Origin: an uncultured Bacteroidaceae bacterium
Lineage (GTDB): Bacteria; Bacteroidota; Bacteroidia; Bacteroidales; Bacteroidaceae
Assembly (NCBI GenBank): GCA_944320785.1
Contig: CALUIR010000001.1
Coordinates: forward strand, 124,001-188,000
Reading direction: 5' to 3'
Length of the DNA stretch: 64,000 bases
The notes beneath the pieces were generated by a model that saw only the letters and a program-made list of their open reading frames with translations, searched no databases and was not told the DNA's origin. Every line of letters begins with the position of its first letter. Positions within the stretch are counted from its first letter, which is position 1. Both the position numbers and the translations under genes were made by a program. Of the stretch, positions 1 to 64,000 are shown piece by piece.

Positions 1-2
1 AA

Positions 3-1916
3 TTCAATCTCAGCATTTACGAGAGCGACTTCCACGCACCGGGAGAATACCCTTTCACCATCGTGAACGCCACGGACGAATCCGGCACAGGTTACGAACC
101 TTTTGACACAGGCGAAGGCGAAAGCGGCGGCATCCTCACGGTGAACGCTGACGGGACGATGAGCCTGCAACCCGCCAACCCGGAGGCAACGCCCGATGTG
201 CATCTGGCCGCTCTCCGCACAAAAGGGACAGTCTATGCGGGGATAGGGTTCTGGATGGCCGCCACGCTCCGCAACGAAGGCCTCAACACGTTCACCCAAC
301 CCCTCTACACCGTGGCCATCCCCGAAGGGACGGACGAATCCGGCATCACGGACTATTGGGACTACATCCAATGGGAAGCCAGCCTGAGCCGTGGCGTGGT
401 TGATCCTATTTACGGAAAAACCACGCTGGAGGTTGCCGCAGGTTGCGCAGGATTGGAGGCTGGAAGATACAAGATACATTTCTGCCGGGAAATCACATTG
501 GACGATGGAACCACCGTGTACCGCCTGATTCCTGAAGACGCACCACAGGTCATCGAAGTGGTCCCCATGCCGGAACATCCCGTATTGGTGATGGACGAAC
601 GCCCGCTGGACATCTGGGAGGACGAATACAGGCAGGAAAGCAACGTGTGGTTCGGCGCAACGGTGTGGGTGCATGCCCTGTCGCAAGCCTACAGGGGCAA
701 GCTGGAAGTCTGGGCCTTGCGGGAAGGCGCCGGCCCATCGGAAGAAGTCCTCGTGTTCTCCCCGCAGGAAGACCTTGCCATCAACATCTATACTGAATAC
801 TTGGAATATTATTACGGCTACACGGATGCTTTCTTCAACTTGGAGGAAGGCACCTATACGGCCTACCTGAAATATGAAGTGAATGGCGAGATGCAGCGCA
901 TCGAGGGCGACTACAACCAAGACACGTTCCGCGTCATCCCGTCTGACAAGCCGCAACTCTGCCTCGCCGCGCCCCTTGTGGTAAACGGCGGCGATCCGGT
1001 GCCGATGGGAAGCACCGTGACGGTGGAAGCGAAGATAGCCGCCCGCAATGCCTTCAGCGGGACCGTCACCCTGTATTCCTCAGGGGAAGCTCCCTATTAT
1101 GCCACCGCGCTTTACAGCAGCGATGCCCACGTGTCGCTGGCGGCGGGCGAGGTGAAAGACGTGACTTTCCGCTGCCAGGCAGGCTCTCCGGGCTACGGGC
1201 TTACGGCAGGACGCTACCAAGCGGAAATGATGTTCCTCGACGACAACCGCGAATATTCAGGCAACGTCCAGCCGGGCGATTACGAAGCCTCGCTGTGGTT
1301 CTCCGTCACGGAAGCCATCGGCAACCTGTTCACAGTCGTGGACTACCCCACTTTCAACGGGGGATTCAATACGTATGCCGGGCAGAGCGGCACCATCCGT
1401 CTCAAGATTTACGCAGACGCAGCGGCAGATGCCACGTTCGGCATCCACGCTTACGAGTACAATGCGCCGAACATACCCGTGCTGCAAGTGACGGAACAGG
1501 CGGCACATTTCGAAGCCGGGGAAACACGTGCCATCGAGTTGCCCTACGTTTGCCCCGAAGGGACGGCCAACGGCTTGTATTATTACGAGGTGTATGCCCG
1601 GATGAACAGCCAGGCCGCCATGCAGATTCTGTTCACCAATGCATTCGACGTGAGTGAAGAAGCCGGCGTGGAAGCCCCGGCATCGGCAGCAAACGGCTGC
1701 CGCCTGGCAGCATTGGACGATGCTTTCCTCTTGGAGGGGCTCGCCGCCCGCTCGCGTGTGGAGGTATTCTCCCTGAGCGGCATGCGGCTGTTCCAAAAAA
1801 CGGCGGACGATGCCGCGATGCTTGTCCCGATGGCAAAAGCAGGACGGGGCGTTTACCTTGTCCGCGTGACCGCGCCCGACGGGACAACCGCCCTGCTGAA
1901 AGCCGTGTTGCGATAA
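3..1916 (+). CDS. T9SS-exported surface protein, C-terminal part (5' end outside window)
   Basis: The reading frame is open from base 3, so this is the 3' end of a larger gene; the GTG at 63 is only an internal codon. The visible 637 residues are a chain of beta-rich, Ig-like segments. The last ~75 residues look like a T9SS type A sorting domain (motifs VEVFSLSGMRLFQ and GVYLVRVTAPDG, ending KAVLR). That domain normally routes a protein through the outer membrane to the cell surface or medium. No catalytic motif is visible in the part present, and the N-terminal function cannot be known from this window. The next gene is convergent. Confidence 0.8.
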   Translation, partial: FNLSIYESDFHAPGEYPFTIVNATDESGTGYEPFDTGEGESGGILTVNADGTMSLQPANPEATPDVHLAALRTKGTVYAGIGFWMAATLRNEGLNTFTQPLYTVAIPEGTDESGITDYWDYIQWEASLSRGVVDPIYGKTTLEVAAGCAGLEAGRYKIHFCREITLDDGTTVYRLIPEDAPQVIEVVPMPEHPVLVMDERPLDIWEDEYRQESNVWFGATVWVHALSQAYRGKLEVWALREGAGPSEEVLVFSPQEDLAINIYTEYLEYYYGYTDAFFNLEEGTYTAYLKYEVNGEMQRIEGDYNQDTFRVIPSDKPQLCLAAPLVVNGGDPVPMGSTVTVEAKIAARNAFSGTVTLYSSGEAPYYATALYSSDAHVSLAAGEVKDVTFRCQAGSPGYGLTAGRYQAEMMFLDDNREYSGNVQPGDYEASLWFSVTEAIGNLFTVVDYPTFNGGFNTYAGQSGTIRLKIYADAAADATFGIHAYEYNAPNIPVLQVTEQAAHFEAGETRAIELPYVCPEGTANGLYYYEVYARMNSQAAMQILFTNAFDVSEEAGVEAPASAANGCRLAALDDAFLLEGLAARSRVEVFSLSGMRLFQKTADDAAMLVPMAKAGRGVYLVRVTAPDGTTALLKAVLR

Positions 1917-1980
1917 GGCGATACGGGAATTTTTGCCATCCGCCTGCCGCCAATGCGTACATTGGCGGCAGGCGGATTCG

Positions 1981-3051
1981 TTAAAACAAGATGCCGTAAG
2001 AGCTGAACCTCATGACAGGACTGCCCTCGGCAAACAGCACGCAACAGGCAACCGCTGCGGCCAGCCACACGATGAACAGCGTCCATTTCAGCTTCTTTCC
2101 CATGGGTTTCCACGAGAAGAACGAGGACAGCACGAAATGCACCGCCCCAACGAGCGGGACAATGCCCACCACGGCCATCAGGAAAAAGGCCATGAACGCC
2201 ATGCCGGGCGAAGTCATGGAAAACCATTCTTCCAAGGAAGGGACCTGGCTGTAAAGGAACGCCCCGCCGCCCATTGCCAAGGACACCCAGACGGCAAGGA
2301 AAACAAAGGCCATGAAGGCCACGAACAGCACAAAAGGAATGCCCGCAATGAGGAGCAACACCAAGCAGGCTTTGATGAGGAAGCCCGCAATGCGGACCAG
2401 CATGTCGCCCAGCTTTTGCAGGAAGTTGCGCGGTTTGCCGGACTGCACATAGCGGTTCACACCGTCCGACGCACGCTCAAAACCGTCGGCCACCGTCCGT
2501 CCGATGCTCTCCACCGTCACGCGCTCGCCCCGCATCGCCAGCTTCTCGGCCGCCGTGCGCGCCAATGGAATGAACATCCAGCACACGACATACACCAGCG
2601 CGATGGGGAAACGGACGAACGGCAGCACCAATGCCAGCAGCATGAGGACGCGCACCCACGTGGCGTCCCAGCCGAAATAAGCGGCAAAGCCGCCTGCCAC
2701 GCCGCCCAGAATCTTGTTGTCGGGGTCGCGGTACAAACGGTGCGGCACCGGCCCGCCCGCCGTGTCCCGGCTTTCCTGCCCCGCATTTTCGCCCGAAAGT
2801 TCCTCTGGCCGCCCCATGCGGGCCATCATCTGCTCCACGTCGTCCTTGGTCACCACCTCCCCGCCGGCCTGCAACTTCTCTTGGAACACTTCAGAGATGC
2901 GCCCCTCCAGGTCTTTCAGAATCTCCTCCGCGCCTTCTTCCTTGCGGAAACAGTGCTTCAGGTCCGCCAGGTATTTGTCCAACAAGAAGTAGGCATCCTC
3001 ATCAATATGGAACACCCTGCCTCCAAGGTTCACCGTCAATGTCTTTTTCAT
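1981..3051 (-). CDS. PspC-domain inner-membrane protein
   Basis: 356 residues. The first ~90 residues are soluble and acidic. A PspC domain follows at about 105-165 (HRLYRDPDNKILGGVAGGFA, then a hydrophobic helix), and several further transmembrane helices fill the C-terminal half. PspC-like proteins are linked to envelope stress sensing. The ATG at 3051 gives a natural MKKTLTVNLGG start; a TTG nine bases upstream is less likely. The gene begins 5 bases after the PadR-family gene ends, so the two form a regulator/membrane-protein operon, a pairing common in Bacteroidota and Firmicutes. Ligand and exact role are unknown. Confidence 0.85.
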   Translation of the reverse strand: MKKTLTVNLGGRVFHIDEDAYFLLDKYLADLKHCFRKEEGAEEILKDLEGRISEVFQEKLQAGGEVVTKDDVEQMMARMGRPEELSGENAGQESRDTAGGPVPHRLYRDPDNKILGGVAGGFAAYFGWDATWVRVLMLLALVLPFVRFPIALVYVVCWMFIPLARTAAEKLAMRGERVTVESIGRTVADGFERASDGVNRYVQSGKPRNFLQKLGDMLVRIAGFLIKACLVLLLIAGIPFVLFVAFMAFVFLAVWVSLAMGGGAFLYSQVPSLEEWFSMTSPGMAFMAFFLMAVVGIVPLVGAVHFVLSSFFSWKPMGKKLKWTLFIVWLAAAVACCVLFAEGSPVMRFSSYGILF

Positions 3052-3056
3052 ACGCT

Positions 3057-3386
3057 TCAATAATTGTTTGAAATATGTTCAATCGTCTCGTTCAGTTCCC
3101 GCCACGCCTGCTCCAGCTCGCCCAGCAATGCCAAGCCTTCTGCCGTCAGCCGGTAATACTTGCGCGGAGGCCCTTGGGTGGACTCCACCCATTCATACTC
3201 CAGCAACCCGTCTTTCTTCAGCCGCATCAGCAAGGGATACAAGGTGCCTTCCACCACAATCAGCCGGGCTTCCTTCAAACGGCGGATAATGTCGGAGGAA
3301 TACAACGGCTGCCTGCGCAGCAGCAACAGCACCCCATATTCCAACACCCCTTTCCGCATCTGGGATTTCACATTGTCCGCATTCAT
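3057..3386 (-). CDS. PadR-family transcriptional regulator
   Basis: 109 residues from the ATG at 3386 (MNADNVKSQMRKG). This is a compact PadR winged helix: the LLLLRRQPLYSSDIIRRLK segment, the typical VVEGTLYPLLMRLKKDGLL wing and recognition-helix region, GPPRKYYRLTAEG, and a C-terminal dimerisation helix. PadR proteins are usually repressors that bind palindromic operators in their own promoters. One such palindrome lies at 3441-3458, just upstream of a -7 box at 3411-3418. The longer in-frame extension upstream runs through this promoter and is not used. The regulator probably controls itself and the PspC-like gene behind it. Confidence 0.9.
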   Translation of the reverse strand: MNADNVKSQMRKGVLEYGVLLLLRRQPLYSSDIIRRLKEARLIVVEGTLYPLLMRLKKDGLLEYEWVESTQGPPRKYYRLTAEGLALLGELEQAWRELNETIEHISNNY

Positions 3387-3410
3387 ACGCTTCCTTTCTT
3401 TTTCATGCGG

Positions 3411-3418
3411 CAAACATA
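3411..3418 (-). promoter_or_regulatory. -7 promoter box of the padR-pspC operon
   Basis: Minus strand reads TATGTTTG, an exact match to the Bacteroidota -7 consensus TAnnTTTG. It lies 24 bases upstream of the PadR start. A TTGC about 19 bases further upstream (3438-3441) could be the -33 element. Confidence 0.65.
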
Positions 3419-3440
3419 CAAAATTCCAAAATACCTTGCA

Positions 3441-3458
3441 ATGCATAGTACCATGCAT
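3441..3458 (-). promoter_or_regulatory. Probable PadR operator (18-bp palindrome)
   Basis: ATGCATAGTACCATGCAT is an inverted repeat with matching ATGCAT ends and a GTAC centre; only two symmetric positions fail to pair. It touches the presumed -33 element of the padR promoter, where a bound dimer would block RNA polymerase. PadR operators elsewhere are built around ATG/CAT half-sites. Autoregulation is inferred. Confidence 0.6.
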
Positions 3459-3649
3459 TTGCATTATTTATAAAAACGACCGTTCATCACATTATTTAAT
3501 ATGAGAGACATGCCCGGGCGCCGCGCCAAGATGCCGGGGAAATGCCGTCACACGCCCTGCCACGCAGCGGGAAATGCCTGAAAGTTCATGAGGAAAAAGC
3601 GATACACCTTACCCGAAAGTTTCCACACCCATCACAGGAAGTTTTCAAT

Positions 3650-3710
3650 ACGATTAGTAATCGTCAGGCAATACGATTAGTAATCGTCAAGCCGTACGAT
3701 TAGTAATCGT
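3650..3710. repeat. Palindrome array A1: three copies of a 15-bp palindrome, 23-bp period
   Basis: Copies of ACGATTAGTAATCGT occur at 3650-3664, 3673-3687 and 3696-3710, separated by 8-bp spacers that differ (CAGGCAAT, CAAGCCGT). Each copy is a perfect inverted repeat around one central base. The left flank holds AGTTTCCACACCCATCAC and the right flank GAATGTTC, and variants of these recur at the other arrays. The array sits in a 523-bp gene-free stretch (3387-3909) between padR and the GH97 gene. No further gene is visible in that stretch. Confidence 0.9.
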
Positions 3711-3853
3711 ACAAAAGAATGTTCAGGAAAGATTCCGGCAATCATGGGAAATATCTTGAAGAAAGCCTGCAAGACAACCCGCAATGCAGGCATGCGGCAT
3801 GGAAACAGGCTCTTAAAAACTCCCAAAAAACTCCCGGTTGCCCATCCATTCAT

Positions 3854-3861
3854 TATATTTG
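3854..3861 (+). promoter_or_regulatory. -7 promoter box of the GH97 gene
   Basis: TATATTTG matches TAnnTTTG and lies 48 bases upstream of the ATG at 3910. No clear -33 TTTG is visible at the usual distance. Confidence 0.55.
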
Positions 3862-3909
3862 CGGCTCGAACGGCAACCGCCGCGTTTCACCCTGCTAACC
3901 GAAAAGAAC

Positions 3910-5868
3910 ATGAAAAAGACCTTGTTGCCCATCCTGCTCATTGCGGCAGCTTGCTTCCCCGCTTCGGGGAAAGACTACCCGCTATCCTCGCCCAACGGCG
4001 AAATCCAAATCACCCTGTCCACCGGCGACACGCTTTCCTGCCAAGTGGCCTACAAAGGAATGCCCTTGTTTGAGAAATGCCACCTCCAACTCTTGGCGGA
4101 AGGAAAAGGATGGGAACGCGGACCGCACGTGGCAAAAGCCCGGCGTGAATCAGTGGACGAAAGGCTGAAGCCCTTGTTCCCGCTCAAGGAATCGTCCGTG
4201 CGGAACCATTACAACCAACTGCAATTGCTGTTCAAAGGCGGGTACGGGCTGGAACTCCGCGCCTTCGACAACGGCATCGCCTACCGCTTCTTCACCTCCT
4301 GCCGGGACTCCATCTGCATCGAAGACGAAAAGCTCCGCATCACGTTCCCCGGTTCCTGCCTGCTCCACCTGCAACAGGCAGGGTCGTTCCAGACATCGTA
4401 TGAGGAGCCTTACACCCATGTGCCGAGCGAACAATGGAACGACAAGGCAGCCGTGGCCGTGCTGCCCCTGCTCATCGACACGCAGAAAGGCTGCAAGATA
4501 CTGGCCAGCGAATCAGACGTGAGGGACTACCCGGCGATGTTTTTCAAAACAGACGGCAACAACGGGCTGGCCTCCGCCTTCCCCCAAGCGCCCGCCCAAT
4601 GGGAACCGCAAGGCGACAGAGGCTCGAAAATCCTGGAAGAATGCAGCTATATCGCCAAAACCACGGGGACAAGGCGCCTCCCGTGGCGGTATTTTGTCAT
4701 CAGCGATGACGATGCGGCCTTCATCGAGAACACCATGACCTTCCAATTGGCCGGGGAAAATGCCTTGGAGGACACCGGATGGATTCGCCCCGGGCTGGCA
4801 AGCTGGGAATGGTGGAATGGCGCCACGCCCTACGGCTCCGCCGTGGATTTCACGGCAGGCTGCAATACGGACACCTACAAATACTTCATCGACTTCGCCG
4901 CACACTACGGCATTTCCTACATCTTAATGGACGAAGGCTGGGCGGAAGACACGAGGAACCCGTTTATCCCCAACCCGGATGTGGATATGCAAGCGTTAAT
5001 CCGCTACGGGAAAGAGAAAAACGTGGGCATCTTGTTATGGCTGACCTGGCTGGCGGCAGAGGAGCATCCCGACGTGTTTGAGAAGTTCGGCCAATGGGGC
5101 ATCAAGGGCGTGAAAATAGATTTCATGGACCGGAGCGACCAATGGATGGTGAATTTCTATGAACGTGTGGCAAAAGAGGCCGCCAAGCATCATTTGCTGG
5201 TGGACTTCCACGGTTCATTCAAACCTTCCGGGCTGGAATATGTTTATCCGAACATCCTCTCCTATGAAGGCGTGAGAGGCATGGAACAGATGGGAGGCTG
5301 CCATCCCGACAACAGCCTTTACCTCCCTTTCATCCGCAATGCCGTGGGAGCGATGGACTACACACCGGGCGCCATGCTCTGCATGCAGCCGGAAGCCTAT
5401 GCGTCAAACCGCCCCAATGCCGCCAGCATCGGCACGCGCGCCTACCAGATGGCACTGTACATCGTGTTTGAAAGCAGCCTGCAAATGATGGCAGACAACC
5501 CCACACTTTATTACCGCAATGACGAATGCACGCGCTTCATCACGCAAATACCGCAAACATGGGACGAAACCATTGCTTTAGAGGCGGAAGCAGGGGAATA
5601 TGCCGTTGTCGCAAAACGGAAGGGAGACAAATGGTTCATCGGGGGCATCACCAACAACCGGCAACCTTGGCGCGGCTTCACCATCGCGCTTGACTTCCTT
5701 GAAGAAGGGAAAACCTACCGCATGGTTTCATTTGAAGACGGGGCAAATGCACCCCGCCAAGCCATGGACTACCGCAGGAAAGAAACCCTCATGAAAGCAG
5801 GCGGCACATATACCCTCCGCTTGGCGCGCAACGGAGGCTTTGCCGCCATCCTTGAAGAAACGGAATGA
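3910..5868 (+). CDS. GH97 family glycosidase (alpha-galactosidase/alpha-glucosidase type), exported
   Basis: 652 residues. A signal peptide (MKKTLLPILLIAAACFPASG) points to the periplasm, so the ATG at 3910 is preferred over upstream in-frame codons. The N-terminal beta-sandwich is followed by a TIM barrel with ASWEWWNGATPYG, YILMDEGWAED and GVKIDFMDRSDQ, then LVDFHGSFKPSG and SYEGVRG, and a C-terminal beta domain. In GH97, retaining members carry an Asp nucleophile in the KxDF segment, here Asp at about residue 404; inverting SusB-type enzymes lack it. That favours a retaining alpha-galactosidase-like enzyme. No SusC/SusD genes are adjacent, so it is not in an obvious polysaccharide utilisation locus. 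Confidence 0.9.
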   Translation: MKKTLLPILLIAAACFPASGKDYPLSSPNGEIQITLSTGDTLSCQVAYKGMPLFEKCHLQLLAEGKGWERGPHVAKARRESVDERLKPLFPLKESSVRNHYNQLQLLFKGGYGLELRAFDNGIAYRFFTSCRDSICIEDEKLRITFPGSCLLHLQQAGSFQTSYEEPYTHVPSEQWNDKAAVAVLPLLIDTQKGCKILASESDVRDYPAMFFKTDGNNGLASAFPQAPAQWEPQGDRGSKILEECSYIAKTTGTRRLPWRYFVISDDDAAFIENTMTFQLAGENALEDTGWIRPGLASWEWWNGATPYGSAVDFTAGCNTDTYKYFIDFAAHYGISYILMDEGWAEDTRNPFIPNPDVDMQALIRYGKEKNVGILLWLTWLAAEEHPDVFEKFGQWGIKGVKIDFMDRSDQWMVNFYERVAKEAAKHHLLVDFHGSFKPSGLEYVYPNILSYEGVRGMEQMGGCHPDNSLYLPFIRNAVGAMDYTPGAMLCMQPEAYASNRPNAASIGTRAYQMALYIVFESSLQMMADNPTLYYRNDECTRFITQIPQTWDETIALEAEAGEYAVVAKRKGDKWFIGGITNNRQPWRGFTIALDFLEEGKTYRMVSFEDGANAPRQAMDYRRKETLMKAGGTYTLRLARNGGFAAILEETE

Positions 5869-5919
5869 CAAGACCCTGGAAACATCCCTGAAGCAACTCG
5901 CCTTCGCAGGGCGATGGCT

Positions 5920-8900
5920 TCATTCTCCCTTCAACGCCATGATTTCCTGCAGGATGCCGATGGCTTTCTGCACGGACGGCACTTCCTTGACCACCATGCT
6001 GCGCTTGCCGTTCTGTTCGCGCAGGTTGCAGAGACGGGGATGGCTGCCCATGTATTCTATCATCTTGCCGAAAGCGGCGCTTTGGTAGTAAAGGCTGTCG
6101 GGATTGCTGACAAAGAACAGCACCATCCTCCCGGCTTTCAAAAAGACTTTTTCCACACCCAGTTGCTTGGCCATGCGCCGCAAAGGGACAACAAGGAGCA
6201 ACTCTTGGCCCTCTTCGGGGATTTTCCCGAAACGGTCTTCCAGTTCTTTGCGGAAACGTTCCACGTCCTGGTCGGATTCCATGCTGTCCAACTCCCGGTA
6301 AAGCAGCATCCGCTCGCTGCTGTTGGGGATGTATTCATTGGGGAACAGCAGTTCAAGGTCGCTTTCAATGGTGCAGTCATCCACAAACTCCCCGCCATCG
6401 GCTTTCTTGCCGCCGGCCGCATACAGGTCGGGGAACTCCTCGGTCTTCAGTTCTTTCACCGCCTCGCCCAGAATCTTCTGGTAGGTTTCGTAGCCCAAAT
6501 CGGCAATGAAACCGCTTTGTTCGGCACCCAGCATGTTGCCCGCGCCCCGAATATCCAAGTCCTGCATCGCGATATGAATGCCGCTTCCCAAATCCGAAAA
6601 GTTTTCAATGGCTTGCAGGCGGCGGCGCGCCTCGCTGGTCAAATCAGACATAGGCGGCGCCAGCAAATAACAAAATGCCTTTTTGTTGCTTCTGCCCACG
6701 CGCCCCCTCATCTGGTGCAAATCGCTCAGCCCGAAGTTCTGCGCTTCGTTGATGATGATGGTGTTGGCATTGGGGATGTCGATGCCGCTCTCGATAATCG
6801 TGGTGGCAATCAGCACGTCGTATTCATAGTTCACGAAGTCCAGGATGATTTTCTCCAGTTTTTCCGGCTCCATCTGCCCGTGGCCGATGCAAATGCGCGC
6901 GTCCGGCACGTTGCGTTTCACGATGGCCGCCAGTTCGGGAAGGTTCTGGATGCGGTTGTTCACGAAAAACACCTGCCCGTTGCGCCCCATTTCAAAGGAG
7001 ACAGCCTCACGGATGATGTCTTCGTTGAAGGCATATACTTCCGTCTGTATCGGGTAACGGTTGGGAGGAGGCGTGCTGATGACCGAAAGGTCGCGCGCGC
7101 CCATCAGCGAGAATTGCAACGTGCGCGGGATAGGCGTTGCCGTCATGGTCAGCGTGTCCACGTTCACCTTCAGTTGCCTTAGCTTCTCTTTCACCGCCAC
7201 GCCGAATTTCTGCTCCTCATCCACGATGAGCAAGCCCAAGTCCTTGAAATGCACGTCCTTCCCGATAATGCGGTGCGTGCCTATCAAGATGTCCACGTTT
7301 CCTTCCTGCAAGTTCTTCAACACTTTCTTCGCGTCAGGCGATTTGCGGGCGCGGCTCAAGTAATCCACCCGGCAAGGGAAGCCTTTCAAGCGTTCGCTGA
7401 ACGTCTGGTAATGCTGGTAAGCCAGCACAGTGGTAGGCACCAGCACGGCCACCTGCTTGTTGTCGGCCACGGCCTTAAAGGCTGCGCGAACAGCTACTTC
7501 CGTTTTCCCGAACCCCACGTCCCCGCAAATCAAGCGGTCCATCGGGCGGTCGGCCTCCATGTCCTGCTTCACATCTTGGGTAGCCTTCAACTGATCCGGG
7601 GTATCTTCATAAAGGAATGACGCTTCCAATTCGTGCTGCAGGAAAGAATCTTTGCTGAAACTGAAGCCTTTTTCCTCGCGCCGCTGCGAATACAGTTTGA
7701 TGAGGTCGCGGGCTATGTCCTTGATTTTTGTCTTGGTGCGTTCCTTCATCTTCTCCCACGCGCCGGTGCCTAATTTGCTCAAGCGGGGAGGTTCCCCCTC
7801 TTTCCCTTTGTACTTGGACACCTTATGCAAGGAATGGATGCTGACAAACACCACATCGTCGTTCTGGTAAACCAGCTTGATGGCTTCCTGCGTCGTGCTT
7901 CCATTGGGCAAACGCACCAATCCCGCAAATTTCCCGATGCCGTGGTCCGTATGCACGACATAATCGCCGGGCTGGAACATGTTCAGTTCCTTCAGGCTCA
8001 ATGCCACTTTGCCGCTGCGCGCCTTATCGCTTTTCAAGTTGTACTTATGGAAACGGTCGAACACCTGATGGTCGGTGAAAAAACAGCAACGAAGCGTATG
8101 ATCCACGAAACCTTCGTGCAAAGTCTTGTCAATGGCGGTGAAAGGAATTTGGTCGCCCCGCTCCTCGAAGATGGCACGAAGCCGGTCAGTCTGCTTCACA
8201 CTGTCGCTGCATATGTAAATGGCATAGCCTTTGGACAGGTAATCCAAGAAGGAAGCACTGGCAAGATCGAAATTCTTATGGTAAATCGGCTGCGGGGAAC
8301 AGGCAAAATCATACGTGGCCTCCACGCCCGCAGACGGCTTTGTGCCGAACTCTGCCCGGCGGAAACGGCACAATTGCTTCATGAAAGGCTCCACATCCAC
8401 CAAATCGCAAGACGGATGCCCCGCAGAAGCGCCGTTATCTTCCGGCGGAGACGCCAACAAAGATGCCGCCTCCTCATGCATCATCTTCGCGCGTTCGTGA
8501 ATCCACAGCAGTTTTTTCATGCACACCACCGTATGCGGAGGCAAGAAATCCAGGAAGCACACTGTCTCTCCTCCCGAAGCTGTTCCAGATACAATGGAAA
8601 CGCCCCGTTTCTGCTCCTTCGACAACTGCGACTCCACTTCAAAAGTACGGATGCTGTCTATCTCATCACCGAAAAAATCAACGCGGTACGGATATTCACA
8701 CGAAAAAGAAAACACATCGATGATACTGCCCCGAACGGCATATTGCCCCGGTTCATACACATAATCCACCCGGCTGAAACCCAACTCCTGCAAGGTTTCC
8801 GTGATGCCTGAAATCTTCCTTTCCTGGCCTACTTCCAAATCCAACGTCCGGGCAGACAAATCACTCATGGACACGACCTTCTCCACCAATGCATCCGGAT

Positions 8901-9279
8901 AAGTAACCATGCACAAAGGGCCTTCCTTTTTCATCAGGCGGCTCAATGCCTCCATGCGCAACACTTCATTGGCCGCATCCTTCTGACCGTACTTCAACGA
9001 ACGCCGGTAAGAAGACGGGAAGAACAAAATATCCTTGTCTCCCTGCAACTGCACCAAATCATGATAAAAATACCCTGCTTCCTCCATATCGTCCAGCACG
9101 AACAGGAAAGAAGCGTTCTTCTTTTTGAAAAAAGGCAATGAAGAAAACAAAAGAGCCGGAGAAGACGCGCATAACCCATGCAAAAACACATGTTGCACCA
9201 CCCCTTCCTCAAGCGACCCAGACAACAAATTTACATTCGGATGATTCGAATATACCGCCAGCAGCTTTGCTATTTCCAT
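5920..9279 (-). CDS. mfd: Transcription-repair coupling factor Mfd
   Basis: 1119 residues, normal length. An N-terminal UvrB-homology region comes first. The CarD-like RNA polymerase interaction domain starts near residue 430 (ELNMFQPGDYVVHTDHGIGKF). The RecG-like helicase follows, with Walker A CGDVGFGKTE, the DEEQ box (VDEEQKFGV) and MTATPIPRTLQ, and then the C-terminal TRCF domain. Mfd removes RNA polymerase stalled at DNA lesions and recruits UvrA. The gene stands alone between the convergent GH97 gene and the divergent glycosyltransferase operon. Confidence 0.98.
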   Translation of the reverse strand: MEIAKLLAVYSNHPNVNLLSGSLEEGVVQHVFLHGLCASSPALLFSSLPFFKKKNASFLFVLDDMEEAGYFYHDLVQLQGDKDILFFPSSYRRSLKYGQKDAANEVLRMEALSRLMKKEGPLCMVTYPDALVEKVVSMSDLSARTLDLEVGQERKISGITETLQELGFSRVDYVYEPGQYAVRGSIIDVFSFSCEYPYRVDFFGDEIDSIRTFEVESQLSKEQKRGVSIVSGTASGGETVCFLDFLPPHTVVCMKKLLWIHERAKMMHEEAASLLASPPEDNGASAGHPSCDLVDVEPFMKQLCRFRRAEFGTKPSAGVEATYDFACSPQPIYHKNFDLASASFLDYLSKGYAIYICSDSVKQTDRLRAIFEERGDQIPFTAIDKTLHEGFVDHTLRCCFFTDHQVFDRFHKYNLKSDKARSGKVALSLKELNMFQPGDYVVHTDHGIGKFAGLVRLPNGSTTQEAIKLVYQNDDVVFVSIHSLHKVSKYKGKEGEPPRLSKLGTGAWEKMKERTKTKIKDIARDLIKLYSQRREEKGFSFSKDSFLQHELEASFLYEDTPDQLKATQDVKQDMEADRPMDRLICGDVGFGKTEVAVRAAFKAVADNKQVAVLVPTTVLAYQHYQTFSERLKGFPCRVDYLSRARKSPDAKKVLKNLQEGNVDILIGTHRIIGKDVHFKDLGLLIVDEEQKFGVAVKEKLRQLKVNVDTLTMTATPIPRTLQFSLMGARDLSVISTPPPNRYPIQTEVYAFNEDIIREAVSFEMGRNGQVFFVNNRIQNLPELAAIVKRNVPDARICIGHGQMEPEKLEKIILDFVNYEYDVLIATTIIESGIDIPNANTIIINEAQNFGLSDLHQMRGRVGRSNKKAFCYLLAPPMSDLTSEARRRLQAIENFSDLGSGIHIAMQDLDIRGAGNMLGAEQSGFIADLGYETYQKILGEAVKELKTEEFPDLYAAGGKKADGGEFVDDCTIESDLELLFPNEYIPNSSERMLLYRELDSMESDQDVERFRKELEDRFGKIPEEGQELLLVVPLRRMAKQLGVEKVFLKAGRMVLFFVSNPDSLYYQSAAFGKMIEYMGSHPRLCNLREQNGKRSMVVKEVPSVQKAIGILQEIMALKGE

Positions 9280-9298
9280 ACTCTAAGTAATGACGGCG

Positions 9299-9306
9299 CA
9301 AATTTA
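9299..9306 (-). promoter_or_regulatory. -7 promoter box of mfd
   Basis: Minus strand reads TAAATTTG, an exact TAnnTTTG match, 19 bases upstream of the mfd ATG. This implies a very short leader. Confidence 0.6.
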
Positions 9307-9393
9307 CGAACTTAAATACTTTGTCCCTGTGCCGGCAAAACAAAAATATTCTAAAAACAACCGGGGGCTTACACCTGCTTGCACAAATAGTTG

Positions 9394-9401
9394 TACTTTT
9401 G
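9394..9401 (+). promoter_or_regulatory. -7 promoter box of the polyprenol glycosyltransferase-pyrC operon
   Basis: TACTTTTG, 24 bases upstream of the ATG at 9426. It probably drives the cotranscribed genes from 9426 to about 13593. Confidence 0.6.
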
Positions 9402-9425
9402 CTCACGTCTTTTTAACCATAAAAT

Positions 9426-10172
9426 ATGCCACAATCCGACAGCCTTATCATCATCCCGACCTACAATGAAAAAGAGAATATCGAAAACATCATCCGGGAA
9501 ATATTCAAACTGGAGAAGGTTTTCCATATCCTTGTCATTGACGACCACTCCCCCGATGGCACGGCGGATATCGTAAAACGGCTGCAAACAGACTTTGCAA
9601 CGCAGTTGTTCCTCCTTGAGAGGAGCGGGAAATTGGGACTAGGCACGGCTTACATTGCCGGTTTCAAATGGGCTTTGGCACACCAGTATGCATACATTTT
9701 CGAAATGGATGCCGACTTCTCGCACAATCCTAAAGACTTGCCCCGCCTATATGCCGCCTGTGCAAACGAAGGCGCCGATATGGCCATCGGGTCACGCTAC
9801 GTGAGCGGCGTGAATGTCGTGAACTGGCCCATGGGACGTGTGCTGATGTCGTACTTCGCATCCAAGTATGTGCGGTTCATCACCGGGATACCCATCCACG
9901 ACACCACTGCAGGCTTTGTATGCTATCACCGCCAGGTGCTTGAAACAATCGGCCTCGACCAGATACGTTTCAAAGGATATGCATTCCAGATAGAAATGAA
10001 ATTCACCGCATACAAATGCGGGTTCCGCATCAAAGAAGTCCCCGTCATCTTCATCAACCGGGAACAAGGCACCTCAAAGATGAACAGCAGTATCTTCGGA
10101 GAAGCCATCACAGGCGTGATTCGCCTGAAAGCAAACAGTTGGTTCAAACAATTCCCGCAAAAGAAAGCATGA
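9426..10172 (+). CDS. Polyprenol monophosphomannose synthase-like GT2 glycosyltransferase
   Basis: 248 residues, the size of DPM1-type enzymes. The GT-A fold shows LIIIPTYNEKENI at the N terminus, LVIDDHSPDGT, LGTAYIAGFKWA and the metal-binding EMDADFSHNP. These enzymes transfer a sugar, usually mannose, from a nucleotide donor to polyprenyl phosphate on the cytoplasmic membrane face, supplying lipid-linked donors for glycan or protein glycosylation. There are no C-terminal transmembrane helices, as in stand-alone DPM1. Its stop overlaps the pyrC start by four bases (ATGA), so the two are translationally coupled. The exact sugar is not determinable from sequence. Confidence 0.92.
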   Translation: MPQSDSLIIIPTYNEKENIENIIREIFKLEKVFHILVIDDHSPDGTADIVKRLQTDFATQLFLLERSGKLGLGTAYIAGFKWALAHQYAYIFEMDADFSHNPKDLPRLYAACANEGADMAIGSRYVSGVNVVNWPMGRVLMSYFASKYVRFITGIPIHDTTAGFVCYHRQVLETIGLDQIRFKGYAFQIEMKFTAYKCGFRIKEVPVIFINREQGTSKMNSSIFGEAITGVIRLKANSWFKQFPQKKA

Positions 10173-11515
10173 GAAGGACACTCATCAAGAACGCACAAAT
10201 CGTCAACGAAGGCGAATGCTTCACCGGCTCCGTGGTGATTGAAAACGAAGTCATCTCCGAAATCCTGAAAGAAGGGCAAATGCCTCAAGAGCCTTGCCAT
10301 GAAACAATCGACGCGCACAATTTTTATCTGATTCCCGGAATCATCGATGACCACGTGCATTTCCGTGAACCGGGGCTAATGCACAAAGCAGACATGGCAA
10401 GCGAAAGCAAAGCAGCAGCGGCAGGGGGCGTGACTTCTTTCATGGACATGCCGAACGTGATGCCGCAAACCACCAGCCTTGAAGCATTGGAAGACAAATT
10501 TGAACGGGCGCAAAAAGAAAGCCTCATCAACTATTCTTTCTACTTCGGCGCCACGCACGAAAATATCCGCCTGATGAAGTATTTGGACAGGAGCAAAGTG
10601 TGCGGCATCAAACTGTTCATGGGTTCCAGCACCGGGAACATGCTCATCGATGACATGGATACTTTGGAATCGTTGTTTGAAGAAGCCCCGATGCTGATTG
10701 CAGCCCATTGCGAAGATTCCCACCTCATCGCAAGAAATGCAGAAAAGATAAAGAAACTTTATGGAGACGACCCGGATGTATCCCTGCATCCTGCCATCCG
10801 CGATGAGGAAGCCTGCTATTCATCGTCCGCACTTGCCGTCCGGCTGGCGCAAAAGCACCATGCACGCCTGCACATCCTCCATGTATCCACGGCAAAAGAA
10901 TTAAGACTATTCGAAGACAAGCCTTTAACAGAAAAACGAATCACCGCAGAGGCCTGCGTGGCCCATCTGCTTTTCACCCATAAAGACTATGCCGCCTTAG
11001 GCACGCGTATCAAATGCAACCCTGCCGTCAAGGAACCTTCCGACCGGGAAGCTTTGAGGAATGCATTAAGGACAAACAAGATTGACGTGATAGGCACGGA
11101 TCATGCGCCTCATCTCCTGAAAGAAAAAGAAGGCGGTGCCTTGACTGCGGCTTCCGGCATGCCGATGATACAATTTTCATTGGCCGCCATGATGGAATTG
11201 GTACGAGAGGAAGTCCTTACCATCGAGCAATTGGTGGAAAAAATGTGCCATGCGCCTGCCCGGTTGTTCAACATAGAGAAGCGCGGCTTTATCCGGAAAG
11301 GCTATCAAGCAGATTTGGTGCTTGTTGACCCGGACTGCGAATGGACGCTGGCCTCCAACCTTATCCTAAGCAAATGCGGATGGAGCCCGTTGGAAGGAAG
11401 AAGGTTTCATGCCAAGGTAAAGAAAACATTCGTCAACGGGAACCTTGTTTTCGACCATGACGAAATAATCCCTAACCACAAAGGCCAAGCCTTGACATTC
11501 AATCGCCCCGCATGA
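10169..11515 (+). CDS. pyrC: Dihydroorotase
   Basis: 448 residues from the ATG at 10169, which overlaps the preceding stop. An amidohydrolase-type TIM barrel: metal-binding DDHVHFREPG near residue 57, AHCEDSH and LHILHVSTA with ligand histidines, and GTDHAPH with the catalytic Asp near residue 312. It closes carbamoyl aspartate to dihydroorotate in pyrimidine synthesis. Overall it resembles the class I (PyrC/AllB-like) dihydroorotases usual in Bacteroidota. The stop overlaps the next start by four bases (ATGA). Confidence 0.95.
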   Translation: MRRTLIKNAQIVNEGECFTGSVVIENEVISEILKEGQMPQEPCHETIDAHNFYLIPGIIDDHVHFREPGLMHKADMASESKAAAAGGVTSFMDMPNVMPQTTSLEALEDKFERAQKESLINYSFYFGATHENIRLMKYLDRSKVCGIKLFMGSSTGNMLIDDMDTLESLFEEAPMLIAAHCEDSHLIARNAEKIKKLYGDDPDVSLHPAIRDEEACYSSSALAVRLAQKHHARLHILHVSTAKELRLFEDKPLTEKRITAEACVAHLLFTHKDYAALGTRIKCNPAVKEPSDREALRNALRTNKIDVIGTDHAPHLLKEKEGGALTAASGMPMIQFSLAAMMELVREEVLTIEQLVEKMCHAPARLFNIEKRGFIRKGYQADLVLVDPDCEWTLASNLILSKCGWSPLEGRRFHAKVKKTFVNGNLVFDHDEIIPNHKGQALTFNRPA

Positions 11516-12381
11516 TTGTGAACTATACACCCCGTGAACTGGCCGGTTACATCAATTGGATATATTTTTTCCATGCATGGGGATTGTCCATCGGCTTTTC
11601 TGACCTGGAAAGGCTCGTTGCTGATGCATGGCCCGCCCCGCAAGCAAGTTCAGACGGAAGCAAAAAAGATGCCTTGCGCCAATTATCCAAAGATGCGCAA
11701 CACCTGCTGCAGAAGGACGGCGCATTCAAGGTAAAAGGCGTATTCAGGCTATTGGATGCCAATGCCGACGGCGACAATATCATTGCCGGAGGAGTCACCA
11801 TCCCTTTCCTGAGACAACAAGAAAAGCAGCCCGATGGAACGCCCTATCTCTGCCTGAGCGACTTCATACGCCCTTTGAAAGACGGGATAAAAGACAAAAT
11901 CGGCATCTTTGCCACCACCGCTTCCATCCAAGCAGCCTGCATTCCTGCCCCGGATGATTATCAAAACCTTTTGTTGCAGACATTGGCTTGCCGCTTGGCA
12001 GAAGCCGCCGCAGAAAAGATGCATGAATACGTACGAAAGGAAGCATGGGGCTACGCCAAAGAAGAACGGCTCAGCATGAAAGAACTGCATCAGGAAAAGT
12101 TCCAAGGCATACGCCCTGCGGTAGGTTATCCTTCCATCCCCGACCAATCCATCAATTTCCTGATAGACCAAATCATCGACATGCGACAAATCGGCATCAC
12201 CCTGACCGAAAGCGGCGCCATGCATCCGCAAGCCTCAGTCAGCGGCTTCATGATTTCGCACCCGCAAGCCCATTATTTCCCGATAGGGCAGATAAGTTCG
12301 GAACAATTGGCTGACTACGCCTCACGAAGAGGCTTCAGCACCGAAAAAATGAAACCATTCCTTTGTGCAAACCTGACATAA
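11512..12381 (+). CDS. Stand-alone vitamin B12-dependent methionine synthase activation domain protein
   Basis: 289 residues. The C-terminal half carries hallmarks of the MetH reactivation domain: GIRPAVGYPSIPDQ (AdoMet-binding RPxxGYP), ITLTESGAMHPQASVSGF, and SHPQAHYFPIGQIS followed by DYASRRG. In large MetH proteins this C-terminal module binds AdoMet for reductive remethylation of cob(II)alamin. Here it is a separate small protein without homocysteine-, folate- or B12-binding modules, so it probably works in trans on a MetH encoded elsewhere. Neighbours are pyrimidine and lipid genes, not methionine genes. The start overlaps the pyrC stop. Confidence 0.85.
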   Translation: MIVNYTPRELAGYINWIYFFHAWGLSIGFSDLERLVADAWPAPQASSDGSKKDALRQLSKDAQHLLQKDGAFKVKGVFRLLDANADGDNIIAGGVTIPFLRQQEKQPDGTPYLCLSDFIRPLKDGIKDKIGIFATTASIQAACIPAPDDYQNLLLQTLACRLAEAAAEKMHEYVRKEAWGYAKEERLSMKELHQEKFQGIRPAVGYPSIPDQSINFLIDQIIDMRQIGITLTESGAMHPQASVSGFMISHPQAHYFPIGQISSEQLADYASRRGFSTEKMKPFLCANLT

Positions 12382-12390
12382 CAACCCGCC

Positions 12391-13593
12391 ATGATACAAA
12401 AATTTTTCTTCCTTTTATTCATTGCATGGGCAGGCACAGAAGCATATGCCTACTTCTTTTTCGCAAGGAAACGCGCCGCTTCTTCCCTCATCCGGAGGCT
12501 TTATTTCCTGCCTTCCGCATTTTTAATCATTTTCGTGCTGCTCACATTCCTGCTCCCAGAATGGGGGGCTGTGAACCGTTACCTCGATTGGGCGGCCACC
12601 ATCACTTACCTTCTGGTTGTCATTCCCAAACTCCTGTTCCTCCTTTGCACCTTGCCGGGCATCCTTTTGCAATTCCTGTTCAAATGGCACTGCAAGCTCT
12701 TTTATTGGCTCGGCATCATCGCGGCCTTCGTTTGTGCAGGAGGCATCTTGTATGGGACAACCATTGGGAAAACCAATTTGGAAACCAAGGACATCGATTT
12801 CCATTCCACGGACTTGCCCCCTGCGTTCGACGGCTACAAAATCGTGCAGATATCCGACCTCCACACCGGAAGCTGGAGGGACAAAAAGCAATTCATGGAA
12901 GAAATCGTGCGAACGGTGAACCAACAACAGGCAGACCTCATCGTCTTCACCGGCGACATCGTGAACCAACGCGCCGTGGAATTAGACGGATTCCAAGGCA
13001 TCCTTTCCCGGCTCAAGGCGAAAGACGGCGTGTACTCCATATTAGGGAACCATGATTACGGCACTTACCATCCCTGGAAAAGCCCGCAAGAAGAAGCCGA
13101 CAATTTGGCCGATCTCCAGCAACGCGAAGCCGACATGGGCTGGAAACTGCTGAACAATGCGCACGTTTACCTCAAGCGCGGCAACGACAGCATCGCCCTT
13201 ATCGGCGTGGAAAACTGGGGAAAGCCGCCCTTCGACGGCAAAGGAGACCTCAAAAAGGCCATGGAAGGCATCCGTGGCAACGGATTCAAGATACTGTTGA
13301 GCCACAACCCTACCCATTGGGATGCAGAAGTCATTCCCCAAACGGACATCAACCTGACTTTGTCGGGACACACACATGCCATGCAGTTTGCCCTCGGAGA
13401 CCTGTCGCCCTGCGCATGGTTCTACGATGAATGGAAAGGGATGTACGAGAAGGAAGGCCAATACCTGTATGTCAACATCGGGTTAGGCTTCGTCGGAATA
13501 CCTTTCCGATTGGGCGCAAACCCGGAAATCACGGTCTTCACCTTGAAATGCCGCAACGGCAAACAACCGCAAGCCATTGATGAATCAAATTAA
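12391..13593 (+). CDS. Membrane-anchored metallophosphoesterase
   Basis: 400 residues. Three or four hydrophobic helices occupy the first ~130 residues. A calcineurin-like phosphoesterase domain follows with all metal-binding blocks: KIVQISDLHTGSW, LIVFTGDIVNQ, ILGNHDYG, LLSHNPTHW and LSGHTHAMQF. The architecture resembles the YkuE/YaeI family, which includes UDP-2,3-diacylglucosamine hydrolase-like and other phosphodiesterases. The substrate cannot be called from sequence. Only 9 bases separate it from the preceding gene, and plsC follows, so a lipid or envelope substrate is plausible. Confidence 0.9.
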   Translation: MIQKFFFLLFIAWAGTEAYAYFFFARKRAASSLIRRLYFLPSAFLIIFVLLTFLLPEWGAVNRYLDWAATITYLLVVIPKLLFLLCTLPGILLQFLFKWHCKLFYWLGIIAAFVCAGGILYGTTIGKTNLETKDIDFHSTDLPPAFDGYKIVQISDLHTGSWRDKKQFMEEIVRTVNQQQADLIVFTGDIVNQRAVELDGFQGILSRLKAKDGVYSILGNHDYGTYHPWKSPQEEADNLADLQQREADMGWKLLNNAHVYLKRGNDSIALIGVENWGKPPFDGKGDLKKAMEGIRGNGFKILLSHNPTHWDAEVIPQTDINLTLSGHTHAMQFALGDLSPCAWFYDEWKGMYEKEGQYLYVNIGLGFVGIPFRLGANPEITVFTLKCRNGKQPQAIDESN

Positions 13594-13598
13594 TCGCT

Positions 13599-13606
13599 TA
13601 CATTTG
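13599..13606 (+). promoter_or_regulatory. -7 promoter box upstream of plsC
   Basis: TACATTTG lies in the 35-base gap before plsC, so plsC may also be transcribed independently of the upstream operon. Confidence 0.55.
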
Positions 13607-13628
13607 CACCCATAAAAACGACTCGCAC

Positions 13629-14387
13629 ATGAAATACCTTTACCGCATCTACCAAATATGCATTGCCCTGCCGGTGCTGTTGGTCCTCACCGTGCTGACC
13701 GCTCTCGTCACCATCGCAGGCAGCTTGTTCAATGCCCATGTATGGGGCTATTACCCGGGAAAGATATGGTCGCAAATCATCTGCTATGTCTTGCTCATCC
13801 CTGTAAAAGTGAAAGGGCATGAGAACATCGACCGCAAGACCTCCTACGTGTTTGTGGCCAACCACCAAGGCGCATTCGACATATTCCTGATATATGGCTT
13901 TTTGGGACGCAACTTCAAATGGATGATGAAGAAAAGCCTCCGCAAAATCCCGTTCGTGGGGAAAGCATGCGAGGCGGCAGGACATATTTTCGTGGACCGT
14001 TCCGGCCCGCGAAAAATCTACGAAACCATCCAAAAAGCACGCTGCACGTTGACGGACGGCACCTCACTGGTGGTCTTTCCCGAAGGCGCGCGCACTTTTA
14101 CCGGCCACATGGGCTATTTCAAGAAAGGCGCGTTCCAACTGGCCGATGAACTGCAACTGCCCGTAGTGCCGCTCACCATCAACGGCTCGTTCGACATCCT
14201 GCCCCGCACCGAAAGATGGATAAAATGGCACCACCTCTCCCTTACCATCCATGCCCCCATCCCGCCGCAAGGACAAGGAGCAGAAGACATCAAGGCCACC
14301 ATGGAGAAAGCATACGCCACGATTGAAAGCGCGCTTCCTCCCGAGCGCCAAGGCATGGTGAAGAACGCCGACCAAGAACGCCCCTGA
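13629..14387 (+). CDS. plsC: 1-acyl-sn-glycerol-3-phosphate acyltransferase
   Basis: 252 residues. It starts with a hydrophobic helix pair, followed by acyltransferase block I NHQGAFD (the HX4D catalytic motif), the FVDRSGPRK block, block III FPEGARTF, and VVPLTINGS. The enzyme acylates lysophosphatidic acid to phosphatidic acid at the inner membrane. It ends the 9.4-14.4 kb gene run and may have its own promoter. Confidence 0.93.
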   Translation: MKYLYRIYQICIALPVLLVLTVLTALVTIAGSLFNAHVWGYYPGKIWSQIICYVLLIPVKVKGHENIDRKTSYVFVANHQGAFDIFLIYGFLGRNFKWMMKKSLRKIPFVGKACEAAGHIFVDRSGPRKIYETIQKARCTLTDGTSLVVFPEGARTFTGHMGYFKKGAFQLADELQLPVVPLTINGSFDILPRTERWIKWHHLSLTIHAPIPPQGQGAEDIKATMEKAYATIESALPPERQGMVKNADQERP

Positions 14388-14441
14388 CGCAGAGGCAGCC
14401 TCCTTAAATGTGGCTGATTATTTCTAATTTATAATAAAATC

Positions 14442-14473
14442 TTTTCCATGGAAAAGGATTGGATATACCTTTG
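14442..14473 (+). promoter_or_regulatory. Promoter of the DUF4369 gene with a 14-bp palindrome
   Basis: TACCTTTG (14466-14473) is a -7 box 27 bases before the ATG. The perfect palindrome TTTTCCATGGAAAA (14442-14455) covers the place where the -33 element should be, making it a candidate operator. Confidence 0.5.
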
Positions 14474-14499
14474 CGCCATACAACGGTTACACATGCATC

Positions 14500-15177
14500 A
14501 TGAATAGATTCATTACGGCTTTCATACTATCTGCATTCACCTTGGCATCTTGTTCGCCCAAATACAAAATCGAAGGCGAGTCCTCCATTTCCTACCTTGA
14601 CGGGAAAATGCTTTTCCTGCGGCAATTCCAACACGACCGGTTCACGACCATCGATTCCGCAGAAGTGGTGCATGGGTTCTTCAACATGAAAGGGCATATC
14701 GACTCCACGCAAATGGCCATGCTGTTCATGGACGACATGCCCGTCATGCCTGTCGTATTGGAAAAAGGAGGCATCCGTGTCATCATCAACAACACGGAAA
14801 TACGCGCCAAAGGCACCCCCATGAATGACTCCTTGTATAACTTTTTCGACCGTAAAAACCAGATAGAGTTGCGGATGACAGAACTGAAAAGGAAAGAAGC
14901 GAAAATGATTTTAGACGGGGGAGACATCGATGACATCCAAACGGCATTGCACCAAGAGGCACAGGCCGTCAACGAAGAAATGAAGCAACTGATAAAATCC
15001 TTCCTCGCGCAGAACAGCGACAACGTCTTGGGGCCGGGCGTGTTCCTCATCCTGTGCCAATCGTCCTCGCCGGCCATGATGCCGCAGATAGAAGAGATGA
15101 TTGCCGAAATGCCCGAAAGCTTCAAAAGCAATCCCGCCATAAAAGACTGCCTCTCGCAACTGCAACGGCCGGAATAA
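14500..15177 (+). CDS. DUF4369-type lipoprotein
   Basis: 225 residues with a lipobox (FTLASC), so probably a lipidated periplasmic or outer-membrane protein. The N-terminal half has the beta-rich pattern of DUF4369 (YLDGKMLFLRQ, then TIDSAEVVHGFFNMKG). That domain is common in Bacteroidota and often sits in front of a thioredoxin-like domain. Here no CxxC thioredoxin domain follows; the C-terminal half is alpha-helical. Function is unknown. It stands alone with its own promoter and converges on the GT2 gene. Confidence 0.8.
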   Translation: MNRFITAFILSAFTLASCSPKYKIEGESSISYLDGKMLFLRQFQHDRFTTIDSAEVVHGFFNMKGHIDSTQMAMLFMDDMPVMPVVLEKGGIRVIINNTEIRAKGTPMNDSLYNFFDRKNQIELRMTELKRKEAKMILDGGDIDDIQTALHQEAQAVNEEMKQLIKSFLAQNSDNVLGPGVFLILCQSSSPAMMPQIEEMIAEMPESFKSNPAIKDCLSQLQRPE

Positions 15178-15182
15178 CAGGC

Positions 15183-16211
15183 TCACCCTTTCTTTGGCAA
15201 CTGCGAATAGCGTTTCCTGCCTTTCAGGTAATATTGCACTAAAATGCTGAAGCGATACCGTTCCGGGATAGATGCCTCACGGCTTTCACGGAGATTCTCT
15301 GCCCGAATGGCTGCATACTCTTTCTTCATGCGGGCATAATCCCTCCTGGCTTTGGCCACCGAACGCGCCAAAGGCGTTTTCCCGGAAACAAGGTATCCGA
15401 GAGCCGCCACATAATCCAGCACGCAACGCCAGGCCATCACCCGCGCCAGTTCATTTGGCGGCAGGTTCTTGTACAGCATCAGCAGGTTGTTGCGGAAATT
15501 GAGATAGACTTTGCCGGGGCTTTCCTTCTTCAGTGTGCCTCCCCCCACATGACGCACCACGCTTTGCGGCACGCAAGCAATCCCCCGCCCACGGCTGCGC
15601 AAACGCCAGCAAAGGTCTATTTCCTCCATATGCGCGAAGAAACGCCCGTCCAGGCCGCCTGCCGCCCAATAATCCACGGCACGCACCAGCAAAGCCGCGC
15701 CGCTCGCCCAGAACACAGGAACGACGGCATCATACTGCCCTTCATCTTTTTCCAGCATGCCCATGATGCGGCCCCGGCAAAAAGGATAGCCCAAACCATC
15801 GATGAACCCGCCACAAGCGCCCGCATACTCAAATTCATCCGGCCGGTGCCAACTGAGGATTTTCGGCTGGCAAGCCGCCACTTCCGGGTGCGTCTCCATA
15901 TAATCCAACAACGGTTCCAGCCAATGCCCTTCCACGGCGACATCCGAATTCAGCAACAAATAATAATCTGCCTCCACCTGTGAAAGCGCCCGGTTGTAGC
16001 CTTCCGCAAAACCATAATTGCGGGAAAGCACAATGCGCCCGACAGAAGGGAAACATGTTTCCAACATGGCCAACGAATCGTCCGACGAACCATTGTCGGC
16101 CACATAAAGGCTTGCCGCCGGAATGCCTTCCACACTCGCGGCAAGCGAGGGAAGGAAACGGCGCAACATGCCGCTGCCGTTCCAGTTAAGAATCACAATC
16201 GCTACTTTCAT
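15183..16211 (-). CDS. GT2 family glycosyltransferase
   Basis: 342 residues from the ATG at 16211 (MKVAIVILNWNGSG); an upstream TTG at 16226 is less likely. The GT-A fold shows IVILNWNGSGML, YVADNGSSDDS, YYLLLNSDV (nucleotide-sugar/metal region), ASGAALLVRA, and EEIDLCWRLRSRG toward the C terminus. The protein resembles rhamnosyl/dTDP-sugar transferases of the GT2 family used in surface polysaccharide assembly. It lies 11 bases behind mtaB and is probably cotranscribed, an arrangement without an obvious functional link. Donor and acceptor are unknown. Confidence 0.9.
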   Translation of the reverse strand: MKVAIVILNWNGSGMLRRFLPSLAASVEGIPAASLYVADNGSSDDSLAMLETCFPSVGRIVLSRNYGFAEGYNRALSQVEADYYLLLNSDVAVEGHWLEPLLDYMETHPEVAACQPKILSWHRPDEFEYAGACGGFIDGLGYPFCRGRIMGMLEKDEGQYDAVVPVFWASGAALLVRAVDYWAAGGLDGRFFAHMEEIDLCWRLRSRGRGIACVPQSVVRHVGGGTLKKESPGKVYLNFRNNLLMLYKNLPPNELARVMAWRCVLDYVAALGYLVSGKTPLARSVAKARRDYARMKKEYAAIRAENLRESREASIPERYRFSILVQYYLKGRKRYSQLPKKG

Positions 16212-16222
16212 GCCATTCTCAT

Positions 16223-17548
16223 TCAAAGCCTTTCCACAATTTTTCCCTGAAGGGCCGTATGTTCTTCATTGAAACCGCCCAGCGACACTTCCACCAAATG
16301 GTTGTCCAACGAAGCGTCCCCGTCCACTTCCACCCGGATGTAGTTCCGCGTGAACCCGTGCATCCTGGAAGCAGCTTTCGGCTTCTCCAGCAATACTTCC
16401 ATCGTCTGCCCTATGTGTTTGGCGTAAAACGCATCGGATTTCTGCTCCGACAGTTCCAAGAGGCGATGGCAGCGGCGGCGCTTCTGTTCCGGGGAAACCA
16501 CGTGGCCAATCTTCAAGGCTTGCGTGCCGGGACGTTCCGAATAAGTGAACACATGCAGTTGCGAGACATCCAGTCCCTTTATGAAATCGTAAGCCCGCTC
16601 GAAATACTCATCGGTCTCACCCCGTGTGCCGACAATCACGTCCATCCCGATAAAGGCATCGGGCATCAATTCCCTTATCCATCCTATCTTATGCGCGAAC
16701 AAAGCCGTGTCGTAACGCCGGCGCATCAGGCGGAGTACTTCATCGCAACCCGACTGCAAAGGGACATGGAAGTAAGGCACAAACCGGCGGGAAGCAGCAA
16801 TGTACGCCACTAACTCGTCCGTCAACAGGTCCGGTTCGACCGAAGAAAGGCGGAAACGCTCGATGCCTTCCACCCGGTCCAACGCCTTGACCAAATCCAA
16901 GAAAGTCTCGCCGGTGGATTTCCCGAAATCGCCGACATTCACGCCGGTCAACACAATCTCCTTGCCGCCTTCACGCGCAGCCTGCTCCGCCTGACGCACC
17001 AAGTCGGCTATCGCCCCATTGCGGCTCCGGCCACGGGCGAAAGGAATCGTGCAATACGTGCAGAAATAATCGCATCCATCCTGCACTTTCAGGAAGAAAC
17101 GGGTGCGGTCGCCACGCGAACAGGAAGGCGCAAAGGTGCGGATGTCTTTCACAGGAGAAGCGGCAACCTCCCCTTTCTCCCGCTTGGCCAGGTTCCCCAG
17201 ATGCGCCAATATATCTTTCTTCTGCTCCGCGCCTAACACCAAATCCACCCCATCGATGGCGGCAACCTCCGCAGGCTTCAGTTGCGCATAACAGCCAGTC
17301 ACCACCATGAAGGCGCCCGGATGCTGGCGCACCAGGCGATGAATCACCTGGCGGCACTTCTTGTCTGCGATGTCGGTGACGGAACAAGTGTTGACAATGC
17401 ACAAATCCGCCTTTTCCCCCTTGCGGGCCGTGCGGACACCCAACTCTTCCAAATGCCTCGCAATCGTGGAAGTCTCCGAGAAATTCAACTTGCAGCCCAA
17501 AGTATAATAAGCCGCCTTTTTATTTTGAAACACATTTGTATCAATCAT
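16223..17548 (-). CDS. mtaB: tRNA t6A37 C2-methylthiotransferase MtaB
   Basis: 441 residues. The N-terminal UPF0004 domain carries cluster-binding cysteines (YTLGCKLN, VNTCSVT, GCYAQ). The radical-SAM centre is CDYFCTYC near residue 154 (CxxxCxxC), with a C-terminal TRAM domain. The TLGCKLN signature separates MtaB from MiaB and RimO. The enzyme adds a methylthio group to t6A at position 37 of ANN-decoding tRNAs, which improves decoding. A -7 box lies 20 bases upstream. Confidence 0.95.
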   Translation of the reverse strand: MIDTNVFQNKKAAYYTLGCKLNFSETSTIARHLEELGVRTARKGEKADLCIVNTCSVTDIADKKCRQVIHRLVRQHPGAFMVVTGCYAQLKPAEVAAIDGVDLVLGAEQKKDILAHLGNLAKREKGEVAASPVKDIRTFAPSCSRGDRTRFFLKVQDGCDYFCTYCTIPFARGRSRNGAIADLVRQAEQAAREGGKEIVLTGVNVGDFGKSTGETFLDLVKALDRVEGIERFRLSSVEPDLLTDELVAYIAASRRFVPYFHVPLQSGCDEVLRLMRRRYDTALFAHKIGWIRELMPDAFIGMDVIVGTRGETDEYFERAYDFIKGLDVSQLHVFTYSERPGTQALKIGHVVSPEQKRRRCHRLLELSEQKSDAFYAKHIGQTMEVLLEKPKAASRMHGFTRNYIRVEVDGDASLDNHLVEVSLGGFNEEHTALQGKIVERL

Positions 17549-17567
17549 CTGCTCCCGAATTTGAATA

Positions 17568-17575
17568 CAAAGTTA
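17568..17575 (-). promoter_or_regulatory. -7 promoter box of mtaB
   Basis: Minus strand reads TAACTTTG, 20 bases upstream of the mtaB ATG. The other ~270 bases up to the small lipoprotein gene hold that gene's promoter and no evident ORF. Confidence 0.6.
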
Positions 17576-17792
17576 AGCATTATTGGCCGAATAAGCGGAA
17601 AGCCGGCCCGGATTTTCCTTCCCATGACGGGATAATGCCATCAGAGGATACTGGAAGGCATATTTCCCCTTCCCGCCGCACCCTGCCACCGCCAAGGGGG
17701 CAAGGCCGCCGCCACCCCGCCAGGTTTTTAGATAAAGTAGGAAAAAATATAAAAAAATATGGCAAGTCCGTACAACCAATCGAAAAAGTATC

Positions 17793-17800
17793 TACCTTTG
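17793..17800 (+). promoter_or_regulatory. -7 promoter box of the small lipoprotein gene
   Basis: TACCTTTG, 48 bases upstream of the ATG at 17849, preceded by an A/T-rich stretch. Confidence 0.6.
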
Positions 17801-17848
17801 CATTGTTTTTAATCGCAACATTATTACAAAAATTAAAAAGCAAAGAAA

Positions 17849-18046
17849 ATGAGAAAATTAGCATTTTTATTCGTTGCAATGGTAGCAGTATCATTCGCTT
17901 CTTGCGGCGGCAGCACAAAGTCAAACGCTGACGCTGAAGCTGCAAAAGCTGATTCTATCCGTATCGCAGATTCCATCGCTGCTGTGGAAGCAGCCGCTGC
18001 TGCCGACACCATGGCAGTTGTAGCGCCTGCTGACAGCGTGAAGTAA
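17849..18046 (+). CDS. Small Ala/Asp-rich lipoprotein
   Basis: 65 residues. MRKLAFLFVAMVAVSFASCGG is a clear lipoprotein signal with lipobox FASC. The mature ~46 residues are low-complexity and rich in Ala, Asp and Ser (NADAEAAKADSIRIADSIAA). No family is recognised. A strong promoter-like box upstream and a textbook terminator directly downstream mark a genuine monocistronic gene, probably well expressed. Such tiny outer-membrane lipoproteins are frequent in Bacteroidales; function is unknown. Confidence 0.8.
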   Translation: MRKLAFLFVAMVAVSFASCGGSTKSNADAEAAKADSIRIADSIAAVEAAAAADTMAVVAPADSVK

Positions 18047-18070
18047 GCAACTGCCGGAACGAGAGAATTG

Positions 18071-18111
18071 AAAAGTCTGCCGTGCATTCCTGCACCACAG
18101 ACTTTTTTTTT
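18071..18111 (+). terminator. Rho-independent terminator of the small lipoprotein gene
   Basis: AAGTCTG...GTGC, loop, GCAC...CAGACTT stem followed by a run of nine T (18103-18111). Confidence 0.85.
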
Positions 18112-18211
18112 ATGCCCTGCGGGCTCCCGGAACGGCTGCATCCTCCCGGATGAGGCAGAGGAAAAATGTCCGTTCCCATTCCTCGTTTTTCGGGACGGCA
18201 TACGGGAAAAC

Positions 18212-18538
18212 TCAATGCGACACCATCTTCAAGCCCACAATCGAGGCTATCAGCGTGGTGATGAAAAACAAACGTAGGAACGACACAGGCTCATGGAAAA
18301 ACACAATGCCCAGCAACACCGTGCCCACTGCGCCGATACCCGTCCATATCGGATAGGCAGTGCCGATGGGCAATGCCTGCACCGCCCTGGCAAGCAATAG
18401 CATGCTGAGCGCAAGGCTGGCAAGGAAACCGGCGCCCCATAAATACCATTCTGCGCCTGAAGTTTCCTTCATTTTCCCCAAACAAAAAGCAAAGCCGGAC
18501 TCAAAGAATCCGGCAACAATCAGAATAATCCAGTTCAT
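18212..18538 (-). CDS. SMR family exporter, SugE/Gdx-like
   Basis: 108 residues with four transmembrane helices, the standard SMR size. The first helix has the conserved Glu (AGFFESGFAF). Helix 3 carries PIGTAYPIWTGIGAVG, close to the SugE/Gdx signature, so guanidinium export is a reasonable hypothesis; multidrug export is the alternative. The ATG at 18538 gives the normal N terminus, and the longer in-frame extension is ignored. A -7 box at 18579-18586 leaves only a ~30-base leader, so no guanidine riboswitch fits between promoter and gene. Confidence 0.88.
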   Translation of the reverse strand: MNWIILIVAGFFESGFAFCLGKMKETSGAEWYLWGAGFLASLALSMLLLARAVQALPIGTAYPIWTGIGAVGTVLLGIVFFHEPVSFLRLFFITTLIASIVGLKMVSH

Positions 18539-18578
18539 ACGGCTTCCTTTTTCTTTTGGCATGTGCAAAAACCTGTGG

Positions 18579-18586
18579 CAAAGGTA
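18579..18586 (-). promoter_or_regulatory. -7 promoter box of the SMR transporter gene
   Basis: Minus strand reads TACCTTTG, 40 bases upstream of the start codon. Confidence 0.55.
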
Positions 18587-18742
18587 GCGTTTTTCCCGCG
18601 TGTCCCGTCCTGCATTAACAAAAAAACTCGTTTCCCGCCAGTGGCTTTCCCGACTTATCCCCCGGCAGTTCCGCGAAGCCTCTTGGAGAGACATGCGCCC
18701 CTTCCCAATAAATCCCCCCACCCATCACGGAAAATTTCCCGG

Positions 18743-18803
18743 ACGATTACTAATCGTATGGCATGACGATTACTAATCGTATGGCGTGACGATTACTAAT
18801 CGT
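18743..18803. repeat. Palindrome array A2: three copies of the 15-bp palindrome, 23-bp period
   Basis: ACGATTACTAATCGT at 18743-18757, 18766-18780 and 18789-18803, with 8-bp spacers ATGGCATG and ATGGCGTG. It is the array A1 palindrome with the central base read from the other strand. The left flank CACCCATCACGGAA and right flank GGAATTGTTC correspond to those of A1 and A3 in the same orientation. It occupies the 426-bp gap between the SMR gene and glyA, which otherwise holds only a promoter and a terminator. Confidence 0.9.
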
Positions 18804-18903
18804 ATCAGGAATTGTTCCTGAAGAACCCGGAAAATACATGGAAGGTTCAGGGCAAAAGCCTCCATGCGTTTCCCCAAACCTCCGGGAAGAAGCGCAACCG
18901 AAA

Positions 18904-18939
18904 GAGGAAAAAAAGGAGGCATCCTCTCCGGATGCCTCC
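18904..18939 (-). terminator. Rho-independent terminator of glyA
   Basis: Perfect 10-bp stem GGAGGCATCC / GGATGCCTCC (18915-18939) with a 5-base loop. On the minus strand it is followed by a seven-T run (plus-strand A's at 18908-18914). Confidence 0.85.
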
Positions 18940-18964
18940 CTGCACTGCTTCCAGAAGCCGTGCG

Positions 18965-20245
18965 TCAATAAGCAAAAATCGGGTAATCCTTCATCATCTC
19001 GTTGACCCGCTGGCGGACAGAAGCGATGACCGCCTCGTCGTCCACATGGGAAAGCACCGTTTCAATCATCTCGGCAATCTCAAGCATCAGGCCTTCTTTC
19101 GCGCCACGCGTGGTGATGGCTGGCGTGCCCAAGCGGATGCCCGACGTTTGGAAAGCCGAACGGGTGTCGAAAGGCACCATGTTCTTGTTCACGGTGATGT
19201 CGGCGGCCACCAAAGCCTTTTCGGCCACTTTTCCCGTCAGGTCCGGGTATTTCCCGCGCAAATCCACCAGCATGGAATGGTTGTCCGTGCCGCCGGAAAC
19301 GATGGTGAAGCCACGGTCCATCAAGGCCTGCGCCAGCACGGCGGCGTTCTTCTTCACCTGCAACGCATATTCCTTGAACTCCGGCTGGAGGATTTCGCCG
19401 AATGCCACGGCCTTGGCCGCGATGACATGCTCCAACGGGCCGCCTTGGATGCCGGGGAAGACAGCTGAATCCAGCAGTTGCGACATCATCTTCACTTCGC
19501 CCTTCGGCGTCTTCTTGCCCCAAGGGTTGGGGAAGTCTTTCCCCATCAAGATGATGCCGCCACGCGGGCCGCGCAACGTCTTATGGGTCGTGGAGGTCAC
19601 GATGTGCGCGTATTTCAGCGGGTTCTCCAGCAGGCCTGCGGCAATCAGCCCCGCCGGGTGCGCCATGTCCACCATGAAAATGGCCCCTACCTCGTCGGCA
19701 ATCTTGCGCATGCGCGCATAATCCCATTCCCGCGAATAAGCGGAACCGCCCCCGATAATCATCTTCGGACGCTCGCGCAAAGCCACCTCTTCCATCTGGT
19801 CATAGTCCACGCGCCCGGTCTCCTTGTCGAGGTTGTACTCACAGGGCGTGTAAATGATGCCGGAAGTATTCACTGGGGAACCATGCGAGAGGTGTCCCCC
19901 ATGCGCCAAGTTCAGCCCCATGAACTTGTCGCCGGGGTTCAGCACGGCAAGGAAAACCGCTGCGTTGGCCTGTGCGCCGGAATGTGGCTGCACGTTCGCC
20001 CACTCCGCCCCGAAGATTTCCTTCACGCGGTCTATCGCGATTTGTTCACTTTGGTCCACCACTTCGCAGCCTCCGTAATAACGCTTGCCCGGATAGCCTT
20101 CCGCATACTTGTTCGTGAGGCACGAACCCATGGCCTGCATCACTTGGCTGCTCACAAAATTCTCTGACGCAATCAGCTCAATGCCCTTCAGCTGGCGCTG
20201 ATGCTCCTTTTCGATGATGTCGAAAATCAAATCGTCTCTTTTCAT
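18965..20245 (-). CDS. glyA: Serine hydroxymethyltransferase
   Basis: 426 residues from the ATG at 20245 ([18 protein letters not shown]). Fold type I PLP enzyme: [25 protein letters not shown] and the PLP-lysine motif [13 protein letters not shown] near residue 230. It interconverts serine and glycine while loading tetrahydrofolate with a one-carbon unit. gcvP and folD, also one-carbon genes, lie within 13 kb but in separate transcription units. A promoter box and a terminator mark it as monocistronic. Confidence 0.98.
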
Positions 20246-20293
20246 TCCTACGGGTAAATAATTTGTTGGTTCAAGAATCGTTGAATCATGCCA

Positions 20294-20301
20294 CAAATAT
20301 A
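20294..20301 (-). promoter_or_regulatory. -7 promoter box of glyA
   Basis: Minus strand reads TATATTTG, 48 bases upstream of the glyA ATG. Confidence 0.6.
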
Positions 20302-20440
20302 CGCAAAATACGGATACCCCCCGATGGAAAGCCCGGTTTTATTCATGCAAACCCGCAAGAAGCCCCGCATCCACGGCAAATATTCAAGGGCCGCCCGGCA
20401 AAAAAAACAGGCAAACATGCTTTTTGCACGGACCTTTTCC

Positions 20441-20448
20441 TATCTTTG
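20441..20448 (+). promoter_or_regulatory. -7 promoter box of the lipoprotein-rsmG-MBL-gcvP operon
   Basis: TATCTTTG, 47 bases before the ATG at 20496. It probably serves all four genes to 25501, whose gaps are at most 23 bases. Confidence 0.6.
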
Positions 20449-20495
20449 TCGATAAATAACCGATGTACGAACTTCTATCAATTTGCAAAATGATT

Positions 20496-21335
20496 ATGAA
20501 AAAGCATGTTGCCTGCTTGCAGGCGCTCATTCCCTTGGCAGGAATCGTCCTTTTATCCTGCAACGGCCATAAAAACCGCCAATATGACAATATACAATTC
20601 GACAGCATCTGCGTCAGCCAGACCGTCCCGCTCATAGAGAACGACACGGCCTCGCCATCGTGCGACCTGCAAATCACCTATGTCTATCCCGCACAGGCAG
20701 ACACCGCCGCCTTAAACATAAAAAAGGTAAGGGAAAGCCTCCTCCTTTTCTGCTTCGGAAAGGAAAACATGCAGCCGGATGAGAAAACAACCGTGGAATC
20801 CTTCCGGGATGCCTACGTCCGTGAATACCGCAACGGCTTGTCGGAACTCTATCTCGAAGACGTGAAAAGCAACAAAGACGGCGAAACCGGCACACGGGCA
20901 TGGTACACTTACTACCAGACCATCGAGGCACGCCCCGTATCCGCCGCCAAAGGTTACCTTGCTTATGAGGTGAACACGCACAACTACCGGGGCGGCGCAC
21001 ACGGCATGTACGACACCCGTTACCTGAATTTCCGCATGCCCGACGGGCATCTGATGGAAATAGAAGACGTGTTCCAGCCCGGTTACGAGGCAGCCGTTGA
21101 CTCCATGCTGTTCAAACGGTTGCTGGAAGCCACCCACAGCGCTGACCGCGAGGAACTGGAAGACAAGGCATACCTGCTGGACATGGACATGTATGCAAGC
21201 CGCAACTTCAGGCTGGGGGAAGACAGCATCCACTTCTTTTACAACGTATATGAAATTGCACCATACAGCTGCGGCACCACAGAACTGGCATTGCCTTATG
21301 GAAGCATCAAAGAATGGATGAAAACCGAACAATGA
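20496..21335 (+). CDS. DUF3298/RsiV-like lipoprotein
   Basis: 279 residues from the ATG at 20496 (MKKHVACLQALIP), with lipobox GIVLLSC. The C-terminal domain matches the DUF3298 (RsiV-type) pattern: YLAYEVNTHNYRGGAHGMYD, YLNFRMPDGHLMEIEDVF, then FYNVYEIAPYSCGTTELALP. A DUF4163-like region precedes it. In RsiV of Bacillus this fold senses lysozyme, but Bacteroidota homologues are mostly uncharacterised surface or periplasmic lipoproteins. It leads an operon with rsmG, an MBL hydrolase and gcvP. Confidence 0.82.
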   Translation: MKKHVACLQALIPLAGIVLLSCNGHKNRQYDNIQFDSICVSQTVPLIENDTASPSCDLQITYVYPAQADTAALNIKKVRESLLLFCFGKENMQPDEKTTVESFRDAYVREYRNGLSELYLEDVKSNKDGETGTRAWYTYYQTIEARPVSAAKGYLAYEVNTHNYRGGAHGMYDTRYLNFRMPDGHLMEIEDVFQPGYEAAVDSMLFKRLLEATHSADREELEDKAYLLDMDMYASRNFRLGEDSIHFFYNVYEIAPYSCGTTELALPYGSIKEWMKTEQ

Positions 21336-21351
21336 AAAAACGCATGCATAC

Positions 21352-21975
21352 ATGGAACGGATATTGAAGTATTTCCCGGACATCAGCGAAACACAAAAGC
21401 AACAGTTCGCAGCCTTGTACGACCTGTATCAGGACTGGAATGCGAAAATCAACGTGATTTCCCGCAAGGACATCGGCAACCTGTACGAACACCATGTGCT
21501 GCATTCATTGGGCATCGGCAAGCTCATCCGCTTCAGGCCCGGCACATCCGTCATGGACATGGGGACAGGAGGAGGATTTCCCGGCATACCGCTGGCCATC
21601 CTGTTCCCGGAATCCACGTTCCACTTAATCGACGGCACAGGCAAGAAAGTGCATGTGGCCAGCGAAGTGGCGCAGTCCATCGGCCTGCAGAATGTCACCT
21701 GCCGGCACATCCGGGCGGAAGAAGAAAAAGGGAAATTCGATTTCATCGTCAGCCGCGCCGTGATGCCGCTCCCCGACTTCATCAAAGCCGTCCGGAAAAA
21801 CATCTCTTCCAAACAATCCAACAACTCGCTGCCCAACGGCGTCATATGCCTGAAAGGCGGCGAAGTGGCGCTTGAGATCCAGCCGTTCAAGCACATCGCC
21901 ATGGTCACTGACCTGAAAGACTACTTCAAAGAGCCTTATTTTGAAACCAAGAAAGCGATATACGTACCTTTATAG
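21352..21975 (+). CDS. rsmG: 16S rRNA m7G527 methyltransferase RsmG
   Basis: 207 residues, the usual size. The AdoMet-binding motif VMDMGTGGGFPGIPLAI follows the typical NVISRKDIGNLYEHHVLHSL segment, and FDFIVSRAVMPL comes later. It methylates N7 of G527 in 16S rRNA; loss gives low-level streptomycin resistance in other bacteria. It starts 16 bases after the lipoprotein gene and is part of the gcvP operon. Confidence 0.95.
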   Translation: MERILKYFPDISETQKQQFAALYDLYQDWNAKINVISRKDIGNLYEHHVLHSLGIGKLIRFRPGTSVMDMGTGGGFPGIPLAILFPESTFHLIDGTGKKVHVASEVAQSIGLQNVTCRHIRAEEEKGKFDFIVSRAVMPLPDFIKAVRKNISSKQSNNSLPNGVICLKGGEVALEIQPFKHIAMVTDLKDYFKEPYFETKKAIYVPL

Positions 21976-21989
21976 AACCACCCTACGCC

Positions 21990-22628
21990 ATGAAAATCAA
22001 AAGATTCGAATTCAACATGTTCCCGGTCAACTGCTATGTGCTGGCCGACGAGACCAAAGAAGCCGTGGTGATTGACGCAGGCTGCTTCACCGAAGAAGAA
22101 AAACAAACGCTGAAAAGCTTCATCATCGGGCAACAACTGAACGTGAAGCATCTGCTATGCACGCACCTCCATTTAGACCATATATTCGGCAATTCATTCA
22201 TGCTGAAAGAGTTCGGGCTAAAAGCAGAAGCCAACCAAGCCGATGAATTCCTGCTGGAACACGCAGCGCAACAATCGCGCCTGTTCGGCTTTGAATTGGA
22301 AGAAAAGCCCGCGCCGGTCGGCAGGCACATCTGCGACGGTGACATCATTGAGTTCGGCAACACCACGCTGGAAGCCATCCACGTGCCGGGACATTCACCC
22401 GGAAGCCTGGTGTATTATTGCAAGGCTGAAAAATGCATGTTCTCAGGCGATGTGCTGTTCCAAGGAAGCATCGGGCGCGCAGACCTTGCAGGAGGCAATT
22501 TCGATGAACTGCATGAAAGCATCTGCAGCCGCCTCTTCATCCTGCCCGACGAGACAATCGTATATCCGGGACATGGAGCCCCCACCACCATCGGAACAGA
22601 AAAAAGGGAAAACCCGTTCTTCAGATAA
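21990..22628 (+). CDS. Glyoxalase II-like MBL-fold hydrolase
   Basis: 212 residues with the complete metallo-beta-lactamase metal set: THLHLDHIFG (HxHxDH), PGHSPGS, FSGDVLF (bridging Asp) and YPGHGAPTTIG. It is a short member of the glyoxalase II-like branch without the C-terminal substrate domain of GloB, so hydroxyacylglutathione hydrolysis is not certain. It sits 14 bases after rsmG and 23 bases before gcvP. Confidence 0.9.
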   Translation: MKIKRFEFNMFPVNCYVLADETKEAVVIDAGCFTEEEKQTLKSFIIGQQLNVKHLLCTHLHLDHIFGNSFMLKEFGLKAEANQADEFLLEHAAQQSRLFGFELEEKPAPVGRHICDGDIIEFGNTTLEAIHVPGHSPGSLVYYCKAEKCMFSGDVLFQGSIGRADLAGGNFDELHESICSRLFILPDETIVYPGHGAPTTIGTEKRENPFFR

Positions 22629-22651
22629 ACATTCATTTTTAGATATTAGCT

Positions 22652-25501
22652 ATGAAAACAGATTTATTAGCAGGCAGGCATATCGGCATCCAAGAACAGG
22701 ACTTGCCGGGAATGCTGGAGAAAATCGGCGTCAAAAGCCTGGACGAACTGATTGACAAGACCATCCCGGCCAACATACGCCTGAAGGAACCGCTCAAGCT
22801 GCCTGAAGCCATGACAGAAAGAGCCTTTGCCGAACATATCGCTGCCATTGCCGCCAAAAACAAGATTTATACGACCTACATTGGCGGCGGCTGGTACGAC
22901 ACCATCACGCCCGCCGTGATACAGCGCAATGTGTTCGAGAACCCGGTATGGTACACCTCTTACACTCCTTACCAGACAGAAGTGTCGCAAGGACGGCTGG
23001 AGGCACTGATGAATTTCCAAACCGTCATCAGCGACCTCACAGGCATGCCGCTTGCCAACTGTTCCCTATTGGACGAAGCCACGGCTGCTGCCGAGGCAGC
23101 CACCATGATGCATGCCCTCCGCACACGTGACCAGCAAAAGGCCGGCGCCAACGTGTTGTTCGTGGATGAGAACATCTTCGCGCAAAACCTTGCCGTGCTG
23201 CGCACAAGAGCCATCCCGCAAGGCATCACGCTCAAGATAGGGAAATACCAGAACCTGGAGTTCACGCCGGACATCTTCGGGTGCATCCTGCAATACCCCA
23301 ATGCGGAAGGAAACATTGAAGACTACCGCGAATTTGCCCGGAAAGCGCACGAAGCCAACTGCAAAGTGGCCGTGGATGCCGATATCCTGAGCCTTGTGCT
23401 GCTCACCCCACCAGGAGAATGGGGCGCCGACATCGTGTTCGGCAGCAGCCAACGCTTAGGCATACCGATGTTCTACGGAGGGCCTTCAGCCGCCTATTTC
23501 GCCACACGCGATGAATACAAACGGCAAATGCCGGGACGCATCATCGGATGGTCCAAAGACAAATACGGGAAACTGTGTTACCGCATGGCGCTCCAAACCC
23601 GCGAACAACACATCAAAAGGGAAAAAGCCACTTCAAACATCTGCACCGCACAGGCTTTGCTGGCCACCATGGCCGGATTCTATGCCGTATATCACGGGCC
23701 GCAAGGGCTGGCCGCCATCGCGCAGCGCATCCACAACATCGCCTGCTTCCTCGAAAAGGAAATCACCCGATTGGGATACACCAACAATAACAAATATTTC
23801 TTCGACACTTTGCGGTTTTCATTGCCCGGCCACATCCCCGTGCAACGGCTGCACACCGTGGCCCTCAGCAAGGAAGTCAACCTGAAATATTACGAGAACG
23901 GGGAAGTGGGGCTAAGCATTGACGAGACCACCGACCTGCACGACATCAACGTGCTGCTCTCCATCTTCGCCATCGCCGCCGAGAAGAATTTCCAGGAAAT
24001 GACCGCCGACATCCCGGATGCCTGCCGCATCCCGGCCCTGCTGCGCAGGGAAAGCGCGTTCCTCACCCACGAGGTGTTCCAAAAATACCACACGGAGACA
24101 GAGATGATGCGCTACATCAAACGGCTGGAGCGGAAAGACATTTCCTTGGCACACTCCATGATATCCTTGGGATCCTGCACCATGAAGCTGAATGCTGCCG
24201 CCGAGATGCTGCCGCTCAGCCGCCCGGAATTCATGTGCATGCACCCGTTGGTCCCCGAAAACCAGGCAGAAGGCTACCATATCCTGATAAACAACCTGAG
24301 CGAACAACTGAAAGCCATCACAGGTTTTGCCGGCGTGACCCTGCAACCGAACTCAGGCGCGGCAGGGGAATACACCGGGCTGCGCATCATACGCTCCTAT
24401 CTGGAAAGCATCGGGCAAGGGCACCGCAACAAAATCCTGATCCCGGCATCCGCCCACGGAACCAACCCAGCATCGGCCGTGCAGGCAGGATACGAAACCA
24501 TCACCTGTGCCTGCGATGCACACGGGAATGTGGACATCCATGACCTGAAGGCAAAAGCGGAAGAGAACAAAGGGCAACTGGCCGCGCTGATGATAACCTA
24601 CCCCTCCACACACGGCATCTTCGAGACCGACATCGTGGAGATATGCCGCATCATCCACCAATGCGGGGCGCAAGTTTACATGGACGGCGCCAACATGAAC
24701 GCGCAAGTCGGGCTGACCAATCCCGGCACCATCGGTGCAGACGTATGCCACCTGAACCTGCACAAGACCTTTGCCAGCCCGCACGGTGGAGGAGGCCCCG
24801 GCGTGGGTCCCGTATGCGTGGCGGAACACTTGGTGCCGTTCCTGCCGGGACACCCGTTATGGGGAAGCAGCCTGAACACAGTAGCCGCCGCACCTTACGG
24901 AAGCGCAGGCATCCTGCCCATCACCTACGGCTACATCTGCATGATGGGCGCCGACGGCTTGGAGAAAGCCACCAAAGCCGCCATACTGAATGCCAACTAC
25001 CTGGCTGCCTGCCTGGACGGCACGTATGGCATCGTGTACCGGGGCACCAACGGCTTCGTGGGACACGAAATGATACTGGAATGCCGAAAGGTGCATGAAG
25101 AGACGGGAATCAGCGAGAACGACATCGCCAAACGCCTGATGGACTACGGCTACCATGCCCCCACGCTCTCGTTCCCCGTACACGGCACTTTGATGATAGA
25201 GCCTACGGAAAGCGAGAGCAAATGGGAGTTGGACAACTTCGTGGATGTCATGCTCCAAATCTACCAAGAGATACAAGAAGTGAAGGAAGGGGCTGCCGAC
25301 AAGGCGGACAACGTGTTGCTGAACGCCCCCCATCCCGAATATGAGGTGGTGGCCAACGAATGGAGCCACGCCTACACCAGGGAAAAGGCTGCCTACCCCA
25401 TCCCCTCGGTGCGAGAAAACAAGTTCTGGGTCAACGTGGCACGCGTGGACAACACATTGGGCGACCGGAAACTGCTCGCCACCCGCAACGAGACGTTCTG
25501 A
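22652..25501 (+). CDS. gcvP: Glycine dehydrogenase (decarboxylating), P-protein of the glycine cleavage system
   Basis: 949 residues, the single-chain form with fused N- and C-terminal halves. The PLP lysine lies in NLHKTFASPHGGGGPG in the C-terminal half; SLGSCTMKLNAAAEM and ANMNAQVGLTNPGTIGADVC are also diagnostic. It decarboxylates glycine and passes the aminomethyl group to GcvH. No gcvH or gcvT is nearby. It is the last gene of its operon. Confidence 0.98.
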   Translation: MKTDLLAGRHIGIQEQDLPGMLEKIGVKSLDELIDKTIPANIRLKEPLKLPEAMTERAFAEHIAAIAAKNKIYTTYIGGGWYDTITPAVIQRNVFENPVWYTSYTPYQTEVSQGRLEALMNFQTVISDLTGMPLANCSLLDEATAAAEAATMMHALRTRDQQKAGANVLFVDENIFAQNLAVLRTRAIPQGITLKIGKYQNLEFTPDIFGCILQYPNAEGNIEDYREFARKAHEANCKVAVDADILSLVLLTPPGEWGADIVFGSSQRLGIPMFYGGPSAAYFATRDEYKRQMPGRIIGWSKDKYGKLCYRMALQTREQHIKREKATSNICTAQALLATMAGFYAVYHGPQGLAAIAQRIHNIACFLEKEITRLGYTNNNKYFFDTLRFSLPGHIPVQRLHTVALSKEVNLKYYENGEVGLSIDETTDLHDINVLLSIFAIAAEKNFQEMTADIPDACRIPALLRRESAFLTHEVFQKYHTETEMMRYIKRLERKDISLAHSMISLGSCTMKLNAAAEMLPLSRPEFMCMHPLVPENQAEGYHILINNLSEQLKAITGFAGVTLQPNSGAAGEYTGLRIIRSYLESIGQGHRNKILIPASAHGTNPASAVQAGYETITCACDAHGNVDIHDLKAKAEENKGQLAALMITYPSTHGIFETDIVEICRIIHQCGAQVYMDGANMNAQVGLTNPGTIGADVCHLNLHKTFASPHGGGGPGVGPVCVAEHLVPFLPGHPLWGSSLNTVAAAPYGSAGILPITYGYICMMGADGLEKATKAAILNANYLAACLDGTYGIVYRGTNGFVGHEMILECRKVHEETGISENDIAKRLMDYGYHAPTLSFPVHGTLMIEPTESESKWELDNFVDVMLQIYQEIQEVKEGAADKADNVLLNAPHPEYEVVANEWSHAYTREKAAYPIPSVRENKFWVNVARVDNTLGDRKLLATRNETF

Positions 25502-25523
25502 CCTCCTCCCCCAACACACGCCG

Positions 25524-25558
25524 CAGCGGCTCCAAGGATGCGTCCTTCGGAGCCGCTG
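25524..25558. terminator. Hairpin after gcvP
   Basis: AGCGGCTCCAAGGA / TCCTTCGGAGCCGCT forms a ~14-bp stem with one bulge and a TGCG loop, 23 bases after the gcvP stop. No T-run follows, so it may be an RNA 3'-end stabiliser rather than a classical terminator. Confidence 0.5.
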
Positions 25559-25649
25559 TTGCTATCCAACGGCAGGAGAACATCGGCTTGCATGCCCGGC
25601 AAACGTTGCTTGCATGCATGGGAAATCCCGTTCATGCCGCCAACTTCTT

Positions 25650-25668
25650 TATCTTTAGGCTAAGGATG
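25650..25668. repeat. Solitary 19-bp palindrome (family C, single unit)
   Basis: TATCTTTAGGCTAAGGATG, one unit of the family arrayed at 39083-39164. The adjoining CAACTTCTTTATC also matches, in inverse orientation, the edge of that array. It lies between convergent gcvP and the GH95 gene. Confidence 0.75.
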
Positions 25669-25760
25669 AACTTTCCACCCGCATGGACGCAACTTCCCAC
25701 CCCGCTGCCTGAAAGTCCATGCCCGTGCAAACAGGACCTGCACGGCATGAAAAGCGGGCG

Positions 25761-28226
25761 TCACATCCGCTCCACCGTGTAATCCTGCCCGGCCACCGTC
25801 TCCAAATCGTATTCATAGATTTGGTAAAGCACCGGGCGCTGCGGGCGGATTTCGTCCGACACCAAAGGTTCCTTGATTTGCGCCCGCCGGAACAGCGGGT
25901 TGGGATTCTCGCCCGAAGCAGGCTTCAATCCCTCCCCTTTCAACGGGACATAGGAGCGCAGGCGCAGGTTGCCGCCTATGCGCGAATGGATGGTGGCAGT
26001 GGAAAGCTGGCCGCCGTCCCAGTCCATGCCGACCACGAAAGCGCCGCGCGCCACCAAGCCTTCCACGCTTCCCTCCGGCCATGCGTCCGGCAATGCGGGC
26101 AGGAGATGGACCGCACCATCATGGCTCTGCAACAGCATCTCCGCCATCCCGGCCGTGCAGCCGAAGTTGCCGTCTATTTGGAAAGGCGGATGCGCGTCGA
26201 AAAGGTTCGGGTATGTGCGGCCTTCGGGGTATTGCCCTTCCTCGGCGTCCGAAGGAAGGAGCTTCAGCAAGTTGCCTATCATGCGGTAGGCATGGTTGCC
26301 GTCCAAGAGACGCGCCCAAAGGTTGATTTTCCACCCGATGGACCATCCCGTGGCCTCATCGCCCCGCTGAAGCAGGGTGTTCTTGATGGCTTGGAAAAGC
26401 AATGGGTGCATGTAAGGCGATATCTGGTTGCTCGGGAAAAGGCCGTATGCATGCGAAATGTGGCGGTGGCGGTCACGTGGGTTGTCCATATCCTCCAGCC
26501 ATTCCTGCAATTGGTTGTGGCGGCCTATCTGCATAGGAGGAAGCTGGCTAATCATCCGGCGCAACGAATCTTGGTAAGCAGTCGGTTCGCCCAAGATGCA
26601 GGCGGCCTCCAAGGCATTGCCCAGCACATCAAACACAATCTGGTTGTCCATCGTGCAGCCCGCCACGATGGTGGATGCCTTCCCGGTGTTCTCCCCCTGC
26701 GGGCCATGCTCCGGCGACATGGAAGGAGCCTCCACCATCCAGCCATAACGCGGATGCGGGACGAGGTATGCCAGGTAGAAATCCGCCGCGCCTTTCAGGA
26801 CGGGATACGCCCGGCGCAAGAAACCTTTGTCGCCCGTATAGAGGTAATGCTGCCACAAATGGGTGGTGAGCCACCCCCCGCCGTTGGGCCACGTGCCGTA
26901 GAAAGCCTTGTCCACCGGGCCGGTGCAACGCCAGATGTCCGTGTTATGGTGGGCCACCCACCCTTTGGCGCCATACATCACCCGCGCCGTCTCCTGCCCC
27001 GTGCGGGACAGTTCCTCCACCAATCGGAACAACGGCTGATGGGTCTCACTGAGGTTCGTCACCTCAGCAGGCCAGTAGTTCATCTCAGTGTTGATGTTGA
27101 TGGTATATTTCCCGTCCCACGGTGCGGAAAGGCTTTCATTCCATATCCCTTGGAGGTTGGCCGCCTGCCCGCCCGGCTGCGAGGAGGATATCAGGAGGTA
27201 ACGCCCGTACTGGAACATCAATGCCGCCAAGCCCGCGTCTTTCCCCTCGTTGAAACGGCGGACGCGTTCGGAAGTTTCCCATGCCTCGCCCTCGCCGTGG
27301 CCCAAATCGAGCCTCACCCGGCAGAACTGCTCCCGGTAGCACGCCTCATGGTCGGCCAAGGCTTGGGCGTAGGGTTTCCTCATGGCTTCGTCCAGCAGGC
27401 GTTGCGCCTTGCGGCGGGCATTGCCGCCCACGTCGTCGTAGGCGCGGAAATTAGTGGCGGAGGCGATATAGAGCGTCACCGTGTCGGCATCCTCCACCTT
27501 CAGCACGCCACCCTTGGCGATGACTTCCGCCCGGCCGCCTTGGGCAAGGACCTTCGTATGCGTCTCCATGCGGATAGCGCCTTCCACGCCTTCATGGCTG
27601 CTGCCACGGCCTGCCAGCACCAATGCCCTGCCCCGGCATTCCGCCTTGGCCTCCTCCACCGGCGATTCATAGCGGAGGGAAAGGGAGAGCATCCCCGGAC
27701 GGTCAGCCGTGAAGCGCACAATGACCACGCGGTCGGCCAGCGAGGCGAAGGCTTCCCGGCGGTAGGCCACGCCGTCCACCCGGTAGGCGGTGGTGGCCAC
27801 GGCGCGCTCCAAGTCGAGGTCGCGGTAATAATCCGTGGCCGCCTCATGGCCGGGCTGCTCTATCAGCAAACTGCCCACGGTCTGGTAAGGCATGCCGTTG
27901 CGCCCGGAATAGAAAGTACTGTCTATCAACTGCTGCGCCTCCATGTTGCGCCCCTCGAACACCAGCCTCCTCACCTCCGGCAGGGCATCCAACGCCTCCG
28001 GGCTGTCGTTGCGGTGAGGCCCGCCGCCCCACATCGTCTCCTCGTTCAACTGGAGCCTTTCCACGCCGGTGCCTCCATACACCATCGCGCCCATGCTGGA
28101 ATTGCCAATCGGCAAGGCCTCCACCCAAATGCGGGCGGGCTGCCGGTACCATAACTTCAAGTCCTCCGCCCCTGCCATGACAAAGAGGAAGCACAGGAGG
28201 CTTCCTAAAAAGATTCTTTTCTTCAT
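25761..28226 (-). CDS. GH95 family alpha-L-fucosidase-like glycosidase, exported
   Basis: 821 residues. The signal peptide is [20 protein letters not shown]. The N-terminal GH95 beta-sandwich includes [37 protein letters not shown] and [13 protein letters not shown]. The catalytic (alpha/alpha)6 barrel shows [25 protein letters not shown] and [13 protein letters not shown]95 enzymes are inverting alpha-1,2-L-fucosidases or alpha-galactosidases acting on mucin, milk or plant glycans. It follows a predicted outer-membrane barrel gene by 52 bases and is probably cotranscribed with it; no SusC/SusD pair is present. Confidence 0.93.
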
Positions 28227-28278
28227 CCTGTCTTTATATATTATATGTTATTATGTGCATGCGCAAAAGCCTCCACGC

Positions 28279-29499
28279 TCAAAACAGGTACAGCACCGAC
28301 AGCACGCCCCGGTGGTTGCCCACGGAGCGGGAGGCGGCGACGCGCCCGTTGCCGAGATCCAAGGCCCCGTACCACGCCGCGCTGTACATGTACTCCGCGC
28401 CCACCTTCCAATGGGGAAGGTTGTAGGTGAGTTCCACGCCCCCGGCGGCCAGTTGGCCCACATCTGTGCCGGTGCCGTACAGTTCGCCGGAAGCCAGCGG
28501 CTTGCCCGTGCCGAGATTCTTCACGTAGCCGGCAAAGAGGCCCGGCCGCCAACGGCGGCCATATACCACGTTCGCCCACGTGGAGGAGTGACGCAGGGGA
28601 GCGTACTCCCGCTGCCCAGTGCGGGTGTCGATAGCCGTCACGCCGTAGCCGCCCAGCATGGAAGCCTGCGTCAGGTTGCTGGCGATCAACGTCTTGGCCG
28701 CCGCCATCCACAGGCCGCCGGCATATCTCACATGCGCCTCGCACGAGACGGAGGTCACCCGCTCGTCCACCTTGTAGGCACGGCCTTCCACCTCTGACTG
28801 CGTGCGCGGCACCAGCGACAACACCTCCACGCCCGCCCCGGCCAGCCATCTGCCCCGGCGGTAGTCCACGCCGGCATACGCCTCCGGCACGCAACTGTGC
28901 TTCAGGTAGTCGCGGCTCTTGCCGCCGGGGCCTGCCGAGAGGTACTGCGACTGCCACACAAGAGCCGCCGTGAGGCTCACGCCCTTCGCGCTGAAGCGGT
29001 AGCGCACCATCGGGGCGCGACTGAAGGGCTGGAAAGGGGCGCCCGTGGAGAGGTTCATCACCTGCGGCGCTACGTCGCCATAGAGCGGGTGCCACGTCTG
29101 CCCCACCAAGAGCGATGAGCCGGGCCAGTCCAGCTGCACATAAGCCTGCCGGACGCGCGGCAGGGAATAGTCGCTGCCTGAGCCACGGAAGTCGGCCTCT
29201 ATCTTGGCCGAGGTGCGGGCCTTGCCCACCTGCGGTCCCGCGAGGTCCACGCCCAAGCGGGTGTACAGCACGTAGAAGCTGCCGTTGGGCGTGGCGTTCA
29301 GGTCGCGCCCGCCGGCATCCGGCGCGATGTCTTTCGGGTACATGTAGAACAGGCCGTCCACCGTCTCCTCGTTGGCCCGCGAGTTGTAGAAAAGGTCGGC
29401 GCGCACCTGGCCGTAAAAGCGGAAGGCGAAGTCCTTCCCCCAGGCCGCCACCGCCGCAGCCGCCAAGAAGGCGGCCATCAGCACGAATCGTTTCCTCAT
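28279..29499 (-). CDS. Predicted outer-membrane beta-barrel (porin-like) protein
   Basis: 406 residues from the ATG at 29499. The signal peptide is MRKRFVLMAAFLAAAAVAAWG. The mature part alternates hydrophobic and polar residues with many aromatic girdle residues (FRFYGQVRADLFYNSRANE, VRQAYVQLDWPGSSLLVGQT) and ends LSVLYLF with a terminal Phe, as barrels do. It resembles DcaP-like or other porin families, but I cannot assign one. It probably channels small solutes and may work with the GH95 enzyme encoded behind it. Confidence 0.75.
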   Translation of the reverse strand: MRKRFVLMAAFLAAAAVAAWGKDFAFRFYGQVRADLFYNSRANEETVDGLFYMYPKDIAPDAGGRDLNATPNGSFYVLYTRLGVDLAGPQVGKARTSAKIEADFRGSGSDYSLPRVRQAYVQLDWPGSSLLVGQTWHPLYGDVAPQVMNLSTGAPFQPFSRAPMVRYRFSAKGVSLTAALVWQSQYLSAGPGGKSRDYLKHSCVPEAYAGVDYRRGRWLAGAGVEVLSLVPRTQSEVEGRAYKVDERVTSVSCEAHVRYAGGLWMAAAKTLIASNLTQASMLGGYGVTAIDTRTGQREYAPLRHSSTWANVVYGRRWRPGLFAGYVKNLGTGKPLASGELYGTGTDVGQLAAGGVELTYNLPHWKVGAEYMYSAAWYGALDLGNGRVAASRSVGNHRGVLSVLYLF

Positions 29500-29526
29500 A
29501 ACGTCTCCATTTGTGTTTACGGGGCG

Positions 29527-29534
29527 CAAAGATA
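29527..29534 (-). promoter_or_regulatory. -7 promoter box of the porin-GH95 operon
   Basis: Minus strand reads TATCTTTG, 27 bases upstream of the porin ATG. Confidence 0.55.
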
Positions 29535-29569
29535 GCACATCCCTGCCACATCGCCGCCGCCCGCCGGGC

Positions 29570-29608
29570 AAAAAACGCAAAAGGGGCGCAGCCCGCGCCG
29601 CGCCCCTT
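29570..29608 (-). terminator. Rho-independent terminator of the BspA-like gene
   Basis: Stem AAGGGGCGC (29581-29589) / GCGCCCCTT (29600-29608), followed on the minus strand by TTGCG and a six-T run (29575-29570). Confidence 0.75.
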
Positions 29609-29628
29609 CCATTTATCCGTAGGCAAGG

Positions 29629-30606
29629 TCAACGAGCCACCTTCAGCACTTGCCGCTGGCCGCCCTGTTCTATACCTATTATATATATGCCGCCGGGCAA
29701 GCCTGCGAGGGACAGCGAGGTGCAGTGCGCGGCATGCCGCACCTGCGCGCCGCTCTGCGCATATACCGTGATGGCGGCGGGGGCGGAGGTGGTGACGATG
29801 CCATCCGCATAGCGGGCGATGGGGGCATCCGCTGCCACGCTGCCGATGGCGGTGGAGGGAAGGTCGCCAAGGATGTGCTGGAACAGTTTCCATCCTTCGG
29901 CAACTTGGTAGTCTCCCAATGCATCGGATGGCATGTGGAGCATAGCTTCCGCATAGGTACGCTCATCGAAGGTGTCTGTCTCGATGCTTGGCGGCACGGC
30001 GGCATGGCAATAGACATCCGCCAGCGGGCAGTCATAGAACGCCCAGCCGCCGATGTACTGTAGCCCTTCGGGGAAGGTAACGTAGGCCAAGGCAACACAG
30101 TAAGAGAAAGCAGACTCGCCAATGGATTGCAGCCCTTCCGGCAGAGTGACGCTGGACAATGATGTGCCAATAAAAGCATGGCCGCCGATGGTTTGCAACC
30201 CTTCAGGGAAAGTAGCACTAGCCAAGGACGTGCAGTTATTGAAAGCATAGTCGCTGATGAATTTCAGCCCTTCAGGGAAGGTGGCACTAGCCAAGGTAGC
30301 GCAATCATAGAAAGCCCCTCGGCCGATGGTTTGCAGTCCTTCGGGCAGGGTGATGTTTTCAAGGCTCCTGCAGTATTCGAAAGCACTGCTGCCGATGCTG
30401 GTGACGGGATAGTCCGCCCCGTCGTATGCCACGGTGGCGGGGATAACGATGTCCACAGGGCTGCCCTCGTAGCCGCTGACGGACGCGGTCTGCCCGTCCG
30501 TGTGGATGGTGTACGTGATGCCGTCCAAGGTGACGGTCTGCGCCCGCAGGCTGCCGGCCAGCAAGAGGAACGCCGTGCCGGCGGATAAAAGTAATCGTTT
30601 CATCAT
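29629..30606 (-). CDS. BspA-type leucine-rich repeat surface protein with T9SS-like C terminus
   Basis: 325 residues with a signal peptide (MMKRLLLSAGTAFLLLAGSLRA). From about residue 60 to 190 there are tandem ~23-residue BspA/LRR_5 repeats of the form IGxxAFxxCxxLxxVTFPEGL, about five copies. The C terminus (ITVYAQSGAQVRH, SLAGLPGGIYIIGIEQ, QVLKVAR) fits a short T9SS type A sorting domain. BspA-like proteins in oral and gut Bacteroidota mediate adhesion or protein binding. Two adjacent ATG codons (30606, 30603) are equally possible starts. Confidence 0.85.
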   Translation of the reverse strand: MMKRLLLSAGTAFLLLAGSLRAQTVTLDGITYTIHTDGQTASVSGYEGSPVDIVIPATVAYDGADYPVTSIGSSAFEYCRSLENITLPEGLQTIGRGAFYDCATLASATFPEGLKFISDYAFNNCTSLASATFPEGLQTIGGHAFIGTSLSSVTLPEGLQSIGESAFSYCVALAYVTFPEGLQYIGGWAFYDCPLADVYCHAAVPPSIETDTFDERTYAEAMLHMPSDALGDYQVAEGWKLFQHILGDLPSTAIGSVAADAPIARYADGIVTTSAPAAITVYAQSGAQVRHAAHCTSLSLAGLPGGIYIIGIEQGGQRQVLKVAR

Positions 30607-30637
30607 GGTTGCATTGTTTGTGGCATGAACATGTCAG

Positions 30638-30668
30638 CAAAGGTAAGGATTCCGCATGGGAAAAGCAA
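30638..30668 (-). promoter_or_regulatory. Promoter of the BspA-like gene
   Basis: Minus strand shows TTGC (30668-30665), 19 bases, then TACCTTTG (30645-30638): a complete -33/-7 pair, with -7 box 31 bases before the start codon. Confidence 0.7.
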
Positions 30669-30739
30669 GCCTCCTGCGGGGAAATGCCCGCCCACCTTGC
30701 CTTGTATGAACTATTTAACATGACGCAGGCGGTTCGGAG

Positions 30740-30868
30740 ACCCATGCATGGGTGAGGCAGAGACCCATGCATGGGTGAGGCAGAGACCCACGCATGGGTG
30801 GCGAGGTGACCCACGCATGGGTGGAGGGGTGACCCACGCATGGGTGGAGGGGTGACCCACGCATGGGT
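30740..30868. repeat. Palindrome array B: six copies of a 14-bp palindrome, 23-bp period
   Basis: ACCCATGCATGGGT (two copies) then ACCCACGCATGGGT (four copies) start at 30740, 30763, 30786, 30809, 30832 and 30855, exactly 23 bases apart, with 9-bp spacers that are near-identical in pairs (GAGGCAGAG, GGAGGGGTG). The ATGCAT-centred core is unrelated to arrays A1-A3, but the period is the same. It sits in a 553-bp gap between the divergent BspA-like and lytic transglycosylase genes; nothing else but promoters is visible there. Confidence 0.92.
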
Positions 30869-31132
30869 AGCGTGATAGGGCATGCGTCCCCTCCCGCACC
30901 CCCTCCACAAGGGCCTGCAGGGCATGTTCCGCAGGGCGGCCTGAAGGAAAAGGCGGCGTGCGGACGGGCGGGAAAGGCAACGGGGCGGAGGCTCGGCGGG
31001 CTTCCTCCAGGGCGGGCGGCGGGGAATGCAGTGTATGAATCTATTACTACCCGAGATGGCATGAGACGCGACAAATCGCGCCTCTGCATTATTCGATGCC
31101 CATCCATTGCCCCAATAATCAAAAGAAATGCC

Positions 31133-31140
31133 TACATTTG
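31133..31140 (+). promoter_or_regulatory. -7 promoter box of the lytic transglycosylase gene
   Basis: TACATTTG, 19 bases upstream of the ATG at 31160; TTGC at 31107-31110 may be the -33 element (22-base gap). Confidence 0.6.
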
Positions 31141-31159
31141 CCCGCAAAACGTTACGAAC

Positions 31160-32140
31160 ATGAGAACAAAGAAACACCTCCGCAGCATCCCCGCCCTCGC
31201 CGCCGCCTTGGCCGCAGGGTGCGCCATCCCCTTCCTGATGGGCAACGCCAACCTCCCCCAAGATCCGCCGGAAGCGGCCCCCCGCCACAGCCTCGTGCAG
31301 ACGCCCGTCCTGCCCGCGCAGGTGTCGTTCGCCGGGCAGGCCGTGGACCTCGGCCGCTACGACCTGCGCGAACGCTTCGACCGCGAACTCACCGCCTTCT
31401 GCTACCTCCACTCCACCACCCTCCTCATCCTGAAGCGCGCCAACCGCTACTTCCCCGTCGTGGAACCCATCCTGCGGGAAAACGGCATCCCCGACGACTT
31501 CAAGTACCTGATGGCCATCGAGAGCAACCTCGACCTGCAAGCGCGCTCGCCGCGCGGGGCGGCCGGCCCCTGGCAGTTCATGGAGGCCACGGGGCGGCAG
31601 TTCGGCCTGGAGGTGAACCGCAACATCGACGAACGCTACCACCTGGAGAAGGCCACCCGCGCCGCCTGCAAGTACCTGCGCCAAGCCTACGGGAAATACC
31701 ACGACTGGGTGAGCGTGGCCGCCTCCTACAACGCGGGGCAGCACCGCATCTCCACCTCCCTCGCCAACCAAGGGGAGGACACGGCCCTCGACCTGTGGCT
31801 CAACAGCGAGACCTCGCGCTACATGTTCCGCATCCTGGCGCTGAAGACGGTCTTCACCCACCCCGCCCGCTACGGGTTCCGCCTCCGCGCCGAGAACCTC
31901 TACCCCCCGTTCCGATACCGCGACACCACGTTCCAGGTGGCCATCCCCGACCTCGTGGCCTTCGCCAAGGAGCAGGGCGTGAGCTACTACCAGCTGAAGG
32001 ATGCCAACCCTTGGCTGCGCGGCACGCACTTGGAGAACAAGAGCGGGCGCACCTACACGGTGAAGATACCGCTCCGCGAATCCGTGTGGTACGACCCCGC
32101 CCGCACCCCGGTGCATGACCCTGCCTGGGTGCAGCCGTGA
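31160..32140 (+). CDS. MltD-like lytic murein transglycosylase (GH23, SLT fold)
   Basis: 326 residues from the ATG at 31160 (MRTKKHLRSIPALAA). A hydrophobic export signal contains AAGC, possibly a lipobox. The SLT domain has the catalytic Glu in FKYLMAIESNLD near residue 117, SPRGAAGPWQFMEATG, and VAASYNAGQHRI. The C-terminal 70 residues (YYQLKDANPWLRG, SGRTYTVKIP) look like a LysM-type peptidoglycan-binding module. It cleaves the glycan backbone to 1,6-anhydro-muramyl ends in the periplasm. Unusually GC-rich coding sequence; converges on folD. Confidence 0.9.
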   Translation: MRTKKHLRSIPALAAALAAGCAIPFLMGNANLPQDPPEAAPRHSLVQTPVLPAQVSFAGQAVDLGRYDLRERFDRELTAFCYLHSTTLLILKRANRYFPVVEPILRENGIPDDFKYLMAIESNLDLQARSPRGAAGPWQFMEATGRQFGLEVNRNIDERYHLEKATRAACKYLRQAYGKYHDWVSVAASYNAGQHRISTSLANQGEDTALDLWLNSETSRYMFRILALKTVFTHPARYGFRLRAENLYPPFRYRDTTFQVAIPDLVAFAKEQGVSYYQLKDANPWLRGTHLENKSGRTYTVKIPLRESVWYDPARTPVHDPAWVQP

Positions 32141-32173
32141 CAGGGGCGGGATGCTTGCCGCCTGTACGCAAAA

Positions 32174-32211
32174 ACGAGGGATGCCGGGGAATTATCCCCG
32201 GCATCCCTCGT
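32174..32211. terminator. Bidirectional terminator between the transglycosylase and folD genes
   Basis: Perfect 17-bp stem ACGAGGGATGCCGGGGA / TCCCCGGCATCCCTCGT with an ATTA loop, midway between two convergent genes, with AAAA on one side and TTT on the other. Confidence 0.85.
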
Positions 32212-32233
32212 TTGCATTCCTCCACAGGGAAGA

Positions 32234-33115
32234 CTATCCGTAGATGGCCTTCTTGCCCGCCAGCAGGGTGTTCTTCATCAGCGACACGATGGTCATCGGC
32301 CCCACGCCGCCCGGCACGGGAGTGATGAAAGAACACTTCGGCGCCACCTCGTCGAACTTCACGTCGCCCGTCAACTTGAAGCCGGACTTGCGGGTAGCGT
32401 CCGGCACGCGGGTGGTCCCCACGTCAATCACCACCGCGCCCTCCTTCACCATATCGGCCTTCACGAAGTTGGGCTGCCCCATCGCCGCAATGATGATGTC
32501 GGCCTCGCGGCACTCCTTCACCAAGTCGCGGCTGCGGCTGTGGCAGACGGTCACCGTGGCATCGCCAGGACAAGCCTTCTGCATCATCAGCATGGCCATG
32601 GGCTTGCCCACGATGTTGCTACGCCCCAGCACCACGCACTTCTTGCCCTGCGTCTCGATGCGGTAGCGGCGCAAGAGTTCCATGATGCCGTTCGGGGTGG
32701 CGGAGATGTAGCAGGGCAAGCCGATGGACATCCGCCCCACGTTGATGGGATGGAAACCGTCCACGTCCTTGCGGTAGTCGATGGCCTCAATGACCTTCTG
32801 CTCGGAGATGTGCTTCGGCAACGGCAGCTGCACGATGAAGCCGTCCACGTCGGCATCCTCGTTCAACGCATGCACCTTGGCCAGCAGTTCCCCCTCGGTC
32901 ACGTTGTCCTCGAAGCGGATGAGGGTGGACTTGAACCCGCACGCCTCGCATGCCTTCACCTTGTTGGCCACATACGTCTCGCTTCCCCCGTCGTGACCCA
33001 CGAGGATGGCAGCCAAGTGGGGGCGCTTGCCCCCATCCTTCACAATAGCGGCCACCTCGGCGGCAATCTCTTGCTTCACCTGTTCCGCGATGGCCTTTCC
33101 GTCTATCAATTGCAT
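32234..33115 (-). CDS. folD: Bifunctional methylenetetrahydrofolate dehydrogenase/cyclohydrolase FolD
   Basis: 293 residues. It begins [17 protein letters not shown] and contains the catalytic-region motif [50 protein letters not shown], the NADP-site [16 protein letters not shown] and the C-terminal [10 protein letters not shown]. It interconverts 5,10-methylene- and 10-formyl-tetrahydrofolate. It lies 22 bases downstream of ffh and is probably cotranscribed with it. Confidence 0.97.
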
Positions 33116-33137
33116 ATCTTCCTATTGTTTGTTATCG

Positions 33138-34460
33138 TTATCTCTTCATGCGGGGCATCATCTTCCCCATCTTGTTGCCGGTGACCATCTTCATCATCTT
33201 GCGAGTCTGGTCGAACTGCTTCAGCAGGCGGTTCACCTCCTGTATGTTCGTGCCGCTGCCCTTGGCAATGCGGTTGCGGCGACTCCCATTCAATATCTCC
33301 GGGTTGGTGCGCTCCTTGGGTGTCATGGAATTGATGATGGCCTCGATGCCCTTGAACGCGTTGTCGTCAATGTCCAAATCCTTGATGGCCTTGCCCACGC
33401 CGGGAATCATGGAAGCCAGTTCCTTCAGGTTGCCCATCTTCTTGATTTGCTGTATCTGCGCCATGAAGTCGTTGAAGTCGAACTGGTTCTTCGCAATCCG
33501 CTTCTGCAAACGTCTTGCCTCCTCTTCGTCGTACTGCTCTTGGGCGCGCTCCACCAAGGATACGATGTCGCCCATGCCCAATATGCGGTCGGCCATGCGC
33601 GCCGGATGGAACTGGTCCAAGGCATCCATCTTCTCTCCCGTGCCAATGAACTTGATGGGCTTGTTCACCACGGAACGGATGGAAAGGGCGGCACCGCCCC
33701 GGGTATCGCCGTCCAACTTAGTCAGCACCACGCCATCGAAGTCCAGACGGTCATTGAACTCCTTCGCCGTGTTCACCGCATCTTGGCCGGTCATGGCATC
33801 CACCACGAAAAGGATTTCATTCGGATGGATTCCCTCCTTTATTGCGGCAATCTCATTCATCATCTGCTCATCGATGGCCAAACGCCCCGCCGTATCCACA
33901 ATCACCAAGTCATACCCCTTTGCCTTGGCTTCCTTGATGGCGTTTTGGGCTATCTGCACGGGATCCTTGCTGTCCGGCTCGCTATAGACAGGCACCTCTA
34001 CTTGTCCGCCAATCACCTTCAATTGCTCAATGGCGGCCGGACGGTACACGTCACAGGCCACTAACAAAGGTTTCCTGTTGCGCTTGGCCTTCAGCATCCG
34101 GGCCAGCTTGCCGGAGAAGGTGGTCTTACCTGAACCTTGCAGGCCGGACATCAATATCACAGAAGGGTTCTCCGACAAATCAATGTCCGCCGTCTCGCCT
34201 CCCATGAGCATGGCCAGTTCGTCATGCACGATTTTCACCATCAACTGGCTAGGCTTCACGGCAGTCAGCACATTCTGCCCAAGAGCTTTCTCCTTGACGG
34301 TATCCGTGAATGACTTTGCCACTTTGTAGTTCACGTCAGCATCCAAAAGTGCCTTGCGCACGTCCTTCAAGGTCTCTGCCACGTTGATTTCGGTGATTTT
34401 CCCTTCACCTTTCAATATCTTAAACGACCGTTCTAATCTCTCGCTTAAATTATCAAACAT
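33138..34460 (-). CDS. ffh: Signal recognition particle protein Ffh (SRP54)
   Basis: 440 residues. The N domain is followed by a SIMIBI GTPase: G1 [15 protein letters not shown] near residue 107, [27 protein letters not shown] and [14 protein letters not shown] methionine-rich M domain begins near residue 320 and ends [14 protein letters not shown]. It targets membrane proteins to the translocon with 4.5S RNA, whose gene is not in this window. It has its own consensus promoter. Confidence 0.98.
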
Positions 34461-34497
34461 ATCTTTCGGATTAAGTTATAGTTCCTTGTTGAGGCTG

Positions 34498-34529
34498 CAA
34501 AAGTATAAAAATAGATTGAATGAACCAAA
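34498..34529 (-). promoter_or_regulatory. Consensus promoter of the ffh-folD operon
   Basis: Minus strand shows TTTG (34529-34526), 20 bases, then TACTTTTG (34505-34498), a full match to the Bacteroidota TTTG/TAnnTTTG promoter. A 7-bp inverted repeat, GTTCAAA/TTTGAAC at 34570-34588, separates it from the end of the ABC exporter gene. Confidence 0.75.
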
Positions 34530-34593
34530 AAGGCATTGATTTATATTCCCTTACCTAAAGCATATCCACGTTCAAACGGCATTTGAACCTCAT

Positions 34594-36231
34594 TTAAAGG
34601 TGAATCACTTCATCACATGCCTCCACTACCCCGGCATGATGGGTGACAAACACCACCGTCTGCCCCGAACAACACTTACGTAGATTGGCCATCAGCCTAC
34701 GTTCCGTATGCACATCCAACGCTGAGGTCGCCTCATCGAAAAGCAACACCCGCCCACGGCACATCAACGCCCTAGCGATGGCAATACGCTGCATCTGCCC
34801 CTCTGACAATCCGCCGCCCGCTTCTTCCAACACCGTATCCAAACCGTCTCTCCACTCCAGCACGAAACCTGCCTCCGCCACCCGAAGCATGTCCGCCATC
34901 TCTGCATCCGTTGCCTGAGGATTGCCCATCCACAGATTCTCACGGACAGTGCCGCTGAACAGGGCATCGCCTTGCTGCACATACACAAAATTGCCCCTTG
35001 TGAGCGGTGACACCGCCACCACGCCGTGAGCATCGCACAAAGAAACACTCCCCGAATCCGGCGGCACCAAAGCCAGAAGCAAGCGAACCAACGTGGTCTT
35101 GCCCACACCACTCTCTCCCACCACGGCAGTAAAACGGCCTGCCGCAAAACAAGCATTAAAGCTACTAAACACCTCCGTGCCACCTGGATAAGAAAAAGAC
35201 ACCGCACGGAATCGGATGGATGGAGCCTCCTTCAGCAAAATAGGCGAGCCACTTTCCTCCTCCGGCAACGCCTCCAATTCTTGCAAACGTTCTATAGCGG
35301 TATAAGCCGTGACGAACGAAGGGAATAAAGACACCAAATCAAAAGCCGGGCGCTGGATATAGCCCACCAATTGCAGGAAAGCCGCCATCGCACCAAAAGA
35401 AATCTCACCCATACCCAAGCGATAAGCTCCCCATACAAAGACCAGCAAATAACCTCCGCCGAAACCCACAGAAAGCATCATCCTTGAAGCAGCAGACAAA
35501 CGGACACGCTTCCTTACATGGCACCTCAACCCGTCCTGCAGCTTTCGGAGAATCTTCATCCTGTCATCCACCCGCCCCAAAGCTTTCACGAACGCATGGT
35601 GCTGCAAATTCTCTTGCATGGCAGATTGGATCCGGCTCTCCTCCTCACGTACGGCACGGACATGGCGGTGCATCCGTCCTGCATACCATCTGCCACCTGC
35701 CAGACATACAACCATCAACACCAAAAGCCACCAAGCAAGAGCCGCATCAAGGCTGCACAAATAAACAAATGACAACAGGAACTGCAACGAGACAATCCCC
35801 ACATCAGGAAGTACCACGGAAGCGAAGCGAGCCACATCCTCCACATCCCGGTTTGCCCTGCCCAATAAATCACCGGTATGATAACGGTTCAAGTTCCACC
35901 AACGGCAACGAAGCAAATGCGCGTAAAACCTATTACGAAGGCTTACTTTCATCTCAAAAGGCAACATCCCGCTCTGCCAATCACCCATAGAAGCAAAAGC
36001 CAGACGACCCACGATGAATCCCGACATCACCAAAGCCGCCTGTTTGAAAGAACCGTCCTGCGCCCCTGTCGCAATATCAACCATCCATTTGGAGGCCATC
36101 ACAAAGCCTAAGCTGCATGCTATCTCCAGTCCACCTGCCAGACCGCTGAACAGCACCTTCCATCTCAGCCCTTGCATAGCATCGGAAAGCCACTGCCCTT
36201 TCAAATACAAAACCTTTAACCTGCTTGCCAT
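34594..36231 (-). CDS. ABC exporter, fused permease and ATPase (RiPP-like operon)
   Basis: 545 residues: six transmembrane helices over the first ~310 residues, then a nucleotide-binding domain with Walker A VGESGVGKTT, Q-loop YVQQGDALFSG, signature LSEGQMQR, Walker B LLFDEATSALD and H-loop VTHHAG. A type IV exporter half-transporter without an N-terminal C39 peptidase, so any leader removal must be done by another protein. It is the last gene of a five-gene minus-strand operon with only 4 bases to the nucleotidyltransferase gene. The cargo is unknown; a modified peptide is the favoured inference. Confidence 0.93.
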   Translation of the reverse strand: MASRLKVLYLKGQWLSDAMQGLRWKVLFSGLAGGLEIACSLGFVMASKWMVDIATGAQDGSFKQAALVMSGFIVGRLAFASMGDWQSGMLPFEMKVSLRNRFYAHLLRCRWWNLNRYHTGDLLGRANRDVEDVARFASVVLPDVGIVSLQFLLSFVYLCSLDAALAWWLLVLMVVCLAGGRWYAGRMHRHVRAVREEESRIQSAMQENLQHHAFVKALGRVDDRMKILRKLQDGLRCHVRKRVRLSAASRMMLSVGFGGGYLLVFVWGAYRLGMGEISFGAMAAFLQLVGYIQRPAFDLVSLFPSFVTAYTAIERLQELEALPEEESGSPILLKEAPSIRFRAVSFSYPGGTEVFSSFNACFAAGRFTAVVGESGVGKTTLVRLLLALVPPDSGSVSLCDAHGVVAVSPLTRGNFVYVQQGDALFSGTVRENLWMGNPQATDAEMADMLRVAEAGFVLEWRDGLDTVLEEAGGGLSEGQMQRIAIARALMCRGRVLLFDEATSALDVHTERRLMANLRKCCSGQTVVFVTHHAGVVEACDEVIHL

Positions 36232-36235
36232 TTTG

Positions 36236-37339
36236 TCAATCCAATCCTCTCAATTTCTTCAACATGAAATTCAACACCCGCCAATATGGATACGAACTCA
36301 CCAATGCCGGGCAAAAACCCTTCATCCCGTCGCACCGCTTCCTGATACGAAAGAAATTACGCCACACCGTCCTCCATCCCCCGGCAGCTTCGCCATAGGA
36401 ACGTTTCTTCCCCCAATTCCCTCCTTCCAACATGTCGGCAAAGAAAGCGTCTCCCCTCCCGGCCGCCTCCTCAAGGCCGGCATGGACATAAACGGAAGGC
36501 AACCCCAAATAGCGCACAGCAATGTAGCCGAACACTTTATAAGCATCCTCTATCCCCAAACGGCGCAAATCCCGTTGCAAACAGGCTGTGTCTATCTCAT
36601 CCGCACATTCCCGCAGCACGACTGCCCAGTCCATGACCTGCCGCAAGGCCACTCCGTCGGGAATAAAATGGAGCAGGATATGCACCAGCAGGTACACGGC
36701 ATTGAACTGCCCCGGCGGGCATTGCACCTCCATGCCGCCAAACGGCACCCGCGCTTCCTTGCCTGGCAAGTGCTGCCTCACCCAAGCCTGCAAACGCCAG
36801 TCGTACAAGGGGTGATAGAAACAGGCAGCCCGGCGATGGTTCTCCACCTCTACGTCTTGATAGAGGTAACTCAAATGCTTCTCCCCCTCAGTTGCCATCT
36901 TGATGCCCTGCGTCCGGGAGAGCAAGACCTTGGCTTTCCGGTAATCACGCCCCAAGAACAAATCAATGTCACCGCACTGCCGGTGCGACGGGCAGGGATA
37001 AAAACGTGCCACCCCCCGGCCTTTCAGCAACACCGGGCGGATGCCCTCCCCGGCATACAAGGAAAGCAACGATGCCAAAGCGGCATCGGCCCGTCGGTTG
37101 GCCCGCTCCGTCTGCAACACAAAGGCATACCACTTCAAGATCATCTCCTGCGGCGGGCGGCAGTCTTCCGGCAACATCTCTAACCCGTCGAACGCAATGC
37201 CGGCCACTGCCTGTTCCTTGGAGAGCCGGAACAGTCCGCCCCAAGCGACCTTCCGCCCACGGAACAAAGCGGCATCCACCGGCATTTTCCACAATCCGGC
37301 CCGAAGCAAAGCCAAGAAACATTTCACGTCCGCTTCCAT
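36236..37339 (-). CDS. Nucleotidyltransferase family protein (NTP_transf_5-like)
   Basis: 367 residues. The signature LLKGRGVARFYPCPSHRQCGDIDLFLG near residue 105-130 contains the G-G-hxDxD-type metal site (GDIDLFL) of the polymerase-beta superfamily, in the form typical of uncharacterised nucleotidyltransferases (PF14907). Members occur in lasso-peptide and other RiPP clusters with HPr-kinase-like and PqqD-like proteins. It could nucleotidylate a peptide, a protein or a small substrate; nothing in the sequence decides. It lies 9 bases from the PqqD-like gene and 4 from the ABC exporter gene. Confidence 0.85.
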   Translation of the reverse strand: MEADVKCFLALLRAGLWKMPVDAALFRGRKVAWGGLFRLSKEQAVAGIAFDGLEMLPEDCRPPQEMILKWYAFVLQTERANRRADAALASLLSLYAGEGIRPVLLKGRGVARFYPCPSHRQCGDIDLFLGRDYRKAKVLLSRTQGIKMATEGEKHLSYLYQDVEVENHRRAACFYHPLYDWRLQAWVRQHLPGKEARVPFGGMEVQCPPGQFNAVYLLVHILLHFIPDGVALRQVMDWAVVLRECADEIDTACLQRDLRRLGIEDAYKVFGYIAVRYLGLPSVYVHAGLEEAAGRGDAFFADMLEGGNWGKKRSYGEAAGGWRTVWRNFFRIRKRCDGMKGFCPALVSSYPYWRVLNFMLKKLRGLD

Positions 37340-37348
37340 TCGCTTCCC

Positions 37349-37621
37349 CTATTCCTCCTGCACAAGGCCTGATTCCCGCCAAGCCGCCAACAATCCTTCC
37401 GCATCACGGAGTGCCGTGGCCGCGTCCACTTCATAACGTCCCTCCAACAATGCCGCCAAGGTGGAGGCATCAAACGGGATGCCCTTCACCTGCTGCCACA
37501 GCCAGGCCGCGCTTTCATTCAAGGCGACCAGCTTGTTGAAATCCACTTCTCCCGCCCCGCAGGCCATGACGGCCTTGACACCGCAAATGTCCCGCAACAC
37601 AAATCCTTCCTTTATTCTCAT
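37349..37621 (-). CDS. PqqD-like RiPP recognition element protein
   Basis: 90 residues from the ATG at 37621 (MRIKEGFVLRDICG). It matches stand-alone PqqD-family proteins: N-terminal beta hairpin (FVLRDICGVKAVMACG), then FNKLVALNESAAWLWQQVKG and a helical C terminus with DAEGLLAAWRESGLV. Such proteins fold as a winged-helix RRE that binds the leader of a ribosomally made peptide and presents it to modifying enzymes. This is the strongest sign that the operon handles a peptide. The longer upstream extension overlaps the preceding gene and is discarded. Confidence 0.85.
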   Translation of the reverse strand: MRIKEGFVLRDICGVKAVMACGAGEVDFNKLVALNESAAWLWQQVKGIPFDASTLAALLEGRYEVDAATALRDAEGLLAAWRESGLVQEE

Positions 37622-37635
37622 TCCCAAAACTTTTA

Positions 37636-38094
37636 TTATAACCTTCGCCAAATGGCCAACAATTCCCGCCGAAACGGGCGAAGCAAGTGCCAAACGACGG
37701 TATAGGATTTCCATAACCGGCCTGCGCAGGAGATGTCTTTTCCCTTCCGCACCACGCGCCCCGCCACGCCCAGCACATCCGCCACAGGCACCTGCTCCGT
37801 GGCAGACACATTGCCGTCGCCCTGCAACTCCAACCGCGTGCCGCTCACCCGGGCCACCCGGTGGAGGACATAACGCCCGTTGCCCAAGCGCGCAAAAACC
37901 ACCATCCCGGACTGCACGCCGTCCACTGCCCCTGCCAACGGGTCCAGCACCACTTCATCGCGCCCGTCCACCAAAAACGGGTTCATGCTGTCTCCCCTCA
38001 CCTTCATACGGACGGAATGGCCTTGACGCAACAACTCGCCGACCTGCGGATAAAACACACGACCCGGCACCTGCATGCATTCCTGCCCTTTCAT
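37636..38094 (-). CDS. S24/S26-like serine peptidase with Ser/His dyad
   Basis: 152 residues. KVRGDSMNPFLVDGRDEVVL gives the nucleophile Ser near residue 36 in the (R/S)GDSMxP motif of S24/S26 peptidases. GRYVLHRVARVSG gives His in place of the usual Lys general base, as in archaeal and ER-type signal peptidases. There is no obvious transmembrane anchor, so it is probably cytoplasmic or peripheral. In this operon it could cut the leader from a modified peptide. Its ATG overlaps the stop of the HPr-kinase-like gene (ATGA), so the two are coupled. Confidence 0.8.
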   Translation of the reverse strand: MKGQECMQVPGRVFYPQVGELLRQGHSVRMKVRGDSMNPFLVDGRDEVVLDPLAGAVDGVQSGMVVFARLGNGRYVLHRVARVSGTRLELQGDGNVSATEQVPVADVLGVAGRVVRKGKDISCAGRLWKSYTVVWHLLRPFRRELLAIWRRL

Positions 38095-38981
38095 CGCGCC
38101 ACCGTTTTATGCGAAAGGAGCGCCGCCTCCTTGTCAGGAAGACATTCAAAATGATACACCGGCACCGCTTCTGCCACATCAGAAACGATATCGCACAAAA
38201 GGCCGAAAGCCGCATCGTCCCACCGCATGTTGAAACAGGACGGAAGCAGTTCGGCAAACCCGTGAAGGGCGTCACGCCTGCTTATCACATTCGCCCGCCC
38301 TTGCTCCAAGCGCACGAAAGCGCCTAACGGCATGCCCACGTCGCGGTAGCAAGGCGTTTTCCCGCTCCACGGAGTACCGTAAGCCATCACGCTGCCTCCT
38401 GCAAGGCGCACCACCGGGTTGTCGTCGTTCAGCAACTCGCTTCCCTCCACATGTTCCCGCCACAGGCGGGCATGGGTGCTTTTCCCCGTCCCGCTCTTCC
38501 CCAAAAACAGGTAAGCCTTGCCTTGCCACGCCACCGCCGCCGCATGGAGCAGCAACGTTCCCCGGCGCAAAGCCGAGAATGCGTAAGCCAGCATCAGGAA
38601 ATTGTTCAGCACAAGGGCATCATAGGGCGTGCCGCGCAAGCAGGCCGTAACTACTGCGAACGAAGCATCGGCGTGCATCACATACGGCTTCTCGGCATGG
38701 GGCGGGCGGATGCAGAAATAATGCTCCTGCCCGTCCTGCCGGATGAGGCACGACAGCCCGTCCCACTCAAAACGCCAAACCTCACCGCCAAGGGCGGAAA
38801 CCTCCTCGCGGAAAGAAAAAGTGAACAGCGGAGACGGCCCCGCCTCCTCCGCGCCAAGGAAAGGCTCGTAGGAGGGAAGGAGAGCGCGCAACCGTCCCGG
38901 GAAGCGGGCGCAGACCTCGAAAAGATGCCCCGCCACCTTGTATCTGACCGTCCTGATTCCTGCGTCTTCCATGCCATCCAT
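38091..38981 (-). CDS. HPr kinase/PEPCK-like kinase of a RiPP-like operon
   Basis: 296 residues from the ATG at 38981; the ATG at 38972 is also possible. After a ~135-residue N-terminal domain comes the P-loop LFLGKSGTGKSTHARLW near residue 165, then LLNDDNPVVRL (HPrK-type metal/catalytic region) and YGTPWSGKTP. It lacks the length and partner genes of true HprK/P. Related kinases in lasso-peptide clusters phosphorylate the precursor peptide. First gene of the operon; its -7 box is only a few bases upstream, so the mRNA is nearly leaderless. Confidence 0.85.
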   Translation of the reverse strand: MDGMEDAGIRTVRYKVAGHLFEVCARFPGRLRALLPSYEPFLGAEEAGPSPLFTFSFREEVSALGGEVWRFEWDGLSCLIRQDGQEHYFCIRPPHAEKPYVMHADASFAVVTACLRGTPYDALVLNNFLMLAYAFSALRRGTLLLHAAAVAWQGKAYLFLGKSGTGKSTHARLWREHVEGSELLNDDNPVVRLAGGSVMAYGTPWSGKTPCYRDVGMPLGAFVRLEQGRANVISRRDALHGFAELLPSCFNMRWDDAAFGLLCDIVSDVAEAVPVYHFECLPDKEAALLSHKTVAR

Positions 38982-38987
38982 GAAGCG

Positions 38988-38995
38988 CAAAGATA
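38988..38995 (-). promoter_or_regulatory. -7 promoter box of the RiPP-like operon
   Basis: Minus strand reads TATCTTTG, 6 bases upstream of the ATG at 38981. Transcription would start at or near the start codon. The palindrome array at 39083-39164 lies about 90 bases upstream. Confidence 0.6.
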
Positions 38996-39082
38996 CGCAA
39001 CCCCGGGCAAATCGGCACGCCTACAAGCAAAAAAAATTCCACTTGCACGGGAAACAAACCCGGTTTGCCCGCATAAAAACTT

Positions 39083-39164
39083 CATCCTTAGGTTAGAGAT
39101 GCACATCCTTAGGCTAAGGATGTATATCTTTAGCCTAAAGATGCACATCCTCAACCTAAAGATA
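39083..39164. repeat. Palindrome array C: four 19-bp palindromes, 21-bp period
   Basis: Units start at 39083, 39104, 39125 and 39146, exactly 21 bases apart with 2-base spacers. Unit 2, CATCCTTAGGCTAAGGATG, is a near-perfect palindrome; units 1, 3 and 4 are variants (for example TATCTTTAGCCTAAAGATG). Just beyond is GAAGTTTCCACAC (from about 39185), nearly the same as beside array A1. Lies upstream of the RiPP-like operon promoter. Confidence 0.85.
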
Positions 39165-39274
39165 AAGAAGTTGCCCGCCTGAACCGAAGTTTCCACACGG
39201 GCAAGCCGAAAAGCCCCTGCGCACAAACAAAAAGAAACGGGATATTTACCTTTTCCTACCTTCCTTCCTAGCAT

Positions 39275-39661
39275 TCACCAGCAGCCTAATTTTCTTCTGC
39301 CGCTCACAGGCTGCCCATTTTTCATCATCTTCATTGCCTGCCTTATTGATGCCCCCTGATGCTTGGCACTTCCGGGTACATGCTTTGCACAATAATATTC
39401 ATCAGGTTTGCCCATTAACTCAATCCACGCCTTTGCTTCCCAATAGTCAATCTTCATTTCCAGAGAATCCTGTCCTTGCGGAGTATATGTGGAATCAATA
39501 TCCCAACCATGAAAGAGCGCATCAATGGAATCGATTTTTTCTTTCCGAATTTGTTGACAAATGACAGGCAAATCAAAACTGCTCCCACGAGGAACGCTGA
39601 TTTGGAAGTGGCCGCCTTCTACTCTCTGGTTGACTTGTGGGCTGAAACAATCGAATCGTCA
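39275..39661 (-). pseudogene. Remnant of an unidentified gene
   Basis: An open stretch on the minus strand encodes ~125 residues (including GGHFQISVPRGSSFDLPVI, FHGWDIDSTYTPQG and YWEAKAWIELMGKPDEYY) between two stops, with only TTG (39571) as a possible start. Just upstream, in another frame, lies IVLFSFSCRQVLSFVFDDS, which looks like a lipoprotein-type signal. One frameshift near 39640 would join the two, so this is probably a decayed short lipoprotein gene. AT-richer than its neighbours. No family recognised. Confidence 0.4.
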
Positions 39662-39726
39662 AAAACAAATGATAACACCTGCCGACAGGAAAACGAAAAC
39701 AATACAATGAAAGTATGACTATCGGC

Positions 39727-40257
39727 TCATTTTGCATCACCCCTTTTCACGCAAAACACCATATGGGGCATATCTGCTCCACGATAATGTTTGACAATAG
39801 TATCGATCAAACTCATGCCATTACGAAGGGCAACTTTGCGAGAAGCAATGTTCGTATCTCGGATAATGGAATATAATGCATCAAAATGCAATGTACTAAA
39901 TCCATATTCGCGGCAAGCAGTTGCGGCTTCAATCGCATAACCATTATGCCAATGCTTATATGCAAGCAAATAGCCGATTTCGGGAACTTGTGCCGCCTTG
40001 TACTCCTGCATGGTAATGCCACATTGACCGATCATCTCACTTGACTTTTTATTGAATACCCCCCATAAGCCAAAGCCATACTCTTTATATCGCTGCAGTT
40101 GCTTTTGCATCCATATCATAGTATCTTCATCGTTGAATGCTCCATTGTATGCATACATAACTTTTTCATCTTGAAGCATTAAGGATAATGCTTCAAGATC
40201 AGAAAGATTCATTTCTCGCAACTGCAGCCTCTTTGTTTCTAAGATGACAGGTCTCAT
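39727..40257 (-). CDS. GNAT family N-acetyltransferase (RimJ/RimL type)
   Basis: 176 residues from the ATG at 40257 (MRPVILETKRLQLREM); an alternative ATG at 40287 adds ten Lys/Asn-rich residues. The fold shows LETKRLQLREMNLSDLEAL, GLWGVFNKKSSEMIGQCGI, EIGYLLAYKHWHNGYAIEA (acetyl-CoA loop region) and NIASRKVALRNGM. Proteins of this type acetylate ribosomal proteins, antibiotics or small amines; the substrate is open. AT-rich monocistronic gene, possibly acquired. Confidence 0.88.
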   Translation of the reverse strand: MRPVILETKRLQLREMNLSDLEALSLMLQDEKVMYAYNGAFNDEDTMIWMQKQLQRYKEYGFGLWGVFNKKSSEMIGQCGITMQEYKAAQVPEIGYLLAYKHWHNGYAIEAATACREYGFSTLHFDALYSIIRDTNIASRKVALRNGMSLIDTIVKHYRGADMPHMVFCVKRGDAK

Positions 40258-40285
40258 ATTACAATTATTTTTATTGCTTTTTTTC

Positions 40286-40337
40286 ATAAGAACAAAAACG
40301 TTCTTATAACCAATTATCCTAATGGCATTCAAAGATA
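40286..40337 (-). promoter_or_regulatory. GNAT gene promoter and leader hairpin
   Basis: A minus-strand TATCTTTG box (40337-40330) is followed by an 8-bp inverted repeat ATAAGAAC / GTTCTTAT (40286-40307, 6-base loop) in the predicted leader, 29 bases before the ATG at 40257. It may be a protein-binding site or an RNA hairpin. The remaining ~290 bases to the pgk promoter hold nothing recognisable. Confidence 0.45.
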
Positions 40338-40627
40338 ATAGAAAAGGAATAACCCAATCAATTATTGGTCTGCTTCTTTCCCGTTAGGTTTAAACAAATT
40401 AACTCTCTTATTGCCTGAGTCCTTTCCTGCTTAAAGGTGATATGATGTTTTTTCGCATGGATATGTACAGTCTATCGAACGATTAGGTAGCAGTTTTCCT
40501 GCTGTAATCCGCTTTGAAACGGTTTTCACCCCTCTACCCAACCTCTGCGATTTCCTTCCAATTATTTAAATATCAACCTCTATTACGTTAATCTGCCATT
40601 TTTTTCGATTATTCCAGCGATATTTCG

Positions 40628-40635
40628 TAACTTTG
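40628..40635 (+). promoter_or_regulatory. -7 promoter box of pgk
   Basis: TAACTTTG, 52 bases upstream of the pgk ATG; TTTC about 21 bases upstream may serve as the -33 element. Confidence 0.6.
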
Positions 40636-40687
40636 TCCCGTGTAAAAAACACCTAAAGTTATACTTTTAAACAAAAACAGTAAGATT

Positions 40688-41944
40688 ATGCAAACAATTG
40701 ACAATTTCAACTTTGCAGGGAAAAAGGCTTTTGTGCGCGTGGACTTCAACGTGCCTTTGGACGAGAACTTCCACATCACGGACGACACCCGCATCCGTGC
40801 TGCCCTGCCGACCCTGAAGAAAATCTTAGCCGACGGCGGCATGCTCATCATCGCTTCCCACATGGGACGCCCCAAAAAGAACCCCGATCCCAAATATTCC
40901 TTGAAACATATCTTGGCGCACGTTTCTGAGAAACTCGGCGTGGAAGTCAAATTCGCCGACGACTGCATGAAAGCCGATGAACAGGTGGCTGCCTTGAAAC
41001 CGGGAGAAGCACTCCTGTTGGAAAACCTGCGCTTCTATGCTGAAGAAGAAGGCAAGCCCAGAGGTTTGGCCGATGATGCCACCGACGAGGAAAAATCTGC
41101 TGCCAAGAAAGCCGTGAAAGAAAGCCAAAAAGAATTCACCAAGAAACTGGCTTCCTATGCAGACTGCTACGTGAATGACGCGTTCGGCACGGCGCACCGC
41201 GCACACGCCTCCACGGCCTTGATAGCCCAATACTTCGATGCCGACCACAAGATGTTCGGATACCTGATGGAAAAAGAAGTGAAAGCCGTGAACAAGGTGA
41301 TGAACGACATCAAACGTCCTTTCACAGCCATCATGGGTGGTTCCAAGGTATCTTCCAAAATCGATATCATCGAGAACCTCCTCAACAAGGTGGACAACCT
41401 CATCATCGCCGGCGGCATGACCTACACGTTCACCAAAGCCACAGGTGGGAACATCGGCCTCTCCATCTGCGAGGATGACAAATTGGACCTCGCGCTCGAC
41501 CTGATGAGAAAAGCCAAGGAGAAAGGCGTGAACCTTGTATTGGCCGTTGATGCGAAAGCAGCCGACAGTTTCTCCAACGATGCCAACACGCAAATCGTCC
41601 CCGTGAACGAAATCCCCGACGGGTGGGAAGGCATGGACATCGGCCCCAAGAGCATGGAACTGTTCAGCAACGTCATCAAGGGTTCCAAAACCATCCTGTG
41701 GAACGGCCCGACCGGCGTGTTTGAGTTCGACAACTTCACCGACGGCTCACGCGCTGTGGGCAATGCCATTGTAGAAGCCACGAAGAACGGTGCCTTCTCA
41801 TTGGTAGGCGGAGGCGACTCCGTGGCTTGCGTCAACAAGTTCGGCATCGCTGACAAGGTGTCTTATGTTTCCACCGGTGGCGGCGCCCTCTTGGAAGCCA
41901 TCGAAGGGAAAGTGCTGCCGGGCATCGCTGCCATCCAAGGATAA
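40688..41944 (+). CDS. pgk: Phosphoglycerate kinase
   Basis: 418 residues. It begins with substrate-binding [12 protein letters not shown], followed by [35 protein letters not shown], the nucleotide-site [27 protein letters not shown] and GGGDSVAC. It makes ATP in lower glycolysis. Monocistronic, with its own promoter and a strong terminator. Confidence 0.99.
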
Positions 41945-41964
41945 GCCCCCGAGCAATCATAACG

Positions 41965-41997
41965 AAAAGCAGGCGGGAATGTTCCGCCTGCTTTTTT
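41965..41997 (+). terminator. Rho-independent terminator of pgk
   Basis: AAAAGCAGGCGG / CCGCCTGCTTTT stem with a 7-base loop (GAATGTT), followed by T's to 41997. Confidence 0.9.
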
Positions 41998-42030
41998 CAT
42001 GTCTCCGCGCACCACAAACACGCGACTGAC

Positions 42031-42066
42031 AAAAAAAGAATGGCGTCCCGTTTCGGGACGCCATTC
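42031..42066 (-). terminator. Rho-independent terminator of the 42.1-45.3 kb gene
   Basis: Stem GAATGGCGTCCCG (42038-42050) / CGGGACGCCATTC (42054-42066), loop TTT, followed on the minus strand by seven T (42037-42031). Confidence 0.88.
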
Positions 42067-42091
42067 TCATATTCTGCAAAGCCAACACAGA

Positions 42092-45000
42092 TCAACGTAC
42101 TACAATCTTATGGCAAACGACCTCACCGCCAGTAGTCACGCGAACAATGTAAATACCTGTCTCCCATCCATCGGCAGACAATTCTCCGGCTTCACAACCG
42201 GCCACATGGCGCCCTTGCGCATCGAACACATCGATGCGTTCTGCACCGCCAGCCTCAATCCGCGCATTCTCCACGTCATAAAGGAAAGCCATTCCGCCGT
42301 CCACTGTATCGATGGCATCCGATGCCTCTACCGTAAAGACAATCTCCGATTCGTCCGAATACTGCATTGTCCCGTCAATGTTCGTGTAAACCGCCGTCAC
42401 CGTCGCAATGTGGTCGCCCGGCGCAAGGCCGGCCAGCTCATAACTGTTCGTGCTGGTCATGCCAGCTACTTCTTCATCAACAGCCACTTCAAAAGCTGCA
42501 AGCTGTTGCGCCAACGTGGTTTCATAGCCGATGAAAATGTCGTCCACCAAGAACATGAACCCGCCGGCTGTCACATGGCGCAATACCACATGCTTGGCCT
42601 CTTTCGGCACATCGTAAGAGAACTTCGTCCACAAACCGCCCGCTTCCTGCGCTTCTTCCGTGAACCAAATGACACCCTCCACAGACACATCGCCCGTGGT
42701 GTAGCCCGCCATGAACTGTTCGCTGCCCAGCATGCCGGAATACCCGGCCATGGCATAGAAACTGAACGTGAAGTCGTCTTCATACGCCAGTTCAGGCGAG
42801 AACAGGTAATCATCGTTGGCCGTTGCTGCATTCACAGCCACAGATGCCAAGACCTTGTTGCCGCTGTGCGGACGGACATATTGGAAGGATGCCGGCGTGG
42901 TGTGAGCCGGGTTATACACGATGTAGGCCATCGGCTCAGCCTCATTTTCAAATGACAGGTCGGCAAAATCGCCAGTGATTTCTCCATCACCATCAATGTA
43001 ACTCCAGCCCAAATCGCCTGCACAGTCCACGGCAAAGTCCGGCATGTCCTCAAAATCTTCCTCAATGGCATCTGCCGTATTCCATGTCAGGCGCACTACG
43101 CTGCCATCCTGTTCGGCACGCAAGTTCACCGGTGCTTCCGGTACCAACGTCATGCTGTAAGAAGCCTCGTAAACATCATCTTGGCTCAAGTCAAGCTCCA
43201 CATTCACCGCCTCGAAACCTTTCTTCTCTATGGACAACGCATAAATGCCTTTCCTTATATCGCGGATGGACAATGCCCCGTCGCCATCGATGCTCCCCGT
43301 GTAAACATATTCGGATTCCGACTGGTTACGCAATGTCACCAAAGCACCTTCCGTCAACCCGAAGCCTGCCGGCGTGGAGACCACAAAATCCACTTGAGTA
43401 CGCATCTTGTTCTCCACTAGTGACGAATAACCGTAATCCGATACATTGTCGTCATCGAAATAAGCCTTCAACGCATAATAATAGTCGCCTGCCGGCAACG
43501 ACTTGAAGTCCCTGTCGTAATACATTGCTTCCGCCAAATCCTCGCCCAGCAAGGTACCTGCCTCTGCGTTGCCTTCCAAAGATGCCTCATATTCCTCTTT
43601 GGTCATGCGCCACAGGTTGTAGCTTACGCCTTCAGCCGTTGCATTCTCAGGGGCTCGCAATGCCGCGCCACGGAATGTCATCACCCGTTGGCGGTCACCG
43701 TTTTGGGGAATGCCCAGCACATAGCCTTCGCCTCGAAGCAACAGGTTGCCTCCCAAGTTCGGCAAATCAAAATCCCACGTCAAATAATCGTTGTTCGTAT
43801 AATATTGGTACGAATAAGGATAGACAGGATCTTCGCCAGAATCCCTTGCGACAGAGAGGTTTGCCCCCATGATAGCCACAAGGCAACCGTTGTCGGCCTC
43901 TATCGGTTCTTCAAACAAGTATTCACTCCATTGCAGGTTCCCGTCATAATCATATTTGAGCGTAGGCACGCCGGATGCTTCATGCAGGATTTCGTCGGTG
44001 ATGTTCCCATTCTCATCCAAAGCATACACCCTGACCCCGACCGTCGTTGCCGCATAGTCGCTGGTCAACACCCATTTCATCCCATTCAGGATTACGGGCT
44101 GTGCAAACCTGACACCTACGGCTGCGTTCTCGCCTTGCACGGAAATGCGGCCATAGTAAGAACCATTGTCATAGCGCAGTTCCTGCTCACGCAGCGGCAT
44201 CATCCAAGTCACCATGGCACCGTCTTGCAAGATGTCAGCCCGGATGTTTTTCGGCGACATCACGTTCGTCTCCAGCGTGATTTCACCCAAGTCCAAAGTG
44301 TTTTCCGGCAAACCTTCCGCCAGGGTTATTTCTTCCGCATAGGTCTTTTTCAGGTCTTTCAATATCGTTATCTCGCAAGGAGCTTCCCGGCACAAGATTC
44401 CTTCAATCATGAAGTCACCGTTGCCGTCTGTCTCAACCCTGTACGTCTGGTCGGCATGCAGGATTACTTCCGCGCCTTCCACCGCCCGGCCGAGCGAGTC
44501 AAACACTTTCCCTTTTACGTTTGCGCGGGGCATGTAGGCCATCGCCAGATCCTTCACGGCATCCACTCCAGCCTCAATTTCCACCGTGCTTTCCGCAGGG
44601 TCGTAATTCGTCATCTCCGCCTTCACGGTGTATGTGCCTGCCGACAGTTCCGCAAAAGCATACTTCCCGGCATCATCGGTGGTTTGGGTCGCAGCCTCGT
44701 AGCGCTCGCCTTCCAAAGTCACCGTGGCACCCGCAACAGGATTGCCTTCCGTGTCTGCAACAGTTCCCGACAAACCGCTCATGACATTGTCGGCCACTTC
44801 AAAGCTATGCACATACATGTAGCTTCCGTCCAACATCGCATTGTAGCACTGGAGGCCGAAATAATAATCGCCCGGCTGCGTGCCTTCCGGAAGGTTGAAG
44901 ACGTAATACACTTTTTGCCCGGCTGTGGCAAACGGCCCGAAGTCGTTCACCACCGTAGCCTGCGCGGCACTTGTGGGTTCTGTCCCCATCGTGATTTTCA

Positions 45001-45328
45001 GTTTCTCGTTGCTCGGAGAGGTGTGCAGCAAAATGCGCACACAAAGATCCTCCGGGTTGCTGATGGTGATTTTCGGGCTGATCATCCATGCATCGTGGTC
45101 AACCCACCAATCGTTTGCAGCGCAAAATTCCGCATAACCGCCGTTTTGCCACTTCCATGCTTCAACACCAGCGTTGGTTTCCACCGTCCATTCGTCAAAT
45201 TCCTCTTGCGTGTCAAAACCGCAATAATAATCGTCCACATAAGCATTTTCCTGAGCCCATGCGCCGTATTGGCAAAGCAGGAATGCCGCCAACAGGCTGA
45301 ACAAATACTTCATTTTTCCCATAATCAT
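42092..45328 (-). CDS. Large T9SS-exported multidomain adhesin-like protein
   Basis: 1078 residues, signal peptide ending YGAWAQ; ATG codons at 45328, 45322 and 45313 are all possible starts. Domains in order: an N-terminal carbohydrate-binding-like domain (CGFDTQEEFDEWTVE), two carboxypeptidase-regulatory-like folds (SGLSGTVADTEGNPVAGATV; KGKVFDSLGRAVEGAEVIL), a beta-sandwich region, a third such fold near residue 640, an Fn3-like segment, a choice-of-anchor J / cleaved-adhesin-type domain near 760-930, and a T9SS type A sorting domain (IDVFDAQGRHVAG, GIYIVRVTTGGEVVCHKIVVR). No protease domain, so adhesion is likelier than catalysis. It follows another T9SS gene by 14 bases. Confidence 0.85.
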   Translation of the reverse strand: MIMGKMKYLFSLLAAFLLCQYGAWAQENAYVDDYYCGFDTQEEFDEWTVETNAGVEAWKWQNGGYAEFCAANDWWVDHDAWMISPKITISNPEDLCVRILLHTSPSNEKLKITMGTEPTSAAQATVVNDFGPFATAGQKVYYVFNLPEGTQPGDYYFGLQCYNAMLDGSYMYVHSFEVADNVMSGLSGTVADTEGNPVAGATVTLEGERYEAATQTTDDAGKYAFAELSAGTYTVKAEMTNYDPAESTVEIEAGVDAVKDLAMAYMPRANVKGKVFDSLGRAVEGAEVILHADQTYRVETDGNGDFMIEGILCREAPCEITILKDLKKTYAEEITLAEGLPENTLDLGEITLETNVMSPKNIRADILQDGAMVTWMMPLREQELRYDNGSYYGRISVQGENAAVGVRFAQPVILNGMKWVLTSDYAATTVGVRVYALDENGNITDEILHEASGVPTLKYDYDGNLQWSEYLFEEPIEADNGCLVAIMGANLSVARDSGEDPVYPYSYQYYTNNDYLTWDFDLPNLGGNLLLRGEGYVLGIPQNGDRQRVMTFRGAALRAPENATAEGVSYNLWRMTKEEYEASLEGNAEAGTLLGEDLAEAMYYDRDFKSLPAGDYYYALKAYFDDDNVSDYGYSSLVENKMRTQVDFVVSTPAGFGLTEGALVTLRNQSESEYVYTGSIDGDGALSIRDIRKGIYALSIEKKGFEAVNVELDLSQDDVYEASYSMTLVPEAPVNLRAEQDGSVVRLTWNTADAIEEDFEDMPDFAVDCAGDLGWSYIDGDGEITGDFADLSFENEAEPMAYIVYNPAHTTPASFQYVRPHSGNKVLASVAVNAATANDDYLFSPELAYEDDFTFSFYAMAGYSGMLGSEQFMAGYTTGDVSVEGVIWFTEEAQEAGGLWTKFSYDVPKEAKHVVLRHVTAGGFMFLVDDIFIGYETTLAQQLAAFEVAVDEEVAGMTSTNSYELAGLAPGDHIATVTAVYTNIDGTMQYSDESEIVFTVEASDAIDTVDGGMAFLYDVENARIEAGGAERIDVFDAQGRHVAGCEAGELSADGWETGIYIVRVTTGGEVVCHKIVVR

Positions 45329-45342
45329 GAATTTTTAATTGG

Positions 45343-47250
45343 TTATTTAATGAACTTGAATGTATGGTTGCCTTCTTGGCCGAAAAGCCTCAATACGTAA
45401 ACACCCGGCGCAAGCCCGGAAATGTCCATGCCTGAAGCTGAAGGGAACACCTTCACCAGACTGCCTGAAACGGCATACACCTCGGCCTGCCCTTCGCCGC
45501 CTTCCACTTCCAGCACGTCCCCCCAGCGACGGATGCGCGGCTGTCCCGGCAAAGCGGGAACCTCATCAATAGCCACATTTCCGGCAGAGCTTCCACCCAA
45601 CCGCACTTGGGCTGCATTATAGACCGCGCAGTTGTTGGGGACTTCCAAATCCGCGTTCGCAAGGAAAGCCACGATGCGCATGTTCTCCGGCTGCCATCCT
45701 TCGGGAAGAACAAATACATAAGGCAGAGAAGCGTAATTGCCCTCCGAGTCAAACGTAACGGCATCGCCCCACACGCCGGTCAAGACCTCGCGAAGCACGT
45801 TGTCGTGATGGTAGTCTTCATAAACCGTATTAAACAGCCCCATCTGCATGCCTCTCAGGCTGTCTTCCACGAGATACAGGTTCAAACGGATGTCGTCACC
45901 TGACAGTTTTCCAGCATCTTTGGAAGGAATGCCGCCGGACACTTCCACCTCCAGGCGGCGGCTTTCAGCATCAAATGAAGAAGCTATGCTGACCGTGACG
46001 TAGGCTGGCGCATTGTTTTCCTCTTCCAACAGCCTTGGAACGATTTCCGTCCCCACTTCAAAGGCCGGCCCGGAAGCAATATCCGCACCGTAACGGTAGA
46101 AATTCGTGCGGTCCAGCATCATGGCCGGGGCATAAGAAGGTTCACTGCCGAAGAAATAAAGGTAGTCTTGGCTGGCCGGAATGGAATAGTCATCTGTGCC
46201 GAAACCACTGTGATGGGTCACCCAAATCACATTGCCCTGCTTTTCCATTGCCCGGCGCAAGGTGCTGTGCGCCGTAGGGCAGTTGGCGCAAATGGCCGTG
46301 GAGAACTGCTCCAACAGTATCATCCGATTGGCGTATTCCGCCCGGCAAAGCAGGTTCTCGGCCACGTAGGCTTCTTCCTCATACGTGTTGGGATACCCGT
46401 TCACGGCCGTTATGGCCACGGAAAAGTCGGAGATGCCATTGTAACCGACCACGAAATCATCCAACGACAGCCGCTGAAGCCCGTTGGAAGGAATCGCCAA
46501 GCCCGTCAGTTCAAATGATTGCGTCCCGTCCTTCATCGTGCAATCCAGCGTGACGCTCTCCACGGTGTTCGCCCCCATGTTGCGCACCACCACGTCCACC
46601 GGCACGGCTTCTCCCACCGGCACGCACTTGGCAATCCGGACGGAAGCCACCGAAAGCGCGTCCTGCGGCAAGTTGTCCCCTTCCACCACGGCCTGGATGT
46701 TGAGGCTGCCGCTGCCCGTCTCATGGTGCCACGAGGGGGATTCGCTGTCCAACTGAGAAAAGGCAAACCAGTCGCCCATCCCGTTGGATTCTTCCCCATC
46801 GAAGGAAACCACATACCCCCTGCTCTTGCAACTGAAGCCTACGTACAGTTCCCGTGCGCCCGTTATCTCGTAAGGAACCTCCAGCACCACATCGTTCCAG
46901 CCGGCATCGAACTTATCTACCGGCTGGGTATAAAAAGGAGTCCCGTCCAAATCGTAGGAAAGGAACACCGCATTCTCCTGGTCGGTCAGCGTGTCGGCAA
47001 AGGCCACGCGAATCCGCGTCAACTTACTGCCCGCCAACCGCTCCATACACGACGAGGGCAATTGCATGGCACCGTCCATGTAGATGGAATAATTACTCTC
47101 GCCTCGCGGCAAGTCAGTCTCCAAGTTGCCGCTGCCATAGCCGAGAACCATCGTGCGGCTCTGCGCTGCCAAACCCACAGGCAGGCAAAACCCTCCCCAT
47201 GCAAGGAAGGCCGCCGCCATTAAATGTAACAATCTTTCCATATCATTCAT
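45343..47250 (-). CDS. Omp28-related T9SS-exported protein
   Basis: 635 residues with a signal peptide (LMAAAFLAWGGFCLPVGLAA). After beta-rich N-terminal domains, the Omp28-like region has a thioredoxin-like CxxC in LLEQFSTAICANCPTAHS near residue 320 and VIWVTHHSGFGTDDY. A T9SS type A sorting domain ends the protein (AEVYAVSGSLVKVF, LAPGVYVLRLFGQ, HTFKFIK). Omp28 proteins of Porphyromonas are surface-exposed antigens; the role of the CxxC site is not established. Probably cotranscribed with the 1078-residue gene downstream. Confidence 0.85.
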   Translation of the reverse strand: MNDMERLLHLMAAAFLAWGGFCLPVGLAAQSRTMVLGYGSGNLETDLPRGESNYSIYMDGAMQLPSSCMERLAGSKLTRIRVAFADTLTDQENAVFLSYDLDGTPFYTQPVDKFDAGWNDVVLEVPYEITGARELYVGFSCKSRGYVVSFDGEESNGMGDWFAFSQLDSESPSWHHETGSGSLNIQAVVEGDNLPQDALSVASVRIAKCVPVGEAVPVDVVVRNMGANTVESVTLDCTMKDGTQSFELTGLAIPSNGLQRLSLDDFVVGYNGISDFSVAITAVNGYPNTYEEEAYVAENLLCRAEYANRMILLEQFSTAICANCPTAHSTLRRAMEKQGNVIWVTHHSGFGTDDYSIPASQDYLYFFGSEPSYAPAMMLDRTNFYRYGADIASGPAFEVGTEIVPRLLEEENNAPAYVTVSIASSFDAESRRLEVEVSGGIPSKDAGKLSGDDIRLNLYLVEDSLRGMQMGLFNTVYEDYHHDNVLREVLTGVWGDAVTFDSEGNYASLPYVFVLPEGWQPENMRIVAFLANADLEVPNNCAVYNAAQVRLGGSSAGNVAIDEVPALPGQPRIRRWGDVLEVEGGEGQAEVYAVSGSLVKVFPSASGMDISGLAPGVYVLRLFGQEGNHTFKFIK

Positions 47251-47571
47251 ATATTAAAGTATCCGATGCGCGTCCACACGGCAAGCAATGGACTTGCCTT
47301 ATAAATAAATCAATTTAATAATTGCGCCTAAGTTACAAATAAAATTAATTAGCAACCACTTATTAACTTCTTTTTAATACAAAAATTGCATGATTTTCTA
47401 AATGAAATGCGAAACAACCATCTACGAGTCAAACAGAAAGTATATAACACCTGCAGCATGACGGATATCCACGCAAACACCCCTAAATATTCCAGAAGGA
47501 GCATCCCGTCCGTTTGCAGGCATCTTCCCGGAAAGCGCAAAGATTTGACACAAAAAAAATTGGGAATTGAC

Positions 47572-47608
47572 AAAAAGAAACTCCCGGCTTTCCGCAGAAA
47601 ACCGGGAG
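47572..47608 (-). terminator. Rho-independent terminator of the broken barrel gene
   Basis: CTCCCGG (47581-47587) / CCGGGAG (47602-47608) stem, followed on the minus strand by TTTCTTTTT (47580-47572). The rest of the 391-bp gap 47251-47641 is AT-rich with no supported gene. Confidence 0.7.
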
Positions 47609-47641
47609 CAACCTCCCTGCAAACGCCAACAGGCATCCCTT

Positions 47642-48262
47642 CTACAATGCATACCCCAGCACAAGGCCAAGCGTGAAAGTGCGGTCGCGCTGCGCCACGC
47701 CTGCCAAATTCGTATAGGCTTTGTCCGCTGCCCAAGGATAACAGAAATTCAAGCCGACGCGCATTTTGCCCACGGCACACGTCAGGCCGCACACGCAATC
47801 CAGCCCGTAAAGCACATCCTTTCCCTCATTTCCTTCCCAATCCGACACGCCCGGATGGGAATGCGCAATGCGGTCGCCCACTTTGATGTCCAAACGAGGC
47901 CCGGCACCGGCATACACCGTCCACCGACCTTCCGTGAACTTCACGCGGAACACCGTGTTCATCGCCAAGTAACGAAGCTGCAAGTCCACGTGTTCCATCG
48001 ACTTCAACTCCCCAAGTTGGTCGGTGACCGGCACGTCCTCGCGGCCTCCACGCCCCAGCAAACCCACTGCACTGGAAAGGCCGAACCATCCTTTGTCGCA
48101 ATAATCCACCCCAACCTTGAACTGGTAAAGGGCCATCTTCCCGCTGTAACGGTCGCCCCGCAAGGAAGACAACGACACCCCGTTTTCCATCCAAACGACT
48201 TGCCCCACGGCAACCTATGCCGCCAGCAAGCAGGCAAAAGCCCAACAAAAACGTTTCTTCAT
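47642..48262 (-). pseudogene. Outer-membrane beta-barrel gene interrupted by an amber codon in its signal peptide
   Basis: The natural start is the ATG at 48262, giving MKKRFCWAFACLLAA, a clear signal peptide. The next codon (48217-48215) is TAG, and the same frame then continues uninterrupted for 190 codons (VAVGQVVWMENGVSLSS...). The mature part is a small barrel of the porin-like type (DLQLRYLAMNTVFRVKF, WTVYAGAGPRLDIKVGD, GKMRVGLNFCYPW, LGLVLGYAL). A single CAG-to-TAG change would explain the defect. The downstream GTG at 48208 would lack a signal peptide. Recent pseudogene, phase variant or assembly error. Confidence 0.75.
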
Positions 48263-48386
48263 GGCATATCTGTTTTAGAGTTAAAAATCCATTGCCTCGT
48301 CTAATCCTATAACGCCCGGATACAAATATTATTACACTTTCCCAAAGATTTTAAGGGCAGGCCGCGCGCTTTCCACGGATTTCCCT

Positions 48387-48394
48387 TACCTTTG
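48387..48394 (+). promoter_or_regulatory. -7 promoter box of the Pif1-type helicase gene
   Basis: TACCTTTG, 26 bases upstream of the ATG at 48421. A strong AGGAGG (48402-48407) lies between them, unusual in this phylum. Confidence 0.6.
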
Positions 48395-48420
48395 CCACAC
48401 AAGGAGGAAAAAGGCAAAGG

Positions 48421-50424
48421 ATGGGCATCACAATCGATACGGGCAACAAGGAATTCCAGAACGCGCTGAACCTGGTGCAATACACGCGCCAGTCCGTGTT
48501 CCTCACCGGGAAAGCCGGGACAGGCAAGTCCACGTTCCTGAAATACGTGTGCCAAACCACCAAGAAGAAGCACGTCGTGCTGGCACCCACCGGCATCGCC
48601 GCCATCAACGCCGGCGGATGCACCCTGCACAGTTTCTTCAAGCTTCCCTTCTATCCCCTCCTGCCGGACGACCCCAACTTCTCCCTCCAAGGGAGCAAGC
48701 TGCAAGGTTTCCTCAAATACACCGCCGCCCACAAGAAATTGCTGAAGAACATCGAACTGGTCATCATCGACGAGATATCCATGGTGCGGGCCGACATCAT
48801 CGACTTCATCGACAAAGTGCTGCGCGTCTATTCGCAAAACATGCGCGAACCGTTCGGCGGCAAACAGATGCTTTTCGTCGGCGACGTGTACCAACTGGAG
48901 CCGGTGGTCAAGGCCGACGAGCGCGACATCCTCAACCGTTTCTACCCCTCGCCCTACTTTTTCTCCGCCCGCGTCTTCCGCGAGATGGAACTGGTTTCCG
49001 TGGAACTGGCCAAAGTTTACCGGCAAACCGACCCGGTGTTCGTGGGCGTGCTGGACCGCATCCGCAACAACACCGCCGGGGCTGCCGACCTGCAACTGCT
49101 CAACACCCGTTACGGCGCCGCTGACGATAAAAACGAAGCGGAGGACCTGCGCATCACCCTGGCCACCCGGAGGGACAACGTGGACTACATCAACGAACGC
49201 CGCCTGGTCGAACTGCCGGGAGAGGCCGTCACGCTGAAAGGGGAAATCACCGGGGAGTTCCCGGAAAGCAGCCTGCCCACCCAGATGGATCTGGAACTGA
49301 AGCCCGGCGCACAAATCATCTTCATCAAGAACGACCCCGAACGCCGGTGGGTGAACGGCACCATCGGCATCGTGTCCGGCATCGACGAGGAAGGCACCAT
49401 CTACGTCCTCACCGACAATGGCCGCGAATGCGATGTGCAGAAAGAACTGTGGCGGAACATACGCTATATCTACAATGAAAAGGAAAAAAAGATAGAAGAA
49501 CAGGAACTCGGCACCTTCACGCAATATCCCATCCGCCTTGCATGGGCCATCACGGTACACAAAAGCCAAGGACTGACCTTCACGCACGTGGCGATAGACT
49601 TCACCGGCGGCGTGTTCGCAGGAGGGCAAACTTACGTGGCCTTGAGCCGATGCACCTCATTGGACGGCATCCAACTGAAGAAGCCCGTCACCCGCTCCGA
49701 CATTTTCGTGAAGCCGGAAATCGTGAACTTCGCCCGCCAGTTCAACAACCAGCAAGCCATCGACCGTGCATTGAAGCAGGCGCAGGCCGACATCAAATAC
49801 CGCGAGGCAGCGGAACATTTCGACAAAGGCGAGTGGGAAGATTTCCTGGAAAGCTTCTTCATCGCCATCCACGCCCGCTACGACATCGAAAAGCCCCTCG
49901 TGAAACGCTTCATCCGGCGAAAGCTGAACGGCATCGGCCGCCTGCGCAGCGAGAACAAGGCACTGAAAGAACAGTTGCGCCAAAAGGACAAGAGCCTGGA
50001 AAAGTACGCCAAAGAATACTACCAGATGGGCAACGACTGCGTCACGCAAGCCCACGACCCCCGCGCCGCATTGGCCAACTATGACAAAGCCCTCGAATTG
50101 AATCCCCGCTACACGGACGCATGGGTGCGGAAAGGCATCACCTTGCACAACGAACACCTCTTCCACGAAGCCGAAGCCTGCTTCAACGAAGCGGTCAGGC
50201 TCAGCCCAAGATTGTTCAAGACCGTGTATAACCGGGGCAAGAACCGCATGCAACTTGGCCACTACGAAGGGGCTGCCGCCGACTTCGACCACGCCACGGC
50301 CATCAAGCCGGAACATGCAAAGGCGCATGAATGGTTCGGGGACGCATTGGCAAAAATCGGGAAAACCGAAGAAGCCGCCCTGCAATGGGAGATTGCCGAA
50401 CGGCTAAGGGAGCAACAACAATAA
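48421..50424 (+). CDS. Pif1/RecD-type SF1B DNA helicase with C-terminal TPR repeats
   Basis: 667 residues. Helicase motifs: Walker A LTGKAGTGKSTFL near residue 30, LAPTGIAAINAGG, Walker B VIIDEISMVRAD, LFVGDVYQLEPV, and late motifs ITVHKSQGLTF and YVALSRCTSLDG. After a coiled segment (LRSENKALKEQLRQKDKSLE, around 515-535), three TPR units fill the C terminus. Pif1-family enzymes unwind 5'-to-3' and resolve forked or G-quadruplex DNA. The TPR tail suggests a protein partner; this fusion is common in Bacteroidota. The Sua5/YciO gene follows after 18 bases. Confidence 0.92.
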   Translation: MGITIDTGNKEFQNALNLVQYTRQSVFLTGKAGTGKSTFLKYVCQTTKKKHVVLAPTGIAAINAGGCTLHSFFKLPFYPLLPDDPNFSLQGSKLQGFLKYTAAHKKLLKNIELVIIDEISMVRADIIDFIDKVLRVYSQNMREPFGGKQMLFVGDVYQLEPVVKADERDILNRFYPSPYFFSARVFREMELVSVELAKVYRQTDPVFVGVLDRIRNNTAGAADLQLLNTRYGAADDKNEAEDLRITLATRRDNVDYINERRLVELPGEAVTLKGEITGEFPESSLPTQMDLELKPGAQIIFIKNDPERRWVNGTIGIVSGIDEEGTIYVLTDNGRECDVQKELWRNIRYIYNEKEKKIEEQELGTFTQYPIRLAWAITVHKSQGLTFTHVAIDFTGGVFAGGQTYVALSRCTSLDGIQLKKPVTRSDIFVKPEIVNFARQFNNQQAIDRALKQAQADIKYREAAEHFDKGEWEDFLESFFIAIHARYDIEKPLVKRFIRRKLNGIGRLRSENKALKEQLRQKDKSLEKYAKEYYQMGNDCVTQAHDPRAALANYDKALELNPRYTDAWVRKGITLHNEHLFHEAEACFNEAVRLSPRLFKTVYNRGKNRMQLGHYEGAAADFDHATAIKPEHAKAHEWFGDALAKIGKTEEAALQWEIAERLREQQQ

Positions 50425-50442
50425 CCATCAATACCCGACACT

Positions 50443-51054
50443 ATGTTACTGAAACTGTATGAAAGAGACAATGACCCCGCCACCATCTACCGGGTTGTGG
50501 ACGCATTGGAGGAAGGGAGCCTCATCATCTATCCCACCGACACCATGTATGCCATCGGATGCCATGCCCTGAAGGAAAGGGCGGTGGAACGCATCTGCCG
50601 CCTGAAAGGCATCGACCCGAAAAAAAACAACCTGTCCATCATCTGCTACGACCTGAGCAACCTCAGCGAATACGCGAAAGTGGACAACAACACGTTCAAA
50701 CTGATGAAAAAGAACCTGCCGGGGCCTTTTACCTTTATCCTCAACACAGGCAACAAGCTGCCTAAAATATTCCGGAACCGGAAAGAAGTGGGCATCCGCA
50801 TTCCCGACAGCAACATCATCCGGGAGATTTGCCACGCATTAGGCGCACCCATCCTCACCGCCACCCTGCCTTATCATGAAGACGAGGAAATAGAATACTG
50901 CACCAACCCGGAACTGATTGACGAGAAGTTCGGCAAGGAAGTGGCCTATGTCATCGACGGCGGCACAGGGGGCATCGAGCCGTCCACCGTCATCGACTGC
51001 ACGGAAGGCCAACCCGAAATCGTCCGCCAAGGGAAAGGCACGCTTCATGAATAA
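50443..51054 (+). CDS. Sua5/YciO/YrdC family protein
   Basis: 203 residues. IIYPTDTMYAIGCHAL and RICRLKGIDPKKNNLSIIC form the YrdC threonine/ATP-binding region, with LPGPFTFIL, VGIRIPDSNIIREIC and EPSTVIDCT following. This family makes threonylcarbamoyl-AMP for tRNA t6A37 synthesis. The length and the KKNNLSIICYDL stretch fit the YciO branch, whose role in t6A synthesis is less certain. MtaB, which further modifies t6A, is encoded at 16-17.5 kb. Cotranscribed with the helicase gene. Confidence 0.9.
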   Translation: MLLKLYERDNDPATIYRVVDALEEGSLIIYPTDTMYAIGCHALKERAVERICRLKGIDPKKNNLSIICYDLSNLSEYAKVDNNTFKLMKKNLPGPFTFILNTGNKLPKIFRNRKEVGIRIPDSNIIREICHALGAPILTATLPYHEDEEIEYCTNPELIDEKFGKEVAYVIDGGTGGIEPSTVIDCTEGQPEIVRQGKGTLHE

Positions 51055-51084
51055 GCCTCCTTGAGGGGAAACCTGGATAAAAAA

Positions 51085-51116
51085 CAAGCCCGGCACGGAA
51101 AACCATGCCGGGCTTG
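51085..51116. terminator. Terminator between the Sua5/YciO gene and groEL
   Basis: CAAGCCCGGCA / TGCCGGGCTTG, 11-bp perfect stem with a 10-base loop between convergent genes; the minus side is followed by T's (rc of AAAAA at 51079-51084). Confidence 0.8.
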
Positions 51117-51139
51117 CCCTTGTTTATGCGGTTCTGTGA

Positions 51140-52786
<1,647 letters not shown>

Positions 52787-52816
52787 TTAAATGATTGAAC
52801 AATTATTGATGATAGG

Positions 52817-53089
52817 TTATCCCAAGATGGCCAGCACGTCGCTTTGGCGCATGATGAGGTATTTCGTGCCGTCCACTTCGATTTCCGTGCCGGCATATTT
52901 GCCATACAGGACGGTGTCGCCCGTCTTCAGCACCATTTCTTCGTCTTTCGTGCCGTGGCCTGCTGCCACTACTTCACCTTTCAAGGGTTTTTCCTTTGCC
53001 GTATCCGGGATGATGATACCGCCGATTGTCTTTTCTTCTGCCGGAGCAGGAAGAATCAGGACTCTGTCTGCTAATGGTCTAATGTTCAT
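52817..53089 (-). CDS. groS: Co-chaperonin GroES
   Basis: 90 residues: [23 protein letters not shown] (mobile loop region), [40 protein letters not shown]. First gene of groES-groEL. No CIRCE inverted repeat (TTAGCACTC/GAGTGCTAA) is visible upstream, so HrcA control through that element is not supported. GTGCCAAAGGCAC near 53165 is a weak hairpin in the leader. Confidence 0.98.
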
Positions 53090-53449
53090 AATCTTTTTAT
53101 TTTAAAGTTTTCTTGTTCACAACTTCGCTGCTATTGCGCAGCACTTGCCGTTCAGCGAAAAGCGTGCCAAAGGCACATTTGCAAAAACTTTTTTTGCATT
53201 CTTATTATATCTGCTGGTAGGAAGCCGGGACAGGCACTGCCATTATGGCCGCAGGCAGGGAACAGCCCGGCCGCAGACTGACGTTATGGCAAGCCTCGCC
53301 CCGCAAGGTGCCGCACGTTCCTTCCCGTCGTCTGCCAGATGCCTCATGAAAGATGCGCGGAAACTTCCCAAAGGTTTTGCAAAACCATTGGAATGTTTTG
53401 CCCCAAACCTTCCAATGATTTTTGACTTCTTCTATGGACTTTTGCCTGC

Positions 53450-53510
53450 ACGATTAGTAATCGTCATCGCATACGATTAGTAATCGTCGTGCCAAACGAT
53501 TAGTAATCGT
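53450..53510. repeat. Palindrome array A3: three copies of the 15-bp palindrome, 23-bp period
   Basis: ACGATTAGTAATCGT at 53450-53464, 53473-53487 and 53496-53510, spacers CATCGCAT and CGTGCCAA. The right flank GGGAATTGTTC matches array A2 (AGGAATTGTTC). It occupies the 618-bp gap between groES and the restriction-modification island, at the edge of the AT-rich insert. The rest of the gap contains no supported gene. Confidence 0.9.
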
Positions 53511-53645
53511 ATTGGGAATTGTTCAATCAGAGCCGGGGGATTCCACCGGCAACGTGCGCCGTACTCCAACAGGGCGCAAACCGGTTTCCTAAGACCCTTT
53601 ATTCCTCTTTTTCCTTTTCGATGCAATTTAATCTACGTGCTTTTC

Positions 53646-53684
53646 TTGTAAAGTCAGAAAAACGAATTACATTTGCAATGTAAT
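53646..53684 (+). promoter_or_regulatory. Promoter of the restriction-modification operon with an overlapping palindrome
   Basis: TTG (53646-53648), 19 bases, TACATTTG (53668-53675). The -7 box is embedded in the palindrome ATTACATTTGCAATGTAAT (53666-53684; 8-bp arms, TGC centre). A regulator bound here, or methylation of this site, would switch the promoter. 24 bases separate it from the ATG at 53708. Confidence 0.65.
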
Positions 53685-53707
53685 TATCATTTTATAATAA
53701 TTTGAAG

Positions 53708-55192
53708 ATGCAAACATTTAAAACTGTGTCTTTTAATGACAGAAAGACTAGAAAATCCAAAGTTGTTTCAATTGCTTTTACATTAAAGGAACAGCCGTTA
53801 TATAATATTGTTGAAAGACTGACTAGCCAAGAAATCCGGACTCTCATAGGCATTGATTATTACGACCAATTATGCAATGAAGCGCATGAGGACAGACGGA
53901 ATCTCAGCCAATTTATCAAGGTTTTGCTAGAAAAAGCATTAACAAACACAAGAAATATAATGCCAATGTCTGATGTGACATTTAAAAATAGCAAGAGCAT
54001 TCCATTTCAAAGATGGTATCCTTATATAGAAGGATACTCTCCAGACTTTGTAAAATCAATAATAAGCCAACATTTGCATCGAAGTTGCATAATATATGAA
54101 CCTTTTGCAGGAACGGGGACGACTTTATTTGCAGCTGACAGCCTTGGATATAATACATATTATTCAGAGATAAACCCTCTATTGCAATTTCTAATAACAA
54201 CAAAAATTCAAGTTTTAAAAATGCCAATTACTAATAGGCTAGAATTGCATGATCATGTACAATCGATATTGCCCCAATTATTCAGCCTAGATATTGCAGA
54301 AGACAAGGGACTTGATTGCAGTTATAAAAAAGTTTTCAAGAACAGCATCTATTTTCCTGCCACAAACTACTCAAAGATACTGAAAACAAGAGCTTTTATT
54401 GATACCGTCAAAGATGATTCTATAAAGAATTTATTGCTCGTAGCAGTTTTAGCCTCTCTGATACCATCATCATTATTAAAAAAGCAAGGAGATCTACGAT
54501 TTAAAACCCCCAAAGAACAAGCCAAAGGGATTCCTGATTTTACAGAAGTATTACGAAGAAATATTGCCAATATCTGTGATGACTTAAAAGCCCCAACAGG
54601 TGAGGCAATGCGACAAGAGCATATATGCCTTATTGAAAATGCAAAAAAAATCAAAGAAACCAATGGCAATAAAATCGGCTGTGTCATTACAAGTCCTCCA
54701 TATTTGAACGGCACAAATTATATTCGCAACACAAAATTGGAATTATGGTTTTTAGGTTATCTCAAATCAGATAAAGATCTTCGATATTTTCGAGATGAAA
54801 TTCTTACTAGCGGCATAAATGATGTCAAATCATCCACTATGCCCAAATTTGACATCAAGAAAGCCAGTGCTTTATTTACGACTACTTTAGATGCATTACA
54901 AGCCAATGCTTATGATCAGAGAATACCGAAAATGGCAAAATGTTACTTTTCTGAAATGTATATGTTTTTTAAGGGGCTCAGGGATAAACTGGAAGATGGA
55001 GCCGACATTTTTATTGACATAGGGGACTCGATATTTAATCATGTACATATAAAAACAGACATAATTCTTCAAGAAATTGCAGCGTTTATAGGTTATGAGC
55101 TTGTAGAAACAAAAAAATTGAGAGAAAGACGTTCAAGAAACGGGCAGATAATTTCTCAAAAACTTATTCATCTGAGATACAATTACGCTTAA
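53708..55192 (+). CDS. DNA methyltransferase 1 of a type II restriction-modification system
   Basis: 494 residues from the ATG at 53708 (MQTFKTVSFNDRK). AdoMet motif I EPFAGTGTTLFAAD lies near residue 130 and catalytic motif IV VITSPPYLNGTNYIRN near 328; the SPPY form indicates an amino-methyltransferase (m6A or m4C). About 195 residues between them could hold the target-recognition domain, an alpha-class-like order. The first ~90 residues are extra and could bind DNA for autoregulation. Strongly AT-rich, unlike the chromosome around it, so probably acquired. The second methyltransferase gene starts 2 bases later. Confidence 0.88.
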   Translation: MQTFKTVSFNDRKTRKSKVVSIAFTLKEQPLYNIVERLTSQEIRTLIGIDYYDQLCNEAHEDRRNLSQFIKVLLEKALTNTRNIMPMSDVTFKNSKSIPFQRWYPYIEGYSPDFVKSIISQHLHRSCIIYEPFAGTGTTLFAADSLGYNTYYSEINPLLQFLITTKIQVLKMPITNRLELHDHVQSILPQLFSLDIAEDKGLDCSYKKVFKNSIYFPATNYSKILKTRAFIDTVKDDSIKNLLLVAVLASLIPSSLLKKQGDLRFKTPKEQAKGIPDFTEVLRRNIANICDDLKAPTGEAMRQEHICLIENAKKIKETNGNKIGCVITSPPYLNGTNYIRNTKLELWFLGYLKSDKDLRYFRDEILTSGINDVKSSTMPKFDIKKASALFTTTLDALQANAYDQRIPKMAKCYFSEMYMFFKGLRDKLEDGADIFIDIGDSIFNHVHIKTDIILQEIAAFIGYELVETKKLRERRSRNGQIISQKLIHLRYNYA

Positions 55193-55194
55193 TT

Positions 55195-56334
55195 ATGATA
55201 ACGCAGCCTTTAAAATGGAGCGATGATTGGACAAATTTCAAACAAAATTTACCACACCAAAGCATACCGTATTCAAAAAAGAATTGGGGTAATGCGAGAC
55301 ATTCATTATGCTCATATCAAGGGAAACTAAAACCAGCGCTTGCCTACCATCTAATTAAAACATTTGTTCCCAATGAGGGGACTATGTTTGACCCTTTTGC
55401 AGGAGTTGGCACTATACCTTTTGAAGCAGTCTTAAATAATAGATTTGCTTATGGCATGGATATAAGCATAATGGCCTATTACATTGCCCAAGCCAAAGTT
55501 GGCCATTCATCATTTGATTTATCATGCAATTATATCAGTCGCATGGAGGACTATATTTGCAGTAATACAATTGCACATGAAGATTATGAGAAATACGCAA
55601 CCTTTGGACTCAATAAAAAATTGGCAGATTATTATGAGGCCAATACATTTAAAGAAATTCTTGCTGCAAGAAAATTCATACAAGACACACCTCCATCTAA
55701 TCCCAGTGAAATGGTTGTTGTTTCATCACTTTTGCATATTTTACATGGAAACAGGCCGTATGCACTGAGCCGCAAATCACATCCAATAACCCCATATGCT
55801 CCAACAGGAGAATTTGTGTATAAAAACCTTATTGCGAAGTTGAAAGAAAAAGCCAATAGATTTTATGATAAAAAAAACACTGTTCCGCTTAAATCCGGAA
55901 AGATTTTTTTGCAAGATTCCACGACGGAATGGCCTGAACAAATATCCGAATTAGATGCTATAATAACATCTCCGCCATTCTTTGACAGTACTCGTTTCTA
56001 TAATGCAAATTGGATTAGATTATGGTTTTGCGGTTGGGAGCCCGAAGACTTTAAGACGAAGCCACAACTATATGTCGATGAACGCCAAAAACAGGATTTT
56101 GATGTTTATACGCCAATTCTCAAACAAGCCAAAGAACGACTAAAATCCGGTGGAGTCTTCGTTTTTCATTTAGGCAAAAGCAACAAATGCAATATGGGAG
56201 AAATTCTTCAACAAAAAAGTCACAAGTGGTTTAACCATTCAGAATTATTTGTTGAGAATGTTGAACACTGTGACACCTTTGGCATTAGTGACATCGGAAC
56301 GGTCACAGAACATCAATATTTAGTACTTTATTAA
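55195..56334 (+). CDS. DNA methyltransferase 2 of a type II restriction-modification system
   Basis: 379 residues. Motif I FDPFAGVGTIPFEAV near residue 64 and motif IV IITSPPFFDSTRFYNANW near 258: the same spacing as the first enzyme without its N-terminal extension, so the two may be distant paralogues. SPPF again indicates amino-methylation. Two methyltransferases beside one nuclease usually mean that each modifies one strand of an asymmetric recognition site. The stop codon overlaps the convergent nuclease gene by 4 bases. Confidence 0.88.
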   Translation: MITQPLKWSDDWTNFKQNLPHQSIPYSKKNWGNARHSLCSYQGKLKPALAYHLIKTFVPNEGTMFDPFAGVGTIPFEAVLNNRFAYGMDISIMAYYIAQAKVGHSSFDLSCNYISRMEDYICSNTIAHEDYEKYATFGLNKKLADYYEANTFKEILAARKFIQDTPPSNPSEMVVVSSLLHILHGNRPYALSRKSHPITPYAPTGEFVYKNLIAKLKEKANRFYDKKNTVPLKSGKIFLQDSTTEWPEQISELDAIITSPPFFDSTRFYNANWIRLWFCGWEPEDFKTKPQLYVDERQKQDFDVYTPILKQAKERLKSGGVFVFHLGKSNKCNMGEILQQKSHKWFNHSELFVENVEHCDTFGISDIGTVTEHQYLVLY

Positions 56335-57323
56335 ATAATTTCTCCTAAGATTAATCGGTGTTCATCATCCAATAGGTCTTCTAGGTTATATTGTTGGATA
56401 ACTTTTTTAAGTTCTATTATGCGTTTAGAAATATCAGTATTAGAATTCCTCACGTTTAAATATCTGTCAACTCCTCGATTAACGTTAATGTGCGTATTAA
56501 TAACAGGAGTAGGGCTTGACAGCAGGCTCAAGTCCGCACCTGTTATTTTTGCCAATTCAACAAGTTCTTGAGGCGTATAAAATTCACTGGGCCACCGATC
56601 TCTCTTATTGCTATTAGCTTCACTTGATAACAACGCTGCATTCCGCACTGTTAATGGATAAAGATATTTTGAAGGTAAAATATGATCAATATGCCATGAG
56701 CCGGTTTTATTAATATCAAGTATCTTACCTGTCTTAAAACATTTCCCTCCAAACCTATCAAAAAGTGCTTGAACATCTATTCGTTCATTGTATTCTTCAA
56801 CAAACATATCAGCAATACGTCGTCGAATAGACGATTCCCTTAATTGTTCCGAAGTACGTTGACAATTTAACACAGCATTTATAGCACCCTTACATGCCCG
56901 ACATTCCATCTGCTTTTCTAAAGGGCCAAAACCTTTATGCTTACTAAATGCACTATTGGGAAGTATTCTACCACAAACATTGCATTGCTTCCAATATGCT
57001 TCTGGCTTTTCTGTCGATATTCTGAAGAAAGCTTGCCAGAATCTTTCTGCCGTTAATTCTTCTTTTTCAAGCAATTCGGGTTTCCAATTTATCCAGCTAC
57101 TAGGCAAATCAGCTTCTTTTGAATGAACAAAACCACAGACTGAACATTCCCACTCAAAATTTTGATATGCAAATGCAGGAGAGACGAGTTCTTGACCTAT
57201 GTGTACAAAATTAATAGTTTTGCAATTTACGCATGTATATACACTCCAAGCATCATGAACGTTACTGTTTTCTAACAAAATTCTATCTATTCCGGTTTCA
57301 TTTTTAATGGGACGTCTTGCCAT
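56331..57323 (-). CDS. HNH restriction endonuclease with zinc ribbons
   Basis: 330 residues from the ATG at 57323 (MARRPIKNETGIDRILL). Two pairs of CxxC knuckles (CVNC/CSVC, then CNVC/CRAC) precede the HNH/beta-beta-alpha-metal core GSWHIDHILPSKYLYPLTVRNAALLSSEANSNK, where HIDH and the Asn residues are the catalytic and metal ligands. Convergent to the two methyltransferases and as AT-rich as they are, so it is the likely cognate restriction enzyme. Zinc-knuckle HNH type II enzymes are known (for example Hpy99I). Recognition site unknown. Confidence 0.85.
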   Translation of the reverse strand: MARRPIKNETGIDRILLENSNVHDAWSVYTCVNCKTINFVHIGQELVSPAFAYQNFEWECSVCGFVHSKEADLPSSWINWKPELLEKEELTAERFWQAFFRISTEKPEAYWKQCNVCGRILPNSAFSKHKGFGPLEKQMECRACKGAINAVLNCQRTSEQLRESSIRRRIADMFVEEYNERIDVQALFDRFGGKCFKTGKILDINKTGSWHIDHILPSKYLYPLTVRNAALLSSEANSNKRDRWPSEFYTPQELVELAKITGADLSLLSSPTPVINTHINVNRGVDRYLNVRNSNTDISKRIIELKKVIQQYNLEDLLDDEHRLILGEII

Positions 57324-57556
57324 ATAGATGTTTTTCTTGCAAAAATACAAATTTATTGCGTCGGCATCTACAAGCACCTGCAAATACGCTTAGTCAAACT
57401 TGTTTAGCCGTCTTCGATTTATACTAATCAATAAATGCATAACCACAGGTGAAGCATATGGAATTGAGGACATTGAAGTCCATGGAAATTATGACGATAA
57501 CCAATTAGTACAAAAAAATGTCGCTACTTTTTCATCATTATCTGCAAAAAATCATT

Positions 57557-57564
57557 TACTTTTG
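57557..57564 (+). promoter_or_regulatory. -7 promoter box of the 57.6 kb exported-protein gene
   Basis: TACTTTTG, 34 bases upstream of the ATG at 57599. Between it and the nuclease gene (57324-57556) I see no gene. Confidence 0.55.
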
Positions 57565-57598
57565 CAACATTAAAACAAGTATATTCCAGTTGAATAAC

Positions 57599-59062
57599 AT
57601 GACAATCCGAAAATTACTTCTCACCCTCACCGTCATTCTGGCTTTCGCCTGCCACGGAATGGGCGACAATCTCGACAGCACGCAATATGTGCTGGCCGTG
57701 GAATATGAAGGAAAGTGGTATGCCATGCGGCAATCCATCAGCAGCGGAGGGGCAAGAGCCACCGAAATTGAAGTGGTGGACAACAGCTACACGACCGCCA
57801 ATGATGACAACCTGATTTGGATATTAGGCATATACAATAATCTATACAAAGAAAATGAACGGCATTTGAAAGCACAAAGCGGGAAATATTTGTGTTATCA
57901 TGAGAAAGACGGCACAAACTTGTCTTTTTCAACAGGTTCAGACACTCAATGGACTTTTGAAGAACAAGCAGATGGGAGCTACACCCTCACCCCGGATGCT
58001 GACGCGAATCGCAGATTAGCCTTTTCATCCAACAGTGGCAATCCCATATTCAAATGCTATACAGACGGTTATAACTATTACATCTACAACTTCCGCCTTC
58101 TCCCCGTTTGCCAACAAGACAGCGGAACCAAAGCAATAACCTTGAAAGCCACATGGGACGCGGAAAGGCTCGGCCAATTAGACCTGAGCAATGCCACCAG
58201 CGTTGACTTGCGGCAGATAGAAATCCCGGCCAATGTGCAATGGGACGAAGGAAGAAACCCGAACTGCCTGGTTTATGTTGCCCCAAATGCAGCGAACACC
58301 GAAAGTATTCCCAACTTGATTCAAGTGGACGAAAACGGCAACGCCGCCGCACCGCACGAAATCATCCTGCAAGACGGACACGATTTCTGCAACAAACTGC
58401 CCTTTACCGGCAGCATCCGCTACACGCGCCGCCTGTATGAAGGATGGTCCACCTTGGCCTTGCCTTTCCCTTACCTCCTGCAAGGCGAAAGCATGGAGGA
58501 GTTCAGCAGCGCGGACGATGATGCCGTGACATTCACAACAACTGCCGCCACCACATTGGAAGCCAACAAAGCCTACCTTATTTATATGGATGCGGAAACC
58601 GACAAGGTGTTCGCCGCTGAGAATGCCAACGTGCCTGCCACCTTCATCGACAAAAGCACGCCATTCATGGCCAACTTCGTCACCTTCACGATGGCCAACG
58701 ATGACCATCTCTACAAACTGAACAATGACGGCACTGCTTTCAACCACTCTGACGGCACAGCCCCTGTGAGTGCTTTCAGGGCGTATTTGGATTTAAACGG
58801 ATATACGGAGGCAAGCAGCCCCAAAAGAATTGTCCACCGCAAAGAGAACCCGACAGGAATCCATGCAAAAGATGGCGGTTTCCCCGCCATCACCTACCGG
58901 GAAGGCACGCTATGCATCACGGCCGATGCCCCACAAATGCTGCACATCTACACGATGGATGGCAAAATGGTGCAGTCCGTGCGCCTGCATGTCGGGACAA
59001 ACCACATCCGCATCCCGCTGAAAGGCATGTACCTCCTCAACAACCGGAAATTCATCTTCTAA
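57599..59062 (+). CDS. Exported protein of unknown function with truncated T9SS-like tail
   Basis: 487 residues from the ATG at 57599 (MTIRKLLLTLTVILAFACHG). The N-terminal ~160 residues (YVLAVEYEGKWYAMRQS, KYLCYHEKDGTNLSF, YNYYIYNFRLLPV) look like a lectin-type beta trefoil or sandwich. A middle domain contains RRLYEGWSTLALPFPY, frequent in Bacteroidales surface proteins. The end (MLHIYTMDGKMVQSVRLHVG, GMYLLNNRKFIF) resembles a sorting domain without the basic tail. Function unknown. A 54-residue peptide gene follows 12 bases later. Confidence 0.75.
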   Translation: MTIRKLLLTLTVILAFACHGMGDNLDSTQYVLAVEYEGKWYAMRQSISSGGARATEIEVVDNSYTTANDDNLIWILGIYNNLYKENERHLKAQSGKYLCYHEKDGTNLSFSTGSDTQWTFEEQADGSYTLTPDADANRRLAFSSNSGNPIFKCYTDGYNYYIYNFRLLPVCQQDSGTKAITLKATWDAERLGQLDLSNATSVDLRQIEIPANVQWDEGRNPNCLVYVAPNAANTESIPNLIQVDENGNAAAPHEIILQDGHDFCNKLPFTGSIRYTRRLYEGWSTLALPFPYLLQGESMEEFSSADDDAVTFTTTAATTLEANKAYLIYMDAETDKVFAAENANVPATFIDKSTPFMANFVTFTMANDDHLYKLNNDGTAFNHSDGTAPVSAFRAYLDLNGYTEASSPKRIVHRKENPTGIHAKDGGFPAITYREGTLCITADAPQMLHIYTMDGKMVQSVRLHVGTNHIRIPLKGMYLLNNRKFIF

Positions 59063-59074
59063 CAATATACCGAC

Positions 59075-59239
59075 ATGAAAACAAAAGAAACGTACATCAA
59101 GCCGGAAATCACCGTCATCGAAATGGAATGCCCGGAAGTGATTGCCGCTTCCCACACCGACATCCCGTTCGATGAAAGCTACGACAACAGCCCTGCGCGC
59201 TCCGCACGACGCGACTTCTGGGGCAACGGCGAAGAATAA
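59075..59239 (+). CDS. Small conserved-looking peptide, possible secreted or RiPP-like peptide
   Basis: 54 residues, MKTKETYIKPEITVIEMECP followed by EVIAASHTDIPFDES and an Arg/Gly tail ending FWGNGEE. The pattern MK..YIKPEI.VIE.E...VIAAS then a variable polar tail is common in short Bacteroidales proteins of unknown function. It has no signal peptide. The constant N-terminal half and variable C-terminal half resemble a leader/core layout, but no modifying enzyme is adjacent. Twelve bases behind the exported-protein gene, so cotranscribed. Confidence 0.7.
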   Translation: MKTKETYIKPEITVIEMECPEVIAASHTDIPFDESYDNSPARSARRDFWGNGEE

Positions 59240-59299
59240 CATCACCCGCTTCCCACTTGGGATTTCAGATGAATCTTCAGGCAGCAGACTTGCCTCCCG

Positions 59300-59947
59300 T
59301 CAGGTGGACAGCACGAGTGCCCGCACACGGTCGAAGCGATGTTGCCGCAAATCAGCAGGAGAGATTAAGAAATCAAGCACGCCGAAATCCATGAAATTGA
59401 GGTTGAAATCCATGCCATAAAACGAATCCACCTGGAACAGGATGAGCCAGTCTTCATAAGGAGCATCCCAGGTTTCCCACGGACGATGCGCTGGCGGCGC
59501 AAAAAGCATGTGTTCTTCCGACAAGGGCGGCACCTCATGGCTGTAACCGATTGCCAGTTCACCGGGAGCAAACGGATTGTCGTCATCGTCCAACAACACC
59601 ACTTCATCCATGCCATCAAGCGACGGGAAATAAAGAACCCTCACGGCATCCGTGCTGCTGATGCTTCCGCCGATGCAATCCGTAGCCGCACAATAGCCCA
59701 TATAATGGTCTATCTTGGCGAAAAAAGACAACAATCCTTCGTGCGGCAACAAATGGCCGGCATCGTAAGGCGCCACTTCCGCCAAATTGATTTGGCAGAC
59801 AAAGAAATAAGGAAATTCATCCCCTTCATCGTCGATGTACATGGGATATTTGAAGCCTTTGGGCAAATCAGGATTTCCCCAAAAGCGGGAAGCCCCTACG
59901 GGCAACTTCTCAAAAGGGACAGAAAGCGTGAGATGAACGGGTTTCAT
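59300..59947 (-). CDS. YwqG-like (DUF1963) protein
   Basis: 215 residues: PVGASRFWGNPDLPKGFKYP, FPYFFVCQINLAEVAPYD, GLLSFFAKID, VLYFPSL and WLILFQVDSF are hallmarks of DUF1963/YwqG. The fold is beta-rich and its biochemical role unknown; relatives often sit in toxin-immunity or mobile clusters. Last gene of a three-gene minus-strand run, 15 bases from its neighbour. Confidence 0.85.
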   Translation of the reverse strand: MKPVHLTLSVPFEKLPVGASRFWGNPDLPKGFKYPMYIDDEGDEFPYFFVCQINLAEVAPYDAGHLLPHEGLLSFFAKIDHYMGYCAATDCIGGSISSTDAVRVLYFPSLDGMDEVVLLDDDDNPFAPGELAIGYSHEVPPLSEEHMLFAPPAHRPWETWDAPYEDWLILFQVDSFYGMDFNLNFMDFGVLDFLISPADLRQHRFDRVRALVLST

Positions 59948-59962
59948 ATTTTCCAGGATAAG

Positions 59963-61126
59963 TTAATCTTCTTCAATGATTTGTTCCGGCTCCCAAATGG
60001 CATCCATGAGGTCGCGGGCAATTGTGTTGCCATCTTCAGCGGCAGTGGCCAACAAGTCGTAGTAACGTTCCATGTCGTCCATGAAAAGAGCAGGGTCATT
60101 GTTGACAGCCGCCACTTCCAACCATTCCCACGACAAGGCTTTCCCGGGAGCAAGGCATCCTTTGTCGATGCCTTCAAGCAATATCCGGCGGAACAATCCT
60201 TCGCGCACAATCAGGCAACTCGACCAATTATTGGATGCCGCCAGCAAGGCTTTCAAGGGATAAGCTTCCACCATTCCTTCTTGAATGGCCCTGTCCAAAA
60301 GATGCAAAGCCTTTTCTTCTTGCCGGGTAGTCTCCAGATAAACCGATTTCTGCTCCCTGCAATGTTCATCGCTTATCTCGGATATGATGTCCAATGCCTG
60401 GTAGTAAGGAGGCATTTCATGATAGCTGAAGACAAGGCACGCCCTGTCGGAACTCAAGCCGGGATTATCCACCAAATAATACTTCGTGGACAGTTCCCCG
60501 CCAAAATCCAATGAATATTCCTCCTCGCCCCAACGCAACAAGAGTTGCTTTTCCGACAATTGCAAAACCTCTATCTTCCCAACCCCCAATTCTTCGGATT
60601 CAATGAATCTCTTTTCCTGCAAATCCTTGAAAGGGACAAACAACTTTTGCTCGTAGCTTCCTGCCACCGACATGTCCTGCGTCATATGCCGGGCTGCTAT
60701 CTCAAGTTCTATGGGCGGATATTCCACAGGCCGTGCGCCAGCCTCTCCCTTCTCGCCGCCCGCATCTTTATCCGCATTGAGATGGGTGTCCATATATTGC
60801 AAGTCGCCAACACAGCCGTTCAGAATATCACGGACAGTTGACTGGTCGTCCTCATCCATTTTGTGAATCTCCATGGCCAAGTTAAACCGTTTCCGGACAT
60901 CCGACAACAGGAGGTGTTCATCAGCAATGCCCCGGCTCCGGGCAAAATCCTGCAAACGAACAGGAAGGGTGGCCAAAATGAAACACCATGGCGTGGCCGC
61001 ATCATCTTCACGTTCAGATATACGCTGGATGGAATGATATATCTGCGCCAGATGTTCATTCCGGGTGCATACCTGCCAACCGTTTATGCAGAAGTGCTTC
61101 TCTTTGATAATGTCGCGGGTATCCAT
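59963..61126 (-). CDS. Hypothetical protein
   Basis: 387 residues, acidic and soluble, no signal peptide or membrane segment. Segments such as MDTRDIIKEKHFCINGWQV, EEEYSLDFGGELSTKYYLVD and a helical C-terminal third (ALHLLDRAIQEGMVEAYPLKALL) do not match a family I can name. The C-terminal part resembles short helical repeats. Position between the YwqG-like gene and another unknown gene suggests a shared, possibly immunity-like, function. Confidence 0.7.
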   Translation of the reverse strand: MDTRDIIKEKHFCINGWQVCTRNEHLAQIYHSIQRISEREDDAATPWCFILATLPVRLQDFARSRGIADEHLLLSDVRKRFNLAMEIHKMDEDDQSTVRDILNGCVGDLQYMDTHLNADKDAGGEKGEAGARPVEYPPIELEIAARHMTQDMSVAGSYEQKLFVPFKDLQEKRFIESEELGVGKIEVLQLSEKQLLLRWGEEEYSLDFGGELSTKYYLVDNPGLSSDRACLVFSYHEMPPYYQALDIISEISDEHCREQKSVYLETTRQEEKALHLLDRAIQEGMVEAYPLKALLAASNNWSSCLIVREGLFRRILLEGIDKGCLAPGKALSWEWLEVAAVNNDPALFMDDMERYYDLLATAAEDGNTIARDLMDAIWEPEQIIEED

Positions 61127-61141
61127 TCCAAACTTCCTTTT

Positions 61142-61732
61142 TCAGTCAAACCTGACTCTTGGATTCATGACAGATGGAGAATCCCATTGGATGCCATACT
61201 TCCCCAACACATTCCCTTTGACCATCCAATACATGAAGCAGAAACCCATGCCGCGCCTTTCGCCTTTCAGTTTCTTTTCGCATTCTTCCTCCACTTTGCA
61301 AATAATGTCTTCCCACTCTCGTGTCCGCTCCACCGGGTCGAACTTCAGGTGCCGGCCATACTTCTTGCAGTATTCCTCCATCGGCAAATCCAGATCGATG
61401 AAGTCCCGCAACTGTTCCAATGCCTTGCGGTTGCTTTCATCTCCGGCATCCAATGCCTGCATATACTCACGAACTTCGATGCAAAACCTTGGCGACAGGG
61501 TTTCTTCCATCTGCCCCAGCATCTTCCCCAACAATGCCGCTTTTTCTTCCGGCGTGTCAAATTCGCCTTCCACCGTGTCAGGCAAAGCCTTCATCATCTC
61601 GAAAGCCTTTTGCCCCAAGGCAATGTTCTTCCATATCGCGCCGAAAGTATAATGGTTCTTCACCATCTTCTTGAACAGCTTCGCAAGCTCCTTGACTGTC
61701 GATTCCATACCTGTCTTCTTAAACCAAGCCAT
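61142..61732 (-). CDS. Hypothetical helical protein
   Basis: 196 residues from the ATG at 61732 (MAWFKKTGMESTV). Predicted almost entirely helical and charged; EEYCKKYGRHLKFDPVERTR and WEDIICKVEEECEKKLKGER are typical stretches. No family recognised. First gene of the run with the 387-residue protein (15-base gap) and the YwqG-like protein. The MAWF...K start resembles small proteins encoded near toxin-immunity loci; this is only an impression. Confidence 0.65.
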   Translation of the reverse strand: MAWFKKTGMESTVKELAKLFKKMVKNHYTFGAIWKNIALGQKAFEMMKALPDTVEGEFDTPEEKAALLGKMLGQMEETLSPRFCIEVREYMQALDAGDESNRKALEQLRDFIDLDLPMEEYCKKYGRHLKFDPVERTREWEDIICKVEEECEKKLKGERRGMGFCFMYWMVKGNVLGKYGIQWDSPSVMNPRVRFD

Positions 61733-61862
61733 GTCCGTTATCTTTTCAGTTCTCAACTACATACCGTTCGGATTCTCAAATCTAACAATATAAGACTCCG
61801 TTTAAAGCATGCATGCTGCCTGCAAATATAAAAAAAATTCCATACAGGCTTCATGTTTTCCA

Positions 61863-62435
61863 TTACAATGTTTCAACAAAACTTCTTATCACATAAATTC
61901 CGTAATCAACCCCGTCCTTGCGCAATGTAGCCAGTTCCTCCACTTGAGCGACACGAAAGCCATTTCCTTGCAGGATAGCAGACAAATGCCCAGAAGCGAA
62001 ACCGTCATGCGGAACAATATCGTTCTGATGGAAAGGCGCTTCACAATTGGGAGACATTTCACAAATGACAAGTTCTCCATCTTGGGCAAGCAACGAACGG
62101 ATTTTGGATAGTTCAGCCATTATATCTGCCACATGATGGAAGGAAAGGAAATAATAAATCAAGTCATAAGAACCGCCCATTGAATGAATGGTGCTGCAAG
62201 CAACGGCAACCTGACGGTTGTGCCGCCACCGATGCCGTTGGCCGTCAACCACAGATTGCGAAACATCAATCAATGTCATCCTTTCACCAAGTGCGCACAT
62301 GCAGGCAGCCGCAATCCCGTAACCGCACCCCACATCAAGGATACTGCGGTAAAGGAATGGATGATGCGCCTTTACTGCCTCATAAAACAATTGCCCCAAA
62401 GCCTGCTGGCCGGTTGCCCAATTTACGATTCCCAT
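61863..62435 (-). CDS. Class I SAM-dependent methyltransferase
   Basis: 190 residues from the ATG at 62435; a TTG at 62459 would add 8 residues and overlap the M42 peptidase gene. Motif I ILDVGCGYGIAAACM, motif II region LIDVSQSVV, and YDLIYYFLSFHHV. Small-molecule-type Rossmann methyltransferase; substrate unknown. It is the last gene of a coupled series SDR-M42 peptidase-methyltransferase. Confidence 0.85.
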   Translation of the reverse strand: MGIVNWATGQQALGQLFYEAVKAHHPFLYRSILDVGCGYGIAAACMCALGERMTLIDVSQSVVDGQRHRWRHNRQVAVACSTIHSMGGSYDLIYYFLSFHHVADIMAELSKIRSLLAQDGELVICEMSPNCEAPFHQNDIVPHDGFASGHLSAILQGNGFRVAQVEELATLRKDGVDYGIYVIRSFVETL

Positions 62436-62446
62436 CTTCAGATGCT

Positions 62447-63499
62447 TCAAAATGTCCAATCGGGCGGATTCACGGGAAAGTCCGCATCAAGATGAAGGAG
62501 GAATGATTCCAACAACTTAATGCAAGAACCTATATCCTTCAAAGAGCATTGTTCGTAATGCGTATGCATGTATTTGCACGGAATGGAAATATCGGCCACG
62601 GCTGTTCGAGGAGAAAACAATTGGATGCGCGAACTGTCCGTTCCTCCGGTTATATTACGCCCTACAGCCATCTGCAAAGGTATATCCGCCGTATGTGCAA
62701 CGCTTTCCAACGCTTGGCGAAGCACAGGATTGCTGTCCGCATTGCGGTAAAGGACACTGCCATCACCCAACTTCGGCAAATGTTTCTTGTCCATTTGGCA
62801 AGCATCTGTCACATCCACATTCAAACAAACAGCAGGCATTGTGTTTTGTGCAAGCACGGCCATTCCCCTCAACCCTATTTCTTCTTGCACAGTCGTTGCA
62901 ACAGAAAGATGGACATGATGCAATTTGCCCGCCAAATGGCGGAACACTTGTGAAAGGACAAACACGCCCACCCGGTCGTCAACGGCTTTTGAAATGAGCG
63001 TATCTCCTATGACACGTGCATTGGGACTGAATGTGGCAACATCACCGAGACGCACCCACTGCATTGTTTCCTCCTTGCTTTGGCTGAAAATGTCAATGAA
63101 ACAATCATCCATGTCGGGAACGGCATTGTTGTTCCCCGCAGCGCGCGACACGACAATTCCCGGCCGGATGCCTTGAAATGTATGGATTTCCACCTCCTGC
63201 CCTATGGCATGCAAAAGAGCCATGCCTCCCAGTTTCCTTAGCCTCAACAATCCGTCATCACAATATCCTGTCACCTGCAGGCCAATTTCGTCAATGTGCG
63301 CAGAAAGCAGAATCCGATAATCCCCTCCGGCATTGGATGCAACAAGAGTGTTGCCTATCATGTCTGCCACCACTTCATCCGCACAAGCAGAAAGATATTG
63401 ACGGAAAAGCGCACTTGGCCGATGTTCATCCGAAGAAGCACCTGCCGCCTGCAATAATGCAAAAAGAAAATCTTTATCCATGCAATCCTTCCCCATCAT
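62447..63499 (-). CDS. M42 family metallo-aminopeptidase
   Basis: 350 residues. Metal ligands and catalytic residues of the M42 (glutamyl aminopeptidase/FrvX-type) family: LLSAHIDEIGLQV (first His-x-Asp), SKAVDDRVGVFVL, TTVQEEIGLRG (Glu-Glu), LNVDVTDA and ISIPCKYMHTHYE (last His). Normally forms tetrahedral dodecamers that trim peptides in the cytoplasm. The ATG at 63499 overlaps the SDR stop (ATGA), so it is coupled to it; the operon may process a peptide-like metabolite. Confidence 0.9.
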   Translation of the reverse strand: MMGKDCMDKDFLFALLQAAGASSDEHRPSALFRQYLSACADEVVADMIGNTLVASNAGGDYRILLSAHIDEIGLQVTGYCDDGLLRLRKLGGMALLHAIGQEVEIHTFQGIRPGIVVSRAAGNNNAVPDMDDCFIDIFSQSKEETMQWVRLGDVATFSPNARVIGDTLISKAVDDRVGVFVLSQVFRHLAGKLHHVHLSVATTVQEEIGLRGMAVLAQNTMPAVCLNVDVTDACQMDKKHLPKLGDGSVLYRNADSNPVLRQALESVAHTADIPLQMAVGRNITGGTDSSRIQLFSPRTAVADISIPCKYMHTHYEQCSLKDIGSCIKLLESFLLHLDADFPVNPPDWTF

Positions 63500-64000
63500 A
63501 ATATTCCCGCATTAATGTGGATCTTCTCACCCGTGATGCAATAACTTTTCTCACTTGTAAGATAATCAATCGTATTTACCACAGAATCCGTGTCAATGAG
63601 TTGCCCAAGGGCGGATATCGATTTCAATCCTTTTGTCAGCCGGTCGTTCACGGTGGAACGCATCCCTATATTCATCAGCCCAAGCACTACGGTATTTGAA
63701 CGGATGCCGAAGCGCCCATATTCATAAGCAGTGTCTTGCGAAAAGGTTTCAATGGCTGCTTTCGTGGCTCCTATCATCGAAAGGCCATAAAACGAACGGT
63801 GGGCGCATATCGATGAAACATGCACGATAATCCCTCGCGTCTTATGCCGCAGGAAATTGTTAATCACCATTTTCGTAACCACAATAGGCGCAACCGTGTT
63901 TATCATCACCATCTTTGCCATTTCTTCCGCTTGGATGCGATGGACAAGTTCCTTATAAAGAATTGCTGCATTGTTTATGAAAACATCTATCTTTTCCTCG
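63496..64000 (-). CDS. SDR family oxidoreductase, 5' end outside window
   Basis: The frame is open to the window edge, so the N-terminal NAD(P) site is missing. Visible are IDVFINNAAI (NNAG-like motif), VHVSSICAHRSFYG with the catalytic-region Ser, GATKAAIETF with the active-site Lys, and ITGEKIHINAGIL (FabG-like C terminus). The residue four before the Lys, normally the catalytic Tyr of YxxxK, is Ile. The protein may use the nearby Tyr of SFYG or be catalytically altered. Confidence 0.85.
   Translation of the reverse strand, partial: EEKIDVFINNAAILYKELVHRIQAEEMAKMVMINTVAPIVVTKMVINNFLRHKTRGIIVHVSSICAHRSFYGLSMIGATKAAIETFSQDTAYEYGRFGIRSNTVVLGLMNIGMRSTVNDRLTKGLKSISALGQLIDTDSVVNTIDYLTSEKSYCITGEKIHINAGIL

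Follow-up and report, generated by a model that had tools for sequence, protein, structure and literature searches.

The window analysed here, 64,000 nucleotides of DNA from an uncultured Bacteroidaceae bacterium, carries five tightly packed genes, all on the minus strand. An HprK-like peptide kinase (38091–38981; ATG start, with the frame also open at an upstream TTG at 38990) has the P-loop SGTGKST, H146 and the motifs NDDNP and PWSGKTPCY, and its gene overlaps by 4 bases that of a signal-peptidase/S24-like (S26-like) serine peptidase (37636–38094). After a gap of 14 bases comes a discrete PqqD-like recognition element (RRE; 37349–37621); a longer start at 37714 is not likely, because most aligned homologues begin at the Met of the shorter form. 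A nucleotidyltransferase (36236–37339) follows after 9 bases and, after 4 more, an ABC exporter with permease and ATPase (34594–36231; PF00005/PF00664), in which a Pfam scan found no peptidase domain. The order and the spacings (gaps of −4 to 14) are those given in the initial annotation, and the gene identities that it proposed agree with our family searches and homologue alignments.

The nucleotidyltransferase matched PF14907 (NTP_transf_5) at 7.5e-42 and the PqqD-like protein matched PF05402 (PqqD) at 4.9e-13. The matches of the kinase to HprK_rel_A (6.4e-7 across 74 residues) and of the peptidase to Peptidase_S24 (1.4e-4) were below cut-off; these weak assignments hold, because the homologue alignments match the corresponding families, with 23 of 32 kinase homologues matching TIGR04352 and 23 of 32 TIGR04249 (at 1e-3), and 26 of 47 peptidase homologues matching Peptidase_S24. 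The kinase has 30 invariant columns across 32 sequences (31 of 55 homologues passing a length filter, plus the window kinase) and 23 in a more diverse set of 17. S36, H78 and D93 of the peptidase are invariant in 47 sequences (46 of 66 passing a length filter, plus the window peptidase), and its predicted structure resembles S24/S26-type folds. N35 and D73 of the RRE are likewise invariant in 46 sequences (45 passing a start-motif and length filter, plus the window RRE). Judged from its sequence, the five-gene operon is genuine and looks functional.

Relation to lasso peptides and linear polyphosphorylated peptides

The model of the PqqD-like protein (pLDDT 88.3) has the RRE fold, since its six best PDB matches are all to TbiB1 or TfuB1, both lasso RREs; this was one of two points on which the initial annotation had staked its reading. 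The nearness to lasso B1 proteins raises the question whether the operon belongs to a lasso-peptide pathway, with the genes for the cyclase and the B2 protease located away from it. Paeninodin-type lasso clusters have the same accessory genes and [Y/W]xxP leaders (PMC13381572), sharing with the window operon an HprK-like kinase, a discrete RRE and an NTP transferase. They differ from it in that family searches found no macrolactam cyclase among the five operon genes, and a dedicated signal-peptidase-like enzyme occupies the place of the transglutaminase-like B2. A search of the genome that contains the window (84% complete) with the B2 family PF13471 gave no match, so the absence of lasso cyclase and B2 noted earlier is borne out for the operon and, for B2, across that genome. 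Among 301 genomes of the family, 14 match PF13471 at E≤1e-3 and 3 pass the cut-off, whereas the RRE is present in 242. In one genome (G032), the RRE of the locus beside a B2 match (L147) is of weak similarity only (1.8e-05), and the genome lacks YxxP matches. A lasso cyclase in orthologous operons was the second point on which the annotation depended; by eye, no cyclase-like family was seen among the gene families recurring in at least 4 of 108 clustered neighbourhoods. A lasso pathway, already disfavoured, is thus highly improbable.

The pathway type is instead already known: this gene set has been described in Bacillota as the linear polyphosphorylated peptide (LPP) family (lppA/K/B/S/D/N of Paenibacillus alginolyticus; Nat Commun, May 2026, PMC13381572). 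As described there, the lpp core comprises an HprK-like kinase, a Ser-His-Asp signal-peptidase-like protease, a discrete RRE, an NTP transferase and an ABC exporter, with no cyclase. All of this is shared by the window operon, whose genes, from kinase to exporter, are the counterparts of LppK, LppS, LppB, LppN and LppD. Deletions of lpp genes revealed kinase-dependent polyphosphorylation of Ser3, and leader cleavage by the Ser-His-Asp enzyme requires the RRE; LppS requires S29, H68 and D93, and LppB N33 and D70 bind the P and Y of YxxP, respectively (PMC13381572). Judging by spacing and the TfuB1 alignment, N35 and D73 of the window RRE correspond to this YxxP-gripping pair, and the N/D pair is common to LPPs and the Bacteroidota set (LppB itself lies outside the alignment and was matched by spacing).

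Distribution of the gene set and its neighbourhoods

LPPs are said to be restricted to Bacillota and patchy, occurring in 80 of 9173 Bacilli genomes (PMC13381572), in contrast to the RRE of this Bacteroidota family (242 of 301 sampled genomes). The host bacteria, by record titles, come largely from rumen, faeces and mouth. Our search of titles and abstract openings found no report of LPPs in Bacteroidota. Of 109 kinase-bearing loci, which had been chosen by RRE or kinase similarity, 93 have the kinase together with the peptidase and the RRE; this co-occurrence is beyond chance, and the three genes form the core of the system. The nucleotidyltransferase and exporter are often absent. The full five-gene set is found in 9 of the 109 loci, and 66, unlike the LPP clusters, carry the kinase, peptidase and RRE only, which leaves export in them unexplained. 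No viral contig matched any of six kinase peptide patterns.

Three loci (L090, L117 and L125) were dropped as duplicates before neighbourhoods were counted, and other near-duplicates may remain. In 54 of 108 loci a gene for a protein of about 160 residues precedes the kinase, and this protein was considered as a substrate. We put it aside because neither of the two sequences inspected has a YxxP, both starting with a signal-like N-terminus, and because its gene is accompanied by RpoD in 42 loci and by HtrA in 35, so that plain synteny may explain its position. A clostripain gene lies directly upstream of the kinase in 10 loci.

As in Bacillota, where lpp clusters occur in capsule loci too (PMC13381572), some copies sit in polysaccharide loci. 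Four (L054, L056, L057 and L059) have the RRE-transferase-kinase set among glycosyltransferases and Wza/Wzc-like genes, and a fifth (L060) has it with glycosyltransferases. Such loci would also be expected if the kinase, RRE and transferase belonged to surface-polysaccharide assembly and modified a carrier or enzyme there, the short YxxP ORFs described below being unrelated, co-inherited small genes. We consider this quite unlikely, given that no polysaccharide gene was recognised beside the window operon, and that the YxxP ORFs follow the presence of the RRE from genome to genome in one genus, carry the motif bound by this type of RRE and also occur inside those same polysaccharide loci. Indeed, the exopolysaccharide loci L054 and L059 hold precursor, RRE, transferase, kinase and peptidase all in one locus.

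Leader-bearing ORFs and the candidate precursor

No precursor ORF was recognised inside or beside the window operon, as first noted. When small ORFs lying up to 5 kb from the kinase were clustered, operons of the window type showed no conserved precursor next to them; a conserved small ORF near the kinase was confined to the polysaccharide-locus group. L052, a locus of genome G055 from another family, does have a precursor close to its kinase, on the same strand and 39 bases upstream. We built a leader profile. A regular-expression scan of the DNA around RRE and kinase loci gave 163 matches, mostly chance, from which 13 seed peptides were picked by eye; the profile is thus trained on RRE-positive genomes, as its seeds came from RRE/kinase-locus DNA. 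The profile used (A6) comprises 43 of 49 peptides, leaving out L155, L183 and L185 as near-duplicates and L062, L172 and L176 as poor fits.

The view that the precursor is encoded elsewhere gained support within the window itself. About 20 kb from the operon, on the plus strand, an ORF for 54 residues (59075–59239) is a strong candidate for the missing precursor on the strength of its sequence: it has a YxxP leader (Y7 to P10, 59093–59104), a conserved Ser26 (59150–59152) that lies 19 residues past the Tyr and is the likely phosphorylation site, and a C-terminal core ending in RRDFWGNGEE. The LPP leader consensus is YxxPxVLxHQxIxFETxxS, with phosphorylation at +18 from the Tyr (PMC13381572). 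The Bacteroidota set shares with LPPs short precursors, the YxxP leader and a Ser about 18 residues past the Tyr; the Ser falls at +18 to +20 in 52 of 54 peptides with Y..P, a conservation of both that is partly circular, because the profile itself scores them. Leaders are often hydrophobic at +5. They differ from LPP leaders in that HQxIxFET is absent, an acidic/hydrophobic stretch standing in its place. Eight short YxxP ORFs scanned against Pfam and NCBIfam gave no family above cut-off.

The initial annotation had called for a search for small leader ORFs co-occurring with the operon, and leader matches do lie mainly in RRE-bearing genomes, although these counts are uncorrected for phylogeny. 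In the genus of G003, 35 of 41 genomes with the RRE had a match at E≤0.3, against 2 of 39 without it; tightening the threshold to E≤0.05 left 32 and 1. Among genomes with completeness of 90% or more and contamination of 5% or less, the figures at E≤0.3 were 18 of 21 versus 0 of 27. Across the family, 224 of 242 RRE-positive and 20 of 59 RRE-negative genomes had a match at E≤0.3, leaving 18 RRE-positive genomes without one; at E≤0.05, 14 of the 59 RRE-negative genomes had a match, 11 of these 14 being less than 90% complete. In the order, matches occurred in 11 of 19 genomes with a strong RRE (E≤1e-20; the other 8 had none), 4 of 39 with a weaker RRE and 5 of 237 with none. Some matches sit in long frames and are probably false, such as all five of G380, a genome counted as leader-positive at E≤0.3. 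There are up to 25 matches per genome; the window's own genome (84% complete) has one only.

Proposed pathway and candidate exported-protein partners

We consider it likely that the five genes encode the proteins that mature and export the products of an LPP-like RiPP pathway in Bacteroidota, acting on dispersed YxxP precursors. Beside what was computed here (gene set, conservation of catalytic and leader-binding residues, RRE fold, co-occurrence and precursor–partner linkage), this reading draws on the Bacillota experiments for leader binding, phosphorylation, cleavage site and export. By analogy, the RRE would grip the YxxP of short precursors made elsewhere, such as that at 59075–59239, and present them to the HprK-like kinase, which would phosphorylate the conserved Ser 18–20 residues past the Tyr, and to the Ser-His-Asp peptidase, whose cut would fall some two residues ahead of this Ser. 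As a conjecture, the nucleotidyltransferase may cap or extend the phosphate or phosphates, and the ABC protein would export the linear core. The evidence supports the earlier proposal of a non-cyclised peptide, encoded away from the operon, on which recognition element, kinase, S26-type peptidase and exporter all act.

A single machine would thereby process numerous precursors encoded at separate sites, of which a large fraction have a gene for a large exported protein as their neighbour. Prochlorosins, the products of lanthipeptide chemistry in cyanobacteria, likewise have one enzyme (LanM) and many unlinked precursors scattered over the genome; the Bacteroidota set, as proposed, shares this arrangement and differs in its leaders and in lacking LanM chemistry. 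From LPPs it differs in that precursors are dispersed, often paired with exported-protein genes and outside the window operon, lying within the locus only at L052 and in the polysaccharide loci. New are the occurrence in Bacteroidota, the scattering of the precursors and their pairing with surface proteins.

In the window, the partner of the candidate precursor would be a 514-residue protein (57518–59062, plus strand) whose stop lies 12 bases ahead of the precursor start; it carries a putative signal sequence, and its C-terminal tail is T9SS-like (TIGR04183 at 0.038, below cut-off). More generally, 30 of 55 leader ORFs lie within 110 bases of an upstream gene with a T9SS-like tail or a downstream gene with a lipobox. 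The tail is found in 22 of 36 upstream genes versus 21 of 1591 background ORFs, and the lipobox in 8 of 12 downstream genes versus 156 of 1591. The peptide probably acts together with its large exported neighbour, the role of the partner being conjecture. Linkage this tight could also mean that the RRE and kinase recognise YxxP peptides that are never released, adaptors or chaperones for a surface protein that is the true substrate of phosphorylation or processing. We regard this as unlikely: the conserved Ser and the leader/core layout match those of LPP precursors, which are themselves cut and phosphorylated, and the peptides of L052 and the polysaccharide loci sit with the machine itself.

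Going beyond the LPP-like pathway itself, we tentatively suggest that, in the family from which the window comes and in certain other families of its order, the kinase/peptidase/RRE machine, with or without transferase and exporter, might turn dispersed YxxP precursors into linear phosphopeptides. Each would be produced alongside a single large exported protein, be it T9SS cargo or a lipoprotein, and at the cell surface would act on that protein or jointly with it, perhaps as its phosphorylated tag, as an acceptor or as a regulator. If so, the phosphopeptides would form a system of the cell surface and would not be classical secreted antibiotics. The proposed pathway also suggests a function for a class of short ORFs, eight of which, when scanned, matched no Pfam or NCBIfam family above cut-off. 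The linkage to exported-protein genes offers a concrete lead on what such phosphopeptides do, and their precursors can be catalogued genome by genome.

Organization and distribution of the gene set

On the minus strand at 34594-38981, an HprK-like kinase is followed by an S26/S24-like peptidase, a PqqD-like protein, an NTP_transf_5 protein and an ABC exporter, and with gaps of -4, 14, 9 and 4 bases the five genes are as tightly packed as the initial annotation had claimed. The gene of the discrete PqqD-like leader-recognition protein (RRE) likely starts at 37621, where most aligned homologues start. The genes 3' of the operon are ffh and folD, assigned by appearance. Lined up about 100 bases 5' of the kinase start (39080-39165) are short repeats with partial palindromy, in which CTTAGGNTAAGGATG-like units alternate with GATGCACATC; they may form a regulatory or attenuator element.

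The kinase, peptidase and RRE look active. The P-loop, H146, NDDNP and PWSGKTPCY of the kinase were invariant among 32 aligned sequences (a more diverse alignment of 17 gave fewer invariant columns), as were S36, H78 and D93 of the peptidase among 47. The best structural matches of the peptidase model (pLDDT 92.0) were LexA, lambda repressor and UmuD (E from 2.9e-4), with signal peptidases ranking lower (SpsB, 2.4e-3). The initial annotation depended on the PqqD-like protein having the RRE fold, and this fold is present in its model, where three strands precede three helices (pLDDT 88.3); the top six matches were TbiB1 and TfuB1 complexed with lasso leaders, PqqD coming next, and by sequence TfuB1 was the sole PDB hit at E<=0.01.

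The window RRE found a match in 30 of 61 whole genomes (its own counted), and within the same family an RRE profile (E<=1e-3) had matches in 242 of the 301 genomes, or in 137 of the 169 that were >=90% complete and <=5% contaminated. A kinase profile gave at least 590 relatives, the best 80 of which came from Prevotella, Segatella, Hoylesella, Bacteroides, Paraprevotella, uncultured Bacteroidales and others. We compared 109 loci with the kinase, left after removal of three duplicates and selected by RRE or kinase similarity, the counts from which are not frequencies in nature. Kinase, peptidase and RRE occurred together in 93 of them: alone in 66, with the exporter in 16, with the transferase in 2, and with both in 9, including the window. 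Where this triad lay on one strand, its order was kinase-peptidase-RRE in 88 of 92 cases. Five loci had kinase, RRE and transferase with no peptidase close by, and in 11, some at contig ends, no RRE was called near the kinase (five with kinase and peptidase, five with the exporter as well, one with kinase only).

Housekeeping neighbours of the core in 108 loci were an RpoD-like gene (42), an HtrA-like gene (35) and PGK (5); matched by ORF size, locus L031 has an ffh-sized ORF after the exporter, and L042 has ffh-sized and folD-sized ORFs. A protein of ~160 aa with a signal-like N-terminus is encoded 5' of the kinase in 54 of the 108 loci (44 at position -1, 10 at -2; for example L113:5833-6312), frequently behind the RpoD- and HtrA-like genes; the one member scanned matched no Pfam family above cut-off. 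Clostripain-like proteins occupy position -1 in 10 loci.

Candidate precursors and their co-occurrence with the RRE

The initial annotation, seeing no precursor in or next to the operon, had placed it elsewhere. A candidate outside the cluster is an ORF of 54 aa at 59075-59239 (plus strand) with a YxxP leader, a feature first seen in short conserved ORFs adjoining polysaccharide-type copies of the system. In polysaccharide loci L054:5689-19527, L059:9264-19501, L056 and L057, RRE, transferase and kinase are accompanied by a YxxP peptide, a large lipoprotein-like gene and genes resembling Wza and Wzc, the peptidase lying further down in L054 and L059; locus L060 has the RRE-transferase-kinase set with no Wza or Wzc nearby.

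A regular-expression scan for YxxP-leader ORFs, covering 2.2 Mb made up of the window and 150 partly overlapping loci, gave 163 hits, from which 13 seed leaders were picked by eye, including 59075-59239 and a peptide 39 bases 5' of the kinase in L052, a locus from another family. Further peptides were recovered with a profile built on these leaders, the final set being 55 (identical ends removed, a few near-duplicates left). Y..P is present in 54 of the 55. Counted from the Tyr, a Ser falls at +18 to +20 in 52 of the 54 (+19 in 37, +20 in 14, +18 in 1), against 2-24 of 54 for other non-overlapping three-residue windows; in LPPs (see below) Ser3 is at +18. Y, P and Ser are scored by the profile itself, so their conservation is partly circular. 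With the start set at +17, the cores are 14-51 aa long; Gly, Ser, Asp and Glu are abundant in them, and a Trp lies within the last 12 residues in 35 of 54. Of eight peptides scanned, none matched an NCBIfam family at E<=1, and one gave a single sub-threshold match in Pfam.

Four peptides from three genomes share RRxxWG(N/D) near the C-terminus, the remaining core being different: that of the window at 59075-59239 (RRDFWGN), and L185:2904-3056, L186:2859-3029 and L034:9724-9879, from genomes G021 (twice) and G030. When the window's genome is compared with that of its congener G001 (loci L151/L156), the 3 kb precursor region is 97.7% identical, whereas the operon is 79.6% identical and the 400-base blocks around it 70-95%, which suggests recent exchange or strong constraint.

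Small conserved-leader ORFs co-occurring with the operon in relatives, for which the initial annotation had proposed a search, were indeed commoner in RRE-positive genomes, in counts whose seeds come from RRE-positive genomes, with seed genomes inside the family set and kinship ignored. In an initial comparison of 61 genomes, made with the first profile at a loose cut-off (E<=1), leader hits occurred in 23/30 RRE-positive versus 10/31 RRE-negative genomes, most of the latter 10 having them in long frames. In the family set (301 genomes, RRE E<=1e-3), the figures were 224/242 versus 20/59 at leader E<=0.3 and 218/242 versus 14/59 at E<=0.05, 11 of these 14 genomes being <90% complete.

All 80 listed genomes of the genus of G003 were also searched; no seed came from its G-numbered genomes, but a named Bacteroides locus, L065, is a seed. 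At E<=0.3, 35/41 RRE-positive versus 2/39 RRE-negative genomes had hits (of the two, one was at E 0.139 and one in a genome 85% complete), and at E<=0.05, 32/41 versus 1/39. Among genomes >=90% complete and <=5% contaminated, the values at E<=0.3 were 18/21 versus 0/27 (Fisher 2e-10, kinship ignored). One of the 35 positives, G380, has leader hits solely in frames >580 aa.

In an order-wide set of 295 genomes (289 of them >=90% complete and <=5% contaminated; leader E<=0.05), hits were found in 11/19 genomes with a strong RRE (E<=1e-20; 8/16 once G000, G044 and G055, which supplied seeds, are set aside), 4/39 with a weaker RRE and 5/237 with none, one of these five hits being in a 692-aa frame and one containing stops. 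All six genomes with >=3 hits, G044 and G055 among them, have a strong RRE. The most hits per genome (E<=0.3) were 25 in G157 and 24 in G115; the window's genome has 1. At locus L147 of genome G032, which is without YxxP hits, a lasso-type B1-like RRE adjoins a match to PF13471, the lasso B2 protease family.

Relation to linear polyphosphorylated peptides

The report on linear polyphosphorylated peptides (LPPs; PMC13381572) describes a gene set of SpI-like peptidase LppS, RRE LppB, HprK-like kinase LppK, NTP transferase LppN and MsbA-like exporter LppD, with no cyclase. There, the precursor leader is YxxPxVLxHQxIxFETxxS, LppK adds several phosphates to Ser3 of the core, LppS cleaves after the Thr preceding the core and requires LppB, and deletion of lppN left detectable products unchanged. 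LppB N33 and D70 hold the Pro and Tyr of YxxP (PMC13381572). In the window's RRE, N35 and D73 are invariant and spaced by 38 residues versus 37, an equivalence resting on spacing and the TfuB1 alignment, LppB being absent among the PDB hits.

The same report finds LPPs in 80/9173 Bacilli genomes; its discussion restricts them to Bacillota, and its results call the studied peptidase cluster predominantly Bacillota (PMC13381572). The window's system is probably an LPP-like RiPP system in Bacteroidota with dispersed precursors, a variant of a RiPP kind itself new in 2026. We do not place it as a full LPP member, because its candidate precursor, unlike that of LPPs, is outside the cluster and the leaders depart from the LPP consensus in its lower half. 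By analogy with LPPs, the RRE would bind the leader, the kinase would phosphorylate the conserved Ser, the peptidase would cleave just upstream of it, and the core would be released through the exporter. Since 66 loci have the bare triad and no exporter, another export route must exist there.

Genes for exported proteins beside the peptides

The 55 peptides have 36 same-strand upstream neighbours whose ends lie <=110 bases away and 12 downstream ones whose starts do. Of the 36 upstream genes, 22 carry a T9SS-like end, for example GIYIVNGKKVLVK, versus 21/1591 other ORFs of the same DNA; of the 12 downstream genes, 8 have a lipobox, versus 156/1591, with a simple greedy ORF call as background and genes cut by a locus end excluded; several downstream genes so excluded resemble lipoproteins. 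Of 10 upstream proteins scanned with TIGR04183 (T9SS type A tail), 5 matched at E<=0.1, one above cut-off; the Pfam tail model gave one match, below cut-off. The window's genome has two Peptidase_C25 matches over cut-off, as expected if a T9SS is present, PorU being of this family. The window peptide begins 12 bases after a protein of 514 aa whose N-terminus is signal-like. That the peptides are linked to genes for exported proteins leads to the conjecture that the products act at the cell surface with a specific partner.

At locus L192, related peptides at 3059-3211 and 5795-6043 have near-identical core starts (SLINAKNELGD), and each lies directly 3' of its own T9SS-tailed protein, suggesting a duplicated peptide-partner unit.
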